Of a stretch of 64,000 nt of DNA, positions 1-64,000 are shown piece after piece. The stretch is from Sodiomyces alkalinus F11 (Eukaryota > Ascomycota > Sordariomycetes > Glomerellales > Plectosphaerellaceae): NCBI RefSeq assembly GCF_003711515.1, contig NW_021167081.1, positions 868,001-932,000 on the forward strand, in the 5' to 3' direction. A model generated the notes under the pieces. That model did no database searches. It saw only the letters and a program-made list of their open reading frames with translations, and had not been told where the DNA came from. The first letter of the stretch is position 1. Each line of letters begins with the position of its first letter. The position numbers and the translations under genes were made by a program.

Positions 1-175
1 TCCCAGCCCCAGTCCGATCCATGGTCGGTCAATGGCGCTGAGGTATGCGATGGAGGAGGTTGAAGCTGGAAGGCGTTGACCGTAGGGTCAGAGCCCAGGT
101 CTACATCCGTCGAGTAAGGCTGAAGACTCGCCCGCTATGAGGTTGATGTTTGGACTCTGCGTGTGATTCAGAATC

Positions 176-213
176 AGAAGAAGAAGAAGAAGAAGAAGAA
201 GAAGAAGAAGAAA
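176..213. repeat. (AGA)n microsatellite
   Basis: An uninterrupted trinucleotide run of about twelve AGA units, in non-coding DNA far upstream of NUS1. No function is visible. Confidence 0.95.
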
Positions 214-544
214 ACAAATGTATTCGTTATCGTCGTCGTTTAGTCGTCAATGTTGCGCTTACTGTCATGGTTTTAGGGTTTCCTGCGTAGGAAACACCAT
301 GGCATTGTTGTTGATGGCAGAGATAGGAATCGCACATTCTGGCGCGGATCTTGAGGCTGTCCTGTCCCCCACTATGGTCTCCAGCACGGGTGCACTGAAC
401 TCAGTAGTCCGAAGTACTTCGTACAGTGGCCACTGCGGGGAATATTGACTCTACGGGGAGGCTGTTTTAGCGAGTTTCAGCACTCAACTAATAATAAGGT
501 ACCTTACGGTTCCAGTTCAGTGTTTAGGTTAGGTACAACGTACG

Positions 545-577
545 GAGTACCTCAGCCTCAGCCTCAGCCTCAGCCGC
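545..577. repeat. CCTCAG hexanucleotide repeat
   Basis: About four tandem CCTCAG units directly follow a TACGGAGTA palindrome. The repeat is non-coding. Confidence 0.85.
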
Positions 578-1125
578 ATCGTGCCAAGGAAGCTCATGTG
601 GGTTTGTGGCGCAGAATAGTTGGAATGGTGGTGGGGCGGTGGACACTATGACATGTGGCACCCGTTTCCTGTCTTTTTCGCATAATTATTATGGGAGCGC
701 CCGTTCGGTGCTGAGCAATAACGTGCAGGCATGAGCAAGTGTTGCTTGCCAACACCGCCGAGTCTCGCCTGGTTTGTAAACGCGTCGTCATCCTGCATAA
801 GCTCCGGACGACTCTCCCCAGCGTCACCTCAGCAGCACGAAATAGCAAAGGGCCCGACAACTAGTGACGTTCGAACAAGAGGTCAACGCGAGAGGCTGTC
901 TCTTGTTCTTCTCTGTAGTGTACAGACCGTCTGTTACTGCATCGCCAAGTTGCTTCGCACGCCGACGTTGTCTTCGAGCCGACCCGACCGACCAACCAAC
1001 AGACTGACTGACTGATTGACCTATCGACTGATTGACCTCTCGACTGATCGCTCGAACCGGTTGACGACATCTCTCTCCAACGAACATCCTGCTCTTTTGC
1101 CCTTGGTCAAGAACGACTGTCCGTC

Positions 1126-2315
1126 ATGGCATTGACCCTAAAGGATCGCAAAGTCTACCGGACCGATGAGGTTGCGAGGCACGAGGTTTTGAGCGATGAT
1201 GATAAGAGGAAAATTATCCATGTCCGTCTGCCGTCTGACTTGGCTCCTACAGCCACCTCAGCACACTCCCCCCGTCTTCTGCTTCAATTTCACTGCCAAG
1301 CTCGACTGCTGACGCTCGCCGTTAGGAGTACCTACCAGAAGAGTCGCTTGAAGAGGACGAGAAATGGACAGATCACCGGCCGGTGCGCAATGGTCGCTTC
1401 GGAGTACGACGTGCCCTGCGAAACAAACTCCATCTGCTCATCTTCACAATAATACACAGCATTTTCTCCCTCTACATCAGAATACGCCAGGCCTGGCACA
1501 CCGTCTTATACCGCATACGCTCCATCGCCTACTATCACCACCGGACCCCAGCCATCATCGAGAAGGACACGGCGGCGCTCAAGAAGAAACCGAAACACAT
1601 CAGCGTCATTCTCAAGATTGACCAGGCCGGTAGACAGGGGCCGGAGCTGGAAAGGCTCGTCAATGAGGCTGCTGAGATGGCCGTGTGGTGCACCTGCGCC
1701 AAGATTCCCATGTTGACCATATATGAAAGGACAGGTGAGCCACGATTTTCATTCTAGTCCCTTCCAAATCATCAGAAAGGGGGCCACGTCACTGACAAGC
1801 TTTGACGGGGTGCATTTGTTCCAGGACTCTTCAAGAGATATCTCCCTCAAGTTCAGCAAGTCATCATGCAGAAGTTCCGCTCTTATTTCGGCCGTCACCA
1901 GCCATCCTTGACCATTTCCATGCCCCACGGGGACGAGATCCTCGAGTCCCCCGCCGTCGGAGACTTTGCTCGCGCCGATCCGCGTCATCTGAACGTCCAC
2001 TTCATCTCCGCCGAAGACGGGCGCGACTCCATGGTTGATCTCACGAGGACGCTAACCGAGATGTCTCAGAAGGCCAAGCTCTCCCCCAAGGACATTGGTC
2101 TGGATCTCATCGACGCCGAACTGTCCGAGGGCATCATGCCCGAACCCGATCTGCTCGTCCTTTTCGGACCCCATGTAGAGCTAGACGGCTATCCTCCCTG
2201 GCCCATCCGGCTGACAGAGATCTCCTGTTTGAAGGACAACCAGGAGGTCGGGTACCAGGTCTTCATCTCGGCGCTGCGCAAGTTTTCCAGCGCTCAGTTC
2301 CGCAAGGGCAGGTAA
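1126..2315 (+). CDS. NUS1: Dehydrodolichyl diphosphate synthase complex subunit NUS1
   Basis: Accessory subunit of the ER cis-prenyltransferase that makes dehydrodolichyl diphosphate, the dolichol precursor for protein glycosylation. Three exons fit splice signals and phase: 1126-1221, 1326-1734 and 1825-2315, giving 331 residues. An N-terminal cytosolic segment is followed by a hydrophobic helix (about residues 65-85, LLIFTIIHSIFSLY) and then the undecaprenyl-diphosphate-synthase-like fold, including KHISVILKI and the substrate-side segment PDLLVLFGPHVELDGYPPWP. The protein ends in FRKGR, which provides the C-terminal RxG motif that NUS1/NgBR subunits contribute to the shared active site. 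The NUS1 family lacks the catalytic residues of the partner subunit (Rer2/Srt1), so the product is expected to need that partner. Exon 1 (32 codons) is the least certain part. The gene converges with the AlkB gene, with 147 bp between stops. Confidence 0.9.
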
Positions 2316-2462
2316 AAACAAAAGAGTTCCAAAAGGGGCTACTGGAAATCTCGTCTGCATGGTACAACGTTGGAAGCACGACAGCACAGCATACAGAAAC
2401 GGAAAGCTTCCTCCAGTCTTCGGCCGGACAAACTTGTCTCGCTGTTGTTGTCCCCCTCACTG

Positions 2463-3372
2463 TCATGGACTACTTGATACCCTCATCTGCCGCGATGCTC
2501 GATCCCATCTATAGACTGGGCCGGTTCCAACATTGTAGTTATAGTAATTCTCAGTTCCATCCTTGCTTGTAGCCTTCCGAAACGTGATATTGATTCTTCC
2601 CCCATCCTCCGGGTTCCTGCCGCCCCTTTTAGGGACGGAGTGCAGCCAGTTCGACTGTGTTGGACCACGCATAAGGATCATGTGTCCGCTGGCCAGGGGG
2701 AACTTGAGGGTCTTTGCCACGGGAGAAAGGTCTGGGTCGGGTCCTTTCGGAACTGGCTTGGGTTTCAGGACGAAATCCCTCTTCCCCCCGAGCGAGAAAG
2801 ACGCGATGGCTGGCTCCGGTCCCAGGAACCGCTCGTCGTCGCTGTGGAACGAGATGCTATCCGCTCCCGAGGCATAGTAATTGACGAGACAAAAGTTGAA
2901 GGTACATCCCGTGGCCGTCTCCGTTGACCTCCTCAGCTCGTCTAGGCACCCTGGGATCGGCCGGGGTGGATACCTATCGTACCGGCGATCTTGAACCGGT
3001 TCTCCCGACTTGGCGTCGACGACTGAGCCATCTTCCGCGAAGCGCGCTGTCTCGTCTATCCCGAAGACGGTCGTGTACCTACAAGGTGCGTTAGGGCACG
3101 TATACACGCTTTTGCAACCCCGACAGGGTCGAGAGTCGAGAGTCGAGATTCGTGGAGAGGGTTCACCTGGGTGTTCGGACGTCTGTCTGGATGCCGCCTC
3201 TGTTGATCTTGTACTCGACCCGGTAGAAGGGGAGCTCCGACCGCAGGAACGCAAAGAGGTCTTTGGCGAGATCACTGGGTATATATGGCTCGAAGTATAG
3301 GAGGTCCAGATGGGGCTGGTTTTTGATCACCTTGCCCGTCCGTGCGGGTAACGATGCAATCGCTTTGCTCAT
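2463..3372 (-). CDS. AlkB-family 2OG-Fe(II) dioxygenase (ALKBH2/3-like)
   Basis: Predicted Fe(II)/2-oxoglutarate dioxygenase that oxidatively removes N-alkyl lesions such as N1-methyladenine and N3-methylcytosine from nucleic acid. Two exons on the minus strand, 3372-3167 and 3078-2463, are joined inside an Arg codon and give 273 residues. The nucleotide-recognition-lid-like segment TDVRTPRYTTVFG spans the junction. The Fe ligands are visible as HSD (His147, Asp149) and a distal His215 in NWLHSVPK. The 2OG-binding RxNxxxR motif is RINITFR (Arg230, Asn232, Arg236). NYYASGADSISFHSDDE is a classic AlkB signature. The length and PRYTTVFG block favour the ALKBH2/ALKBH3 group; DNA versus RNA preference cannot be read from sequence. 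The gene is transcribed away from TRM5 across a 608-bp shared promoter region. Confidence 0.92.
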
Positions 3373-3980
3373 AGACTGAGGTACGTCCAGGATAGGGCAA
3401 GGGTAATGCCGATGGTCGGAATGTCTCTCCTTTCGTCTCCGAGTCAGACCAAGATATTGTCAATTGGGACTTTTTTAAGGCCAGTGGCTCATCTTACGGG
3501 TCCATTGGACGTGTCTTCATTCAGGCGTGCCTTCTTGGCTGCCGGTGCGAAAAAGGCATGTAGGGTTCTCTTTTGTGACATTGTGAGGATCTGATCATTT
3601 CTGATGAGCCCGAGAGAATGAAGCCCTCAGAGCAACTAATTGCATGTATGACAGGCCACGCCGAAGAACACAAAGTTGAACTGATTAGTATATGTATATA
3701 AGAACGTACGGAGTAATTCACTTGGTATCCTAGAGCCTCCAGAGTGCTTCTCAGCAAGGGAGTGAAAAGAGCAGTAAGTCGGTGACATCACCGTCCCCTA
3801 TCCCCGGCGCAGCCTTGCACAAGCCACACTCAGTTCATCGGCAGCCACAGTGGCTGTGCACGGTCTTTACCTAACTAGGTAAGTATCTAGGTCGGTATTT
3901 CTCAGCCTCGTCCGGGGTCGGATCGAGTCACCACCCAAAACCTAACCCCTGACAGTTTTACGAAGCTCGGACGGATAATC
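3373..3980. promoter_or_regulatory. Shared divergent promoter region (AlkB / TRM5)
   Basis: This 608-bp stretch separates two divergently transcribed genes and must carry both promoters if the assigned starts are right. No clear TATA box was identified. It contains a TACGGAGTA palindrome at 3707-3715 and ACTAGGTAAG-type repeats near 3870-3890. No coding frame is supportable. Confidence 0.6.
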
Positions 3981-5722
3981 ATGGAAGTGAGTGTGACATC
4001 TCCAGAATCTCGGACAGCGCATATGGGCTAGTTAGTCGCTTATCTCTTCTGTTCAGACTGAGAACGAGAACATCGAGACTATGCTCACACTCCGGGCTCC
4101 TCTCGCCCGGGCGTCAACAACTCTCGACAAATCACTGTTTTCTAAAACCCTGAACCTCGCTGCCGCCACTGTCCATGAGAATCGGAATATCGCACGGTAT
4201 CGCAAGCAGCTCGAGAAGGGGAAGGAGCTCCTAAATTGGGATCGGCTAGACGCCATTCGCCCAGATCCCGTGGCCCCGGGCAAAAAATGTCTCCTCCTGA
4301 ACCCCGGCACCAAGGTGGATGGTGAGTAGAGCGCTTCCATCTGGCACCATTGTAGAGTCACTTTGAGGTACTGACGAGAGAGACCATGCGCAGTTCCCTC
4401 AACTTGGGGACCCGTATTGCGGGAAGGTGTTGATCTGAAAGACTTGGCCGTGGTACCGTATGACGTTCATCTCGACTATGAGTATTGGACCTACCGTGAG
4501 CCACCCCATCCCGTTTCTGAGCCTGCGTTGCTTCTGGGGCAGCCGCTGACTCGAGCTCAAAGTGGATGTTGTGTCGTCCATAATCCCGGAGGACATGCAC
4601 CATGAGATTCCCGTGGGCTTCAACACAGCTGGGCATGTCGGTAGGTCTCCCGCCATCAGTCATCAAGGCAGGGTTGGGTTGCAGCTCACAAATCCCACTC
4701 GACAGCTCACCTGAATCTCAGGGACCGATATCTCCCCTACAAGAGTATCATTGCACAAGTCATACTGGACAAGAACCCCAAAATTCGGACAGTGATCAAC
4801 AAAACGGACAACGTCGGTACTGAGTCTCAGTTCCGTACCTTTGCCTACGAGGTCCTTGCAGGCCCCGACGACATGGACGTCGAGGTCAAGGAGAACGACT
4901 GCACGTTCGCATTTGATTACTCCAAGGTGTACTGGAACAGCAAGCTCGAAACCGAGCACTCGAGACTCGTTAAAATGTTCCAACCGGGGGAGGTAGTTTG
5001 CGATGTCATGGCAGGGATCGGGCCTTTTGCCGTCCCTTCTGGCAAAAGGGGGGTATTCGTCTTCGCCAACGACATGAACCCAGAGAGCCATCGGTATCTC
5101 GAGAAGGCCATCAAAAGAAACAAGGTACTCTCAGACTCCTCCCCCTTCATGCCCTCATATTTGTGCTGGGAAATTCCATTCATTCCTCTGACACCCCCAG
5201 GTTGATCAATATGTGCGAGCGTTCAACAAAGATGGCCTAGATTTTATCCAAGAGGCCAGTCGCCTCGTCTACGACGCATCAGTTCGAGGAGACAGCGCCG
5301 TTATCCAGCCCAAGGTTTCCCGGAGCAAGTCAGCCGGTCAGCAGCCCCCAGAGCCCAAGCGAATCCCCCTTCCGCCGACCATCTCCCACTTCGTCATGAA
5401 CCTCCCGGCTTCGGCCATCGAATTTCTCCATCGCTTCCGGGGCATCTACCATGGACTAGCGCACCTATTCGAGCCACATACTGATGTCAAACTGCCCATG
5501 GTACACGTCCACTGCTTCGCCGTTAAGAGCGACGACGAAGTGCCTCTCAACGACATTTGCCAGAGGATTTTTGACCAGATCGGCGTTCGCTTTGTACCGG
5601 GAGATGCGCAGAACAAGGGCGAGGTTCATATCCATAACGTACGCGACGTCGCACCGAAAAAGCGCATGTTCTGCGCTTCCTTCCGCCTACCCCCCGAGGT
5701 TGCCTTTAGCGAAACGACCTGA
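3981..5722 (+). CDS. TRM5: tRNA (guanine(37)-N1)-methyltransferase Trm5
   Basis: SAM-dependent enzyme that forms m1G37 next to the anticodon of tRNAs, preventing +1 frameshifting; family members act in cytosol/nucleus and mitochondria. Six exons fit phase: 3981-3986, 4057-4321, 4394-4495, 4563-4640, 4706-5124 and 5201-5722, giving 463 residues. Visible blocks are the Trm5 D1 region ([20 protein letters not shown]), the central [20 protein letters not shown] and [11 protein letters not shown] motif I ([12 protein letters not shown], about 250-261), NDMNPES, and the [14 protein letters not shown] block (MNLP at 356-359). Exon 1 would code only Met-Glu before a GTGAGT donor. If that exon is wrong, the in-frame ATG at 4081 starts a protein 10 residues shorter. 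The dense introns are otherwise unambiguous because each junction restores the family sequence. Confidence 0.93.
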
Positions 5723-8700
5723 TAGGGGATGATCCCCCTCCCCGACCTTCCGCCCGGATATTTTGACATTTTTATCTTGCTTCAGTTGGCACACCAGTGT
5801 CAGCTCATTTATAACGCGACAAAAAGCGACCATCTTGATTACGGAATTCCGGCTCCAATCCCTGGCATCACATCCTTATCATTTCCAGAACATGCAGGAC
5901 CAAGATATGGATACGGTGTGCTCTATGAAACTCGCAAAATAGTTCATATCGCTGCGCATCGACGATCATCTCCTTTTCCAAGATGCTCCTTGCTTCAGCG
6001 AGCTCGAGCTCGAGCTGCACCAGGGGCTGTCAGGATCGAGTAGCGGAAAGGCCCCTGGGCCGTAACGAGACGGACCCCTGTCCCGGAATCATATCCGGCT
6101 TGTTTCTCATCATGTTTCTCATCACCTTCTGGCATGTTGCTGCATTGGCACTTGGCGCATTGACAGAGCGGCTATTTTAGATAACAACTTGTTATGTGGA
6201 CTTTTTGCATTCAATGCATCCCAAACGTCATTGAGCAGGGTGGCGTCTCATCGGCCTGGGACTCGACCTCAACTAGCCGCTTCTCATGTGTGTCGATGTC
6301 AGAAAGCCCCTCGCGCCAGCAAGGTGCCCCCACCCAACTTCCATGAAACGAAAGGAGGGGAAAGGGAAAGGTGGAGAAAAAGAAAAAAAAAGAGATGGCT
6401 GGAGTGGGAGTGCAGTGAATTACTTCGTAGTACGTACTTTATCACGGCCGTCTCATAGACTCGTCCTTTCGCCTCGCTTTGTTTATTTTCCTCTTTAGAC
6501 GCATCGACGTGACACTGCTTTACCTGATTCTTGCCTTTCGGTTGATTGAGACGTCGGCTAGGCCTCGTCCAACCCTGCGGATAGTCATCTCCGTGTATAG
6601 GAACACAACCCATTCTGAAGAACACTGGCTGCTAGCACTCTATCAAGCGGGTGGAACATAGAGACAACTGCCGGGTTGCAGACGGGGTTGGTCGACCTGT
6701 CAGCAAGGTAGGTGATATGCGGGACAGGAGAGAGGACAATGCATTCTCAAGCTTCAGCTCCAAGTCTTGCTAGCCCTTCGGGCGGTTCGGCTGGCAGGAA
6801 ACGGCACGGAACAAATACCACCCAGTCTCTTGTCCGAACCCCAGGCCCTTTGAGGGTTACGAGTAACGACGGTGATCAAATAATCCGCAGTTCGTGTATG
6901 GGCCTGTGCGCCCCCGTCCTGGGCACGTGGTCGAGACCCCTCACTCTTGATGGACAGTCGAGGTTCGAGAACGCCCTAGCCGGGACGAAGAAGCGGCCTC
7001 CCACGAGCTCGGCTGCCACCAACGACGCGGGCCATCTCGTTCTGGGAACACCGCGATGCGTCGGTGAGATGGTCAGCCGCAGTTATCGACTGGCGCGCTG
7101 GTGCTTGGGTGACGTGGCCTGGTGCCCCCGTTTGGCCGAGCAGGTTACACCACTCCGTTACCCGTTCTCGTTGCCGACAACTACTTTGTTAAATGAGGGA
7201 ACAAGTACATTTCTAGCCAGTTCGGAGGGTCAGTTCTGAGATGGCAATCGTGGCAGGCCAGGCTCAGGCTCAGCCGCTCAACTGGAAATGGGGATAGAGA
7301 TCGCCTCGCCTCGCCTCGCCTCGTGAGGATGTGGAGATACGAGGGCTTGATGATAAATATCCTGGGAGGGAACTGCACTTCAACAGCTCATGAGCCGCAT
7401 CCCCTTATCTCATGTGCAATGAGCCCAACGCTTCGTAATGAGTCAGCGCTGGAGCCAACGCGATAGATGGTCATGATAATCGATTGACCCGATTGACCAG
7501 CTACGATAGCGACAGCCCCTTCCTCTCCGCGTAGATACCCCGTAATTAGTTCGTGGCGTCTAGAGTTAAGATAAGGGGATCTTTTGCCGGACAGCTGACG
7601 TGACCGTGACAGTAGATATTTTCCGTAAAGCCATGGCAAATCGTATCCACGGTTTATTCTGCCTTGGTCGACCGGTAGTTCCCCCGTTCGATAGCTCCGG
7701 TCGATCCCCATTTCTGACAGGATGCCGATCTTATACGAGCGGAGTATCCTTACAGCCATGAGATGTCCTGGAAGTACACGTGTACGTTATCAGCATCTCA
7801 ACCCCACGCACAAAAGAGACTCTGAATGCACAAAACAAGGAAATAGTAGCAATAACCGGCTGGTAGGCCAGGTCCGGATATCCCATCAAGAGTACGTACG
7901 GATAGCGATATTTTAAATCGGCGGAAACAGCTACGGAGTACATAAATGCAATGCATTGTAGTTCGTGCATACAGCCCCGTACCCCATGCCGGGAACGGAA
8001 GGTAATAATAATAAACTTCAAGCAGGCAGATTGCAAGGTTTTGTCTGTTGCCGGACAGCGGGGAGCACCGGGTTCACCCCACGTGGCTAGATTCTGGCTC
8101 AGATTCGTCCTACCGCTAAAAGATTAGAACAATTGGATGAAAACAGTGGGAGGGCTGATGCGGCAGACATATTTACGACTTGGGATCGGCGATGTGTCTC
8201 CTCTTCTGATGTGCAGTTGCAGGTTTCATGATACTGCACGCACGGCTGTACGGAGTACGTAGATAAGTAGCCGTCCTGCATGCTGCCAGATAAAGCAAAA
8301 AAATGCTCGGGGCAATGGTTCTAGGCCGTGAAGGTCATCCTTTAGTGCCTCTGCTGCAACATGTCCCAATGCCTTGCTTTGTCCGCATTGTGATTAACTA
8401 CTTACATACCGGTTCATTTACAGGAGGACATAATGAAGGAATACACGACGAATATTTGCCCCTCTCCGGCTCCCCACCCCTGGCGTCTCCTATGTCGCTC
8501 CCTTAGCTTGTGGGAGACGGGGCTCAGGAGAGGATAGTGATGTGGATTGAGCTGGGACCGGAAAGCATGCGCTGGGGATGGGGAGGAGGAGGAGGAGTTG
8601 TTGACCCTTGGCCTGGCCGTTCTCGAAGCGGCCCCAGTCCCTTCGCAAGTTCGTGGGATGACAAATTGGTGATACTTTACCATGCGCTAGAAGCAGCCAG

Positions 8701-8952
8701 TTCTGCGTTGGCCAGGGCCCGACATGCTAGTCTCCGACCCTGGGAGAACCTTCAGAAATAAACCGCAACCGCCGCCAGTCTCACCGGGAGAGGACCGACG
8801 GCGGCTGATGACGTTGAGAAGAGGCCTCGTCCTCACGTCAGGCCGGCCCGAGGTTAACGTTCTTCGGTGTGTTTTTAGTATAATCGGCTTCTTAGCGAAG
8901 ACCGACCGATTATTCGGGGGTTTGCTAAATGTTACGGAATGCGTTGGAGAGA

Positions 8953-8967
8953 GGGGGGGGGGGGGGG

Positions 8968-8999
<32 letters not shown>
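8953..8999. repeat. Poly-G followed by (AG)n microsatellite
   Basis: Eighteen consecutive G residues (8953-8970) run straight into about fourteen AG units (8971-8999). The tract is non-coding and its exact length is likely to be error-prone in sequencing. Confidence 0.95.
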
Positions 9000-9001
<2 letters not shown>

Positions 9002-9309
9002 AGTTGCGATCTGTTGGCCTGTTATGGATGCGGGGTGAGATATGCAAGATAAGACCTTTTGCTCGTCATTCCTTGACATCTGCGATACAACGAAACCTAC
9101 ATATGTTATCTGGTTATCTCGCTACCTGGTCTGGTAATTACGTCTTCCATCGATGAACGCCAGATATGATCTGGCCTTGTTCTTTCTTCCATTCTCGGCC
9201 TCGATTCATGCCTCGAATCAAGTTCGATTGTATTTGCGTGCATTGCGTTGTGGGATGGGACACCAACCGCAAAGATAGCATGATATATAAGGTATGTAGG
9301 CACGTTTGC

Positions 9310-9352
9310 GTCTACCTAAGGTACCTAGGTAGGTAGGTACCTAAGGTAAGGT
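9310..9352. repeat. CCTAGGTA / CCTAAGGTA palindromic repeat cluster
   Basis: Overlapping short palindromes built from TACC, TAGG and TTAGG units form an interrupted palindrome centred on CCTAGG. Similar clusters occur near 9585, 34580, 46580, 56722 and 62303 in this window, always outside genes. Confidence 0.75.
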
Positions 9353-12300
9353 GGGCAGGTGCTCGCTGTCCCTTGAAACCCTCTTGGAAAGGGGTGTACT
9401 CTGCATGCGTCGTTCGACTTGATCCATTCAGAAAGACTTGTTGGTGATGTTCGTTCGCATCAAGATTGGAATCGTTCAACTGGGCAGTGAAGCTACTCAT
9501 GCACAAATCGAAGTGGAAAGTCGACGGATATACTGTCCTTAATTACCTTGATTAGTCTCCAACCCTGAATCGAGCAATGGCTTAGGTACCTTAGGTACTA
9601 CCTACATGATAGGTACGTCGCGGAGGATATAACACTACATCTTATCTCGTACACCCGCGGATTCGCAAAGACTAAGCTGGGCGGAGTCAATGACGACCTT
9701 GCTAGGTACCTTAGACAGTCGGGATGTACACGTGTATGGTCCGTACGAAGGAGTTTTGCAGGAAGAATTTCTCAACGGAAAGGGAAAAGGCGGTATTTTG
9801 CGTGTTCGAGGCTGCTTCTGCCCGTCATATATGTCATTAGAGCTCGTATCATCTCGAGGGGGGAGGGAAGGTGGGCTTTTAAGGGGCTCGGTCGAGCTTC
9901 GAATGCGAACTACCTGACCTTAGTACTCCATACCCCGTACCCCGTACCTACGCCGTACTTCGTGATTACCGTACATCTTGCATACTCCGTATCCGTGCAT
10001 ACATCTCAAGTTGCCCCAGTGAATGGCGGAGATGATGCTCTCTGATTGATTTGGTCCATACCTATCATTGTTATGACCTCTATCATCCGGGTCCCTGGAC
10101 CGCTCGGATGCTACGCCGAGGCACACGTTCCAGGCCCTTGGGGAGAATGGGGGGAAACGATCGTACGTCTCGCCAAGATAACCGACACCTGCACCCTTCC
10201 CTGCCTTTTCCCTCCTGCCCGCACCGAGACGGTCATGAACGACTCGATAGAGTTGGGACACGGACATGACGGAGTACTCCGAATGTTCATTCAGGGGGAC
10301 CGGATCGGAAGCCAAATCTTTCCAGAGAGGGGATGCCCGAGGTTCAGGGGACAGCAAAAAAAAAAAAAAACCATCGTACTGTTGCCATAGTGTCAGTTAC
10401 GGTACATTGGACAGCGGACAGCGGAATAGACTAGAGGGTATAACGGGGGTGGAAACCGAGGGGGAAATCGCCGGAGACCTGTAATTGAAAACTATTAAAA
10501 ACAAAGTTCCTCCATGACCTATGGAGTGAGTACAGCATCACTTCAGCCGTCCTCACCCAATTCATTCCCCAGGAATCGCTCCGCTTGGTTGCTGATCACC
10601 CAAGTGTCTCAATAAAGGAGATGTACGTATATATATAAAGCAGCGTGTTACTGCATGCCATACCAAAAATGTAAAACATAGCGGAGGTTGTTGACCTCAG
10701 CTGGTCAATACACGCCCCCAAGTGTCTCGGTTTCCCCAGGTGTGGGGGCTGTACGTGTATGGAGATGGAGGATTAAGTGGATCGACTGCCGTATCCGCTA
10801 TATCTCACTTAACTTAGGAAGTACCTAGTAATTACGTTGTACGAAGAAGGGCATAGTATCTCGAAGTGTGGTGTGCGACGCTTTCGGTTCTCTTTTCCGC
10901 ACCTGACCATTTGCATTCGTCCAAAGGGGGTTCTACAACGGGGAATACTTAATTATCCCCCCTCTGATCCGTACGTTATACATCCAGACTCCTGATATCT
11001 CCTAGGTGATTGAACCCCTGCAATTTGTATTTGGTATAAGAATTTTTCTGGGTACCAGGCCGTTATTATTATCCCGTCAAACAACCCGAGCGTCGTACTC
11101 TGGAAAGGATTTCCCTTGGCACCACGAAAGGCATTCGAGTTCCAAATTACACTGTACACTACAGGTATATATGTATATTACTATACGCACTGTGCGACGT
11201 ACACAGACCAGCCGCTTTAGCATTTCGTACCGTATATGCTCCATACAGTATGTCAGCACTATTTTAATACAGTACTGCTTCCTTCCAGGTACATACTCTT
11301 GTGGGACGCCAAGACCCGTCCGTTCTGTCGCTGCCCACATCGTCGGGGAGTCGAGGCCCTTCAGGCCCTTCAACACCAGGCCCTGACCCACAAACCCAAG
11401 ATTGGCGTGGTTTAACTGTTGGCTCTTTAGTGGCCAGGTCCCCTGTCCTTGGCGTGGATGATGCAAAATTTCTCTGGAGCTGCTCCGAGTCCACTTTTCC
11501 ACCCCGTACTTTCTGTGCTTTGCGCATCCCTGTGGAGTTCCAGCAACCCGCGTTACGTCTCTGGTTCTCGACATTCTCGACTCCGGTGGGCCATTTCCCA
11601 TTTCCCCATTTCCCATTTCCCACGCTCAGAGCCATGCCTGCCGAGATTCTCCGTCCCACTCCCACTCCCGCTTCCAGCACACTTCAAGCACTTCTTCGCC
11701 TTCGCCCGAACCCTTTGTCATCGCCACCTTCCCTCTCCTTTTCCACAGACTAGGGTATTTGATTTGTCGCGCTTCCTCTCCTATTACTCATAGGTGTAGG
11801 CTGTCGTTGCTTTTTCCACGCTTCCCCTTCCTGTCCACTTGACCGGCAGCCGGGAGTAGATCAAAGCCAGGCCAGCCTTTTGTCGTCATCTGTTCTCATC
11901 GCCTACTATCTGTACCTCGCCCACTCCAGCACCTTTTCTCTTTCTTTCCTACTCTGGCGACCTCCTTCCATCGACTCCCGGCATCACGATCACGTCTCCG
12001 CCCTAGGCCGAATTCTCTACGAACACAAAAACACGCCTCATAAACAAGCACGAGAGAGTTACGAGCTACTCGATATTCCGAAAAAGAAAACAAAAAAGGT
12101 GGAACCCTGATCGATCTACCGATTTCTACCGAGCACCTATACTTTCGTATCGTCCTGCGAACCCAACAACATCCGTCCTCTGATCCTCACTTCCGTCGTA
12201 TCGACCATGCCGCAGTAGCATTTGGGTCTTCCAAATCTCATCATCCTCATGCCTGCGCTCCGTTTCCGTACCGCGCGCGAATTATCCTCATTGTACGTTT

Positions 12301-12784
12301 TGTTAATCGCCATCAAAGGCTCTGGGTATGTGTTTTTCTCGGTTTATTGTTCTTCTCTCTCTCTCCCTTTTTCCTTATAAAAACACACCTTTCCTCAAGC
12401 TTTCTTTCCATTCTTTCTTTGAGATGGCCTTCCGTTTCCCCCTGATTTTTCTACCGTCGTTGCTTGTCCATCTTGCGCATCATCCAATGTTGGTAGCAGC
12501 TAGCTACGCAGAAGAGTGGACGGCGGTTGGTTTCCATACGCCCGTTATCTTGGAAGTTGCATCTGCACTCCACACATCCATGAGACATGGGCTTCGTGGT
12601 CGGTACAGTCGGTCAGGCAAGTCGGTCAATCTGTCTGCAGGCCTTTGCGTCACGGCAATATGCGAAGTCAATTGCAACTTACCACTTGCATGCCCTGCCA
12701 TTGAGCCTTCACCGACTGGAACTCCATACATTCCTTTCCTTTTTCTGAATTGGCATTGATGCCCTTGAGATGGTGGTCAGCGGG

Positions 12785-12794
12785 NNNNNNNNNN
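12785..12794. other. Assembly gap (10 N)
   Basis: Ten undetermined bases are followed by a run of 13 C (12795-12807). A homopolymer break is the probable cause, so the true gap length is unknown. It lies in the putative upstream region of the REG1-like gene, not in coding sequence. Confidence 0.97.
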
Positions 12795-13463
12795 CCCCCC
12801 CCCCCCCAAACAACGTCCTTTTAACTTCCTTTTTTTCTTCTTCATTTTTTTCATTTTTTTTTCCACACGCCTGATTCCCCTCCCATCCACCGGACCACAG
12901 CACCGTGGGCCTTGAGCCTGTGAGCCGAACCTCGGCCTTGGGAACGCAAGAACCGGTCAGACCCCCGAGTGGCCATTTATTTTTCCTCCATGTTTCTTAT
13001 TTCCCTTTTTATATTTTTATATTTTTGTCCTTATCAATTCCATATCCTCGGCCTCTACACCATGTTTATCCCGGAGTAACTACACTCATTATTCTGTCCT
13101 CCCACTCCTCCTCCGCCTTGGTCTACTACCCACTCGACTTGCTGTCCGATTATGGTTCCTGCACCTACCCTTCGATTTTCATCACCATCTCGACCAGTGA
13201 CGACAGTGACCTGACAACAAGATTAACCTGATGCATTTTCTCAGGACCCTATAGTCTTCGCCCCGCATCTTCACACCCTGGGCACCATTGATTGACCCGT
13301 CGACCCGGCTACTTCAACATCAACGCCCACAGTTATTCGCCGGATTCGTACATCTATCTGTTCTTCAACCGCCAGGAGTCGGCTTTCTCCATGGTATCTT
13401 AAATTACCGAAAATACTTAACACTGAGCCGACGGCGCAACTGCTGGGCCATATTACACTCAAC

Positions 13464-15299
13464 ATGGCCGTCGTTCTGAACTCTGAAGAGAGTTCCTATT
13501 TCTCTTCAACACCCTTGCGGCGATCTCATTCGCAGCCCAAGTTTTCCACGAGACAGTCGACCTTCGGCTCGCCCGTATCGACCAGCCGTAAAGACGGCGG
13601 CTACTCTATCCCGAAGATCGCTGATTCCGCACCTTCTTCCGCCCCTTCATCACCACGGATCATGCAAGTTGAGTCGGAGGACTCGTCGTTCGCATCAACA
13701 CCGGCTAGCAACCTGTCATCAGTGTCGGACTGCGATGACGCCGTCGAATATCTCGAACATGCTCCCGAGGACAACTTCGTGCTTCCCCACTACCCCATGT
13801 CAGGCTTCTACGACACAGCAGAAGACTTGGAATCACCGTTGAGTCCGCCCACGGGAGACTCGCAAATTCCTTCGCCGGCCGGACAAGATACGTCCGGCAA
13901 CACCTCGAGACCCGGCTCTCCCGAGTTTGTCCTGGAGGTTGATCGTGCCGAAGATGATACTGCAGTGAAAGCACAACCGACAAGGCACGTCGATTATCTC
14001 TCCTACAATTGGGCAGAGGAGGATATCTGGTCGTCGTGGAGGTACGTCGTATCTCGGCGCTCAGAATACAGCAACAGCGCGCGGCTCGAAAACGCCTCTT
14101 GGAGAACATGGATGAAATCGAAAAATAATCTGAAGACTGTGTCCCCCGAGACCCTGAACTGGTAATTTTCTACGTCGTCCGTCTTCGATTCGACGGCATT
14201 TGTGATGCTGACTTGCCATAGGCTGAAGGATTGCGACGTCACATGGCTCTACGGGCCGCTACAGAAGGGCCATGGTGCACTGCTCCCTCCCAACGCCAAA
14301 AACGGCGACGACGACACATTGAACGGCTTGACGCAGAACCACTCTTTCATCAACAAGAAGCCTATTCTGAAAAAACGGAGCATGTCTGAAATCATGCTGC
14401 AGCGGTCACTATCAGCCTCTTCTCTGGTCAAGACGGCTGCTGCCGCTGTACAGGCCCAGGAGAAGGATGGCGAGAGGAGGCTGCTCCGACCATCTCTCAA
14501 ACGCGCCGCCACAGATTTCGGTGCGTCCCCGTTTTCTTACAGGGGACTGAGCTACGATAGCAGCAGTGCTGCGCCGTCCAGCTCGTCGTCCGGAGTCGAG
14601 TCTCCCAGCTGCGAGAGGAAGCACATCCACTTCAACGAGCAGGTCGAACAATGCATTGCGGTGGAAGCTAGAGGGGAAGATGAGGACGACGACGACGGCG
14701 ACGACGACGATGCGGATACAGAACGATGTGACGATAGCGACTCGGCCGACGAGGGCATCATGATGAAGCGGAGCAAGCCGAGGAAGAGGATGCCCGTGTT
14801 GAGGAGAAGAACGAAGAAGTCGAAGAAGCCGTCCGAAAAGAAAATCATAGCCATGCTCCCTTCCACGACGCTCAAATACCGCGAGGACGCTACCGAGTCG
14901 ACCGAGACCGCGATGAAGCACGGTACGGCCATTTACCAGGATTCCGTGCTGTCTCCATCGTCCTCGCAAGAAACCCTGCGACCGTCCAAAGGGATGGGCA
15001 AGTTCTTCATCCAAGATGAGGACGAGGACGCCATGGAGGACATGTTGACACCTCGGGGAGAGCGGTATCCGGCGACATCGGACGACAAGGATCCCGAGCT
15101 CCGGGGAACACCGTCCATAGACGGCCCGAGTAGTAGTCACGAGCCAGCTGGCATGCGTCGAACCGAGTCGGGCATGCTTATGCCGTATGAGGAAGCAGTA
15201 TCATCGACTAGCGAAGGCATCTTTGGCCGCGTGTTTGAGACGGTCAATACAGCACGGGACATTGCCCATGTCATCTGGAACGTCGGCTGGAGAAAATGA
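13464..15299 (+). CDS. Reg1-like protein phosphatase 1 regulatory subunit (DUF1752)
   Basis: Predicted targeting subunit of type-1 protein phosphatase, related to yeast Reg1/Hex2, which directs Glc7 to Snf1 in glucose repression. Two exons, 13464-14161 and 14222-15299, are joined in a Trp codon across a 60-nt intron and give 591 residues. The DUF1752 block runs from about 175 to 245 (SYNWAEEDIWSSWRYVVSRR ... NWLKDCDVTWLYGP). The PP1-docking RVxF-type motif is KHIHF (366-370), inside the Reg1-like HIHFNEQVEQCIAV. An acidic Asp/Glu tract, a basic KPRKRMPVLRRRTKKSKK segment and long Ser/Pro-rich flanks suggest a mostly disordered scaffold. The protein ends in RVFETVNTARDIAHVIWNVGWRK, which looks conserved. 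The upstream 1.5 kb is pyrimidine-rich, and TTTTCTCAG near 13237-13245 could be an acceptor of a leader intron (unproven). Confidence 0.88.
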
Positions 15300-16966
15300 A
15301 GAGTTAATTTGTGTGCTCTTTGTGATACTGTCTTACGCCGTTATCCAGGAGACGACAATGCATTAGGGAAACAGCGCGCGAATGGATGGATCATTGAATG
15401 ATTTTAATCATACAGATCAAGCGACATGAGTTGATATCGGCGAGTTTTACGACAATACCCTAGGGCATATGGGGTCGCCTTTATCAGGAAGGGCTATGTT
15501 TTCTCTTTTCTCTTCTTTTTTTCTTTCCTTTCCTTTTCTCTAAAGGCATGGGATGCGTTCAATCGCGGATGTTATGGTATTAATACGGCATGGTTGCGAC
15601 TAGCCAGAACACCGGCTTAGTGTCTTTCCAGGGGCTTACTTTATAACCTGTATTCGGAGAAGCGCTAAAGGAAAAGGCACCTGGGTTTTATTAGGGACTG
15701 TACATGGAACGGTTTATTAGGGGCTAGGGGTTTTTTTTTCTTCTTCTTTCTTTTTGTTCTTTATCAAGAGCAAAGGAACCGGCAGGCGCATCACGGAATG
15801 TCTAAAGGCGTTCTTCCCAGCACGGCCGAGATCAGCCATTTCAGCGACTTACCAAGGGGGGATCGGAATGGGTGGGGTTATTACAAAAGAAGAAAAGCAA
15901 CAGGCAAAGGCGCATTTTGAGGCGAAGGGCATGGAATAAGTGAATTTCTCACTAGAGGAAAGGAAAAAGTTTAGCTGGCATAAAGGCGGCACCTGGAGAC
16001 TACGGGCCTGATGTCGCCACGAGGCCGATCATGTGTCACGAGCTCCCGACTTGGTGGTGGTGCTGTCATTAGTGGGGGGTTTGTCTCATTCAATGACTTA
16101 CTTCCCTTTTCGGTGGTCAAAACTTACACTAGGACAGAGATCATTATAGTAATGAGAATCTCGGTTCTGTTAAAACAAGTGGCCTTTTGTCCAGCTACTC
16201 GGGTGGCTCCGTGCTAAGTAGGGCATGATCTACGTGAACCGACATCATAGCAAGCTCCTCTTGACCGGGAGGTCATCATCATGTATACACATAATGACGC
16301 AGGCCGGGTGGTTTTCTTTGCTAGGTTAAAGTCTTCATTGTTCGGATAGCAGATACCCTAGAATTCCGAAAATATACCGTTTAGTGAAGCTTTGTTCGAT
16401 CTCTGCTATCCTAGTAACTTGACTCTATCCGTGGTGCTACCATGTATGATTTAAGCTCGAGAATAGCTGAAGATGAAGATACATGGTTAAAGAAAAGCCA
16501 TAGCAACCGCTGCTACTATTACATTTCCATCCCTAAGAAGCTATACGTTTCTGGTGATTTAGTTAATTACTCGTGATATTATTTATTACATATACGATCC
16601 ATCTCGCCATCATCTCGGAAATCAATGTCTCCTGGCAGCCAGCCTATGTTTGTTTGTGTCTACCTCCGATCCCTCCTATTTCTTATTTTTAAGTTTACCT
16701 CGTCGCTGTTCATGCCAATGCTTAAGAGCCCAAAAATGCTACAGTGACCCCAATATAGTCAAGATGAATAGAGATCCAAGTGAAGAAAGATGGAGAGAAG
16801 AGAAAAGAAGAGAAAAGAAAAGAAAAGAAGAAAGACAAAACCTCAGCGGGCGGGAGAAGATCCCTGCAGAAGCTGAGGACTAAAATACTCACACATTTAC
16901 CGCCCTTTCATCTTCCTTCATTCATGCATACACGCCCATCGCTCTCCGGATTGCTCTCTTACTTCG
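15300..16966. other. Intergenic region between convergent genes
   Basis: Holds the 3' ends of the REG1-like and DUF8004-like genes, with T-rich runs near 15515-15535 and 15730-15740 and an AGAAAAGA-rich tract near 16795-16830. No coding frame, RNA gene or mobile element could be supported. Confidence 0.6.
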
Positions 16967-19900
16967 CTAGAAGAATTTCCCCTTCTTCTTCTTATTCGTG
17001 TTCTTGGGCGCGGATTGGCCGAGAATGTCATCAAAAGTCATAGTCGGGTGCGAGGCTGGAGGGTCCTGCGCCTGGGCTCGCAGATTGCTAGCCGACGCGC
17101 TGCCCCGCAGGCCTGCGCCATTGATACCCAAAGAGCGACTGTCGGAGATACTACTGCCGCGGCTACTCACTACTCGAGATCCCCGGTCGCCAGGCATGCC
17201 GTTAGCCGGCATGGGTAGAGGTACTGGCTCGAGGCCGATGGCGATGCTCGAGCGATACGTTGAGCTCCGGGCGGCCAAGCTTCGACCCGAGGGAGAGGCG
17301 TTGCGAGGTCGGCCGACGTACTTGGGAGACCCGCCCGGGGGGGGAGACGGGTTCGACGGGCCCGTGTAGGGTGACGGGTTCAGAACGGGACCGTCCTGCT
17401 CCGTGAATATGGGTGGTGGTGCCAGAGGCGACATGATGGGCTCCGACGGGTGTGTCATGTCTCCCTCTTCGCCAGTCTCCCACCTCTTTGCCGCTTGCCA
17501 GCAATGGCTGCGGTGATAGATGGCTTCCACGCTAAACATGACCGTGTCGGCGGAGAGCTCGACGTAGCCAGCACCCCCGGACACTTCGTACCACATTTTG
17601 CGCACCTGTCGAGCGTCGTCGAGCCAGGGCGGATTGCCCATCGGCGGTTCGCACAGAAAGTACTCCACACCTTCGGTGTACTGTAATCCCGGCGCATCGA
17701 TGACCAGCATAGGAAGTGATTGGATCACCACATAGAGAAACAACCAATATCCTACGCGATGGTCGGCTAGGTCGGCAGCGGTCTTCCCCCGGGCCTCTGA
17801 GTGCTCGAAGGCCTTGAACTCCGACAGGAAAGGAACCTTGAGGGTGTTTGTGTCGTAGTTATAAGCCTTGTGGAGAATGAGCATAAGCTCGTGTTCCTTG
17901 ATGCGCTTGTCGAACTTGGTCTGTTCCTTGGCCGACAATTTGTCGTATGTTTCAAGCACAGCCCGCATCGAGGGTATCTGGGGGACGTCGAAGGGGATCG
18001 GCGGGAGCACCGGAGGCGTAGAAGTGTCATACTCGGTGAGAACCTTCCTGAGCGCAGACATCATCGCACTGTCTTCGGACGACTCCCCGGTCCCTCCGTT
18101 GATCATCCGGGGGGTCAGAGACTCGCGATCCACGAGGAGATCATATAAGGCGCACATGTCGGAGTAGAGAGCCTTGAGCACCAGTCGGTTGAGTCCGCTC
18201 TCGGTGAAACGATTCTTCTTGCTGCTTGCCTTAGGGGGCCAGTTGCCGAAAGTGGACTTGTAGTAGCCCAGGACAAACTGACGCATCTTGTTGAAGGCGG
18301 CGCGCCACTTGCCGAAGCGAACGCTCTTCACCTCGGCTATCGAGTTAGAAGCAGCGATGCCCGAGAAGAGCGACGGAAACTCAAATTGCTCGAGTCGGAG
18401 GTTCACATTATCTTGCCGGTTGACCAAGTCAAGATGAGCTCGCTCGAGCTTTTGCCGCGTGTGCGATGAGACCTGGTCAAACAAACCGGACTTGAGGTCA
18501 ATGATGGCTGTGTACTTCCCGACCGCATGTGAGAAAGCTTCGTTGTACAGGTCCATAGCATGCATTCGCTCTGCGAGAATAAGCGACTCTATCGTCTTTT
18601 CGCGGCTGTGCCTCACATCCGCAAGACTCAACTGGTCACAAAAGAAGCCGAAGCTCATATCGACAGATTCCCCAAAGCCGGAACCTCCAAGATCCGTGAA
18701 GAGGAACTCGTGCAGGAGGGCGGAGATCTCCAGGAACGCGGCGAAAGCGGTCGGATGGGCCCTAGTAGCTACCAATGGCTGGCCAGTCAAGAAGGCGAAC
18801 AGGTTTCGAAGAGCAATGAGTCGGTCAAAGTCGGCGCGTTGAGGTTGTGGCTGTCCCGGTGTAGGGTGACCCTTCTGCGGTGGGGATGCGGCGCCAGGCA
18901 GATACAATCTGACTTCGTGCGGGTTATTCTGTCCCTCCAGTGGAGGAGAATTCGGACGCGAGAAGGCCCTGCCCCGTGCGTCGTCGGCAGCAAAGCTATC
19001 ACGTCCGATGAAGCCCTTGGATTGAGTTGTCGCGGGATCGGTTTCGGGGCCCATCTCAGCCTGTATTAGGTCGTTAAACACTTGCGAAGCGCTGATAGCA
19101 TATGTCGGGACTTTAAAGGACGGCCCACAACCGCTGTTCCGTGGGAACAAGTAGACGTATACGGTACCCGACTCGTTCCATAGTTCAGGGACCTATGCCG
19201 TACCGGGTCTGTCAGATTGGGAAATCCGCGTACAATGCAGGGTAGCCAAGGGGCTTGGGTAAGCATCTTACCTTTTCACCGCACAGCAGAAACGACGTCT
19301 TATACTCCCCCACGGCATCCTGTCCCAGCATCCAGGCAGACGCACGACTTGGCGTCCCCATGTCCTGCGAACCGGACCGTGAGCGTCCACCAGGAAGCAA
19401 GCTTCTGCGAAGCTTCCCTCCTCGCTTATCATCCCTGGTCGGGCTCTGGCTGTTGTTGACCATGCTAGACGTCGAGACAACTCCGGATCCGGTGTTAGGA
19501 TTAGGAGGGGCTGCACGCTGAACCGATGTGCTTCTTCCTCTCGTCTCAGGACCAGGAGAGGTGGTTCGGTACGGAACGCCCGGCACGGGCAAGCTCGGCT
19601 TGCGCACTTGGTGGTGATAGGAGCTGCTCCGCGGTCGAGCCATATGAGGGTCGCCTGGCCTTCCACGAAACTGGGCTTCGTCGAAGCCTACCAGTGAATC
19701 TCGACGGGGCGGATGTGATAGCGGAGGAGGGGGAGGAGGAGGAAGAGGAGGAAGAGGCATCATCGGCGGGGATTGGCTATGAGGTTTCCGTAGGCGGGTC
19801 TGGTTCTGGTTCTCGATAGTGGTATGAGGGACGGTGCGAGAGACGTCTGGCGGCGGCGGGGACGGCGGCGACATTGCGGACGGCACGATTTTAGCAGGCG

Positions 19901-20870
19901 CTTTGGGCGGTGGGACAGGCGGTGCCGGTTCGGCGGCCGAAGCTATTGTCGCCTCAAAAACTTTTGTTGGGATTTGGGTGGTAGGAGATACAGAGTCGAG
20001 TGACGATTCCGGCGGCGGCGGCAATCGTGCTGGTTGGGGAGGTGTTTCTGGCACAAATCGCGGGTTGCAGAGAGTCAAGTCGGCAACCGATGTCGGCGAA
20101 AAACCGAGATCAAAGTCGGCAAAGGCGGCAGAGGACTGGATCGACTCGGGAGGGGGCGATGGGTGTGGTCTGTCTAACGGGTTTGTCGTGCTGCTCGTCG
20201 TGCGGTGGCCAAGCGGCTTCCGGTGAATGTGGGCGGACGATGGCCGGGATTGATCATCTGTAGCTTCGACTATGAGTGAGGGCAAAAAGACAGATAGGCG
20301 GGCAGACCAGTTTGTGTATTTCCGGCGAGGAGATGTGAGCACTAGCTCGTCTCCCGACGCTTGCTCCTCCTCCTTCACTCTTAGTTCCTTCTGCTTCTCG
20401 TCTTCTTCCCAGCAATGTGTTTTCTTCATAGGTTCTCCCGTAGGTGTAACGGCTTTCTCGACGGAGCAGGTTATCATACGCCCAATGCTGGCCCGAGATT
20501 CAGCTCGAATGCCTGTCTTCGCACCCAACTCGGCAGTTCTGCTCAACACGTCATCCGCCTGCTTGCAGCCTCCTATCTTGATTTCTTTCCCTCGTATCTC
20601 TGCGCTGCTGTGCTGCTTTTCCCTGTGTGTTTCTTCTCGGCTCTCGTCGTCTTCAGCTACGAGGTATATGGTGTGCTCCGAAGTGGGTGTCTCTTCACAT
20701 TCCCGAGCGGTGGCATGGGTACCGTCGCCGGATGAGGTGGAGGCCTGGTTCCTCTTGTAGGGCCTGATGGGGTCGGGAAATATGGGGGATTCGTGGAAGG
20801 GTGGAGAAATAGACGGGAGAGAAAAAATAGAGTCGGTGGCACAAGAGGCCGAGAACTTACTCGACGTCAT
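16967..20870 (-). CDS. Large proline/serine-rich fungal protein, DUF8004-like
   Basis: Function unknown. Two exons, 20870-19272 and 19192-16967, flank a 79-nt intron and give 1274 residues. The N-terminal half is disordered: Ser/Pro/Glu-rich, with polyproline runs (PPPPPPP) and many SRSGS-like stretches. The folded part begins just before the intron (SFLLCGEK) and continues with VPELWNESGTVYVYLFPRNS, then a long alpha-helical-looking region (DFDRLIALRNLFAFLTGQPL, FGKWRAAFNKMRQFVLGYYK, WLFLYVVIQSLPMLVIDAPG). From memory this matches the ascomycete family labelled DUF8004. The tail is low complexity and ends in KKKKGKFF, a lysine-rich C terminus. The first codons read ATG-ACG-TCG-AGT-AAG, so a GTAAGT donor right after the start could hide a different 5' structure; the exact N terminus is therefore uncertain. 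Confidence 0.75.
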
Positions 20871-22258
20871 GCTGGGCAACCCGACAATACAAAGTTACAC
20901 CAGAGTCATGCAGGCGACAAGAATAGCAACGCTGCCAAATATGAGCGGAGTGGAGAGCAAAGTTTGAGAGTTTCGCAAGCAAGGCAGTATGGGAGCCTAG
21001 GTGATCGCCCTGGCGACGTAGTACGTCAGTGTTTGGGTCAGAACAAGGCCAATCCGCACACGACCAACCGAAGAAGAAGTGGGTTGGTTTCATGGGAGCT
21101 CGCTGGTGGCGACTTGGAACGGGGGGTGACCCTAGTAGCGAGTACAAACCCAAGATGACCGTTTGCCATAGGCGAACATCGCTAGGCTATGGCTTTTGAT
21201 CGTGCCAGCACGCAAGCAAAAGTGGGATAGGGGGAGGGGCGCAGAGGGACACGTACCGTACTATGGCCTCCGTACGATCTACAAGTCGTACTTGTTTCGT
21301 AAGACTCTGGATTCGTTGGAACAATACGGGAGCTAAGATCTGCTGGACTGGAACTAGCGGATACTGGGGGAAAGGAAAAAGGAAAAAGAAAAGAGAAGCA
21401 AGATAGGATGCTATGAACGGTGTATGTCAAGAAAGTAGGGAGGGGAGGAAGAAACTAAAAGCGATCGTGCCAAGTGGAACCCTACCAAGAACATTACGAA
21501 GTGCTACCTACCTAGAGACAGAGGGGTAATATCGCCGTCGTCCTACTTCGTACCTGCACTGCAATCTTTCTACCGATGTCTTTTGCATGGCCGAGAAACT
21601 TCCCCAGGAGGAAAGAGCAACCAACCGTCTCCACGGTGCATGAGTATCCGAGCCAAGATTTGCATGACCAATAAAGTCGTCCTAGTGTAACGGTACGGAG
21701 CAGTTTAGACTTTTCCAAGGCTCGTCCCTCGGCATTTGTGAGCTCCGATGTCCGTTACACAAAATATCGGGGTCTACCAGGCCAACGTCGTGGCATGGGT
21801 GTGTCTTTAGTAATCTTCCTTCTTGTCCTGCCCAACACAGCCAGAAACAGACAGCGTCGTCCAGGCAGAACGAAGAGAAACGCAGTCTGACTGGCCTGAC
21901 TTGTAAACGGAAGGCTGTCGTCTCAGTAAGACGAATCGTGTGGATGATGTCTCTAGTGAGCGAGCCAGCGGCAGAAAGAACCGCTTCTCTCCATTGCTGT
22001 CCCATCCTACCTTATCCATCTATTATCATGCCAGTTCGGCAAAGAACTGTGCATACCCTAGGAAGGAGAAACAAGATTATGTCATCAGAACCCACAGCCT
22101 ATGATATGAGTGTTCGTAATAAGGCACAAGTACCAGGAGGACCGGTGGGTGAGTGCCAGTTTTCTTATTGGTCAGACCCAATTCTGCCGTATTGTAATTA
22201 GGTACCTTGTACCTACTGATCCAGCAGCCTACAACGGTACACCGCCCTGGCAGGTCAG
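20871..22258. other. Intergenic region, DUF8004-like gene to U2 snRNA
   Basis: Divergent upstream space of the DUF8004-like gene (minus strand) and the U2 snRNA gene (plus strand). It includes a TACTTCGTA palindrome (21544-21552) and CTACCTACCTAG (about 21504-21515). Short open frames here match nothing I recognise. Confidence 0.55.
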
Positions 22259-22266
22259 TATAAATA
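22259..22266 (+). promoter_or_regulatory. TATA box of the U2 snRNA gene
   Basis: TATAAATA lies about 50 bp upstream of the inferred U2 5' end (about 22311), followed by a pyrimidine-rich initiator region (CTCTTCTTACCC...). Position and sequence suit a Pol II snRNA promoter. No proximal element could be defined. Confidence 0.6.
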
Positions 22267-22310
22267 GTTGCGCCCTCGACCTCTTCTTACCCTTTTCTTC
22301 TCTTCTTCTT

Positions 22311-22560
22311 TAGCTCTCTTTGGTACGTTGAACCCGACCCCTACCCTCGACTTCCAGTCGCATTTGCTAACGGCTTTCCCCCTCTGCAGCCTTTTGGCTT
22401 AGATCAAGTGTAGTATCTGTTCTTTTCAGTTTAATCTCTGAAAGGTCTCTAAGGAGACCAATCGTGATTAATCTTATTTTTGGCTCTCGGACGGGGCCCT
22501 CTGTGCTTGCACATGACCCTATCCACTGTGTCCCTGGTATTACACTGTCTCCAGGTGACG
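22311..22560 (+). ncRNA. U2 spliceosomal snRNA, split by an intron
   Basis: U2 snRNA pairs with intron branch points and with U6 in the spliceosome. From 22390 the sequence is unmistakable: CCTTTTGGCTTAGATC, then GTGTAGTATCTG with the branch-point-pairing GTAGTA, stem-loop IIa (CTGTTCTTTTCAG...), a perfect IIb hairpin (GGTCTC-TAAG-GAGACC, 22444-22459), the Sm site ATTTTTGG (22476-22483), and stem-loop IV (CCTGGTATTACACTG ... CCAGG, 22533-22555). The conserved bases that should precede CCTTTTGG are absent there. They occur 67 bp upstream as CTCTCTTTG (22314-22322), directly before a GTACGT donor. Exons are therefore about 22311-22322 and 22390-22560. Both mature ends are approximate (5' by a few bases, 3' within about 10). 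The gene converges with RAD17. Confidence 0.95.
22323..22389 (+). other. mRNA-type intron inside the U2 snRNA gene
   Basis: This 67-nt segment has every hallmark of a spliceosomal intron: donor GTACGT at 22323, branch point TGCTAAC at 22365-22371 (branch A at 22370, 19 nt before the end), a pyrimidine-rich tract (CTTTCCCCCTCT) and acceptor CTGCAG ending at 22389. Excision joins CTCTCTTTG to CCTTTTGGCTTAG, the order found at the 5' end of yeast U2 snRNAs as I remember them. The insertion falls in the 5' stem-loop I / U2-U6 helix II region. Splicing itself is inferred, not shown. Confidence 0.85.
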
Positions 22561-23057
22561 CGAATGGCATCAGTCACTTCATTTTTCATTGTATGTCCCT
22601 GCTTGTCTGGGGCTGCGAAGAAGAATAGCTTCTGGTTTGAACATATATATGCCCCTCCTTGTAATGTTGACTTCGTACTATTCCCATGTGCCAGAAGTGA
22701 TCGCGGGTATAATACGGTGGATGAATTTTTACGACTGCTTTTCATCCTGGGAGGCCTGACGAGAGCGGCTGTGTGGTGTTTTGGTGATGGTAACAGTGAA
22801 TACTCCATTCGAGCTTATTATTTCACTGAGATTTGGGAAACCGACTACGAATATAAAAGTCGTTGAAAGCTTAGGCCGGCAACGACCAAGGCACAAGAAT
22901 ATGCTACTGTTTATTTACCTCGACTCCATTCCCGTGTCCGTGTCCGAAGCCATCCCAAACGTGCCTTCTACCACCCACCAACGCCAACCCGAAATATGAC
23001 TCTTTATGTCACAGAAATATCAGCAAGGTGTTTCCCATTCTTGTGGGAAATGCTGCC
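22561..23057. other. Intergenic, 3' of U2 and 3' of RAD17
   Basis: Short convergent intergenic space. A 128-codon open frame overlapping the 3' half of U2 and this region is a chance frame. No terminator or 3'-box could be assigned. Confidence 0.55.
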
Positions 23058-25772
23058 CTAATCATCCTCGATATCATCATCGCTTATTACCAGGCTCTGC
23101 ATGCCCAGTCTAGAGGTGGAGCCGTCGCTTCTCGCCCGGATGGCCACCGCCTTCTTCCGCGGAGACGATTCCTCCGATGGCCTGTCCGTTGCCCAGGCTT
23201 CCGCGGTCAATACTCCGCCTTCCTCCTCCGTGATAGCCGCCTCATCCCCAGACTCGTCTTCGGGACCAATACCGCGGAAGGACACCACCTTTTCGATATC
23301 TCGCAGTCTCAAGGCATGCAACGACGCGCCCTTGCGTCCACGGGCGATCTGCGCCATGTACGGCAGCCGCTCGAGCAACATCTCCCTGCGCGCCGCGCTC
23401 CCCAATGACAGGAGCGGCACCGCACCGCCCGCCTCGGGATTCTGCTGTCCCCCAGCGGCAGCAGCAGCTAACGACGACGACGACGATGATGATGATGATC
23501 CCTTAGATTGCTGCGCCGCTACCCAACTGCCGCTACTGCTGCCCGTGCCCATCTCCTTCGGTCGCCGAAAGGCCGCGGCACCCTGTGTGACGTCTTTCCG
23601 AGCGGCGCTCTCCTCTCCTTTCAAGAGCTTCGTCGACCAGAGGTCCACCAGGCCTTCCATCTCCTCTTTGCTCCGCCAGAGCTTGATGCTCGTCGGGTAG
23701 AACATCTTGAAGGCGTCACTCCCCTTGGTGCCCGTCGGCGCTTTCCGCTTGACCGGGGACGGCAATGAAAAGAGCAAGCCGCGAACCGCCACCTGAAACG
23801 TCATCTCGTCCTGTCTTAGCACGTGGCTGCTGGAATCCTTGCCTACAAATCCGGCCGGGTGGCCTCTTCCGCCGAAGAAAATGTCCCACGAGGGACAAAG
23901 CAGGTCGCTTTGCGACAGGTACTCGATGCACCCGTTGATGTAATCCAGAGATGATGAGGGGTCTCGAGGATCCTGGCTCTCGCACGAGAGCACGTAGTTT
24001 TCGTGCAGCGCAGAGACAAACGTGTGCGTGTCCGTCCCGGTTTCGTCGATCAACGTGTCAATCGACACCTGGGACCGGTTCGGACGAACGTACTGTGACA
24101 TGTAGCTCGGCAGCACCTCAACCGTATCGTCGGGCGGCGGTCGTTCGTCTCTCTTGTTGTAAACGACCTTGCCAACCGCATGGAAAACGCCCAGGCTGGC
24201 CTCGCGTTGCGAAACGAGCTCGAGACTGTCCGCCTCGCCTTTGGTCAACGCGATTCCATCTCTGGCGCCCTTCTTGGGCTTGGTGAAGGCAACCTTTGCG
24301 CCCCAATCGGCTTCGTGGTCCCCCTTCAGACAGAGAAACTCGAGCGAAGATATAGCGCTTCGTATGTCTCCGATTTTCCCCAGTCGCTTCAGCACGAGCG
24401 GCCCCGGTGTGCGCCGCCGACCAGACTTCCGTGCCTCCTTTATAACGACAAGCTCGAGAGCCTTGGCAAGAATCGAGGGCGCGATGGGGTTGAACTCGAT
24501 GATACCTGTCCCCGGATGGCGGAGGATTTCAGGTCCCAGCAGGCGGTGAGCCGTGAAACTGTCTGCCGAGGCGGATGTCGTCGTCAGTAGCGTTTCCGAG
24601 ATGATCATAACCACGGGTGTGATGGGCTTGTCGAGTGGTTGCCGCCCAAACGTGGCAAGGGCTGGGGTGTTGGTAGCCAGGTAATCTAGTATCGTATTTC
24701 TGAATGATGTCAGGGCGCTTGAAGATCGCGCAAAGGTATTGGGGAACTCTTCAATCAGAATAACCCGTCGCGAAGGCTGGTCGGGTTGCCTTCCACTGGT
24801 ACCAAGTGACGCATCGGGCCTCTCGAGGTCCGTATCAAGCTGACCAAAGTGGCCGCCTCTTCCCAAAAATTCCTGAAACTGCGCCGAAGCAGACTGGAAG
24901 CCAGTGTTGCCCACCAGGGCCACTGTCGGGTTTCTCCACTCCAGAAGCTCGAATCCTAGGTCCCTCGCCAGCAACCGCATGGCGGTCGTCTTGCCCGAGC
25001 CGGCCGCGCCTTTGAGAAGCAACAGCCGTTGGCGCATGCGTCCGCCCATGACATCCTCCAACCACCTCCTGACGTCTGCCACCTTCTTCTTATGTACGGC
25101 CAGCTCTTCCAGGTTAATCGGTGCGAAACGCTCGGCCCAGGGTCGCAAGTCGTCGTCGACGGTCGTCGTCGGCTGATGAGGTCGCGGGGGCTTGAGAAAC
25201 TTTTGGCTCGAGTTAAGTGCTATTGCGGGACCGTGACCGGTGTGGGGAACCCCATCCCCAAGCCGCCTCCGCGCATTTTTGCCCACTAAGCTGCTGCTGC
25301 TTGCTTTCTTATCCGCGATGTCGTCATCGTCAGAGATAGGGTCGCTGATGATATCGTCGACGGGGGTGGTCTTGGATGGAGGCTTGGGCTGTGTTGGTGC
25401 CTTCTGGGTTTGGTTTGCAAAGAGTGTCAACAAGTCGGCAGACTTGCCCTTCTCTTCAGTCTTGACGCGTTTCTTGCTCCTCGACTTGGGTTTCTCGGGG
25501 CTGGTACTCGGACTTCTGGGAACTTGGTTCGGGAGAGTCCGAGAGGAAGAGGCCCGGATCGTGGATTGAGACGCGCGTGTCAGGCGAGTCGGTTCCTTGG
25601 AAGGGCTCGGAGAAGCCGCAGGTGCTCTGCTATGAAGACTTGTTGACGTTATCTTTGAACTAGGGGAGGATAAGAGAAAATTGGTCAGAGTATTTGCGGG
25701 GGGGTTCTCGTCGTCACCATCCGAATCGTGGACGACGTTTCGCTTCCTGCGTTTCGCAGGCGGCGGCGCCAT
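23058..25772 (-). CDS. RAD17: Checkpoint clamp loader subunit Rad17/Rad24
   Basis: Large subunit of the alternative RFC complex that loads the 9-1-1 clamp at damaged DNA in the nucleus. An intronless frame of 904 residues. A basic, Ser/Pro-rich N terminus (PPPAKRRKRN, a likely nuclear localisation signal) precedes the conserved PWAERFAPINLEELAVHKKKV block. The Walker A motif GAAGSGKTT lies at 255-263, followed by a Walker-B-like RRVILIEEFPNTF; ILIEEFPN corresponds to the diverged Rad17 ILVEDLPN. FNPIAPSILAKAL and GDIRSAISSLEFL match the RFC-like lid/collar region. The C-terminal part has a Ser run coded by GAC/GAT-like repeats (about 23476-23502 on the plus strand) and an acidic tail (ISDDDIEDD). 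Lack of introns contrasts with the intron-rich neighbours. The start ATG is in good context and family length fits. Confidence 0.93.
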   Translation of the reverse strand: MAPPPAKRRKRNVVHDSDGDDENPPANTLTNFLLSSPSSKITSTSLHSRAPAASPSPSKEPTRLTRASQSTIRASSSRTLPNQVPRSPSTSPEKPKSRSKKRVKTEEKGKSADLLTLFANQTQKAPTQPKPPSKTTPVDDIISDPISDDDDIADKKASSSSLVGKNARRRLGDGVPHTGHGPAIALNSSQKFLKPPRPHQPTTTVDDDLRPWAERFAPINLEELAVHKKKVADVRRWLEDVMGGRMRQRLLLLKGAAGSGKTTAMRLLARDLGFELLEWRNPTVALVGNTGFQSASAQFQEFLGRGGHFGQLDTDLERPDASLGTSGRQPDQPSRRVILIEEFPNTFARSSSALTSFRNTILDYLATNTPALATFGRQPLDKPITPVVMIISETLLTTTSASADSFTAHRLLGPEILRHPGTGIIEFNPIAPSILAKALELVVIKEARKSGRRRTPGPLVLKRLGKIGDIRSAISSLEFLCLKGDHEADWGAKVAFTKPKKGARDGIALTKGEADSLELVSQREASLGVFHAVGKVVYNKRDERPPPDDTVEVLPSYMSQYVRPNRSQVSIDTLIDETGTDTHTFVSALHENYVLSCESQDPRDPSSSLDYINGCIEYLSQSDLLCPSWDIFFGGRGHPAGFVGKDSSSHVLRQDEMTFQVAVRGLLFSLPSPVKRKAPTGTKGSDAFKMFYPTSIKLWRSKEEMEGLVDLWSTKLLKGEESAARKDVTQGAAAFRRPKEMGTGSSSGSWVAAQQSKGSSSSSSSSSLAAAAAGGQQNPEAGGAVPLLSLGSAARREMLLERLPYMAQIARGRKGASLHALRLRDIEKVVSFRGIGPEDESGDEAAITEEEGGVLTAEAWATDRPSEESSPRKKAVAIRARSDGSTSRLGMQSLVISDDDIEDD

Positions 25773-26461
25773 TGGTAATTTACAATGGCAGGTTCGACGT
25801 CATGTGGCTGAGTAGACTCCTATCAAATGCATAGATGAGGATTACAGGTGCTTTCTGAGACCACGATACTGGTAATGTTGAGGGTTTGGTTTGTTGACTG
25901 GCGATGGTTTGAGCTCCTGCATCCATCCAAATAATCAGTCTGTTAATTATTATTATTTCGAAGTATCTCCGTACTTCGTAATTGGTACTGTATGGCCGTG
26001 CATCAAGGCGTGAGGGCGTCCTCCCCACACCCACTGTGGCTGACTTATATTAGTGGACGGGAACCCACAGTCCCTGCACCGTGGTGATCTGTCCCGGTAC
26101 ATAGGAACCTACGTACGTGCCGGCACGTAGAGGTATCCGTACAGTGTGAAGGTCCACGTATGAATGCGCCTGCCCTGGGTCACGTCTGTATCAACTGCAA
26201 GACACGGCCATTTCATAATAAGGTACCCTGGGATTCGCACTTCGAGTTCGAACACATGCGAGTGAAACTTGGGTACCTTGGGTACCTTGATTTTACCGCA
26301 AGGTCCCTTAGGTAGGGCAAGCAGGTCCCTCAACCTACCTATCTCAATTACGGTATCCAAAACGATTCTTTCATTTTACCACTTCCAAGAGTTAAGTCCC
26401 CGTGATCATACACATCCAGGTTACCTAGCGGTTAACATGACATAGCCAAGCCCTTTCTGCT
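25773..26461. other. Intergenic region upstream of RAD17
   Basis: About 690 bp between RAD17 and the questin-oxidase-like gene, both on the minus strand. It contains TACTTCGTA (25979-25987) and a cluster of GGTACCTTG/CTTAGGTAGG repeats (26265-26340). No gene is seen. Confidence 0.6.
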
Positions 26462-27854
26462 TCAGAAAACCCACCCGCGGAAGTTGTCGACAAACGTCAG
26501 CGCAGCCGCCAGATACCTCTCATGGACATCGCCCCATGTCCTGGCTGCGTCCCTCATAGCCCGAATCGCTGCGCCTTGTGAGCTTCCGACTCGCTAACGA
26601 GGGAAAGGAGTCGAGATTGAGCAGTGACGTACCTTTGACGTAGTGAGAATCTGTAGCATACGGGGAATTGAGAGCTTCATATTCCACATGAGCCCAGTGT
26701 CGACCTTTGAGGTCCGACTCGACATTATCCGGGTCGATCTTGGGCCGGAGTAGAGAGATGTAAACGGCCAGAGCCAGAAGCCACCATCCCCGCACTAAGT
26801 TGACGTGGAACTTGGCAGGGATTACGGGGAGAAGAACCCGTACGGCGTGGCTAGTGGTGAGGATGTGAACTATGAAGAAGTTATACGCATGGGTGCCTGG
26901 GGTAACTGTGGCGACCAGCAGGGATACCGCAGCCTCTTGGGATTTCTCGAACTGCTTCACCGGGTCGGAGAAGTCCCACGCGTTCCAATAATCCAGGATC
27001 AGGTCCTCGTGCTCTTCAAAAAGCTTGTCGATGTTTTCGAATTCCGGCTTCTCAAACAAGCCATCGAACCGCTTGTCGCTGGCCACTTTGTTCAGCAGCT
27101 CGAGCGGCGAATCACAGAAGAACGAGGGCGGCCTCGTGTAGCTCTTGTCGTCGAGGTACTTGTGGAGGAAGTTGTACTGCACCGCGGCAAGGCCCAGGGC
27201 GTCCATGGCAATTTCCTTGCAGTCCATCTCGTAAGCGTACCCCAGATGGATGAGAGGATGCCCGACTTTCCAAGCTTTGTTAGTCCACTGATGAGTGACG
27301 AGATTTCATGCTCTGCAACCCAGACTTCATCACGGGGAGATGGAAGCGGGACACGTACGACCTCCGATGAGCCCGTGAACCAAAGGCTGCTCGCCCTGGA
27401 ACAGGTAGTGGTCCACAACCTGCTTCCAGTCGTATGAGAATTTCAAGGCCAGCGCGTCCTCGAAGAAGTCGACATAGGCTCTTTGATAACGTTTGTCGCC
27501 CAGGAAGTCCCGCCAGTCATCTTCAATAACCTCGGATGGCGACGCACGCCATGGCTCAAGCTGCTTGGATTCTTCATCGTAGATGGTGTGCAGCTGCGGC
27601 TCTGTGGCACCAAGGAGGTAGGCCGAGCACAGGATGTGGGGGAGGTGATTATCGAACTGTAGATGGTGATAGACAATGGCATGATTGACATGGTTTGCCT
27701 TGAGAAGATGCTTGACGCACCTCGCCCGCTTGTCTGGGTCCGTCTCAATGTGATGAACTGGGACAGGCGGGATGTCGACAGCGCGGAACTCATTCTTCTC
27801 GTCTCTCGCGACCCACCTGTTCACGACAGGCATCCAAGAGAGAAGAGATGCCAT
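26462..27854 (-). CDS. Questin oxidase-like protein (DUF4243 family)
   Basis: Belongs to the questin-oxidase/AflY family, whose known members catalyse Baeyer-Villiger-type ring opening in aromatic polyketide pathways; this member's substrate is unknown. Three exons, 27854-27359, 27265-26633 and 26574-26462, give 413 residues. The middle junction restores HGLIGGLGHPLIHLGYAYE, the family's diagnostic His-rich block, via a GTACGT donor and an AAAG acceptor downstream of ACTAAC. Other visible blocks are HVNHAIVYHHLQFDNHLPHIL (N-terminal His-rich motif), FIVHILTTSHAVRVLLPVIP and LVRGWWLLALAVYI. The C terminus is AALTFVDNFRGWVF. The frame continues 11 codons upstream from a GTG, but 27854 is the first in-frame ATG. 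No polyketide synthase or other biosynthetic gene is nearby, so a role in a local secondary-metabolite cluster is not supported. Confidence 0.9.
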
Positions 27855-29452
27855 GATGAATCCCCGATATGTTGATAACAGCGTCACACAGAAATTAGTC
27901 GCGTTTTCAGAAACTCCTGTGTGAATAGGATGCGGTCTGGTGTTCGGTGATTATGATGTTGGATGAATGAAGCACTCAAACCCAATGTTGACGGAAAGCT
28001 CCAAGTTGAGAAGTTGCGTGAGAGTTTCCTGACGTCGTCGAACCACGCACGGAGCACATGGTGAACAGGGTGCTCTAAGGCCCACCTCCCTACCTAGCCA
28101 CAGTTCAACAGCTCGTGGTCGTGTAGTGGTCCGTGCATAACGTCCCAATGGAATGGCACCCCAGGCCAGATGTACGTACTTCGTACCTACCTTACTATAG
28201 ATACCTACCTTATTCTTCCATGATGGCTCGACGTCGCCCATGTCCTACCTCGACTTCATTATGCGCTCTCTGCGGATGATTCCAGTCATATATATAGCCA
28301 TATATATAGAGTCCAGACTCCTACGTGACCCCATCTTTAGTAATGCCATCTGTAATCCTAGCCATCCAATCCAACTCCCGTCTATTCAGCGACAGCACTA
28401 TCGCCGCTCAGACGGAATATGCTGTCCAGGAGAGGACCGTCGAGCTTCGAACCGTGAGTCTACACGTCTTAAGCTCGCGACTTTCCAGTCACTCCTCTCG
28501 CAAGGGTCATGGATCCAGCGGGAACGGTTCCATCTTTTGATGATTCTTGGCCAACAACTTCAATGAAGAGTCGACTAGTCGATCCTTCTACCGAGCAGGA
28601 GCGCAAGGCCGCAACTCGCATTTCCCGTTTCATGACACGACGCAATAGTTGGAATCGACCTACGAGTTGTTTCTTCTCATCCTAACCCTCCTGGATGACT
28701 GGAGAAGACAATGCCCAGTGCGGCATATTCTACTCCTTGGACAAACGGGCTCTGTTGCAGCCGTATGGCGCATGGGATGCCCAGGACATCCCACGATATG
28801 CTCTCCGCGGCAGGTTTCGGACCATGGTTGTTGTGTGGGTACTGCGTCCAATACGTTTGCTCTGGACTAAACCGAGGAGGGCCTTAGATTGTCCCTTTTC
28901 GGATAGGCTGCTCCGGGAATCATGGGTGATCCCTTCTATCAACCCCCATGAAGGCGTATATTGTTCCCACAAGCTATAACGGCGTGTTCATAATGGACCC
29001 GATCTCCTGCAGCAATATATGTACTACACAAAGAGATGGTGCTTTGAACTTCCCATGCACCTCGACACTTCTCGGTCAGATCCCCGGCGCTGATTGGTTC
29101 GGTTCAGGGGCCGAAGTGGATCATCGACCAATCAGCAATGCGCTACTCACCGAAAATGGTCCCCTGGAGTGTAAGTGCTCCTGGGTCAAGCTAGGTACGG
29201 GGGATGAGCCTCATGAACGGGGTCAAGGTTGAGCGTATTGTAGCTTGGAACTAATAGATTTGATCATATCCCTCGCTGACCCTGTCCTCCTGACAAGTTC
29301 CTTGCTCCTTCCATCGTCTTTTCTCGGTGAATAGCTGTTTTACGAGACGTCCAAGCACAGGAACGAAGAGTTCCACTGAACATAGAGAGACCCTCTTGCC
29401 TGTCTAGGATACCTATTCAACTTACACACACGGAATAGCAAAGCAGCATAGC
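27855..29452. other. Divergent intergenic region
   Basis: 1.6 kb between the questin-oxidase-like gene (minus) and the Zn2Cys6 gene (plus). Contains TACTTCGTA at 28177-28185 and ACCTACC repeats near 28185-28210. Short open frames around 28240-29230 match no known family and I regard them as chance frames. Confidence 0.5.
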
Positions 29453-31483
29453 ATGGCTCTAGTTCTCCCTGACATCAACGGCTTCCTGCAGCAGGTGCCC
29501 AGGACCCAGAGGACTGTAACCGAAGACGACCCTGTGGCACGTTACTTCGACCTCGATGCATATTATGGAGACGGGTCTGACGATAACGAGAGTCGATCGG
29601 GATCCTCCTCTGTCCACACCCCTGGTCTCGTGTATGATACGGCAACATCCCCGTCCGCAGACTCGGACTCGTCCGCTGTCGACGAACAGGAACCTGCCGA
29701 ACAGTCCCACCCCCTCGACAATACCAGGAAGGCACTCGAGGAGGTCCGGAAGCAGGATGGACACATCATCTGGCCCCAGCCGGATCCCAACCAGCATCTT
29801 CCCCGGAACACCGTGCTCAACCTCCCCACCAACAAGAAGAAAGGACGCCGCTCCAGCAGCCCCGCGTCCCGGCAGGTCAAGAACCCTGCCGAGACGGCCC
29901 AGATTAGAAGGCTGGGCGCCTGCATCAAGTGTCGTATTGAGAAACTTAAATGCTCCGACGGGGGTGTCTGCCCTTCCTGCCAGTCCAAGTTTGGCTCCCC
30001 TCTGTGCCAGCATACATGCCTCCGGAAGACATTGGCAGAGACGGCCCGCCACGCCACACAAATTCGCTGTATGGATGGCCTCACCCCCCCTTGCAACGAC
30101 ACCCCATACCCCTCCCCTGTCCGCGTCCTTTTGCTCCACGAAGGTTGGAACCACGTGTATGTTGGCTAACGGACGTCCCAAACGGCAGACACGGGTCTGA
30201 GGTACAAAGAGGAGCAGGAACTCCTCAAGACCAAGCGAGCCTTTGGCGACGGTGCGACAGAAGTCGTGCTCAGTTTCTTCGACACAAGAGAGTGTCCCGT
30301 GCTCCCCACTGTCTTCCGGCAGTGCCACACCCATGGAGGCAACTCGGACATCATTGCATTCCACAGAGATTGGGTACCAAGCTACCCCAGCCTCATCAAA
30401 TGGGCCGAGCGCCAGATCCTCTTTGAGCGTGACGTTGGGTACACCGCGGGGTTCGAAGGAACCATTGAGCTCTTCGTCATGGGATACGCCAAGGCTTCGG
30501 CCACCTCCACCCTACCGCAGGTATGTATGGCGCGCATCCTTGTCGTGTGTTGTCTTCTTCGTCCCCCACCCCCAATTTGAGTTCTGGCTAACTGGGCGTC
30601 ATCCAAAGGCTCGCCTCATGGTCAAGATCCATGAGATAAGGTGCATGTACCGGATCTGGAGGGCGGACACTCTGTTCTGGCACCACCGCCAGAGTCCCCA
30701 CTGCCTCCCCCTGCCACCGCTCATCCAAGCAGAGCTGCGCCAGATTGTGCGTCAAGCGCTGGAGTCATCCGAACGGGACATTCTCAGCGAGCTCGACAAG
30801 TTCCTCAAGCCCTCTGGTATCTCTGCCGACGACCGGGCTCCTCTCTGGGCCGGACTGTGGCAGTTGATTTTCGTCTTCAAAGACATGGCCAGAATGTTCA
30901 ATGATGTCGATAAGCAGAGGAACTTTCAAGGGAGAGCCATCAACGGTGGGTCTCAGCCTTCGATGCGGCCCCCCACCGCTGCACTTCGTAAAGGAATGTG
31001 GAACTGACTCGGACTCGCTGCAGTCCACCCAGATTTCAAGACATATAAGGCCGCGACCGAGGAGTTGTTGATCGCACTCTTGGCATTTTATGGCAGTCAT
31101 TACCGGCAGGCGAGCAACTTGCGTGTGGAGCTTCGATGTCTTGACCCGGATCATATACCGAATCCCGCGACCCGCCGCGAACTCGCTGAGCTCTTCAAAC
31201 AAGCTTATCTCGACCGTGCTCCCTTCCGTACGTGCGACACACTTGTCTTGGTGTTTGAGAGACGCATGCACTTGAATCCGGGCTAACGTTCCGTATAGAT
31301 GAATCAGTCCAGAACTCGAGTCACGAGCTGGAGCAGTTGGTGAAGGCGTTGGTTGTTGATCACGAAGTAAAGCGGCTCAGCAACAGACGGAGTAGGGGTC
31401 GCCCTCAGACACAGGTCATGGTCGTGGATTCCAGCCCTATGTCCATCGACATCGGCCTTGACGAGGACGTCGATATGAACTGA
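29453..31483 (+). CDS. Zn2Cys6 zinc-cluster protein, putative transcription regulator
   Basis: Putative fungal-specific nuclear regulator; target genes unknown. Five exons fit phase: 29453-30068, 30189-30520, 30609-30945, 31024-31227 and 31299-31483, giving 557 residues. The binuclear cluster is complete: Cys157, 160, 167, 173, 176 and 185 (C-x2-C-x6-C-x5-C-x2-C-x8-C) in GACIKCRIEKLKC. It sits in the middle of the N-terminal half rather than at the extreme N terminus, after an acidic/Ser-rich region and a basic NKKKGRR patch. The rest is helical-looking (RLMVKIHEIRCMYRIWRADT, LRQIVRQALESSERDILSEL) without a recognisable fungal_trans signature. A basic KRLSNRRSRGR patch precedes an acidic C-terminal end. 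The first intron (donor GTATGG at 30069) is the weakest call; the others have strong signals. Divergent from the questin-oxidase-like gene, which it could regulate (speculative). Confidence 0.82.
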
Positions 31484-31974
31484 TGACCAGAGAACACCGT
31501 GCGAAAGGGCCAAACCACGTTTTCAGTCGACTTCTTTGCGCTTTCTTTTTCTGATACGGACTCATGATGACGGATAATGACGAGAGCTTTGAATCGGTGG
31601 AGTTCGGGGGCTTGGATTTCTCGACGTTGGGGCGCATTGGGAGCTGGGGGATTTTTTATCCGTACGACGAGATGGACCAGCCTCTAATGGCTCATCTCTT
31701 CGATTCGGACCTTTACCCTTTTTTCGGAGGTCTTGTTTCTTTTTAATAATTTAACCAGTCGGCCAAGGAGACTCTCGGTATCCAAACCCTGGACTGCCTG
31801 TGGAGAGACTCTCACTGTCAGGTTTATTCTGTCCCGACCTTTCTTTGTCTCGTCCAATGCTGCCTCGAATCTGGGGACAAAATTTAGTTAGTAGTGTACT
31901 TTCTGGCTCTGGGTAGAAAACGGGTGGGGTGGTAGGGATTGGGAGGGTAGCTTGACATATGGGATATTGATAAC
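31484..31974. other. Convergent 3' region
   Basis: About 490 bp between the stops of the zinc-cluster gene and the RTG2-like gene. A 60-codon open frame at 31564-31746 looks like 3' untranslated sequence. No RNA gene was seen. Confidence 0.55.
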
Positions 31975-33790
31975 CTACTTCAAAATATGCGGTACTATAT
32001 CTTCTGACCTGGGCCAAGCCGGGAGAACGTCAACAATGATGCCCGAAACAGCACCTAGGTAATCGGCCCAGAAGCCGGCGTCGGAGTCCACTCCCTCAAG
32101 GAGTCCTCTGAGATTCCTGTATAGCTGGGCATCGATAGCGCCAAGATTTGCTCCCCAGCGAGCGCAGACAGTCAAGCCAAGCACAGCTCGAGCAAGGTGG
32201 GTAAGACCAGGTGCACTGGGATCTCTCGTGACAGCTTCGTGTAGCGCGTATGAGGCGTTGGCGCCATCATCCTCCCCCTGGTGAACCCAGATCTGGCGAG
32301 CAAAGAGTAGGCCTAGGCCGAGCGAGAAGATGGTAGGAGTTTTCGATAAATCAACGTCAACAGGAACGGCATTGAACAATGTCTGCAGAATGGCTTGCGC
32401 CACAGGCATATCAGAGGGGTTGATGCCAGCTAGGACCTCTAGGGGATTGCTCTCTCGTATGTGCTTGGGCAGTTTCATGTAAAGTGCACCATCCCGGTTG
32501 GAGCCGGCGCAGAAGGTCACGGTCCGGATCCAGGGGACGGTGTCAATCAAGGCCTCGACGACTTCGGCGATGGCAGGAAACTGCTGGCGCCTGCGACTAG
32601 ACATGCCGTAAATCTTGCCGTCGTGCTCCGCGTTGAATCGGCGCATTCTATCAACCTGCTTGAAGTATTCGCCGCTAACGGTATATGTCCCGACAGATGG
32701 GATGGGGTAGGGTTGGATGGGGTCGTTGTGCATCAGCATGCATCCATAGCCCCTAAAGCCCCCGCCACAAAGGTACACATCGATGCCTTGACGATGCCCC
32801 TCAGCCTCTACCCGGCTCGCTTTCATGGTCTCGATTGAGTGGCTTAACGCCGGAAATTTGTCGCAAATCTTGGAAAAGGCAGCCCGCATACTGGTTCGCA
32901 GTTTGGTCGTTTCCATGGTGCGGACCTTGGCGGATGATCCCTCGAGCACTTTGATCAGTCGGGCCGCGCCGAAAGGCATGCTCTCGCCTGCGGTCGCGGC
33001 AGCTACTTCGTATGCGGGCAGCCGTGTATCGACCCATGTCATCTGGACGGAGCCACCACCAAGATCAAGGAAGAGTCCACCGCGAGAGATGTCAACCAAG
33101 GTAGAACGGGATCCCATGACGGCGCCGAACAGAGTCTCAACCTCAGGAGCGAGAACGTGGACACCGACGCCGGCAGCGGCTCGGATGGCGTCGAGCATGA
33201 CGGCGGCGTTGGACGCACGGCGCATAGCCTCGGTAGCGAGGACAGAGAAATGGGCGAGAGGGACATCATAGGAGTCGGCAATGCGGCGGAAGCGGGCGAC
33301 AGTCTGGGACACCTGGACTATCGTCTCAGGTGGGAATGACAGGGGCTGGTGACCAAGGCCGTCGCTAGTATCGCTATCGCTACTGCAGCTGGAACCGAGG
33401 GCATCGAAGAGTGAAATGGCGGCGCGTTCGCGGTAGATACAGCGCAGAAGGCGAGCCTGGGAAGGCGCCAGGTCCGAGATGGAGAAGCGAATACCATTAC
33501 TTCATGGTTATTTCCGAGATGTTAGCCCGCTTGCTCCTCGCTCTTTTAATTAGGGATGACAAATGTCGCAGAAGGCCAAATGCACCAGCGCTGCGCCCGG
33601 GCATCCAACTAGGCGAGGAGGGAAAACATAGAAACCATACACCAAAAAGCAGAGAGATGAAGTAATAAATGAAGCCGACCAACCTTCCCATGTCGACCAG
33701 AGCAAAGAGATGACTGGGACCTACGGGGTCCCATGGTGGCAGCCGTGCGTCGAGATTATCAATCGTGATGATGTCAGAACGATTGGCCAT
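31975..33790 (-). CDS. RTG2: Retrograde regulation protein 2-like Ppx/GppA-family protein
   Basis: Member of the exopolyphosphatase/guanosine-pentaphosphatase ATPase superfamily, closest by features to fungal Rtg2, which relays mitochondrial status to nuclear genes in yeast. Two exons, 33790-33684 and 33499-31975, are joined in a Ser codon and give 543 residues. The junction restores the superfamily phosphate-binding motif VDMGSNGIRFSISDL (about 33-47). The second hallmark is LFLDLGGGSVQMTWVD, followed by ESMPFGAARL and YLCGGGFRGYG. The intron (33500-33683) uses a less common GTTGGT donor, but no other junction restores the motif. Enzymatic activity versus a purely regulatory role cannot be decided from sequence. 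The C-terminal region (about residue 290 on) is the Rtg2-type extension. Confidence 0.9.
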
Positions 33791-36700
33791 GGCGGGGCGG
33801 GGAGACTTCTCAAAGCTTCGGGAGGGTTGGACCTGCTTAGTTGACGCTTCGTTGGGGTCAGAGAATCGCGGGCGTCTTGGAGCACGGTATCAGTAGAGAA
33901 GAGAGCGTAGTGACCAGCCAACAATGAGAATGGCGGGGGCGTGAGCCGTTTCTGTAAAGCATAGGCGAGAGACGACCGGATGTGATGTGAGTGGACAAGT
34001 CAAGCTGAGATTCGAGAAGCGAGAAAAGCAGGCCGGGAAGAAAAAGAACAAAAAAAAAAGGTGAAAGGGCCTTATTAGAGGCTAGAGGTGGTCCCATCGA
34101 GCCGCATTCCCCCGATTGTAGGCACTGTACCCATTGCGTTCGATCAACGAACGATATGGATCCGCAAGTACGGGGATGCACTGCATTGCGGGACTTAGCC
34201 TAGCTCAACTCCACCACCAGATGAAGGAACCTGATTGACGTTGTGTGTCTGATGATTAGTTTGACCCTCTCTGGGTAACGGGCGTAGCATGCCTAGTCGA
34301 GAGCGCTTCAATTTTTTTTTTTCGGCCGATGGAAACGACAGTTTGGTACCTTAGCCATCCCAAGATACGAGAGAGCCGCGTCGTTAGAGGTGGGAGGCGG
34401 CGGCGAAGGAAAGAAGAAAAAGGAGAGGGGAGGGGGAGTTTCATCAGTCGTGTCACCCAGAATATGAGAGCTGAACTCGCGGCTGGAGCGGTGACATGCG
34501 CCAAAATCCCGTCGATGCTTCTTTCTTCTGTTGGTTCACGAAGAAAACAGGCTAAGGTATGGAGTACATGCTCAGTACCTACCTAGGTAGGTACGAGGCG
34601 AGTCGACCTCTCTTCCATTTTTGAAATCCTCACGTGATCACATATGGGTCTAGAAGCTTCGTACTACCCTAACCCATCAAGGATATGAACCCCGTAATTA
34701 TAGCCAAACGTGGGATGACAGGATTGTCACAGTCCCTTACCTAGGCGACTTTTCGGAGTGCGTAATCATCTCCTGGACCTAATAACAGGTATGCCAGTTC
34801 AATGTGGCTTTTGTTGAACAGACCGTAGTTTTTACGATTACGTAACGGGCATAACAGGCACGGATTTGATCAATTTACCCTTTAATTTTGACCCTATATT
34901 GACGGTTCCAGTTACGCTGTATCTGACAATGTTGGCATCGTTGAATGTAGCCTGGGTGGCTCGCTCGTGCGTTCATTGACCTCTTCGTCGCCTCGGGCCT
35001 CGGTGTGGAAGATGCCGAGTTGGTGAGCATGGCTGCATCATACGTCAAGCAGCTTGTCTGACCAATAAGATGAATAAGTCGAAGGCACCGGAAACGAGAA
35101 GATGCTTCCTATACATCACTTGTACGTTGGCCCGCACTCTGCTCCGACATTGGAACTGGGTTTTCCTTGCCAACGCTCTTCCGGAAGACCTCAAATTGGA
35201 CATTTGAAAAGCAGAGTCGATAACGGGAGACATGCAACATCGCTGATTATGACCGTCTCGTCAATAAATCCCGGGGTCACTTCGTCACCGCAGTTCAGGT
35301 TCTTCCCCTGTAGGCTGGGACAGGATAGGCATGGACGACGAGATACCCCCGAGCCGGCATCAAGTCAAAGATCTTCCATCGCATTACGCTACACAGTATA
35401 GTATACATACGACTTGCTAAAAAGAAACGCCCACTCCAGGCCAATGGTGTGTCATTTGGCGGCTTAATCGAGGTCACTGGACGGCATTTATGACGCCTCT
35501 AGGGCTTCTTGGTCATGATCGTCAGATTCACTGACGTTGGCGGCAGCTGAGTTCGGACCAGAAAAGGACGCCATACGTATTACGTGGGTTGATAGGACTT
35601 AAGACGAGGTCCACATGTGGGAGCGGATTGCGCAGTAGCGGGATGGATTCGGAGTATGTACGTACACGAGCGCCTTTTTCGGGGTAGGTAGACGATATAT
35701 GGGAAGAACGACAGCCATGAGGTGGATAGGTCACTGAATCATGAACATGCGACTGATGCCTTCGACCCCCCAAGATTACATACATGGGTAGGAGCACACC
35801 TCCTCTACTGCGAAACAGAAGTAAGCGAGTTTGATAGAGCATCGCGTGTCGTCGAAGGTGCGCATGGACCCTTTCGTTAGTTCTGAACTCTTATCAGACT
35901 GACCATCTTTGCGAGAAAGAGATGCATGGGATTCGATGAACTCGACTTGTCCCGGTGAGTTGCGATACAGAGCGTAAGAAATATGGCATCCATCCAAACT
36001 AATCACTGGATATGAATGTGGAGTGAATGTGGAGTCGGGATGAACGCAGCGGTAGCATTTCCTCATCGTCGCTCCCATCTCGGGCCCTTTCTGTTCGGCC
36101 AGTCCTGGGTAGGCCAATATTACCTGCGCACCCCGGACGGACCTGCGTGTTACGGTATGCCATGCGTGTCTCACTTGAACGGTAAAGAGCATCGCATTCA
36201 GCATATCTAGCAGAGCAGACTAAGTGTCTCTGTCGCACCCAATTGACGAACGACTGGACCGCGGCGAGCACACATGTCTGTGATTGTCTTTCCACCCTGA
36301 TAGCCATACCTATCATACAACGGATACAGAGTGCGGCGGTTCCAACTGGGCAGGGTACGCGGGTTTCGTTCGTACAATGAAGCGTTCGTAGGTCGGACGA
36401 GGAAGAGAGGGGGTTCGTGACAGACAGCAATGTAACCCTAACCTCCCTTCCCCTGCCCACGCGCTTGAACGACCAAGTGGGATTGGATGCACATACCTTC
36501 TTCATTCCATCGGGGTTTGCCAAGGTGCTCACCGCCAAAGTAGGTACCTCTAGGCACACGAATGTACCTACATGCAACCCCTGGAAAAACGTACAAAGTG
36601 GTACGTTCGTCAGCTACCTACCCTTTTAGGAACCTGAGTTTAAGAAGGCTTCGAGGAACGTACCTATACTATAACAGCACCTACGATATACTTTTTTTCT

Positions 36701-39658
36701 TCAACACTATTATATAATATCCTTAAGTTAATCTAGAATCGATGTATAGGTTTTTTTTATAAGAGAGAATTCAGTTACTACTTTATACACACTACGTATA
36801 AGGCACTTCCTTCTAAGTTACTAGATATACAAGGTACTTCGATTTGTCCGGAAGTTATATGGTGGTTTGATAGGATACAGCTTACTAATTATTGCCGTGA
36901 TACTATTGGTTCATTCAGGCTCCGGAAGTACACTTTGAACAATTAAACAGAGGTTAGAGTTTACTTCCTTAAGGTACAAACTCCGTACTTCATCCAACAC
37001 TACCTTACTCGGTACTATACTAAGTAGCATCATCGTTCTTCATTAACTGGACATAAGTGTAACTTTGAAGAACGAGGAAGTGAATGATAAAACGAAGCAG
37101 ACGACCTACGGAGCTACAGCGCCTTCGGGACGGTCATTCATCAGCCAACACACCGGGGTTCATTCGGCACTTGACGGGTTAAAATATACAATGTATACAC
37201 AGTTCATATCTTACAATTAACACTGTAACACAGTAGACACGTCAGAGTTCTCCGCTCGCGCGTCATGTCGCGTCAAAGTCGCGTCTAGAACGCGTCAATT
37301 TTCCACTTCACCTTACGAGCCCTAGGATATACGCAATCAATTCGGGAGTCCAAGTACGTATCCGTACTGCTCGATGTCATTAATATCATTGATCTGGCAG
37401 TTTCTAGCTATTAACTTGTCAATAGACGGACAGGAAAGAGGTAGAAGGTAAAAACAGGTTTTGTTGATACCCTTTAACACTCCAGAGGGAGAGACGAAGA
37501 AGTGAAAATATGAGGGATTAACAGGCTTTCAACTATCAACTTGTACACCAGAAGATACAAGTGAGCGACAGCATTTCTAAGACCAATAGACTATTTTGCA
37601 AGACGTCAATGTCAATGGTGATGACGCCGGGTAAACTCCAGCCGTTCAATTCTTCGGCTTCAGCGAATCGATCTGATACCCTATGCCTGACGTATGAGTA
37701 TTTGGGGGCTTTCGACATACACTACTAGAAACTCTCGAGCTAAAAACATTCGGACACTGGGCGGACACGTCGGACTCCGAGTATCGACCTGCTGTCGCTC
37801 TGTTCGTATCACTCATTCCCATGTTGTCGTTTGAAGTCCCAATCCATTTGTCTCCGTCGTCCTTGTCAGTCACACTTGTTCGGCCCCGAACCCACTTCCC
37901 GTTCCACAGCCCCATACCAGGCATCTCATCACAAAGCACGGGTATCGAATCAATCAAAAACCGGCATGTTCAGGTCAAGGAGCCCAAGCGTTCCCCAGAG
38001 ACGCACGGCACTGCTACGTATCGTGTCAGGGCCGCCTTTACCCTGTGAACCAGCTCGCTCGTTCGGGTTCGATGGGGCGACTTGGCTCCCGTCTTGGGCT
38101 CTAGCTTCTACAAAGTACGAAATCATACGAGTACTTCATTGACGATTTCCCCCCAAAACAAATATCCGTACGTCGTAAAAATAAAATACCTAAAATAAAA
38201 GCGTCGGTATCCGCCAGATTTATGACAAATCATCCATGTCGCTGCATTCTTCCTGTCTCTGAACGACAGCACTGGACAGATCAGCGCCAAAGAGCCATGA
38301 CTCGCCCTTTCCCTTCTTATCGCTTCGTTTGCCCGTGGTCTGGCCACCCAAACGTTTACCTTATGTCACTTTAGGTAGGCATATCGTGCAGTCCTTTGTA
38401 CGAATACTTCGTACTTTCGTGGTAATTATTGGGCGCCCACCCACTGCCATCGTGTGTGTTCGGGACTGGACCTTGCTGCAATGGCTCCCCACAGGGTGTT
38501 GCGTTTCTTGAACCCCCGACAAAGCCCAAAGGTGGCCTGTGCTTCGTCTTCTTTCGTTCTCTTTATTTGTCTCCAGTTCGCGTTCGTCCACTGCCTCCGA
38601 GGTCTTGTGGTGAACTCCCTTCTTTGAGAGGAGCTGAGGTGATTTTGGTGGACGCCTCCGATAGTACACTTTGTACACACTTTTATACCTTATACTTTAT
38701 ATACAGACACGGCCGACCTTTCTTTGCAAAGAGGGAGAGTGCTTCTCGCTGACGTACGGAACGAATCTTATGGCATCCGTACAAATACCGTACTGGGTAT
38801 GTACCTATACCTCGTAGGGGCCCTAGTAGAGTCCCCCCTGGCAATAACCAGGTACGTGCGAATTAGTACCCACTGGCGTAGTGTTGGCGTGCTGCTAGGC
38901 ACGGTACGGTAACTGCCCAGGTGGTCCTCCCACTTCCTTGGGGGCTTCCTTCCTTCCCCGCCCCTGACTGCCCACTCCCATCTCCCAACGGAATCCCGTC
39001 CTCATTCCTGCATCCCATCCCACCTCCTTTTCATTTTGTCATCTCTTTTATTTCATCCTTTTCATTTGCTTCTCTTATTTTTGTCCTGTTGGCTGTAACC
39101 GTCGCCATCGCCTTCGAAGCTGGAAACTCTTCAAATTACTCAACTTAACACGATAGGTCGACGACGGTGGTCAACACGTTCGGTTTCCTATATTCGCCCT
39201 TAACTACAACACAGCCTGTCAAAACCACATGCGATTCATGTCGCGACTTATCCTGCCATATCCCCTACGATATACGCCGGTATCCGTTGAATAGCGCTCT
39301 CCTGCTGGAGTCCCTGATATTACATACACGATAGTCGATTGCCGTATGCCGCCTCGAGTTCCCGTTGATTGCGCGAAAGTCCCGGAAGTCGAACTTTGCG
39401 AAAAGCCAGTGCGCCGTTGACCACTCCAGCGCTGCACTGTCGCACCTACTCAATCTGCGCGCCACCATCACCATTATTCCAGGTCGCTCAAATTGCCATT
39501 GAATCGGTATTTTCTCGTTGGCGCATGTGTCGACGTACAGCTCGGTTGCTTGGCACGCGGAACTTTGGGTTTGGGTCTACACATGCTCGTCAAGGTCGCT
39601 CTTGACCTTCTCCCATCTCAAACCGCCCGGGCGCAACATTCCCCAGGACGGCCATCGC
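33791..39658. other. 5.9-kb gene-poor intergenic region
   Basis: No supportable coding gene. The section from about 36640 to 37480 is visibly AT-richer, with T runs, which could be decayed mobile DNA, though no terminal repeats or transposase remnant could be identified. It also holds a phased CGCGTC array (37259-37296), a telomere-repeat-like 11-mer (36433-36443), TACTTCGTA at 38405-38413 and CCTACCTAGGTAGG near 34578-34592. The last 700 bp, pyrimidine-rich from about 38920, are probably promoter/leader of the next gene. Confidence 0.5.
37259..37296. repeat. Four helically phased CGCGTC elements
   Basis: CGCGTC occurs at 37259, 37269, 37280 and 37291, a spacing of 10, 11 and 11 bp. The last copy also contains ACGCGT, the MluI-type cell-cycle box core. 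They lie in intergenic DNA more than 2 kb from any called gene. Confidence 0.7.
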
Positions 39659-41698
39659 ATGCCAGACGGTGCCCACATCCAAGACACCATGTCATTCTCG
39701 CAATTTGGGGCCGCGACCCTCCCTAAGGGTTTCCGCTGCCATGACGCAAACTCCACTGATCCAAAAACACCGGAACCCTTTCTAGAAGACAACATCACTC
39801 CGCAACCGCCCCCCGCTCCTCGCCGCCCTCGCTTCAAGCTGAAAAGGCGCGTGGCCTCCTCCCAGCTCAATGCTCCAACGCAGCAGTTTCTTGCATCTGT
39901 CGCGGCCGCCGACGTACCCATACCGAGTATTGAAGAGCTCCAGGTTCTACCCAACGAGTCGATGGCCGCGGCAGCTTCGCCCATCATCCATAACCTGGAT
40001 GATGCCAACAGTTTTCTCAGCCCAGCGATCCGTCCCGAAGAGATTTTATCGTTGCCCAAAACCCCGGTTCCCGAGACCCTGGTCCCCGACTCCGTTCCGA
40101 ATCTGGCGCCAAAAGGGTATCCCGATTGGACTCTCGAATCTCTTTCCACCAGTGACGATGATAGCTCGGAATGCGAGTCGAGTCGCCCCTCGACTGCGAG
40201 ATCTACGCAAACATGCGCTTCGATATTCAGCAGCTATTCGGTCCTTTCAGATGACCTCAAATGCCCCGACACGGATCTAACTCCGTTCCCCGCACTACCA
40301 TCTACGTCCACCGAGCCGCCTAAGGAGAACATCGACTCCAGTAAAGCTCAGCCTCGTCGCAAGCGCAGAAAGGCTGTCTGGACCCGACCCATGAGTGAGC
40401 ACTTGTGGTCGACCTATCTCCTCTACCTCCAAGATCCGCGCGTCACGCCCGTCGTAACCGGCAGGAGTTGCATCCCGCCACAGGGTGTTTGTTTGCGAGT
40501 GGCCCGGGAAGCCAAGAGGAGCTGGAGAGGCCCCAAACCCCAGGTGGCTAAGCGCGGGACTGTCGATGACCACAAGAGTGGCGGCAGTACACCCAAAGCA
40601 GCAGATCAATCTGGCACCTTCTTACAATGGCCGCATACTTGCGCCGCCACACGCGCGCACCTGAGAGAGCTATGCAAACTCAGGGCTCCGGGCGGGAAGC
40701 AGTACATTACACGCAGTCCGGCGCCTTTTGGCAGAGCGGCCTCGCGATTCCGGAAACGACGCTCGACTCCTGCGCCCGCTGCACCTCCTGGACTTCCCGG
40801 TGCTGATTTCTCTGCCAGAGACATGGCTGTATCTCTCACCATGAGCACGTCCGACTCGATGCAACCTTACGGGCCACTGGCCCAAATTACCAGCTCCACC
40901 CCCGAGCCTATCGAGGCACCCTCCCATCCTGTACAGAACAGACGTCTTCCGGCGCTAGATATGTCTTCAGCAGGACGTCAGCGCCTGGCGTCTCCCTTTA
41001 TGGCCCAAAGCTACGGCCCGAGTTCGACCGGGGCAAGTGACGCGGCCTGGGAAGTCACCCCTCACAGACAACACCAAACTCACGGCCACGACCGCAGCTT
41101 GCAGTCGCCCCCCAGGCTGCTGCGAAGCCGGTCCAATACGCAGAAGCGGAGGTCTCGTCAGTCGTCGGTCGAGCCACGGCGGACGAAACGACCTAGTTTG
41201 GGCTCAGATCTATGGACGCAGCCCATGAACATCACTCCGGCGACGAAGAGGGTGGAACAGGCGGACCAAAGCTCCAGCTGGCACAACAGGACGTTCAATT
41301 CCGCCCATAATACCCAGGGCGATGAGCTTCTCTTGCCGCGCACGAACTTGGCCGAGCTCTTTGCCACTCCTTTGTCGAGAACCGAGTCTCGAAGCGCGGC
41401 AGGCCCTCTAGCAGCGTCGTTTGCGCTTCCGAAAGAGGCCCCGCCACGACTTGGCTCTCCTTTTTCTTCTTCAAAATGCAGTCTATCATTTCCCAACCGG
41501 TCTACGAGGGCGGAAACCCTGTGTCACGTTGACACAGCCGCGACTTCCAGGTCCTTTGCTACAATCCAGCGACCCGGCGAGGGCGTCCCGGCTACTCCGA
41601 CCCGCAGCCTGACCGGCCGACTGGCATACATCGACGAGCGGCTACGGGAGCTTAAAGATCGACATATCACTCGCCGTCGGTCTAAATCGCCGGGATAA
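39659..41698 (+). CDS. Uncharacterised fungal protein with an HLWSTYLLYLQDP core
   Basis: I do not recognise a named family. An uninterrupted frame of 679 residues from the ATG at 39659; a second in-frame ATG at 39689 (MSFSQFGAA) is an equally good start, and the frame is open further upstream but without an ATG. Most of the protein is Ser/Pro/Arg-rich and looks disordered. The one block that looks folded and conserved is about residues 235-290: basic RRKRRKAVWTRP, then MSEHLWSTYLLYLQDP, then IPPQGVCLRVAREAKRSWRG. A Trp-rich basic core of this kind suggests nucleic-acid or protein binding, but that is inference. Several SRS/RRS patches and the C terminus RLAYIDERLRELKDRHITRR (a short possible coiled coil) follow. 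Possible nuclear localisation signals are KRRKAVW and KRRSRQ. Confidence 0.75.
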   Translation: MPDGAHIQDTMSFSQFGAATLPKGFRCHDANSTDPKTPEPFLEDNITPQPPPAPRRPRFKLKRRVASSQLNAPTQQFLASVAAADVPIPSIEELQVLPNESMAAAASPIIHNLDDANSFLSPAIRPEEILSLPKTPVPETLVPDSVPNLAPKGYPDWTLESLSTSDDDSSECESSRPSTARSTQTCASIFSSYSVLSDDLKCPDTDLTPFPALPSTSTEPPKENIDSSKAQPRRKRRKAVWTRPMSEHLWSTYLLYLQDPRVTPVVTGRSCIPPQGVCLRVAREAKRSWRGPKPQVAKRGTVDDHKSGGSTPKAADQSGTFLQWPHTCAATRAHLRELCKLRAPGGKQYITRSPAPFGRAASRFRKRRSTPAPAAPPGLPGADFSARDMAVSLTMSTSDSMQPYGPLAQITSSTPEPIEAPSHPVQNRRLPALDMSSAGRQRLASPFMAQSYGPSSTGASDAAWEVTPHRQHQTHGHDRSLQSPPRLLRSRSNTQKRRSRQSSVEPRRTKRPSLGSDLWTQPMNITPATKRVEQADQSSSWHNRTFNSAHNTQGDELLLPRTNLAELFATPLSRTESRSAAGPLAASFALPKEAPPRLGSPFSSSKCSLSFPNRSTRAETLCHVDTAATSRSFATIQRPGEGVPATPTRSLTGRLAYIDERLRELKDRHITRRRSKSPG

Positions 41699-43124
41699 AT
41701 GACACGACTAGTCCTATCATTCACGACTTTTTTTTTCCTCTTTTTTTTTTCCGTCTCCTTTCTTAACTTCTATTTCATTGGCTTCCGTGTCTTCCGATGC
41801 GTTTTCTAGGCTAAGGACGCCTCAGAACATTACAGACGCGTGTGGCGGGCATCTAGACATCACAAATCGTCAATGTCCTCTCTTCTACCTTCTTATTTTC
41901 TTCTTGCTTAGCTATTATTCTTCTCCCTTCTCTTTTCTTTTTGCTTCTTCTATTCTTGTGCGCTGCGGGTACCTTTCTACTTGGTGTAGTCGCGCTCACC
42001 GGGTGGATAAGGATATACACCCTATCTCATTGTTCCCCGACATTGCTTCTTGGGTGGAACCGTACGATCATTCATGATGGATACTTTTTTCTTTGTTCAT
42101 TTTTCAAATGTTTATGGGTCATGAGTACGAATGAATGAAACGACTGAGATGACATGGGCAGTGAGGAGTAGGAGGCTTTTGTTTTCCCACTTCGAGTCGC
42201 TGCTGTCCGTCTTGGGCAACGCTGTTATGACTTGATTTTGTCGTTTTTTTTTTTCGTTTTTTTTTTCGATGCCTTTGGCGAAGGGTTTCGGCGCTAGGCT
42301 GTCAGATGCTGCGGCGTGCAACGGCTACAGACCACAGAGAAGATAGGCCATGAGTTTTATGAAGGGGTGGGAAATGGGGGGAATGTACGCAGCACTCTCA
42401 GATAACCCGGCTCAGGATCTCAGGAATTGGAACAACTATCTATAGCGTCCTTTTCTAGCACAACATCGACTTGCAGAATAACCAAGAACACTTGGGTCAC
42501 TTGTGCAAACACTCTTCCGCGACAAAGGAAGACGTGCATCGAATTGTCCTGAAAGATGTCCCCAAATGACCCTTTCAGACTTAACTTCCTCGATGCTCGT
42601 CTCGGGCTTCTTCTCTTGGGATCCTACTCAAAATACAATATGTTGTCCGTAAATCCTTCTTTGTCTCTATTTGCACATGACAACGCATCACTCACGGTCA
42701 GAAACACCTTGTCAAAATGATGGATATAGCTCCCATATTAGGTATTCAAATTCCATGTGATGCTATCTAAAGTAATCCTACCATCGGCAGGACGAAAAGG
42801 TTGGAAGAAAAATAAGAGACAATGAAAAAAAAAAAATTGAAAAAAAGGACCCGCCTGAGCGTTGTCCAGCATTAGTCACATGCAGTCCGAGTTGGTCTAA
42901 TTAGATAGAGGAGCCCCTCCCGAACTGACATTGAGATGTAACAACAATGGCTGGCATCTAATATGCCGTGACCAATGTGGGCGGCCAAAGGAAAATGGGC
43001 TCAGGAAGGCAAGAAGAGAACAACAGGCCGGCGTCCCCGAGAAAGAAGTACAACAAATGTAAGGTGTGGCTAGTTAAATGGTGTAGGCCGACAGGCGGGG
43101 TATGCAGGTCCCCTACCGAGACAC
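41699..43124. other. Convergent intergenic region
   Basis: 1.4 kb between two convergent genes. T-rich runs (41735-41755, 42242-42268) probably belong to 3' untranslated sequence; an A-rich run is at 42824-42845. Open frames are short and unconvincing. Confidence 0.55.
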
Positions 43125-44150
43125 CTAGATGTTTAGTGTCGCAACCGTTTTGGGCTTCGGATACCGGAGAGGTGCTGGCATCATGTCCATCGTGTTGTCG
43201 TAGCGTAAGAGGGGAGCGGCGGGACACGAAGGGGACTTGACATGTTTGAAGGTCCTCGCAAACTTAGCGGGCCGCACGTCGATCATGAGGGGTACCAAGA
43301 TGGGGTAATTGTCCATATCCACGCTCTTGATGTCGTGGGGGCATTTGCCTTCTCCGACGGCAGCGCGGTGGGTGTGAAAGGAGCACTGGCGGAAACCGAA
43401 CTGGCGCTCGTCGTTCCGCAGGCGGTTGGCGGGGATTCGGAGTTGGGGGTTCTTGATCCGGGCGTCCAGCTTGCCTTTCTTGAGCTTGGCAACGTGAAGG
43501 GTGTACTCGACGTGGAAGTCGGGGTATAGTTGGAAGAGGGCGTGGAAGGACGAGGGCTCGATGTTGTCCCTGGGCTCGGAGGGGCTGGCGGCCAGTAGCC
43601 ACGCCACCATGGCGGTGGCCCATCGCCTGAGTCTCATCGTATCCCTGGCGCCGCGTTCTCCGAACAGAAAGGTGATGAACTGCGGGGTGACGTCCCAGTT
43701 GCAGCGAAGGTAGAGATCCTGCAGAGCGTCTACGGACAGGTCCTGCAGCTGGTCGAGGTCGTGGCGGGCGGCGAAGATGTGGAGGTCGACGAGGGACCAG
43801 TGGAAGCGGTCGCTGACGGTTTCGGGGGCGTCGCTCACGAGATTAATCATGTCGTCGAGATGGTGGCGGAAGCCGTCCTTCTGGTGAAGCCAGACGGTGA
43901 ACAGCTCGAACATGGCCGGCGATTCGTCGGGTAGGTAGATGGGGAGGGCGGAGGTTTGATGAGGGAGCGACATGGGGAGGGGCTTGTTGTAGCCTGGCCC
44001 GAGGCGGATCATGGCAGCGGGTGAGGAGGCATCGAGTCGGTCTCGGAGCGCGGCGACCGCGGCACTCAGCAGCTTCTTGTTGACATGGAATTCCTTCCGC
44101 TCTGGGCCGACGATGACGCGTGCCAGGTCACGACTTGGGGCGCTAGACAT
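43125..44150 (-). CDS. BTB/POZ-like domain protein
   Basis: Single-exon frame of 341 residues from the ATG at 44150. The start is chosen because the upstream in-frame extension is low-complexity and the BTB-like fold starts right after it: VIVGPERKEFHVNKKLLSAAVAALR resembles the core of fungal BTB proteins (ligand-like strand, then H-x3-LL-x2-A-x3-L), followed after an insert by IYLPDESPAMFELFTVWLH, the usual D/E-x-P-x-x-F-x-x-x-x-x-W-L-Y-like segment. VDLHIFAARHDLDQLQDLSVDALQ matches the helix that follows BTB domains in this fungal group. Such proteins are often Cullin-3 adaptors or of unknown role; no partner domain (Kelch, MATH, ankyrin) is visible. The rest is unassigned. Confidence 0.8.
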   Translation of the reverse strand: MSSAPSRDLARVIVGPERKEFHVNKKLLSAAVAALRDRLDASSPAAMIRLGPGYNKPLPMSLPHQTSALPIYLPDESPAMFELFTVWLHQKDGFRHHLDDMINLVSDAPETVSDRFHWSLVDLHIFAARHDLDQLQDLSVDALQDLYLRCNWDVTPQFITFLFGERGARDTMRLRRWATAMVAWLLAASPSEPRDNIEPSSFHALFQLYPDFHVEYTLHVAKLKKGKLDARIKNPQLRIPANRLRNDERQFGFRQCSFHTHRAAVGEGKCPHDIKSVDMDNYPILVPLMIDVRPAKFARTFKHVKSPSCPAAPLLRYDNTMDMMPAPLRYPKPKTVATLNI

Positions 44151-47100
44151 CGAGTTGTTCTGTAAGCATAGAACGCCAGAGTGAAAAAGAAGGACGACGA
44201 TGGACATGCGCGAGGGGGCAGGACAGCGCAGGAGGGGGCAGGACAGCGCAGGAGAGCGCAACGGAGCGCAGGACGAAGAAGCAAAATAACCTACAACTTG
44301 ATAGTGGCCGATACTGAGGTATTATGCATATTCGCTCGCTTGTGGACTCGCCACCGAGAAAACTAGGCTGAGCAATATTCCTAGGAACGAAAGCGCGTTC
44401 TCTGGGCCAGCAGAGGAACGGATAGCACAGGACGAACACAGTACAAGGACAGTGATGAAACCAAACGTTGAGAACCGAAACCAGACGCCTCAAAGGAAAG
44501 AACGGACCGAGAAGCACCCGGCGTCAGTCATACATCTGTTCACCCTCCCAGAGAGCGTACGGAGGAGTAATTAAGATGGGAAGAGCAGCAGATTAAGAAA
44601 GACGAGAGAGACCAAGCCCAAGGAAAGAAGGTCCGATCCCGTTATGAAGGTGAAATTTAAGCCACGGGTAGCAAAGCCGGGCCTCCGTCCGATCTTTCTG
44701 TCAGCAATGGAGCTGGGGGTTCTTGGTGGTTCTGGGGTCGGGATCCTTATGCCTTCCGTCATTCTTCCAGCTCGGCCCTGAAGCTTCCATGGTCATCGAG
44801 GGCACATCAAGATATTGTGAGCCAGTTGGGCGGTTTCGAAGCAGTCCCCGTGGTCTCCGTGGAGGGCAAGGGAGGTTGAAACAGTGGGGAACAGACGATG
44901 TCCTGCTTGCAGGTGAGACGTGATGGGAGGCTGGGGTCGACGGGTGGACGGGGTCGGTCAGGGGTCTGAAGCATCAAAACGTGCCGTTCCAAACAAAGTA
45001 GGGTATCCGTGCGCTGCCTGCGACGGGGCGTGGCGTGGCATATCTATCCATCCATCCATGTCTTGGTCTTGCTCTTGGTCTTCTTCCTCCTTTCACTTCG
45101 TCTTCGTCTTCGTCTTCGTACGCACCTGGCATCTCATTACTGCGCAATTCTCCGTACTTTATAGAAATCTCGGGCGCCGCCAATCAAGGTAATGACGGGT
45201 ATGGGTACGAATTCAGTAGGACGATGGGGAGGTTTGCTTTAGGTGATGGCGATATAGGGCAGGGAATGGGGTCGGTGGAGTGCTCTCGTTCGGGACTCTG
45301 GTTAGTTGTCGCACCAAGGGTCGCGGGGGACTCGCCCCCCCTTTTTTCCCGTCGCGCTGCCACCGCGCAATCGCCCAAGAACAACGGCCAGGAGAACAGA
45401 GGGCATGCCAAGACACAGGTTTGGACGGCTAGGCGAGGAACCGTTCTTTGCACCCCTGCAGTCCGAGGGAGATAGAAAGAGGAGGAGTGTGTGTGTCTGG
45501 AAGAGAGGGGGGAGGGGAGAGGCAAGGTGGACAAAAGGAGACAAAAATGTGCATCCTCCGTACATAAGGTGTAGCGGTCCAGAGCCTGGGAGACCGGAGT
45601 ATGAACTACGACTCATTGATTACTTAGAGGGAAACATATCCCCGAGCCCGCAGGAGGTTTCTGGTTTGGAGGGGTTGCGATGTGTGATCCTTCGGCCGGG
45701 GAGGGAGGAGACGAGGAGACGAGGAGAAGAAGAGACGAAGAGAGGGTGGGAGACGAAAAGAGAAGGACGGGTCAATCACCTACCTGGTTACGACGGGACA
45801 GCATTGTCCCCAATCTGTTTCCTTATCGGACATGCACTCATTACCAACTGATTAATTACCTACTGCACCAGGGATCTATTCGGCCCCGACAGTCAAGGTC
45901 TTGAGGCCCTGGGGATTTCGGGATTGAGCCCACGGTCGGTTTTATTCGACTCCAGAGTACCGGTACGGTGCATTTAACCAAAAGAAAGAAACGGCGTCGG
46001 TCAGCATGGCCTTGAAAGGGCCCGGGCATGTTAAGGATAGCCTAGACTTCATCAGAGATGAGTAATGTCCTGTTCATCTTGCGTGTACAATTACCTACAA
46101 TCAACCTGGACGCGAAACCGACGTGAAGCATCTACGTATATACGGCGTGGTAATTAGGTACGGAGAGATACTAAAAGGGGACGGAATATTGTGACATCTC
46201 GGTCTTACTGAAATAGGTACAAGAGAAACGGTCCTTCCAAGTGTGGAGTACATCCACCAACCAGCGGGCAGTGGACGTGTTAGTACTCGAGTGCCTAAGG
46301 TATATGCATAAGGTAAGGTAGGTACGTTGTACATTAGTAAGGAGAAGTACTCCGTACCCGCCCAGCCATTTCAGCGGGATTTACGAATACGGATACTCGT
46401 CTCATCGCGTACCTCGCGCATCTTCAGGTGTAATACAAACGGCGCAGAGAAGATGGACCTCGGAGATGCCCAGATCAAGCCTGTCACACTGGATAATCCC
46501 TATAACGCGAATTGAAGGCAATTGGAATCTGGACACCGCTACTGCCTGCAAGGTACGAAGTACGTTGCCGTGGAAATTACCTACCTAGGTACCTAAGGTA
46601 CCTAAGGTACCTGAGGAATGTAACTTGGGTACGGAGTACCTCGTCCTGACCCTGAGTTACCCCGCCGATAAACCAAGCCGACCCCGCCAACATCAGATCC
46701 ATGAGCTCAACAAGTCAACCATCGGTCGTGAGAAAGGACGGTCCGGTTGAAACAGTACGCCACTTGCAATAGGGAAACATTGGAAGTTTCGCTCATTCAA
46801 TTGACTTGGATACTATCGCAATACTTGAGTATGGGACATAATTTCATCCAACCTAAGGTAGAGAAGTAAATAATAGAGATCCGACTTTTGCTTTGATGAT
46901 GACTCTCGCTGCCCCTCCTACAGCTACGCCATCTCTCCGCCAACCGCCCCGTCAAGTCCTTTTCATGGAAAGTGGAAAGGTCCAATAGGACGTTGTCGTG
47001 CCTGTCACACTTTGTAAAAGGAAGTCACTGGTGTACCTATCTTCCATTGAAAAGACCGTAGAGGGAGCAAGAACCCCGCCCCAGATCCCCCCCGTTGCTG

Positions 47101-47494
47101 GCCGAAATCGCACGCAATTGTTAAAAATTTCGACCTCACGCTACTTCGGTCCTAGTGACTTCCCTTGCCCCTCCTCGTTTTCGTTTCTCTCAACCCCACC
47201 ATACACACCACCCACCGACAACGGGCACAGTACGTTTGAGTACAGTCCCTACCTCCTCCTACCTCTCCCCGCACCTTTTTTTAACTGCTCCTTCCCTCTC
47301 CCTTTTTTTCTTCCTCTCTCCCTCTTTTTCTCCTTCTCTCCTTCATCCTCACTCCCTTCCCCTCTCTCAACACTCAATCCCTCTCTATCCTGTTCTTCTC
47401 CCCATTTTCTCGTCATATACGGTCTATACGGCGGGGCCTTTTCACGAATCTCTCTATACACCCTCACCCCTTCGTACCGCAAACCACAGTGAAG
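44151..47494. other. Divergent intergenic region, BTB gene to MET6
   Basis: 3.3 kb with no gene I can support; the 181-codon frame at 45306-45851 is Arg/Glu-rich low complexity. A tandem of GCGCAGGAG-like units lies at 44220-44275 just upstream of the BTB start. TACTCCGTA (46348-46356), TACGAAGTA (46554-46562), a CCTAGGTACCTAAGGTACC cluster (46579-46612) and TACGGAGTA (46630-46638) occur between. From about 47150 to 47490 the plus strand is almost pure pyrimidine in places, a strong leader/promoter tract typical of highly expressed fungal genes. Confidence 0.55.
46577..46615. repeat. TACCTAGGTACCTAAGG palindromic repeat cluster
   Basis: Three overlapping GGTACCTAAGG-type units after ACCTACCTAGG. 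Same family as the cluster at 9310-9352. It is flanked by TACGAAGTA and TACGGAGTA palindromes within 50 bp on both sides. Confidence 0.75.
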
Positions 47495-50148
47495 ATGGTC
47501 AAGTCGTCGGTTCTCGGTTTCCCCCGTATGGGTGTGAACCGTGACCTCAAGAAGGCCACTGAGGCCTACTGGGGCGGCAAGATCTCGCGGGATGATCTGA
47601 TTGCCGAGGGCAAGAGGCTGCGCCTCGCCCACTGGAAGATCCAGAAGGATGCCGGCGTCGATGTCATCCCCAGCAACGACTTTGCTTTCTACGATCAGGT
47701 CCTTGACCATATCCAGCTCTTCAATGTTTGTTTTGCTCCCAAACACCCTCCCCTCCTCTGACCGCATCCGCTGACTCGTCCTCACCAGGCTGTTCCTACC
47801 CGCTACTCCGACGCCAAGCTCGACCCCCTCGATGAGTACTTTGCCATGGGCCGTGGCCACCAGAAGGGTGGCATTGACGTTTCTTCCCTCGTAAGACTTT
47901 CCTCCCCCCAACACTCGTTCCCGGGCATAGAATTGTCCTCGCCTCGGAGCAGAAAGGGAAGAAGGAAAGAAGGAAAGAAAAAGAAAAGAACAAAAGAGAG
48001 AGAGAGAGAGAGCAAAGAAACATCTCTCAGGAGATCTCGAGAGGAAATGGCGTGCTAACCGTCCTCTTCTCGTTTTATAGGAAATGGTCAAGTGGTTTGA
48101 CTCGAACTACCACTACGTCAAGCCCACCTTCCAGGATGGCCAGACCTTCAAGCTCTCGGCCAACCCCAAGCCCGTTGCCCAATTCAACGAGGCCAAGGAA
48201 GCTGGCATCATCACCCGCCCCGTCCTCCTGGGCCCCGTCTCTTTCCTCCACCTCGGCAAGCCCGACCGTGACCAGTCCGTTGACCCCATCACCCTCCTTG
48301 ACCAGCTCCTGCCCGTCTACGTCGAGCTTCTCCAGCAGCTCAAGGCTGCCGGTGCCGAGACTGTTCAGATTGACGAGCCCGTGCTCGTCTTCGACCTTCC
48401 CCAGAAGACCAAGGATGCCTTCAAGCCCGCTTATGAGAAGCTTGGCGCCGCTGGCCTCCCTAACCTGCTCCTGACCACCTACTTCGGTGATATCGTCCAC
48501 AACTTCGACGCTCTTGCCGCCACCAGCCACCTGTGGGGTCTCCATGTCGACCTTGTCCGCAACCCTGAACAGCTCGGCCCCGTTCTTGATAAGCTCGGTC
48601 CCAGCCAGGTCCTGTCCGCCGGTGTCGTCGACGGCCGTAACATCTGGAAGACCGACTTCAGCAAGGCCATCAAGGTCGTCAAGGAGGCCATTGCCAAGCT
48701 TGGCGAGGACCGCGTCATCGTTGCTACCTCCAGCTCCCTCCTCCACACCCCTCACACCCTTGCCTCCGAGAAGAAGTTGCCCGAGGAAGGTAAGACTTTC
48801 ACCTCATCTTCCCCGCTCCCCTACCGTGACAAAGTGCTTTCGTGCTATGTTGCTAACACGCATCGTCTCGCCATCAGTCTACCCCTGGTTCTCCTTTGCT
48901 TCCGAGAAGGCCGTTGAAGTTGCCATCATTGCCAAGGCTGTCACCGACGCCGCTGCCGTCCAGGCTCAGCTCGATGCCAATGCCAAGGACATCCACGCCC
49001 GGGCTACCTCGGCCCTGACCAACGACCCCAATGTCAAGAAGCGCCAGTCGGAGGTTACTCCGGAGATGTACAACCGGAAGTCTCCCTTCCCTCAGCGCAT
49101 TGCTGCCCAGCGTTCCCACCTGAAGCTGCCCCTCTTCCCCACCACCACCATCGGCTCCTTCCCCCAGACCAAGGAAATCCGTGTCCAGCGTAACAAGTTC
49201 ACCAAGGGCGAGATCACCGCCGAGGAGTACGAGAAATTCATCGAGAAGGAGATTGATGAAGTGATTCAGGTCCAGCAGGAGCTCGACCTTGACGTCCTTG
49301 TCCACGGCGAGCCTGAGCGCAATGACATGGTTCAGTACTTCGGTGAGCGCATGGACGGCTACGTCTTCACCACCCACGCTTGGGTCCAGTCGTACGGCTC
49401 GCGCTGCGTCCGTCCCCCCATCATTGTCGGCGACATCTCGCGCCGCAACAACGAGCCCATGACCGTCAAGGAGTCCAAGTACGCCGCGGCTCACTCCAAG
49501 AAGCCCATGAAGGGCATGCTCACTGGTCCCATTACCTGCCTCCGGTGGTCGTTCCCCCGTGACGACGTGCACCAGTCGGTGCAGGCCCAGCAGCTCGCCC
49601 TTGCCCTCCGCGACGAGGTCGTCGACCTCGAGGCCGCCGGCATCTACGTCATCCAGGTCGACGAGCCCGCCCTGCGTGAGGGTCTCCCCCTGCGCTCGGG
49701 CAAGGAGCGCGAGGCCTACCTGGACTGGGCCGTCGAGTCGTTCAAGCTGTCGGTCTCGGGCATTGCCGACTCTACTCAGATCCACTCGCATTTCTGCTAC
49801 TCCGAGTTCCAGGACTTCTTCCACGCCATCGCTGCGCTGGACGCCGACGTGCTCTCCATCGAGAACAGCAAATCGGATGCCAAGCTTCTGCGTGTGTTTG
49901 AGCGCGAGGAGTACCCCCGCCACATTGGCCCCGGTGTCTACGACATCCACTCTCCGCGTGTCCCCTCGGAGGAGGAGATCAAGGAGCGCATCGAGGAGAT
50001 GCTGAACAACGGTCTGCGGCCCGAGCAGCTCTGGATCAACCCCGACTGCGGTCTCAAGACAAGGCAGTGGCCGGAGACCAAGGCCGCGTTGATCAACATG
50101 GTCAACGCCGCCAAGTACTTCCGCGCCAAGTACGCTGACAAGGCCTAA
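47495..50148 (+). CDS. MET6: Cobalamin-independent methionine synthase
   Basis: Transfers a methyl group from 5-methyltetrahydropteroyltri-glutamate to homocysteine to make methionine, in the cytosol. Four exons, 47495-47725, 47789-47890, 48081-48789 and 48878-50148, give 770 residues, the usual MetE/Met6 length. The N terminus [20 protein letters not shown] is the family signature. Zinc ligands are visible as His652 and Cys654 in [10 protein letters not shown], Glu676 in LSIENSKSD and Cys738 in NPDCGLKTR. Other family blocks are [46 protein letters not shown] and [14 protein letters not shown]. Codon usage is strongly biased to C-ending codons, as in highly expressed genes. Intron 2 (190 nt) contains a (GA)n tract near 47998-48012. 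The gene follows a pyrimidine-rich leader and precedes an OYE-type oxidoreductase on the same strand. Confidence 0.98.
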
Positions 50149-50839
50149 ATAATTGAGAGAAGACAAAGATGGGGGGGAAGAGACAGAGAGAGGGTCTAAT
50201 GTGCCTCTCCTGACGTGGGGCTTTTTTTTTTTTGGGCCGCCCCCGCGTAAGACATGAATGGTCTTTTCAACAGACATGAAGTGGAGATACCCGAGATGTT
50301 GGAAAAGTAAAGGGATGCGGTAAAGGCGGGGCAAGGGAAATGCAACGGAATGAAACCGAACTAGGCGCATTCAACATAGGCGTTCTTTTTTTGTTATTAT
50401 TTTTGATTTTGCAACCATCTTTCCGGGGCGTTGGATGGATGGGCAGGGCAAAGACTGGGACTCAAGGAAAAGTGCATTCAACAACGGGCTGGGTTCCGGG
50501 TGTGGGGTGGGGGTAGTTTTTTCAGACAATCAGGCCCCTTAACGGGCTACGATTTCGCAGCCATCAGAAATACCTAACAACGTATTTTGAACATGTCGAT
50601 TTTGCGTCGCAGATGGATCTGAGGGGAGGAACATGATCAGTAAAGGGTGTCGACCACTCGATGGGTCTCGGAAAGCTGATAAATCCCGACGTGGCTCTGA
50701 TTAAGCATCCCCCACTTCGTCTCGGTTCTTCTTATTTCTTTGGCTCCTCCCGTTGTTCTTCCAGCTGTTCCGAGCGTTTCATTTGTGACCGCAATATCAC
50801 ATCACCTCAGATATAAAGCGCTCGAATATCAGATCCAAG
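50149..50839 (+). other. Intergenic region, MET6 to OYE-type gene
   Basis: MET6 3' untranslated sequence and the promoter of the OYE-type gene. T runs at 50221-50234 and 50385-50405. No clear TATA or other element could be assigned. Confidence 0.55.
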
Positions 50840-52141
50840 ATGGTTGGTACAGCCACCAAAGCGACCCAGGGCATCCCCTATTTCACCCCAGCGCAGGAGC
50901 CGCCGGCCGGAACGCCAACCGATGTGGCCACAGCGCCGACTCTGTTCCAACCACTTCGCATCCGCGATGTCGAGCTTGCCAACCGCCTAGCAGTCTCGCC
51001 CATGTGCATGTACTCAGCGCAAGACGGTCATCTCACGGACTTCCACCTCGTCCACCTCGGCCAGTTCGCGCTGAGGGGCGCGGGGCTGACCATCGTCGAG
51101 GCCACCGCCGTGGAGCCCCGCGGCCGCATCTCCCCCGAGGACTCCGGGCTATGGTCCGACAGCCAGATAGAGCCCCTGAAGAGGGTCGTTGATTTCGTGC
51201 ACGCCCAGAACCACAAGATCGGCATACAGCTCGCCCATGCCGGCCGGAAGGCTTCCACCCTCGCACTGTGGCACCTCAAACCGGGCACCCGCTGCCTGGC
51301 CACCGCCGACCAGGGTGGTTGGCCTGACGATGTCGTCGCGCCCTCCGCCATCCCCTTCGCCGCGGAAGGAGGCTGGCCCGAGCCGCGGGCCCTGACGCTC
51401 GACGAGGTCGAAGGGGTTGTGCGCGCTTTCGCCGACGCCGCGCGCCGCGCTGTCGCTGCGGGAATCGACGTCGTCGAGATCCACGCCGCTCACGGGTACC
51501 TCCTAACCGAGTTCCTGTCGCCGTTGACGAACCGGCGCACTGACCGCTACGGCGGGAGCTTCGAGAACCGCATCCGGCTTGCCGTTGAGGTCATACGGGC
51601 CGTGCGCGCCGTTATCCCGGCTGGCATGCCGCTCTTCGTCCGCATTTCGGCTACCGAGTGGATGGAGCACGGGCACGAGACGGGCCAGCGGTCCTGGGAC
51701 CTGGAGGAGTCGATTCGGTTCGCTAAGCGCCTCCCGGAGCTTGGTGTCGATCTGCTCGATGTGTCCTCTGGGGGGAACCAGCCTGACCAGCGCATCGAGG
51801 TACATCCTTACTACCAGGTCTCCCTTGCCGGCAAAATCCGCGACGCCTTGCGCGCCGAGGGGAAGGATATGCTCATTGGAGCGGTGGGGATGATCAGCGA
51901 GGCCGAGATGGCGCGCAGCATCGTCCAGGTCGGGGAGGGGGTCAAGGGGGAGGAAAAGAAGGACCGCGAGACCGTCGAGGTGGACGAGGAGCACGGCCAG
52001 AAAACGCAGGCGGATTTGGTCTTTGTGGGACGCCAGTTCTTGCGGGAACCCAATTTTGTTCTGAAGATTGCGGAGGTGTTGGGCGTGCCTGTCAAGTGGC
52101 CCAACCAGTACCTCTACGGAGCTCCCAGGCGAAAGCTTTAA
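50840..52141 (+). CDS. NADH:flavin oxidoreductase / old yellow enzyme (YqjM-like class)
   Basis: Predicted FMN-dependent ene-reductase that reduces activated C=C bonds with NAD(P)H. Single exon, 433 residues, TIM-barrel OYE family. The YqjM-class signature SPMCMYS carries Cys56 and Tyr58 near the flavin. HAGRKAS, the catalytic His pair in EIHAAHGYLLTEFLSP and the FMN/structural block NRRTDRYGGSFENRIR are all present. DLVFVGRQFLREPNFVLKIA is the family's C-terminal phosphate-binding region. Unusual: a roughly 27-residue, highly charged insert (VGEGVKGEEKKDRETVEVDE...) at about 364-390 lies where most relatives have only a short turn; it keeps the frame and looks like a surface loop. Physiological substrate unknown; placement next to MET6 is not informative. 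C terminus VKWPNQYLYGAPRRKL is typical. Confidence 0.93.
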   Translation: MVGTATKATQGIPYFTPAQEPPAGTPTDVATAPTLFQPLRIRDVELANRLAVSPMCMYSAQDGHLTDFHLVHLGQFALRGAGLTIVEATAVEPRGRISPEDSGLWSDSQIEPLKRVVDFVHAQNHKIGIQLAHAGRKASTLALWHLKPGTRCLATADQGGWPDDVVAPSAIPFAAEGGWPEPRALTLDEVEGVVRAFADAARRAVAAGIDVVEIHAAHGYLLTEFLSPLTNRRTDRYGGSFENRIRLAVEVIRAVRAVIPAGMPLFVRISATEWMEHGHETGQRSWDLEESIRFAKRLPELGVDLLDVSSGGNQPDQRIEVHPYYQVSLAGKIRDALRAEGKDMLIGAVGMISEAEMARSIVQVGEGVKGEEKKDRETVEVDEEHGQKTQADLVFVGRQFLREPNFVLKIAEVLGVPVKWPNQYLYGAPRRKL

Positions 52142-52754
52142 GGGGGGAAGAAAGGGGAGAACATAGAGAATCAGGGGGGAAAGATAATGGAACAAAAGAA
52201 GACGGAGTGGAAGCGATTTGGGAAGTCATGACATACATGACAGAAGAGAAGAGAAGACATGGAGAGGACTAGAGCAAAGGAGCCATGATCACGACGTGAT
52301 AGAGGTTAGACGTGAGGACGGCAGGACTGACATGTAATAAAGCTCATAATAACGAGGGTATCATGACGGGGCATTTCCCCGACAGTCAACGTTCGAATGG
52401 TCGAGGTTCGACGTTCCTTCTGTCTCACATCTCATAATCCATAATCTCTCATAATCATGCTTGTATCCCATCCCCCAAAGTCGTGTTGTGAGCTCGATAA
52501 CCCATATCGCCGGGTTTTTTTGGCAGAGAGGGCTTGCCTCTGACGAAGGGCACGCCCCCAAGCCCTAGACAGCGCTTACCCGGCCTGGTGTTTGGTGTGC
52601 GGATAAGTATGCCCCAAATCCCAACAAGACTCCCGCTAGAACGAACGACTGCACATAACACCCATCATCATCATCCTTACTTACCATGTTCATGATGCCA
52701 CACTAGCTTCAAATACGTCCAAGCCTATGGATTCGATTTTCGGATCGTTCCGGC
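52142..52754. other. Convergent intergenic region
   Basis: About 610 bp between the OYE-type gene and pyroglutamyl peptidase stops. It includes short near-repeats of CATAATC (52430-52460). No gene or structured RNA was recognised. Confidence 0.55.
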
Positions 52755-53890
52755 TTATGCGCGAAACTCGACCGCAACCTTGTTGTTCCGGCGGTGTTCG
52801 GCCTCTCCCTGACGGCTCCATTCGCTCTCGACGAGGGCTCGGATCAGGTTCACGGTCAGCTCGGTGCCCTGGCAGAGGGCCTGCTCGCTGGCTTCGCACG
52901 GCACGTGGAGGAAGACGACGCGGCGGTATTCGTTCCGCTTGTACAAGTGGGCTAAGCTGGAGAAGTAGATGAAGTCGCAGAGGTAGTGGCCGGCGTCTTC
53001 GGATATCCTCAGGTCGACGTCCTCCTGGGTCAGGGGCGAAAGGAAGAAGAAGTTTGGGTCAATCGCACAGTGCAAGAGAGTAGGCGGGTTCATGGGTTCT
53101 TCTGAGCGTCGAGCATTTCCTTTTCTAGGGGAGGGGAGGGGAGGGGAGGGTGGGTTCGCATACAGGACTGTGCTGACGCCAACGCTTCAAGACATCGGGA
53201 AGGTCGAGATCCGTTTCCAACTCGGGGGGCACGCCAGCCCAGATCCAATCGTCGCCCAACTCGCCCTGACGGTCTTGATCGCGTAGGCTCTCGCCGTCCA
53301 CGTCGGGCATGTCATAGCCGTCGCGGTGGCCGCGGCGCTCGATGTTGTAGAGCATGCTGGGGCCGGCCATGCCTATGTGAACGCAGAGGTCGATGCGACG
53401 GCGCGGGAGTGCTGGCGCGTCGGGTACTATCGCGTCGCCGTGATCGCGGTCGTGGTCCCAGAACGTGGGGACCAGGGACCGGACGTTCTCATAATTGACG
53501 CGGATCGGCTCTGGGTGCACCAGGATGCGGACGGGCGGGAGACTGGGGCCTGGTGCGGTGGCAGACGGGGAGGGGTTCGGGGTCGGAGCCCGGGTTGGGG
53601 GTGGGAGACGGAAGGGAAGCCGACTGGCGATCTCCCATGACGGGTTGATGGGGTAGGCGGCCTTGAATGGCTACAGGGAAAGAAAGGAGACGGATGTCAG
53701 TCAGTGAGCAAAGTCGGGCAAATCAACATGTGAGCTTGGGTTGGGTTGAGGGGGCAAGGCGGGGGATTAAGGGGAGGGCGAGGATATTGAAATGGGCACA
53801 TCATGAGAAGAGGCTCCTCGATATGCGACCTACCCCAAAGCCGGTGACGAGCACCGTAAACTCGTCCTGTGAGTCGATCTGGGATCCCAT
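52755..53890 (-). CDS. Pyroglutamyl-peptidase I (peptidase C15)
   Basis: Cysteine peptidase that removes N-terminal pyroglutamate from peptides, cytosolic. Three exons, 53890-53834, 53670-53164 and 53024-52755, all in phase 0, give 277 residues. The first junction joins VTGFG to PFKAAYPINPSWEIA, the family N-terminal signature; the second joins LKRWRQHSP to EDVDLRISEDAGHYLCDF. The catalytic Cys204 lies in SEDAGHYLCDFIYFSS and the His228 in VVFLHVP; the Glu of the triad is not pinned down. Bacterial and animal relatives are about 210-220 residues. Here a proline-rich insert (about 38-66, LPPPTRAPTPNPSPS...) and a longer middle segment add length. Intron 2 holds a G/C-rich (CCCCT)n tract (53126-53150 on the plus strand). 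Fungal C15 proteins of this size exist to my knowledge. Confidence 0.92.
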
Positions 53891-54581
53891 GGTGCGGGAT
53901 GTGAAGAGGCTGAAGGGGGAGATTCAGGCTGTCGAAGGGTCACGAGAGGGGGAGAAGGCAAAATGGTCACAATCGAGTGAATCGAGGGACGTACCGAGGA
54001 ACGTATCGAGGGTCGTGTGATCCCAGGACCGTTGGGGTATCTCGACACTGACGTAACAAGTAGCAGATGCCCTAAGGTACCTAACTGAGAGGGGACACCG
54101 ACTCCGTAACGGGTAGGTCAGAGCTGCTTCGGGCTGAAAGTTTATAGCGTGCGCTAGCTCAGGGAGGTCATCTTAGGCGGCATTGCAGTATTAAGGGGTG
54201 ACCAAAGAAAACGGTCCGTTCAGTGGTGCCCCTCCAAAACCCCCCAAAACCCACCAAAACCCCCCAAAACGTGTCCTCCCTTCGAGTCTCATATTTCCAA
54301 CGTCATGTTACACGCGAGTATTGGCCTGTATATTCCCCAACTCTACACGATTCCGACAACATCACAGTAAATTACAGGTATGGTATACCGGATTTACCAA
54401 TCATTCAACATTGTTATGACGACCCTTCTAAGTTGGCCCCCGTAGAAACAATGGCATGCATAAAACAACGTGCTCAGTAGAACAAGCATCCTCCTCTTCC
54501 GCCTCTCGTCCGCGTCGCAAACCCCCCCAAGGCGACATCCCGTCCAACATATACACGCTCTTGCTTCCCCATGTTGTAAAG
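53891..54581. other. Intergenic region upstream of pyroglutamyl peptidase
   Basis: 690 bp between two minus-strand genes. Contains the CCAAAACCCC decamer array (54234-54270). No other feature was supported. Confidence 0.55.
54234..54270. repeat. CCAAAAC decamer array, possible G-quadruplex on minus strand
   Basis: Four copies of CCAAAACCCM start at 54234, 54244, 54254 and 54264, exactly 10 bp apart. The complementary strand has G runs of 3-6 separated by TTTT, which satisfies a simple G-quadruplex pattern. It lies about 340 bp upstream of the pyroglutamyl-peptidase start. Confidence 0.8.
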
Positions 54582-54599
54582 TCAAGTATCCTCTTTATT

Positions 54600-54664
<65 letters not shown>

Positions 54665-56411
54665 TCTCCTGCTGGTTCTCCAAAATGCGCAGACCTCCCG
54701 TATCGTCGTACTCGACCCGCCCTTCATTGACAGCCCTCTCCAACTCCGGCCGCAGCACCGTCTTCTCCCCCGCAACCGGATCCCACTCCCACCCCTCCTT
54801 CATCCACATCCACCGCAGGCAAGCCCTGAGTTCCTTGTCCTGCGGTCGGACCCGCATCCACTCCGGCTGAAACCCCTCCGGCGCCCCCTTGCCATTCCAG
54901 TCCTCCGCGCGCCCCAGCAGCTCGTCCCGGCAAAAGATCCGCCAGCTGTCCATTGCGTACCTGCCTTGCGTGAGATGCCCAATTTCCCACGCATCGCCCG
55001 CCTCCTCCGCGCCAGTCGGTATCCGAGCCGCGGTACCCCGGTCCAGAGCACCCGCATCAGCTCCGTCGTCGCCTCCCTTCGGCATAACCATCTGCGGCGA
55101 GCCATCTCGCGTGTCGTATCCCCTCACTCGGAACGTGACTCCAGCCTCGGGGGGCCGCTCCATCCAACCCCGGGCATAACGCTGGATGGCAGCTGTCCGG
55201 ACAACAGAGAGGCCCAGATGTCGAATCATGTCCGTGATGATTTCCGTGGCCTCGGGATCTGCCAGGTGTGCGGGCGTCGGGAACCGTTCCCTGACCTGGT
55301 AGAACGCCGGGATCGCCACTTTGCCCGCCGTCTTGATCAGGAACGTCACCGCGATGAGAAGCCAGAACGGCTCATGGCACAGCTTCTCCTGTATCAGGTT
55401 GAAGTGGGGGGCTGCCAGCGGCGGGAAGGGAAGCGACGATACCGCGCCGGCCTGACGCCGCCGCTTGCTCTGAGGCCGCGGAGAACGGCGCGGCGGCGAG
55501 GTAGTGAAGAAGTGGGACTTTACGGGGCTCCTGGAAGACATGCCGGGGATGCTCCGTTCCGATTGAGTCCCGGCATTGGGAGGTAGAATGGGTAATACCA
55601 GATCAGGGGAGGTGGCGGTCGACAATGATTGGACGCTTGTTGGCTGGGTTCTACCACTCGTCGGCGTTAAAAGTCTAGGACCGACTTGGTCAAGGACCTC
55701 TTGTTTCGGCTCTGACTCTGCCCTTTCTGTTGGTTCGGCTCGCGAGTGGTCATGATGGGCCTTCGCCTTCTTGGAAGACGGATCGACTGAAGCTGGATTG
55801 TAGTCGGATCCTGTCGCTGCGATTGCCTTCGCGCAGCATAAAACATTGCGGGAGCCATTCTCGACTTGCCTGTCCGTCGAGGTCCAGAAATGGGACACGA
55901 CGTGGCGGGGTCTTGCTCTTGCCGTGGGTCGCCTGGGAAGACCTCTCGTAGCCGTAGCCGTGGCCGTACTCGATAGCTCGGCACTCGTGTTGCTCTGCCC
56001 AAGCGGACCGGTGAACCCACCAATGGAGTGCGTGCCAATGCGAGATGTGGTGGGCTGTAGTGATTCGTTGAGCACCCGGATCAGGCGGTCTGTCTCTGCC
56101 CAATACGAGCAAGGAGGACAGTCTTGTCGGCGGGGCGCCCCATGCCCGTTTCCAGGAATGAACGCCAACAGGTCGCTGCCATCCAAGGGATCGAGCGATT
56201 GAGATCGCCTTGCGCGGAGTGCCCGGGCGCATTGCAGCCGTAGGTTCCAGTCTTCATGCCCGCTCAACAAGCTAGCCTGGTAGAGGGAATATATCTCCGT
56301 GGCTGGAGTATCCGGCAGACGCAGCAAGTCGGCCAGGAACGCCTCGTTTCCGTCTTCTGCCTCGTTGGTGTCGAAGCCGTCGAAAAGACACTCGGCAAAA
56401 GAAGCCACCAT
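54582..56411 (-). CDS. MBD4-like HhH-GPD DNA glycosylase
   Basis: Predicted helix-hairpin-helix base-excision glycosylase related to the catalytic domain of MBD4 (T:G or U:G mismatches). Single exon, 609 residues. The first 330 residues are disordered with a basic patch (SPRPQSKRRRQ). The glycosylase domain starts near 350: FNLIQEKLCHEPFWLLIAVTFLIKTAGKVAIP, then DMIRHLGLSVVRTAAIQRYARGW. WEIGHLTQGRYAMDSWRIFCRD holds the hairpin-like turn with the candidate catalytic Asp488 in the MBD4 position. KELRACLRWMWMKEGWEWDP follows, as in fungal homologues. No methyl-CpG-binding domain is visible. The C terminus is an (EQ)n tail of about 25 residues encoded by a GAGCAG microsatellite. Candidate role in repairing deaminated methylcytosine is inference. 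Confidence 0.82.
54600..54670. repeat. (CTCCTG)n hexanucleotide repeat encoding (EQ)n
   Basis: About eleven tandem hexamers inside the 3' end of the glycosylase coding frame, read on the minus strand as GAG-CAG (Glu-Gln). Unit length divisible by three keeps the frame at any copy number. Confidence 0.95.
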
Positions 56412-57411
56412 GCCTGACTACCGAAGGCGGAGGAGGTGAGAGAGACGTGGACGAAGATGGTCGTCGAATAGCACTGTGGGGGGTACGAAGAGAGGGCATG
56501 TCGAGATGATGCCAAAGAGAAGATTTGAGAGTTTGGGCAAAGGTGCTGTGATGGTTACAGCAAAAAGGAATTCAACATGAAATCGGTGGTGCCAAATATG
56601 ATTCAATATAAAGAGTGCTGGTGGTCATTGATATTGTATGGATGTGGGAAAAGTTGCAGGCATCTCGAAATCTACTTTATATATTGATTACTTTTTACAG
56701 GCATTCCACGTACCTGGTTAATTACCTACCTTACCTTAGGTACCAGGTCGTGTCGCGTGCCGAGGCCTTTCTCGCTTGTCAAGTAAATACCGTGCTTTTG
56801 AAAACACAAACAAAGTAGGTGGAAGCTGTTTAATATCTACTGCAAAGCAATTAACTACCTACCCACCAAATATAAGTGAGCTCGAAATCACAATTCGACA
56901 TCACAGTCGGTTTGTATCACCGCCTAAAAGGTAGAGCTACCTACGGGGCAAGTTCCGTAGGGTACACGTATTTCTAAGCGAAAGGAAAATGAACGGGACA
57001 CGACAACAGGCTGACCTCCATTTCCTCCAATTCAGACGTGCCTGCAGGTGCCATTTCCTTTTCGGGGAACGTGTGACATGGGATTAGGCGACCACATCCG
57101 TCAGTTACCATTGGTCACTTTGCTGATCCATGTGGGGGAAGCGGAGTCACGTGGAACTTATCGCCTCAGCAGCCACTGTCACGCCTTCCCGCTTCCTTCC
57201 CTGGCCTTCGTCTTTTCAATGATTGCCTGCACTAACCACTAATCTGCTGGCCCGTTCCCCATTTCCTCACATCTTCAACCACCAACCCTCCACCCCCATC
57301 GAGTCCTCCCATCGACCCGCCCCTCCCCGTCTCATACACCAACACGCGCCCATTTCCTTTTTTACAAGTCAACATTAGAAAGGATTCATCGTCACCAGCA
57401 TATCGAGAGAT
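56412..57411. other. Divergent intergenic region
   Basis: 1 kb between the glycosylase (minus) and SF3B6 (plus) genes. Contains CCTACCTTACCTTAGGTACC (56726-56745) and several TACCTACC units. Pyrimidine-rich just upstream of 57412, consistent with a leader. Confidence 0.55.
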
Positions 57412-58201
57412 ATGAGTAGTCGCGGTGGTAAATTAGCACCAGAAGTAAACCGGTACGTTGCAACGTTGTCCATCTTTTCCTTATGTCGCTTCCGTCCGGT
57501 GATGTTCACCCTCCGGCCGGTCGCCGGTCGCCGTTTGCGGCTCCTCGCTCCTCGGCCTACCTCGGAATGCTCGACTACATACCTTCTCCTCATTCCATCA
57601 TCACATCGCTAACCACTTGACAACAGAGCTCTGTTCGTGAAGAACTTGAGGTATGCCTGCCTCCCGGTCCTGCCTCGCTCCTTGTACTCGTCGACGACTG
57701 AGGCTAACTGATGATGCGTAGCTACAACGTGACTCCAGAAGAGTTATTCGACCTGTTCGGAAAGTTTGGCCCAATCCGGTATGGATGAATACTCCCCTTG
57801 CTCAATTGCCTTGCCGCGACAAGACATCGCTCCTTCCCTCTTCTGCGCCGCCTCTGCTGATACACCCGATGCAGACAGGTTCGCCAGGGCATCGCCAACA
57901 ACACGAAGGGCACTGCATTCGTTGTCTATGAAGACGTAATGGATGCCAAGCAAGCTTGTGACAAGCTAAACGGCTTCAACTTCCAGAACCGCTATCTGGT
58001 TGGTAAGTCTCGACTGCCTGCGCAGCCCTATTTTCGTCAATTTTTTTTGTTTTTCCTTTTTTCCTGCCGTGAATCGTAATTTAACCTCATCCTCCTGCAG
58101 TTCTATATCACCAGCCAGAGAAGATGCTCAAGTCAAGAGAGGACCTCGAGGCCCGCCGGGAAAGTTTAGCTCAGTTGAAAAAACAGCACGGTATCGAATG
58201 A
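57412..58201 (+). CDS. SF3B6: Splicing factor 3B subunit 6 (SF3b p14)
   Basis: Small RRM protein of the U2 snRNP SF3b complex that contacts the branch-point adenosine. Five exons, 57412-57452, 57627-57650, 57722-57778, 57875-58002 and 58101-58201, give 116 residues; exon 2 is only 24 nt. The joined protein begins [20 protein letters not shown], with RNP2 as ALFVKNLS (15-22), then [20 protein letters not shown] and RNP1 as [12 protein letters not shown]. The C-terminal [20 protein letters not shown] helix is the SF3b155-binding extension of the family. Every junction is in phase and restores family sequence. The mammalian protein is 125 residues, so this is full-length. Related to the U2 snRNA gene 35 kb away in function, not in operon. 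Confidence 0.96.
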
Positions 58202-59529
58202 CAATTTGACGGGTCTGCGGCACGCCTTCAGACTTCCTCCAACGACTTGTCTGCAGGCCCGTCCTCACCTCCTACACCGACCGACGCCGCGTCACCGAAT
58301 ACGAAGACGGTTCCCCGCAAGAACCCGTCCGACTTTGGCCAAAAACACTGCGTCCGCAAGCCGACTTCCGGCCTCTCCGGATACATGCGTCGAGCCGTCG
58401 TCCGTTTCGCTGATGAGATCCATTCCACTCGTCGGCCCCAGACGTGCGCGTGATACAACAGTCCATCGCTCTGGATCAGCATGAGAAGAACAAAAATTTC
58501 CGACGGCTCCGTATGACATCTTTCACACATCCACCATTTTTCTTGTATCATTGCTTTCGGCCCGGCCCAACCGCTCCGGAAGAGAGCATCACCCCAGCAC
58601 CACGCATTGAGTTCTTTTACTACCCCAACACGAAATATTTTGCACTGATGACGAGGACGTGTTGGGAACTGTTTATTGTTTATCCGGGCGCCCGCGGTCG
58701 CTGGAGACTTGCTTATTATTTTACTTCTTGCCGGGCTTTTTTTCTTCTTGTTTTCTCTCATTAGGTGCTTGGGTTTGTTGATCAGGGGAGGGTTTTGGCA
58801 CGAAGGCTGCCTTTGCGAGTCGCCCCCCTTTTGAGTTCCTTCGCAGTTGGAATCGATTTTGATCAGTATGGGATGAATACGAGACTCTTGTGAGGGCCAA
58901 TCTCACACTGGAGTACGCTTCTTCAGCCGGATGCTGCATTGCCCTCCAAATCATTATGATGTCCTGAATTTGAGAATTCCCAACTGTTTCACGGTTTGAC
59001 TGTGATACGTGTAATGCAAGCTTATTCCGGGGGGGGAAACAACATTTCACCATCTCGCCCTAGGACCGTCGTTCCAAATTCTACAGCTGTGTTTTCTTAC
59101 TTACACGGCACAGCCCAATGGAATGAAGTAGAATGTGTACCGTCAGGTATTCGACTGTTGGTAGAATAGAGCAAGCATTTTGCACTCCCTTTATTGCTTC
59201 TCCCGGCCTACCCCGCCATCCTGAGTTTGACTATAAAACTAGCCCCCTTTTCTCTACAGTTGCATCAAATAGAGCAACACGACTTGGTGCTCCCCCCAAC
59301 CGTACTGCTTCGTACTGGTCTGCTGCCCATCATGTTGCGGGACCGTTGTAGCTTTGAGCCTCATCCGCCTAGATCTTTCGCTTCCTAATACGACAAAATG
59401 ACAATCTCGGCCGACATCCCGATTCGTTTCAGTGAAAAATGTCAAACCCTCTTCCTCCTCCACCGTATCCTTCCCCTCGAAGTATGATAGTGTCCTTACG
59501 GTGTGTGACATGACGCGTGACGTCCTCCA
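58202..59529. other. Convergent intergenic region
   Basis: 1.3 kb between SF3B6 and SURF4 stops. The 177-codon minus-strand frame at 58228-58761 resembles no known protein. No RNA gene was recognised. Confidence 0.5.
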
Positions 59530-60811
<1,282 letters not shown>

Positions 60812-62901
60812 TATGGAAAACAGTCGACTGGATTGCTGCTACGGCGCACAAAGAACCTTGGACCAGATATCGTGTCTCGCGCGGCAAAAGATCAAAGCCG
60901 GTATCGTTGCTTTTCTTTCAATGTGCGGTCGCCAATAGCCCAATTGACCGTGGGGGCACTTCAAAGAGAAGAGTTAACGCGAAGTGTGTGGAAGTTGGTT
61001 ATTCCGGCTTGCGGACGGAGGGGGACGAATGACCAGGGCAAGGTCTGTCGGTCGTGGGTAAAACGAAACGTTGATGTATCGTAGCCGAGTTTGTAGTCAC
61101 CGAGCTGTTTATGAGGGAGGCTGGAGGGTTTGGGGAAAAGACAAAGTACTCCGTAACGTGTCTGAAGTAGAAGAAGCCAGGCGGAATTCCCGATGACCTC
61201 AAGACGACAACTGTGTCCTTTCGGAGCTGCGATACAGTGGCAGGTGGGCTTAAGCTCCAGGCCCGTCTCCACTTTTTTTCGTCCGGCTCGATTCAGATCA
61301 GGGAGGTCGAAAGGTAACTGTGGTATGTATCCTCCGGCAAAGGAACTTCCGATCTACCAAATCTGTGGTGGACTACGCAGTACCGCCAGCTCACAATACT
61401 TCTTTTTCTTGTCCAGTTTGCAAGGGAGCCTCGAGCTCTTGGCCCAGGGTGGGAAGGTGCCTCGGTGGTCCGTGGAATTAAAGTGTCCCTGGATCACGAA
61501 CAGTGAGACTATTCGTATTTGGCATGTGCACCCCGTATTACTTCAATAAGCAGAGTGTCGCCTTGTTAGGCACATATAACTTTGGTATTAAGTTCGAATG
61601 ATCATCTACAATTCACTGCGGAGGTATGTTCCACGGGGGAGTTTTTTCTTGATATCATGATAGACAGATAGAGAGACTCGTAGCTACAAATCTTAGGGAT
61701 CATGTGGGACTTGCAACTGTGTCTGGATTCACGACATGCAGGGCTGTGCCGCTCCTAGGAGTGAGACGACTTAACCCCTCAATTAGATGCAATTGTGACG
61801 AGTGATATAACCACCACCACGTACGGGAAGCCTCTTTGAGCTGCTACCACTAACCCACAATAAGAAGGTTATCGACCGAGGTCATGGACAAACCCGTGTC
61901 GGCATTGGGCGGTACTTGGTGTTTCCATGGTGTTTCCCAACTTTGGCTGCTGTTCCAGCTACCTTTGGCCCTGCGTCTGTCGGCATACCAGAGAGAGATT
62001 GGAGCCGGAGACCATATCGACGGACAGATCCGTGCCTATCGCTCCATATCTGTAAACTTAGCCTTTCACAGACGGTGATGTAGCTGGGTCGGCCGATGGA
62101 CACCGAGGGAACGTAGGCAGTTGAAGACCAAAGACATACGTGGGGGTCAGGAGTGGTCACGGGTGACTAGAATATTAAGGTGTTGTGAATACACGGAAAT
62201 CAGCTTTCCGACGTTTAGTCATTGAATTAGCGCATAAGGTAAGCTGAAAGAATAGGTACGGCAGCAATGACGAAGTGAAAGCCTGGAGGAATAGAGATAC
62301 ATACCTACCTAGGTAGGAAGATAGGCACCTGGGGAAAGTTGCATGTCAGCATGTCAACTTTGCAGCTGGCTGCTCTATATATCTATGCCAAAGTATGCAA
62401 AGCCATCCTGCCAGAAGAGATGAAAAAGACCAAAAAGACGTTACAAGCAAGATATATAGCCATATTAGTATAAGCCAAACTGCTTATTATCCAACTAGTT
62501 ATTCAAAGATAAGGTGCTTCAACGCAAAGGATACCTACCTGAAAGTTCATCAGCTCGTGGTGTTGTGTTCCTTACCTACCTTAGGTATAGACCAAAACCA
62601 ACTACTTCGTACAATGTACTCCATAGGTGGTCAGTGCGCGCCTTCCCTACGCGGTGCGTAAAGTCGTTCAGTACACCGAAACTTGATCCACCTATCACGC
62701 GCCGACTTTTATTCAAAGTAGCTTTCAACAAAAGTTCAGCCTTGTGATCGGTTGCAAACCCGTCACATCTCTTGCCACAGGCTCCTCCTTCAAACCCTCA
62801 ACGGCAAGGAATTAACCATCATCCATTTTCTCACCAATTGACCCGGCTACTCTTATACCGCCTCGATTGACTTTGTGAGGTTGCCATCCCGAGCCGCAAT
62901 C
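60812..62901. other. Divergent intergenic region, SURF4 to U2AF
   Basis: 2.1 kb with no supportable gene. Contains TACTCCGTA (61147-61155), CCTACCTAGGTAGG (62303-62316) and TACTTCGTA (62603-62611). The last 150 bp are the likely U2AF promoter/leader. Confidence 0.55.
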
Positions 62902-64000
62902 ATGAACGGCGAAGCCTACTCTCGAGGTGCGTGTCGTGCCGCAACCTCCTTGCCCGTGTAACCAACGAGTGAACTAACAATTATGTCATTCTAGATGGGC
63001 GACGAGGTGGAGGTAGGGAGTTCCAGGTACGCGAGTATTCACCATGAGCTAGCATTTACACCTAAATTAACAGCAACTCGACAGAGAGGCGAACGGGACG
63101 AGCGACGCGACAGAGATAGACCCCGAGACCGCAGACGGTCTCGCTCACCATATGATCGGAGCTCACGGCGCCGCGATGATGAAGATAGCTATGCTGCAAG
63201 CCGCAGTCACAGAGAGCGGGAGCGCGAAGACAGATACTCCGGTCGGGATAGACGTGCCGAGAGAGAGTGGGATCGCGATCGTGGCTCCTCCCGCAGGGAT
63301 GCCAGGAGGGACGACGATGACCGTTATGCCCGTCGCGCTGATCGAGATCCCTACGATGATCGCCGTCGTGGAGGGCGTGATAGACACGAAGAGCCCCACA
63401 GCAGAAGGGAGCGCCAACGCACTGCCACACCGCCCCCCAAGAAACGCGAGCCGACTCCGGACCTCACCAACGTGGTTCCCATCCTAGAGCGGAAGCGGCG
63501 TCTTACCCAGTGGGACATCAAACCTCCCGGTTACGAGAACGTCACTGCCGAACAAGCCAAGCTCTCCGGCATGTTCCCCCTGCCGGGCGCTCCCCGTCAG
63601 CAACCCGTGGATCCTACCAAGCTCCAGGTTTTCATGAACCAGCCCGGAACTCCGACCAACAGCGGCGCGCTGAAGCCGACCAATTCACGCCAGGCCAAGC
63701 GTCTTATTGTCAACAATCTGCCCCCTTCCGCGACGGAAGAAAGTGTCATGGGCTTCTTCAATCTTCAGCTCAACGGATTGAATGTTATTGAGAGCACCGA
63801 CCCTTGCGTCCAGTGCCACCTATCGAACGACAAGTCCTTTGCCGTCATCGAGTTTCGTAATCCATCCGAGACCACGGTCGCTTTGGCAATGGATGGTATA
63901 TCCATGGAGCCAGATGATGCGCCCAGCAACGGTCCCGCTGCTGCCCGCGGCCTTCATATCAGCCGTCCTAAAGATTACATTGTTCCCGCGGTGGTTGAGC
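62902..64000 (+). CDS. U2AF large subunit (U2AF65/Prp2-like), 5' part
   Basis: Splicing factor that binds the polypyrimidine tract and recruits U2 snRNP to the branch site. Exons 62902-62926, 62995-63026 and 63085 onward; the last runs past the window end, so the gene is 3' truncated here. An N-terminal Arg-rich RS-like domain (RRSRSPYDRSSRRR ... ERERED) is followed by the U2AF35/SF1-binding type ligand segment RRLTQWDIKPPGYENV with its key Trp, then GMFPLPGAPRQ. RRM1 begins at about RQAKRLIVNNLPPSATEESV and runs to SFAVIEFRNPSETTVALAMDG. HISRPKDYIVPAV is the conserved linker after RRM1. RRM2 and the C-terminal UHM should lie beyond 64000. Confidence 0.93.

Follow-up and report, generated by a model that had tools for sequence, protein, structure and literature searches.

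An mRNA-type intron is said to have been described by Takahashi et al. in 1993 in the U2 snRNA of Rhodotorula hasegawae, just downstream of the branch-recognition region. Introns of fungal U6 snRNAs were reportedly treated by Tani and Ohshima in 1989 and by Canzler et al. in 2016. They are also discussed in PMC9518982 and PMC7827515, and Canzler et al. 2017 (PMC5832005) describe a near-5' spliceosomal U3 intron in the great majority of Pezizomycotina in their analysis.

In the filamentous ascomycete Sodiomyces alkalinus, a soda-lake fungus of the Plectosphaerellaceae (Glomerellales, Sordariomycetes), a comparable interruption was found in U2. The putative intron resembles that of R. hasegawae in being an mRNA-type intron in a fungal U2 snRNA gene. 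The Rhodotorula site reportedly lies past the branch-recognition region, whereas the S. alkalinus site follows nt 11 and is present in three paralogues of a filamentous ascomycete; an insertion at nt 11/12, upstream of stem-loop I, is not of the Rhodotorula type. With the fungal U6 introns it shares that a spliceosomal intron resides in a spliceosomal RNA gene, and the U6 of S. alkalinus also has one. U6 is a Pol III gene, however, whereas S. alkalinus U2 would be of the capped Pol II type with a cap-proximal exon of 11 nt. The fungal U3 introns of PMC5832005 are likewise near-5' and spliceosomal, and the U3 of S. alkalinus fits this picture. As U3 acts in rRNA processing, its splicing is not self-referential, unlike that of U2. 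The S. alkalinus U2 intron would represent a new position and a new lineage, common to all copies found, while a U2 intron at another site is known from Rhodotorula; no report of U2 introns in filamentous ascomycetes was found in the open-access literature among the matches listed.

Organization of the U2 gene

The analysed window comprised 64,000 nt of the S. alkalinus F11 genome, and the U2 gene is located on its plus strand. From position 22390 on, a textbook U2 was read, consisting of stem-loop I, the branch-recognition sequence GTAGTA (22410-22415), further stem-loops, the Sm site ATTTTTGG (22476-22483, placed by the Rfam RF00004 alignment) and stem-loops III and IV. According to the same alignment, this part, designated exon 2, extends from stem-loop I to stem-loop IV at 22390-22561, the 3' end being approximate. 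The block at 22583-22624 (TTTTCATTG ... GCGAAGAAGA) was aligned in the 3' flanks of the three U2 paralogues, and its presence downstream of all three genes makes it a possible 3'-end formation element.

The letters in front of exon 2 do not continue a U2 gene in an obvious way. TGCTAAC and GGCTTTCCCCCTCTGCAG stand directly before it, and AGCTCTCTTTG followed by GTACGT is found 67 bp upstream: CTCTCTTTG ends at 22322, GTACGT starts at 22323, CTGCAG ends at 22389 and CCTTTTGGCTTAG begins at 22390. An earlier note on this DNA had pointed to these splice-site-like letters and to the upstream GTACGT; both are present where it placed them, and the arrangement is repeated in all three U2 loci found in the genome. 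The 11-nt exon 1, AGCTCTCTTTG, occupies 22312-22322, is the same in the three paralogues and pairs with the U6 3' tail. It is followed by a spliceosomal-type intron of 67 bp (22323-22389). The 5' splice site GTACGT, together with the conserved intron 5' segment GTACGTTGAACCCGACCCC, covers 22323-22341, where 17 of the 19 positions are invariant among the three paralogues. The branch site TGCTAAC (22365-22371) is invariant in 7 of 7 positions, with 19 nt from the branch A to the intron end, and the polypyrimidine tract with the 3' splice site CAG takes up 22372-22389. Upstream of exon 1, a TATA box (TATAAATA, 22259-22266) lies 53 bp before the exon-1 A, and a pyrimidine tract (22290-22311) adjoins the presumed transcription start; at the U1 loci a similar tract ends with TTCTTC immediately before A. 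Conservation of the intron start thus extends past the 5' splice site, over 22329-22341 (TGAACCCGACCCC).

The ends GT...AG and the motif GCTAAC, which characterize a GT-AG intron, were found in all three U2 introns. The distances from the branch A to the intron end were 19, 17 and 15 nt, within the 6-36 nt given for the branch-to-acceptor distance, beside the branch consensus RCTRAY, in the fungal intron criteria of PMC5832005. At +4 the donor GTACGT deviates from GTRWGT, the consensus that 88 of 136 canonical U3 donors obey according to the same source. In the window, the pattern GTACGT-N20-50-GCTAAC-N5-25-CAG was detected twice versus 0.04 expected from shuffles. The second match, from 31228 on the plus strand, is situated among short open frames and may be an intron of a protein gene. 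Across the genome, GTACGT was counted at 5 candidate splice sites compared with 1.9 expected, a weak and confounded excess in which the window's U2 intron is itself one of the five. The candidates numbered 486 in all versus 759 expected from first-order Markov shuffles, and 17 of the 29 sources had been fetched for matching the U2 intron start. A genome-wide preference for GTACGT as 5' splice site was rejected as evidence due to the low power and the biased choice of sources.

Three protein genes of the same window were noted as well. The ORF at 16967-19150 on the minus strand shares 100% identity over its 727 aa with SODALDRAFT_331853 of S. alkalinus F11. The Rad17-like ORF at 23058-25772 on the minus strand has its nearest named relative in S. 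alcalophilus (85%), and the RTG2/Ppx-like gene at 33420-33760, also on the minus strand, has an intron with GCTAAC and an apparent AAG 3' end.

U2 copies in the genome

Three U2 loci were detected in the S. alkalinus genome by a core-pattern search that tolerated 3 mismatches, and all three were exact matches with 0 mismatches. Besides the window locus, they lie at G000:C2:5553749-5553940 and G000:C1:1494051-1494244. The Rfam model RF00004 also resulted in three loci (46 of the 689 first-look candidates were scored), with 152.5, 151.2 and 143.6 bits (cut-off 46), each over model positions 1-192; these scores refer to unspliced DNA only. The window locus was matched at 22377-22569 with 152.5 bits, which supplied the model search of the unspliced sequence that the earlier note had proposed as a check.

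All three loci are split at the same place, reading exon 1 + GTACGTTGA...TGCTAAC...YAG + exon 2, with intron lengths of 67, 88 and 81 bp. The recurrence of one arrangement in three loci, with an identical exon 1 and differing intron lengths, is the strongest argument against chance. In the comparison of the paralogues, 11 of 11 nt of exon 1 and 148 of 173 alignment columns of exon 2 were invariant, versus 35 of 134 columns in the promoters and 35 of 90 in the introns. Among the 35 invariant intron columns, 17 fall into the first 19 positions and 7 into the branch heptamer; outside the 5' segment and the branch site, the introns have diverged among the paralogues, as have the promoters.

An uninterrupted U2 was not found in the genome, either as a fourth copy by the core pattern or by the junction sequence with up to 3 mismatches. 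The single exception to the latter was a 3-mismatch match at C2:1515519, outside the U2 loci, and a search with the reversed control pattern yielded one match too. The search for a second, intronless copy, by which the proposed intron was to be checked, thus found only split loci. The three loci could in principle be pseudogenes or minor copies, with a working uninterrupted U2 absent from the assembly, which is in 22 contigs, has stretches read as N and may be incomplete. All three, however, have TATA boxes, an intact core, the Sm site, stem IV and the conserved 3' flank. Their splice signals were kept although the intron bodies changed, a pattern that selection for splicing would produce, and no fourth copy matched the core pattern, so that this explanation appears barely credible.

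Position of the 5' end of U2

The full-length Rfam match of the unspliced sequence is a counterpoint to an intron. It begins at 22377, inside the supposed intron, and the 13 nt before CCTTTTGG partially match the RF00004 5' end with one inserted base. If transcription started at about 22377, no intron would be needed and the upstream CTCTCTTTG would be a chance occurrence or a promoter element. Stem-loop I can also be formed from the intron 3' end. The determined folding energies were -8.6, -7.4 and -8.6 kcal/mol for the three intron 3' ends versus -8.3 kcal/mol for the spliced end, and since the former form the stem about as well as the latter, stem-loop I was rejected as a discriminator. PMC2780460 gives a Neurospora crassa U2 numbering of A31/G32, which would fit a 5' end 13 nt before CCUUUUGG, like the Rfam end here, and decides nothing.

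The spacing from the TATA box was informative. The distances from TATA to the exon-1 A were 53, 53/51 and 62/60 bp at the three U2 loci, and those to the U1 5' end were 60, 62/60, 56 and 66-52 bp. With the start at the Rfam 5' end, the distances at the U2 loci would be 118, 139/137 and 141/139 bp; a start 118-141 bp from TATA stands against 52-66 bp for U1. The yardstick consists of the four U1 genes, out of five, that have a scored TATA; the fifth U1 and the U4 lack a scored TATA[AT] and have only TATA-like strings seen by eye, and U5 and U3 were left out since their 5' ends are too uncertain.

The pairing with U6 (helix II) pointed in the same direction. Exon 1 pairs along its full length with the U6 3' tail of this genome, the U6 strand having a single bulge, at -12.9 kcal/mol. 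The six unspliced ends (the last 11 and 13 nt of the three introns) reached only -4.3 to -7.3 kcal/mol, by which helix II would be largely lost. The exon-1 value was reached by 20 of 63,990 window 11-mers from both strands and by 1 of 2,000 shuffles. A U2 5' end capable of helix II is thus present in the spliced form and only poorly in the unspliced one. The first 47 nt of S. cerevisiae U2, printed in PMC12359043, were used as the 5'-end reference. Upstream of the junction, the spliced reading matches it over 8 nt and the unspliced over 1 nt, which agrees with the earlier proposal that removal of 22323-22389 restores the U2 5' sequence of yeast. A start within the supposed intron is further contradicted by the upstream 11-mer, which is identical at the three loci despite the differing distances, and by the conservation of TGCTAAC and YAG in what would be a promoter region. 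This possibility is considered extremely improbable.

The TATA spacing and the helix II pairing are independent arguments for splicing and against a start within the intron, and this sequence evidence supports the mRNA-type intron suggested after U2 nt 11. The U2 5' end would lie before GTACGT, as had been assumed, and is best placed at the A of 22312 instead of at 22311. It is highly probable that the three U2 genes detected in S. alkalinus contain a GT-AG spliceosomal intron between nt 11 and 12, that Pol II transcription of the window gene starts at 22312, that the intron is spliced by existing spliceosomes and that the joined end forms helix II.

Other small RNA genes

Only one U6 match above the Rfam cut-off was obtained, with 68.6 bits (47 of 1917 candidates scored), at G000:C18:28181-28338. 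This U6 is split as ACAGAGAAGAU/GUAAGU...ACUAAC...UUUACAG/UAGCAUGG, where the slashes mark the intron borders, and the intron has 58 nt by our own count. The U6 exon-1 pattern matched this place alone at 3 mismatches, a limit at which a diverged copy could be missed. The second U6-like locus (G000:C1:2110152-2110262, minus strand) scored 35.5 bits, below the cut-off. It has a U6-like 3' half and an altered middle, and in place of the 5' half stands TCTAAC...CTATAG, which resembles the 3' end of an intron inserted at a different position. Judged by its sequence it looks like a pseudogene or a remnant; no tRNA was found at this locus.

A single U3 match was obtained (G000:C1:2252300-2252561, minus strand; 24 of 402 candidates scored). 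This gene looks to have a near-5' intron, ...ATACTTCA/GTAAGC...TTTGCTAAC...TTCAG/GAGAATC, and the Rfam model mistakes the 3' end of the intron for the beginning of U3, an artefact also seen with U2. The five U1 matches and one U4 were uninterrupted from model position 1, and the single U5 had a full-length model match. All five U1 loci have AUACUUACCU 5' ends and scored 53-63.6 bits, under the gathering cut-off of 69.5, and an annotation at that cut-off would therefore miss them.

Proposed route, origin and consequences of the intron

RNA polymerase II would begin transcription with the A of AGCTCTCTTTG, some 51-62 bp past the TATA box, and produce a precursor with a capped first exon of 11 nt. 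With a first exon this short, the 5' splice site would almost adjoin the cap. A spliceosome that is already functional would take out the intron through the branch site UGCUAAC, joining AGCUCUCUUUG to CCUUUUGGCUUAG, and the joined 5' end would serve the pairing of U2 with the U6 3' tail. The polymerase, the start site, the splicing and the function, as well as their consequences, are what we infer.

The precursor might in addition regulate itself. The branch site would pair in cis with the precursor's own GUAGUA, unspliced U2 would be inactive, and the output would be tied to the spliceosome supply. In the three predicted precursors, the branch heptamer paired with GUGUAGUA with 4.63, 4.29 and 4.05 expected pairs. 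Shuffled branch heptamers reached the observed value in 6, 0 and 34 of 200 cases, and intron bodies shuffled around unchanged signals reached it in 12, 46 and 62 of 200. As the shuffled-body controls attain the same pairing, it may be a by-product of the closeness of a branch site to the U2 recognition sequence. The cis pairing, although seen in all three folds, was not clearly beyond the controls, and autoregulation of this kind is regarded as an improbable addition to the intron.

The intron may have originated from an excised intron that was reverse-spliced into U2 in an active spliceosome and then reverse transcribed. The insertion site at the border of helix II and stem I would suit such an event, as would the U6 of the same genome, split directly after its ACAGAGAAGAU segment. 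No donor was recognised, however: the first 18 nt of the intron, with up to 2 mismatches, recurred outside the U2 loci at 3 places only, and a single ancient gain with later duplication of the gene could account for the three introns. This origin is regarded as possible though rather doubtful. With up to 3 mismatches, the same 18-nt start gave 34 matches in the genome versus 26 for the reversed control pattern. An amplified intron family or introner-like repeats were not supported, since at up to 2 mismatches the start occurs only at the three U2 loci and the 3 others. The intron 5' segment is not a genomic repeat family, a result compatible with reverse splicing as well as with other routes.

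With every U2 found, and the sole U6 above the Rfam cut-off, interrupted in this way, the making of new spliceosomes would require inherited ones. It is tentatively proposed, as one possibility among others, that both catalytic-core RNAs, U2 from all three detected genes and U6 from the single locus above the cut-off, need pre-existing spliceosomes, inherited via cells and spores, and that U2 output forms an autocatalytic loop, possibly damped by a precursor masking its own branch site. If this is confirmed, DNA by itself would not suffice to rebuild the spliceosome of S. alkalinus, and the self-dependence of splicing, the limit of a cap-proximal first exon (11 nt) and intron gain into snRNAs would become testable. 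U2, the RNA that recognises the branch point, would itself be intron-bearing in every gene found. For annotation, full-length Rfam matches can conceal introns; in U2 this occurs because the intron 3' end can be mistaken for the start of the RNA.

U2 in other sequence collections

The exact U2-core pattern had no match in the collections of genomes or viral contigs. The looser pattern matched three MAG contigs (L041, L042 and L043) in the genome collection and had no match in viral contigs, plasmids or phages. An uninterrupted U2 5' end was observed in L041 and L043, and in L042 the sequence breaks off where the exon-2 part begins. The non-fungal U2 of L041 fits the Rfam 5' end directly and covers the full model; that of L043 matches RF00004 from model position 1 and is cut at its 3' end. 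L041 and L043 look animal- and plant-like. All three are bacterial MAG contigs with a eukaryotic U2, L041 also containing U1, 5S and histone stem-loops, and the U2 sequences in these contigs are probably contamination.
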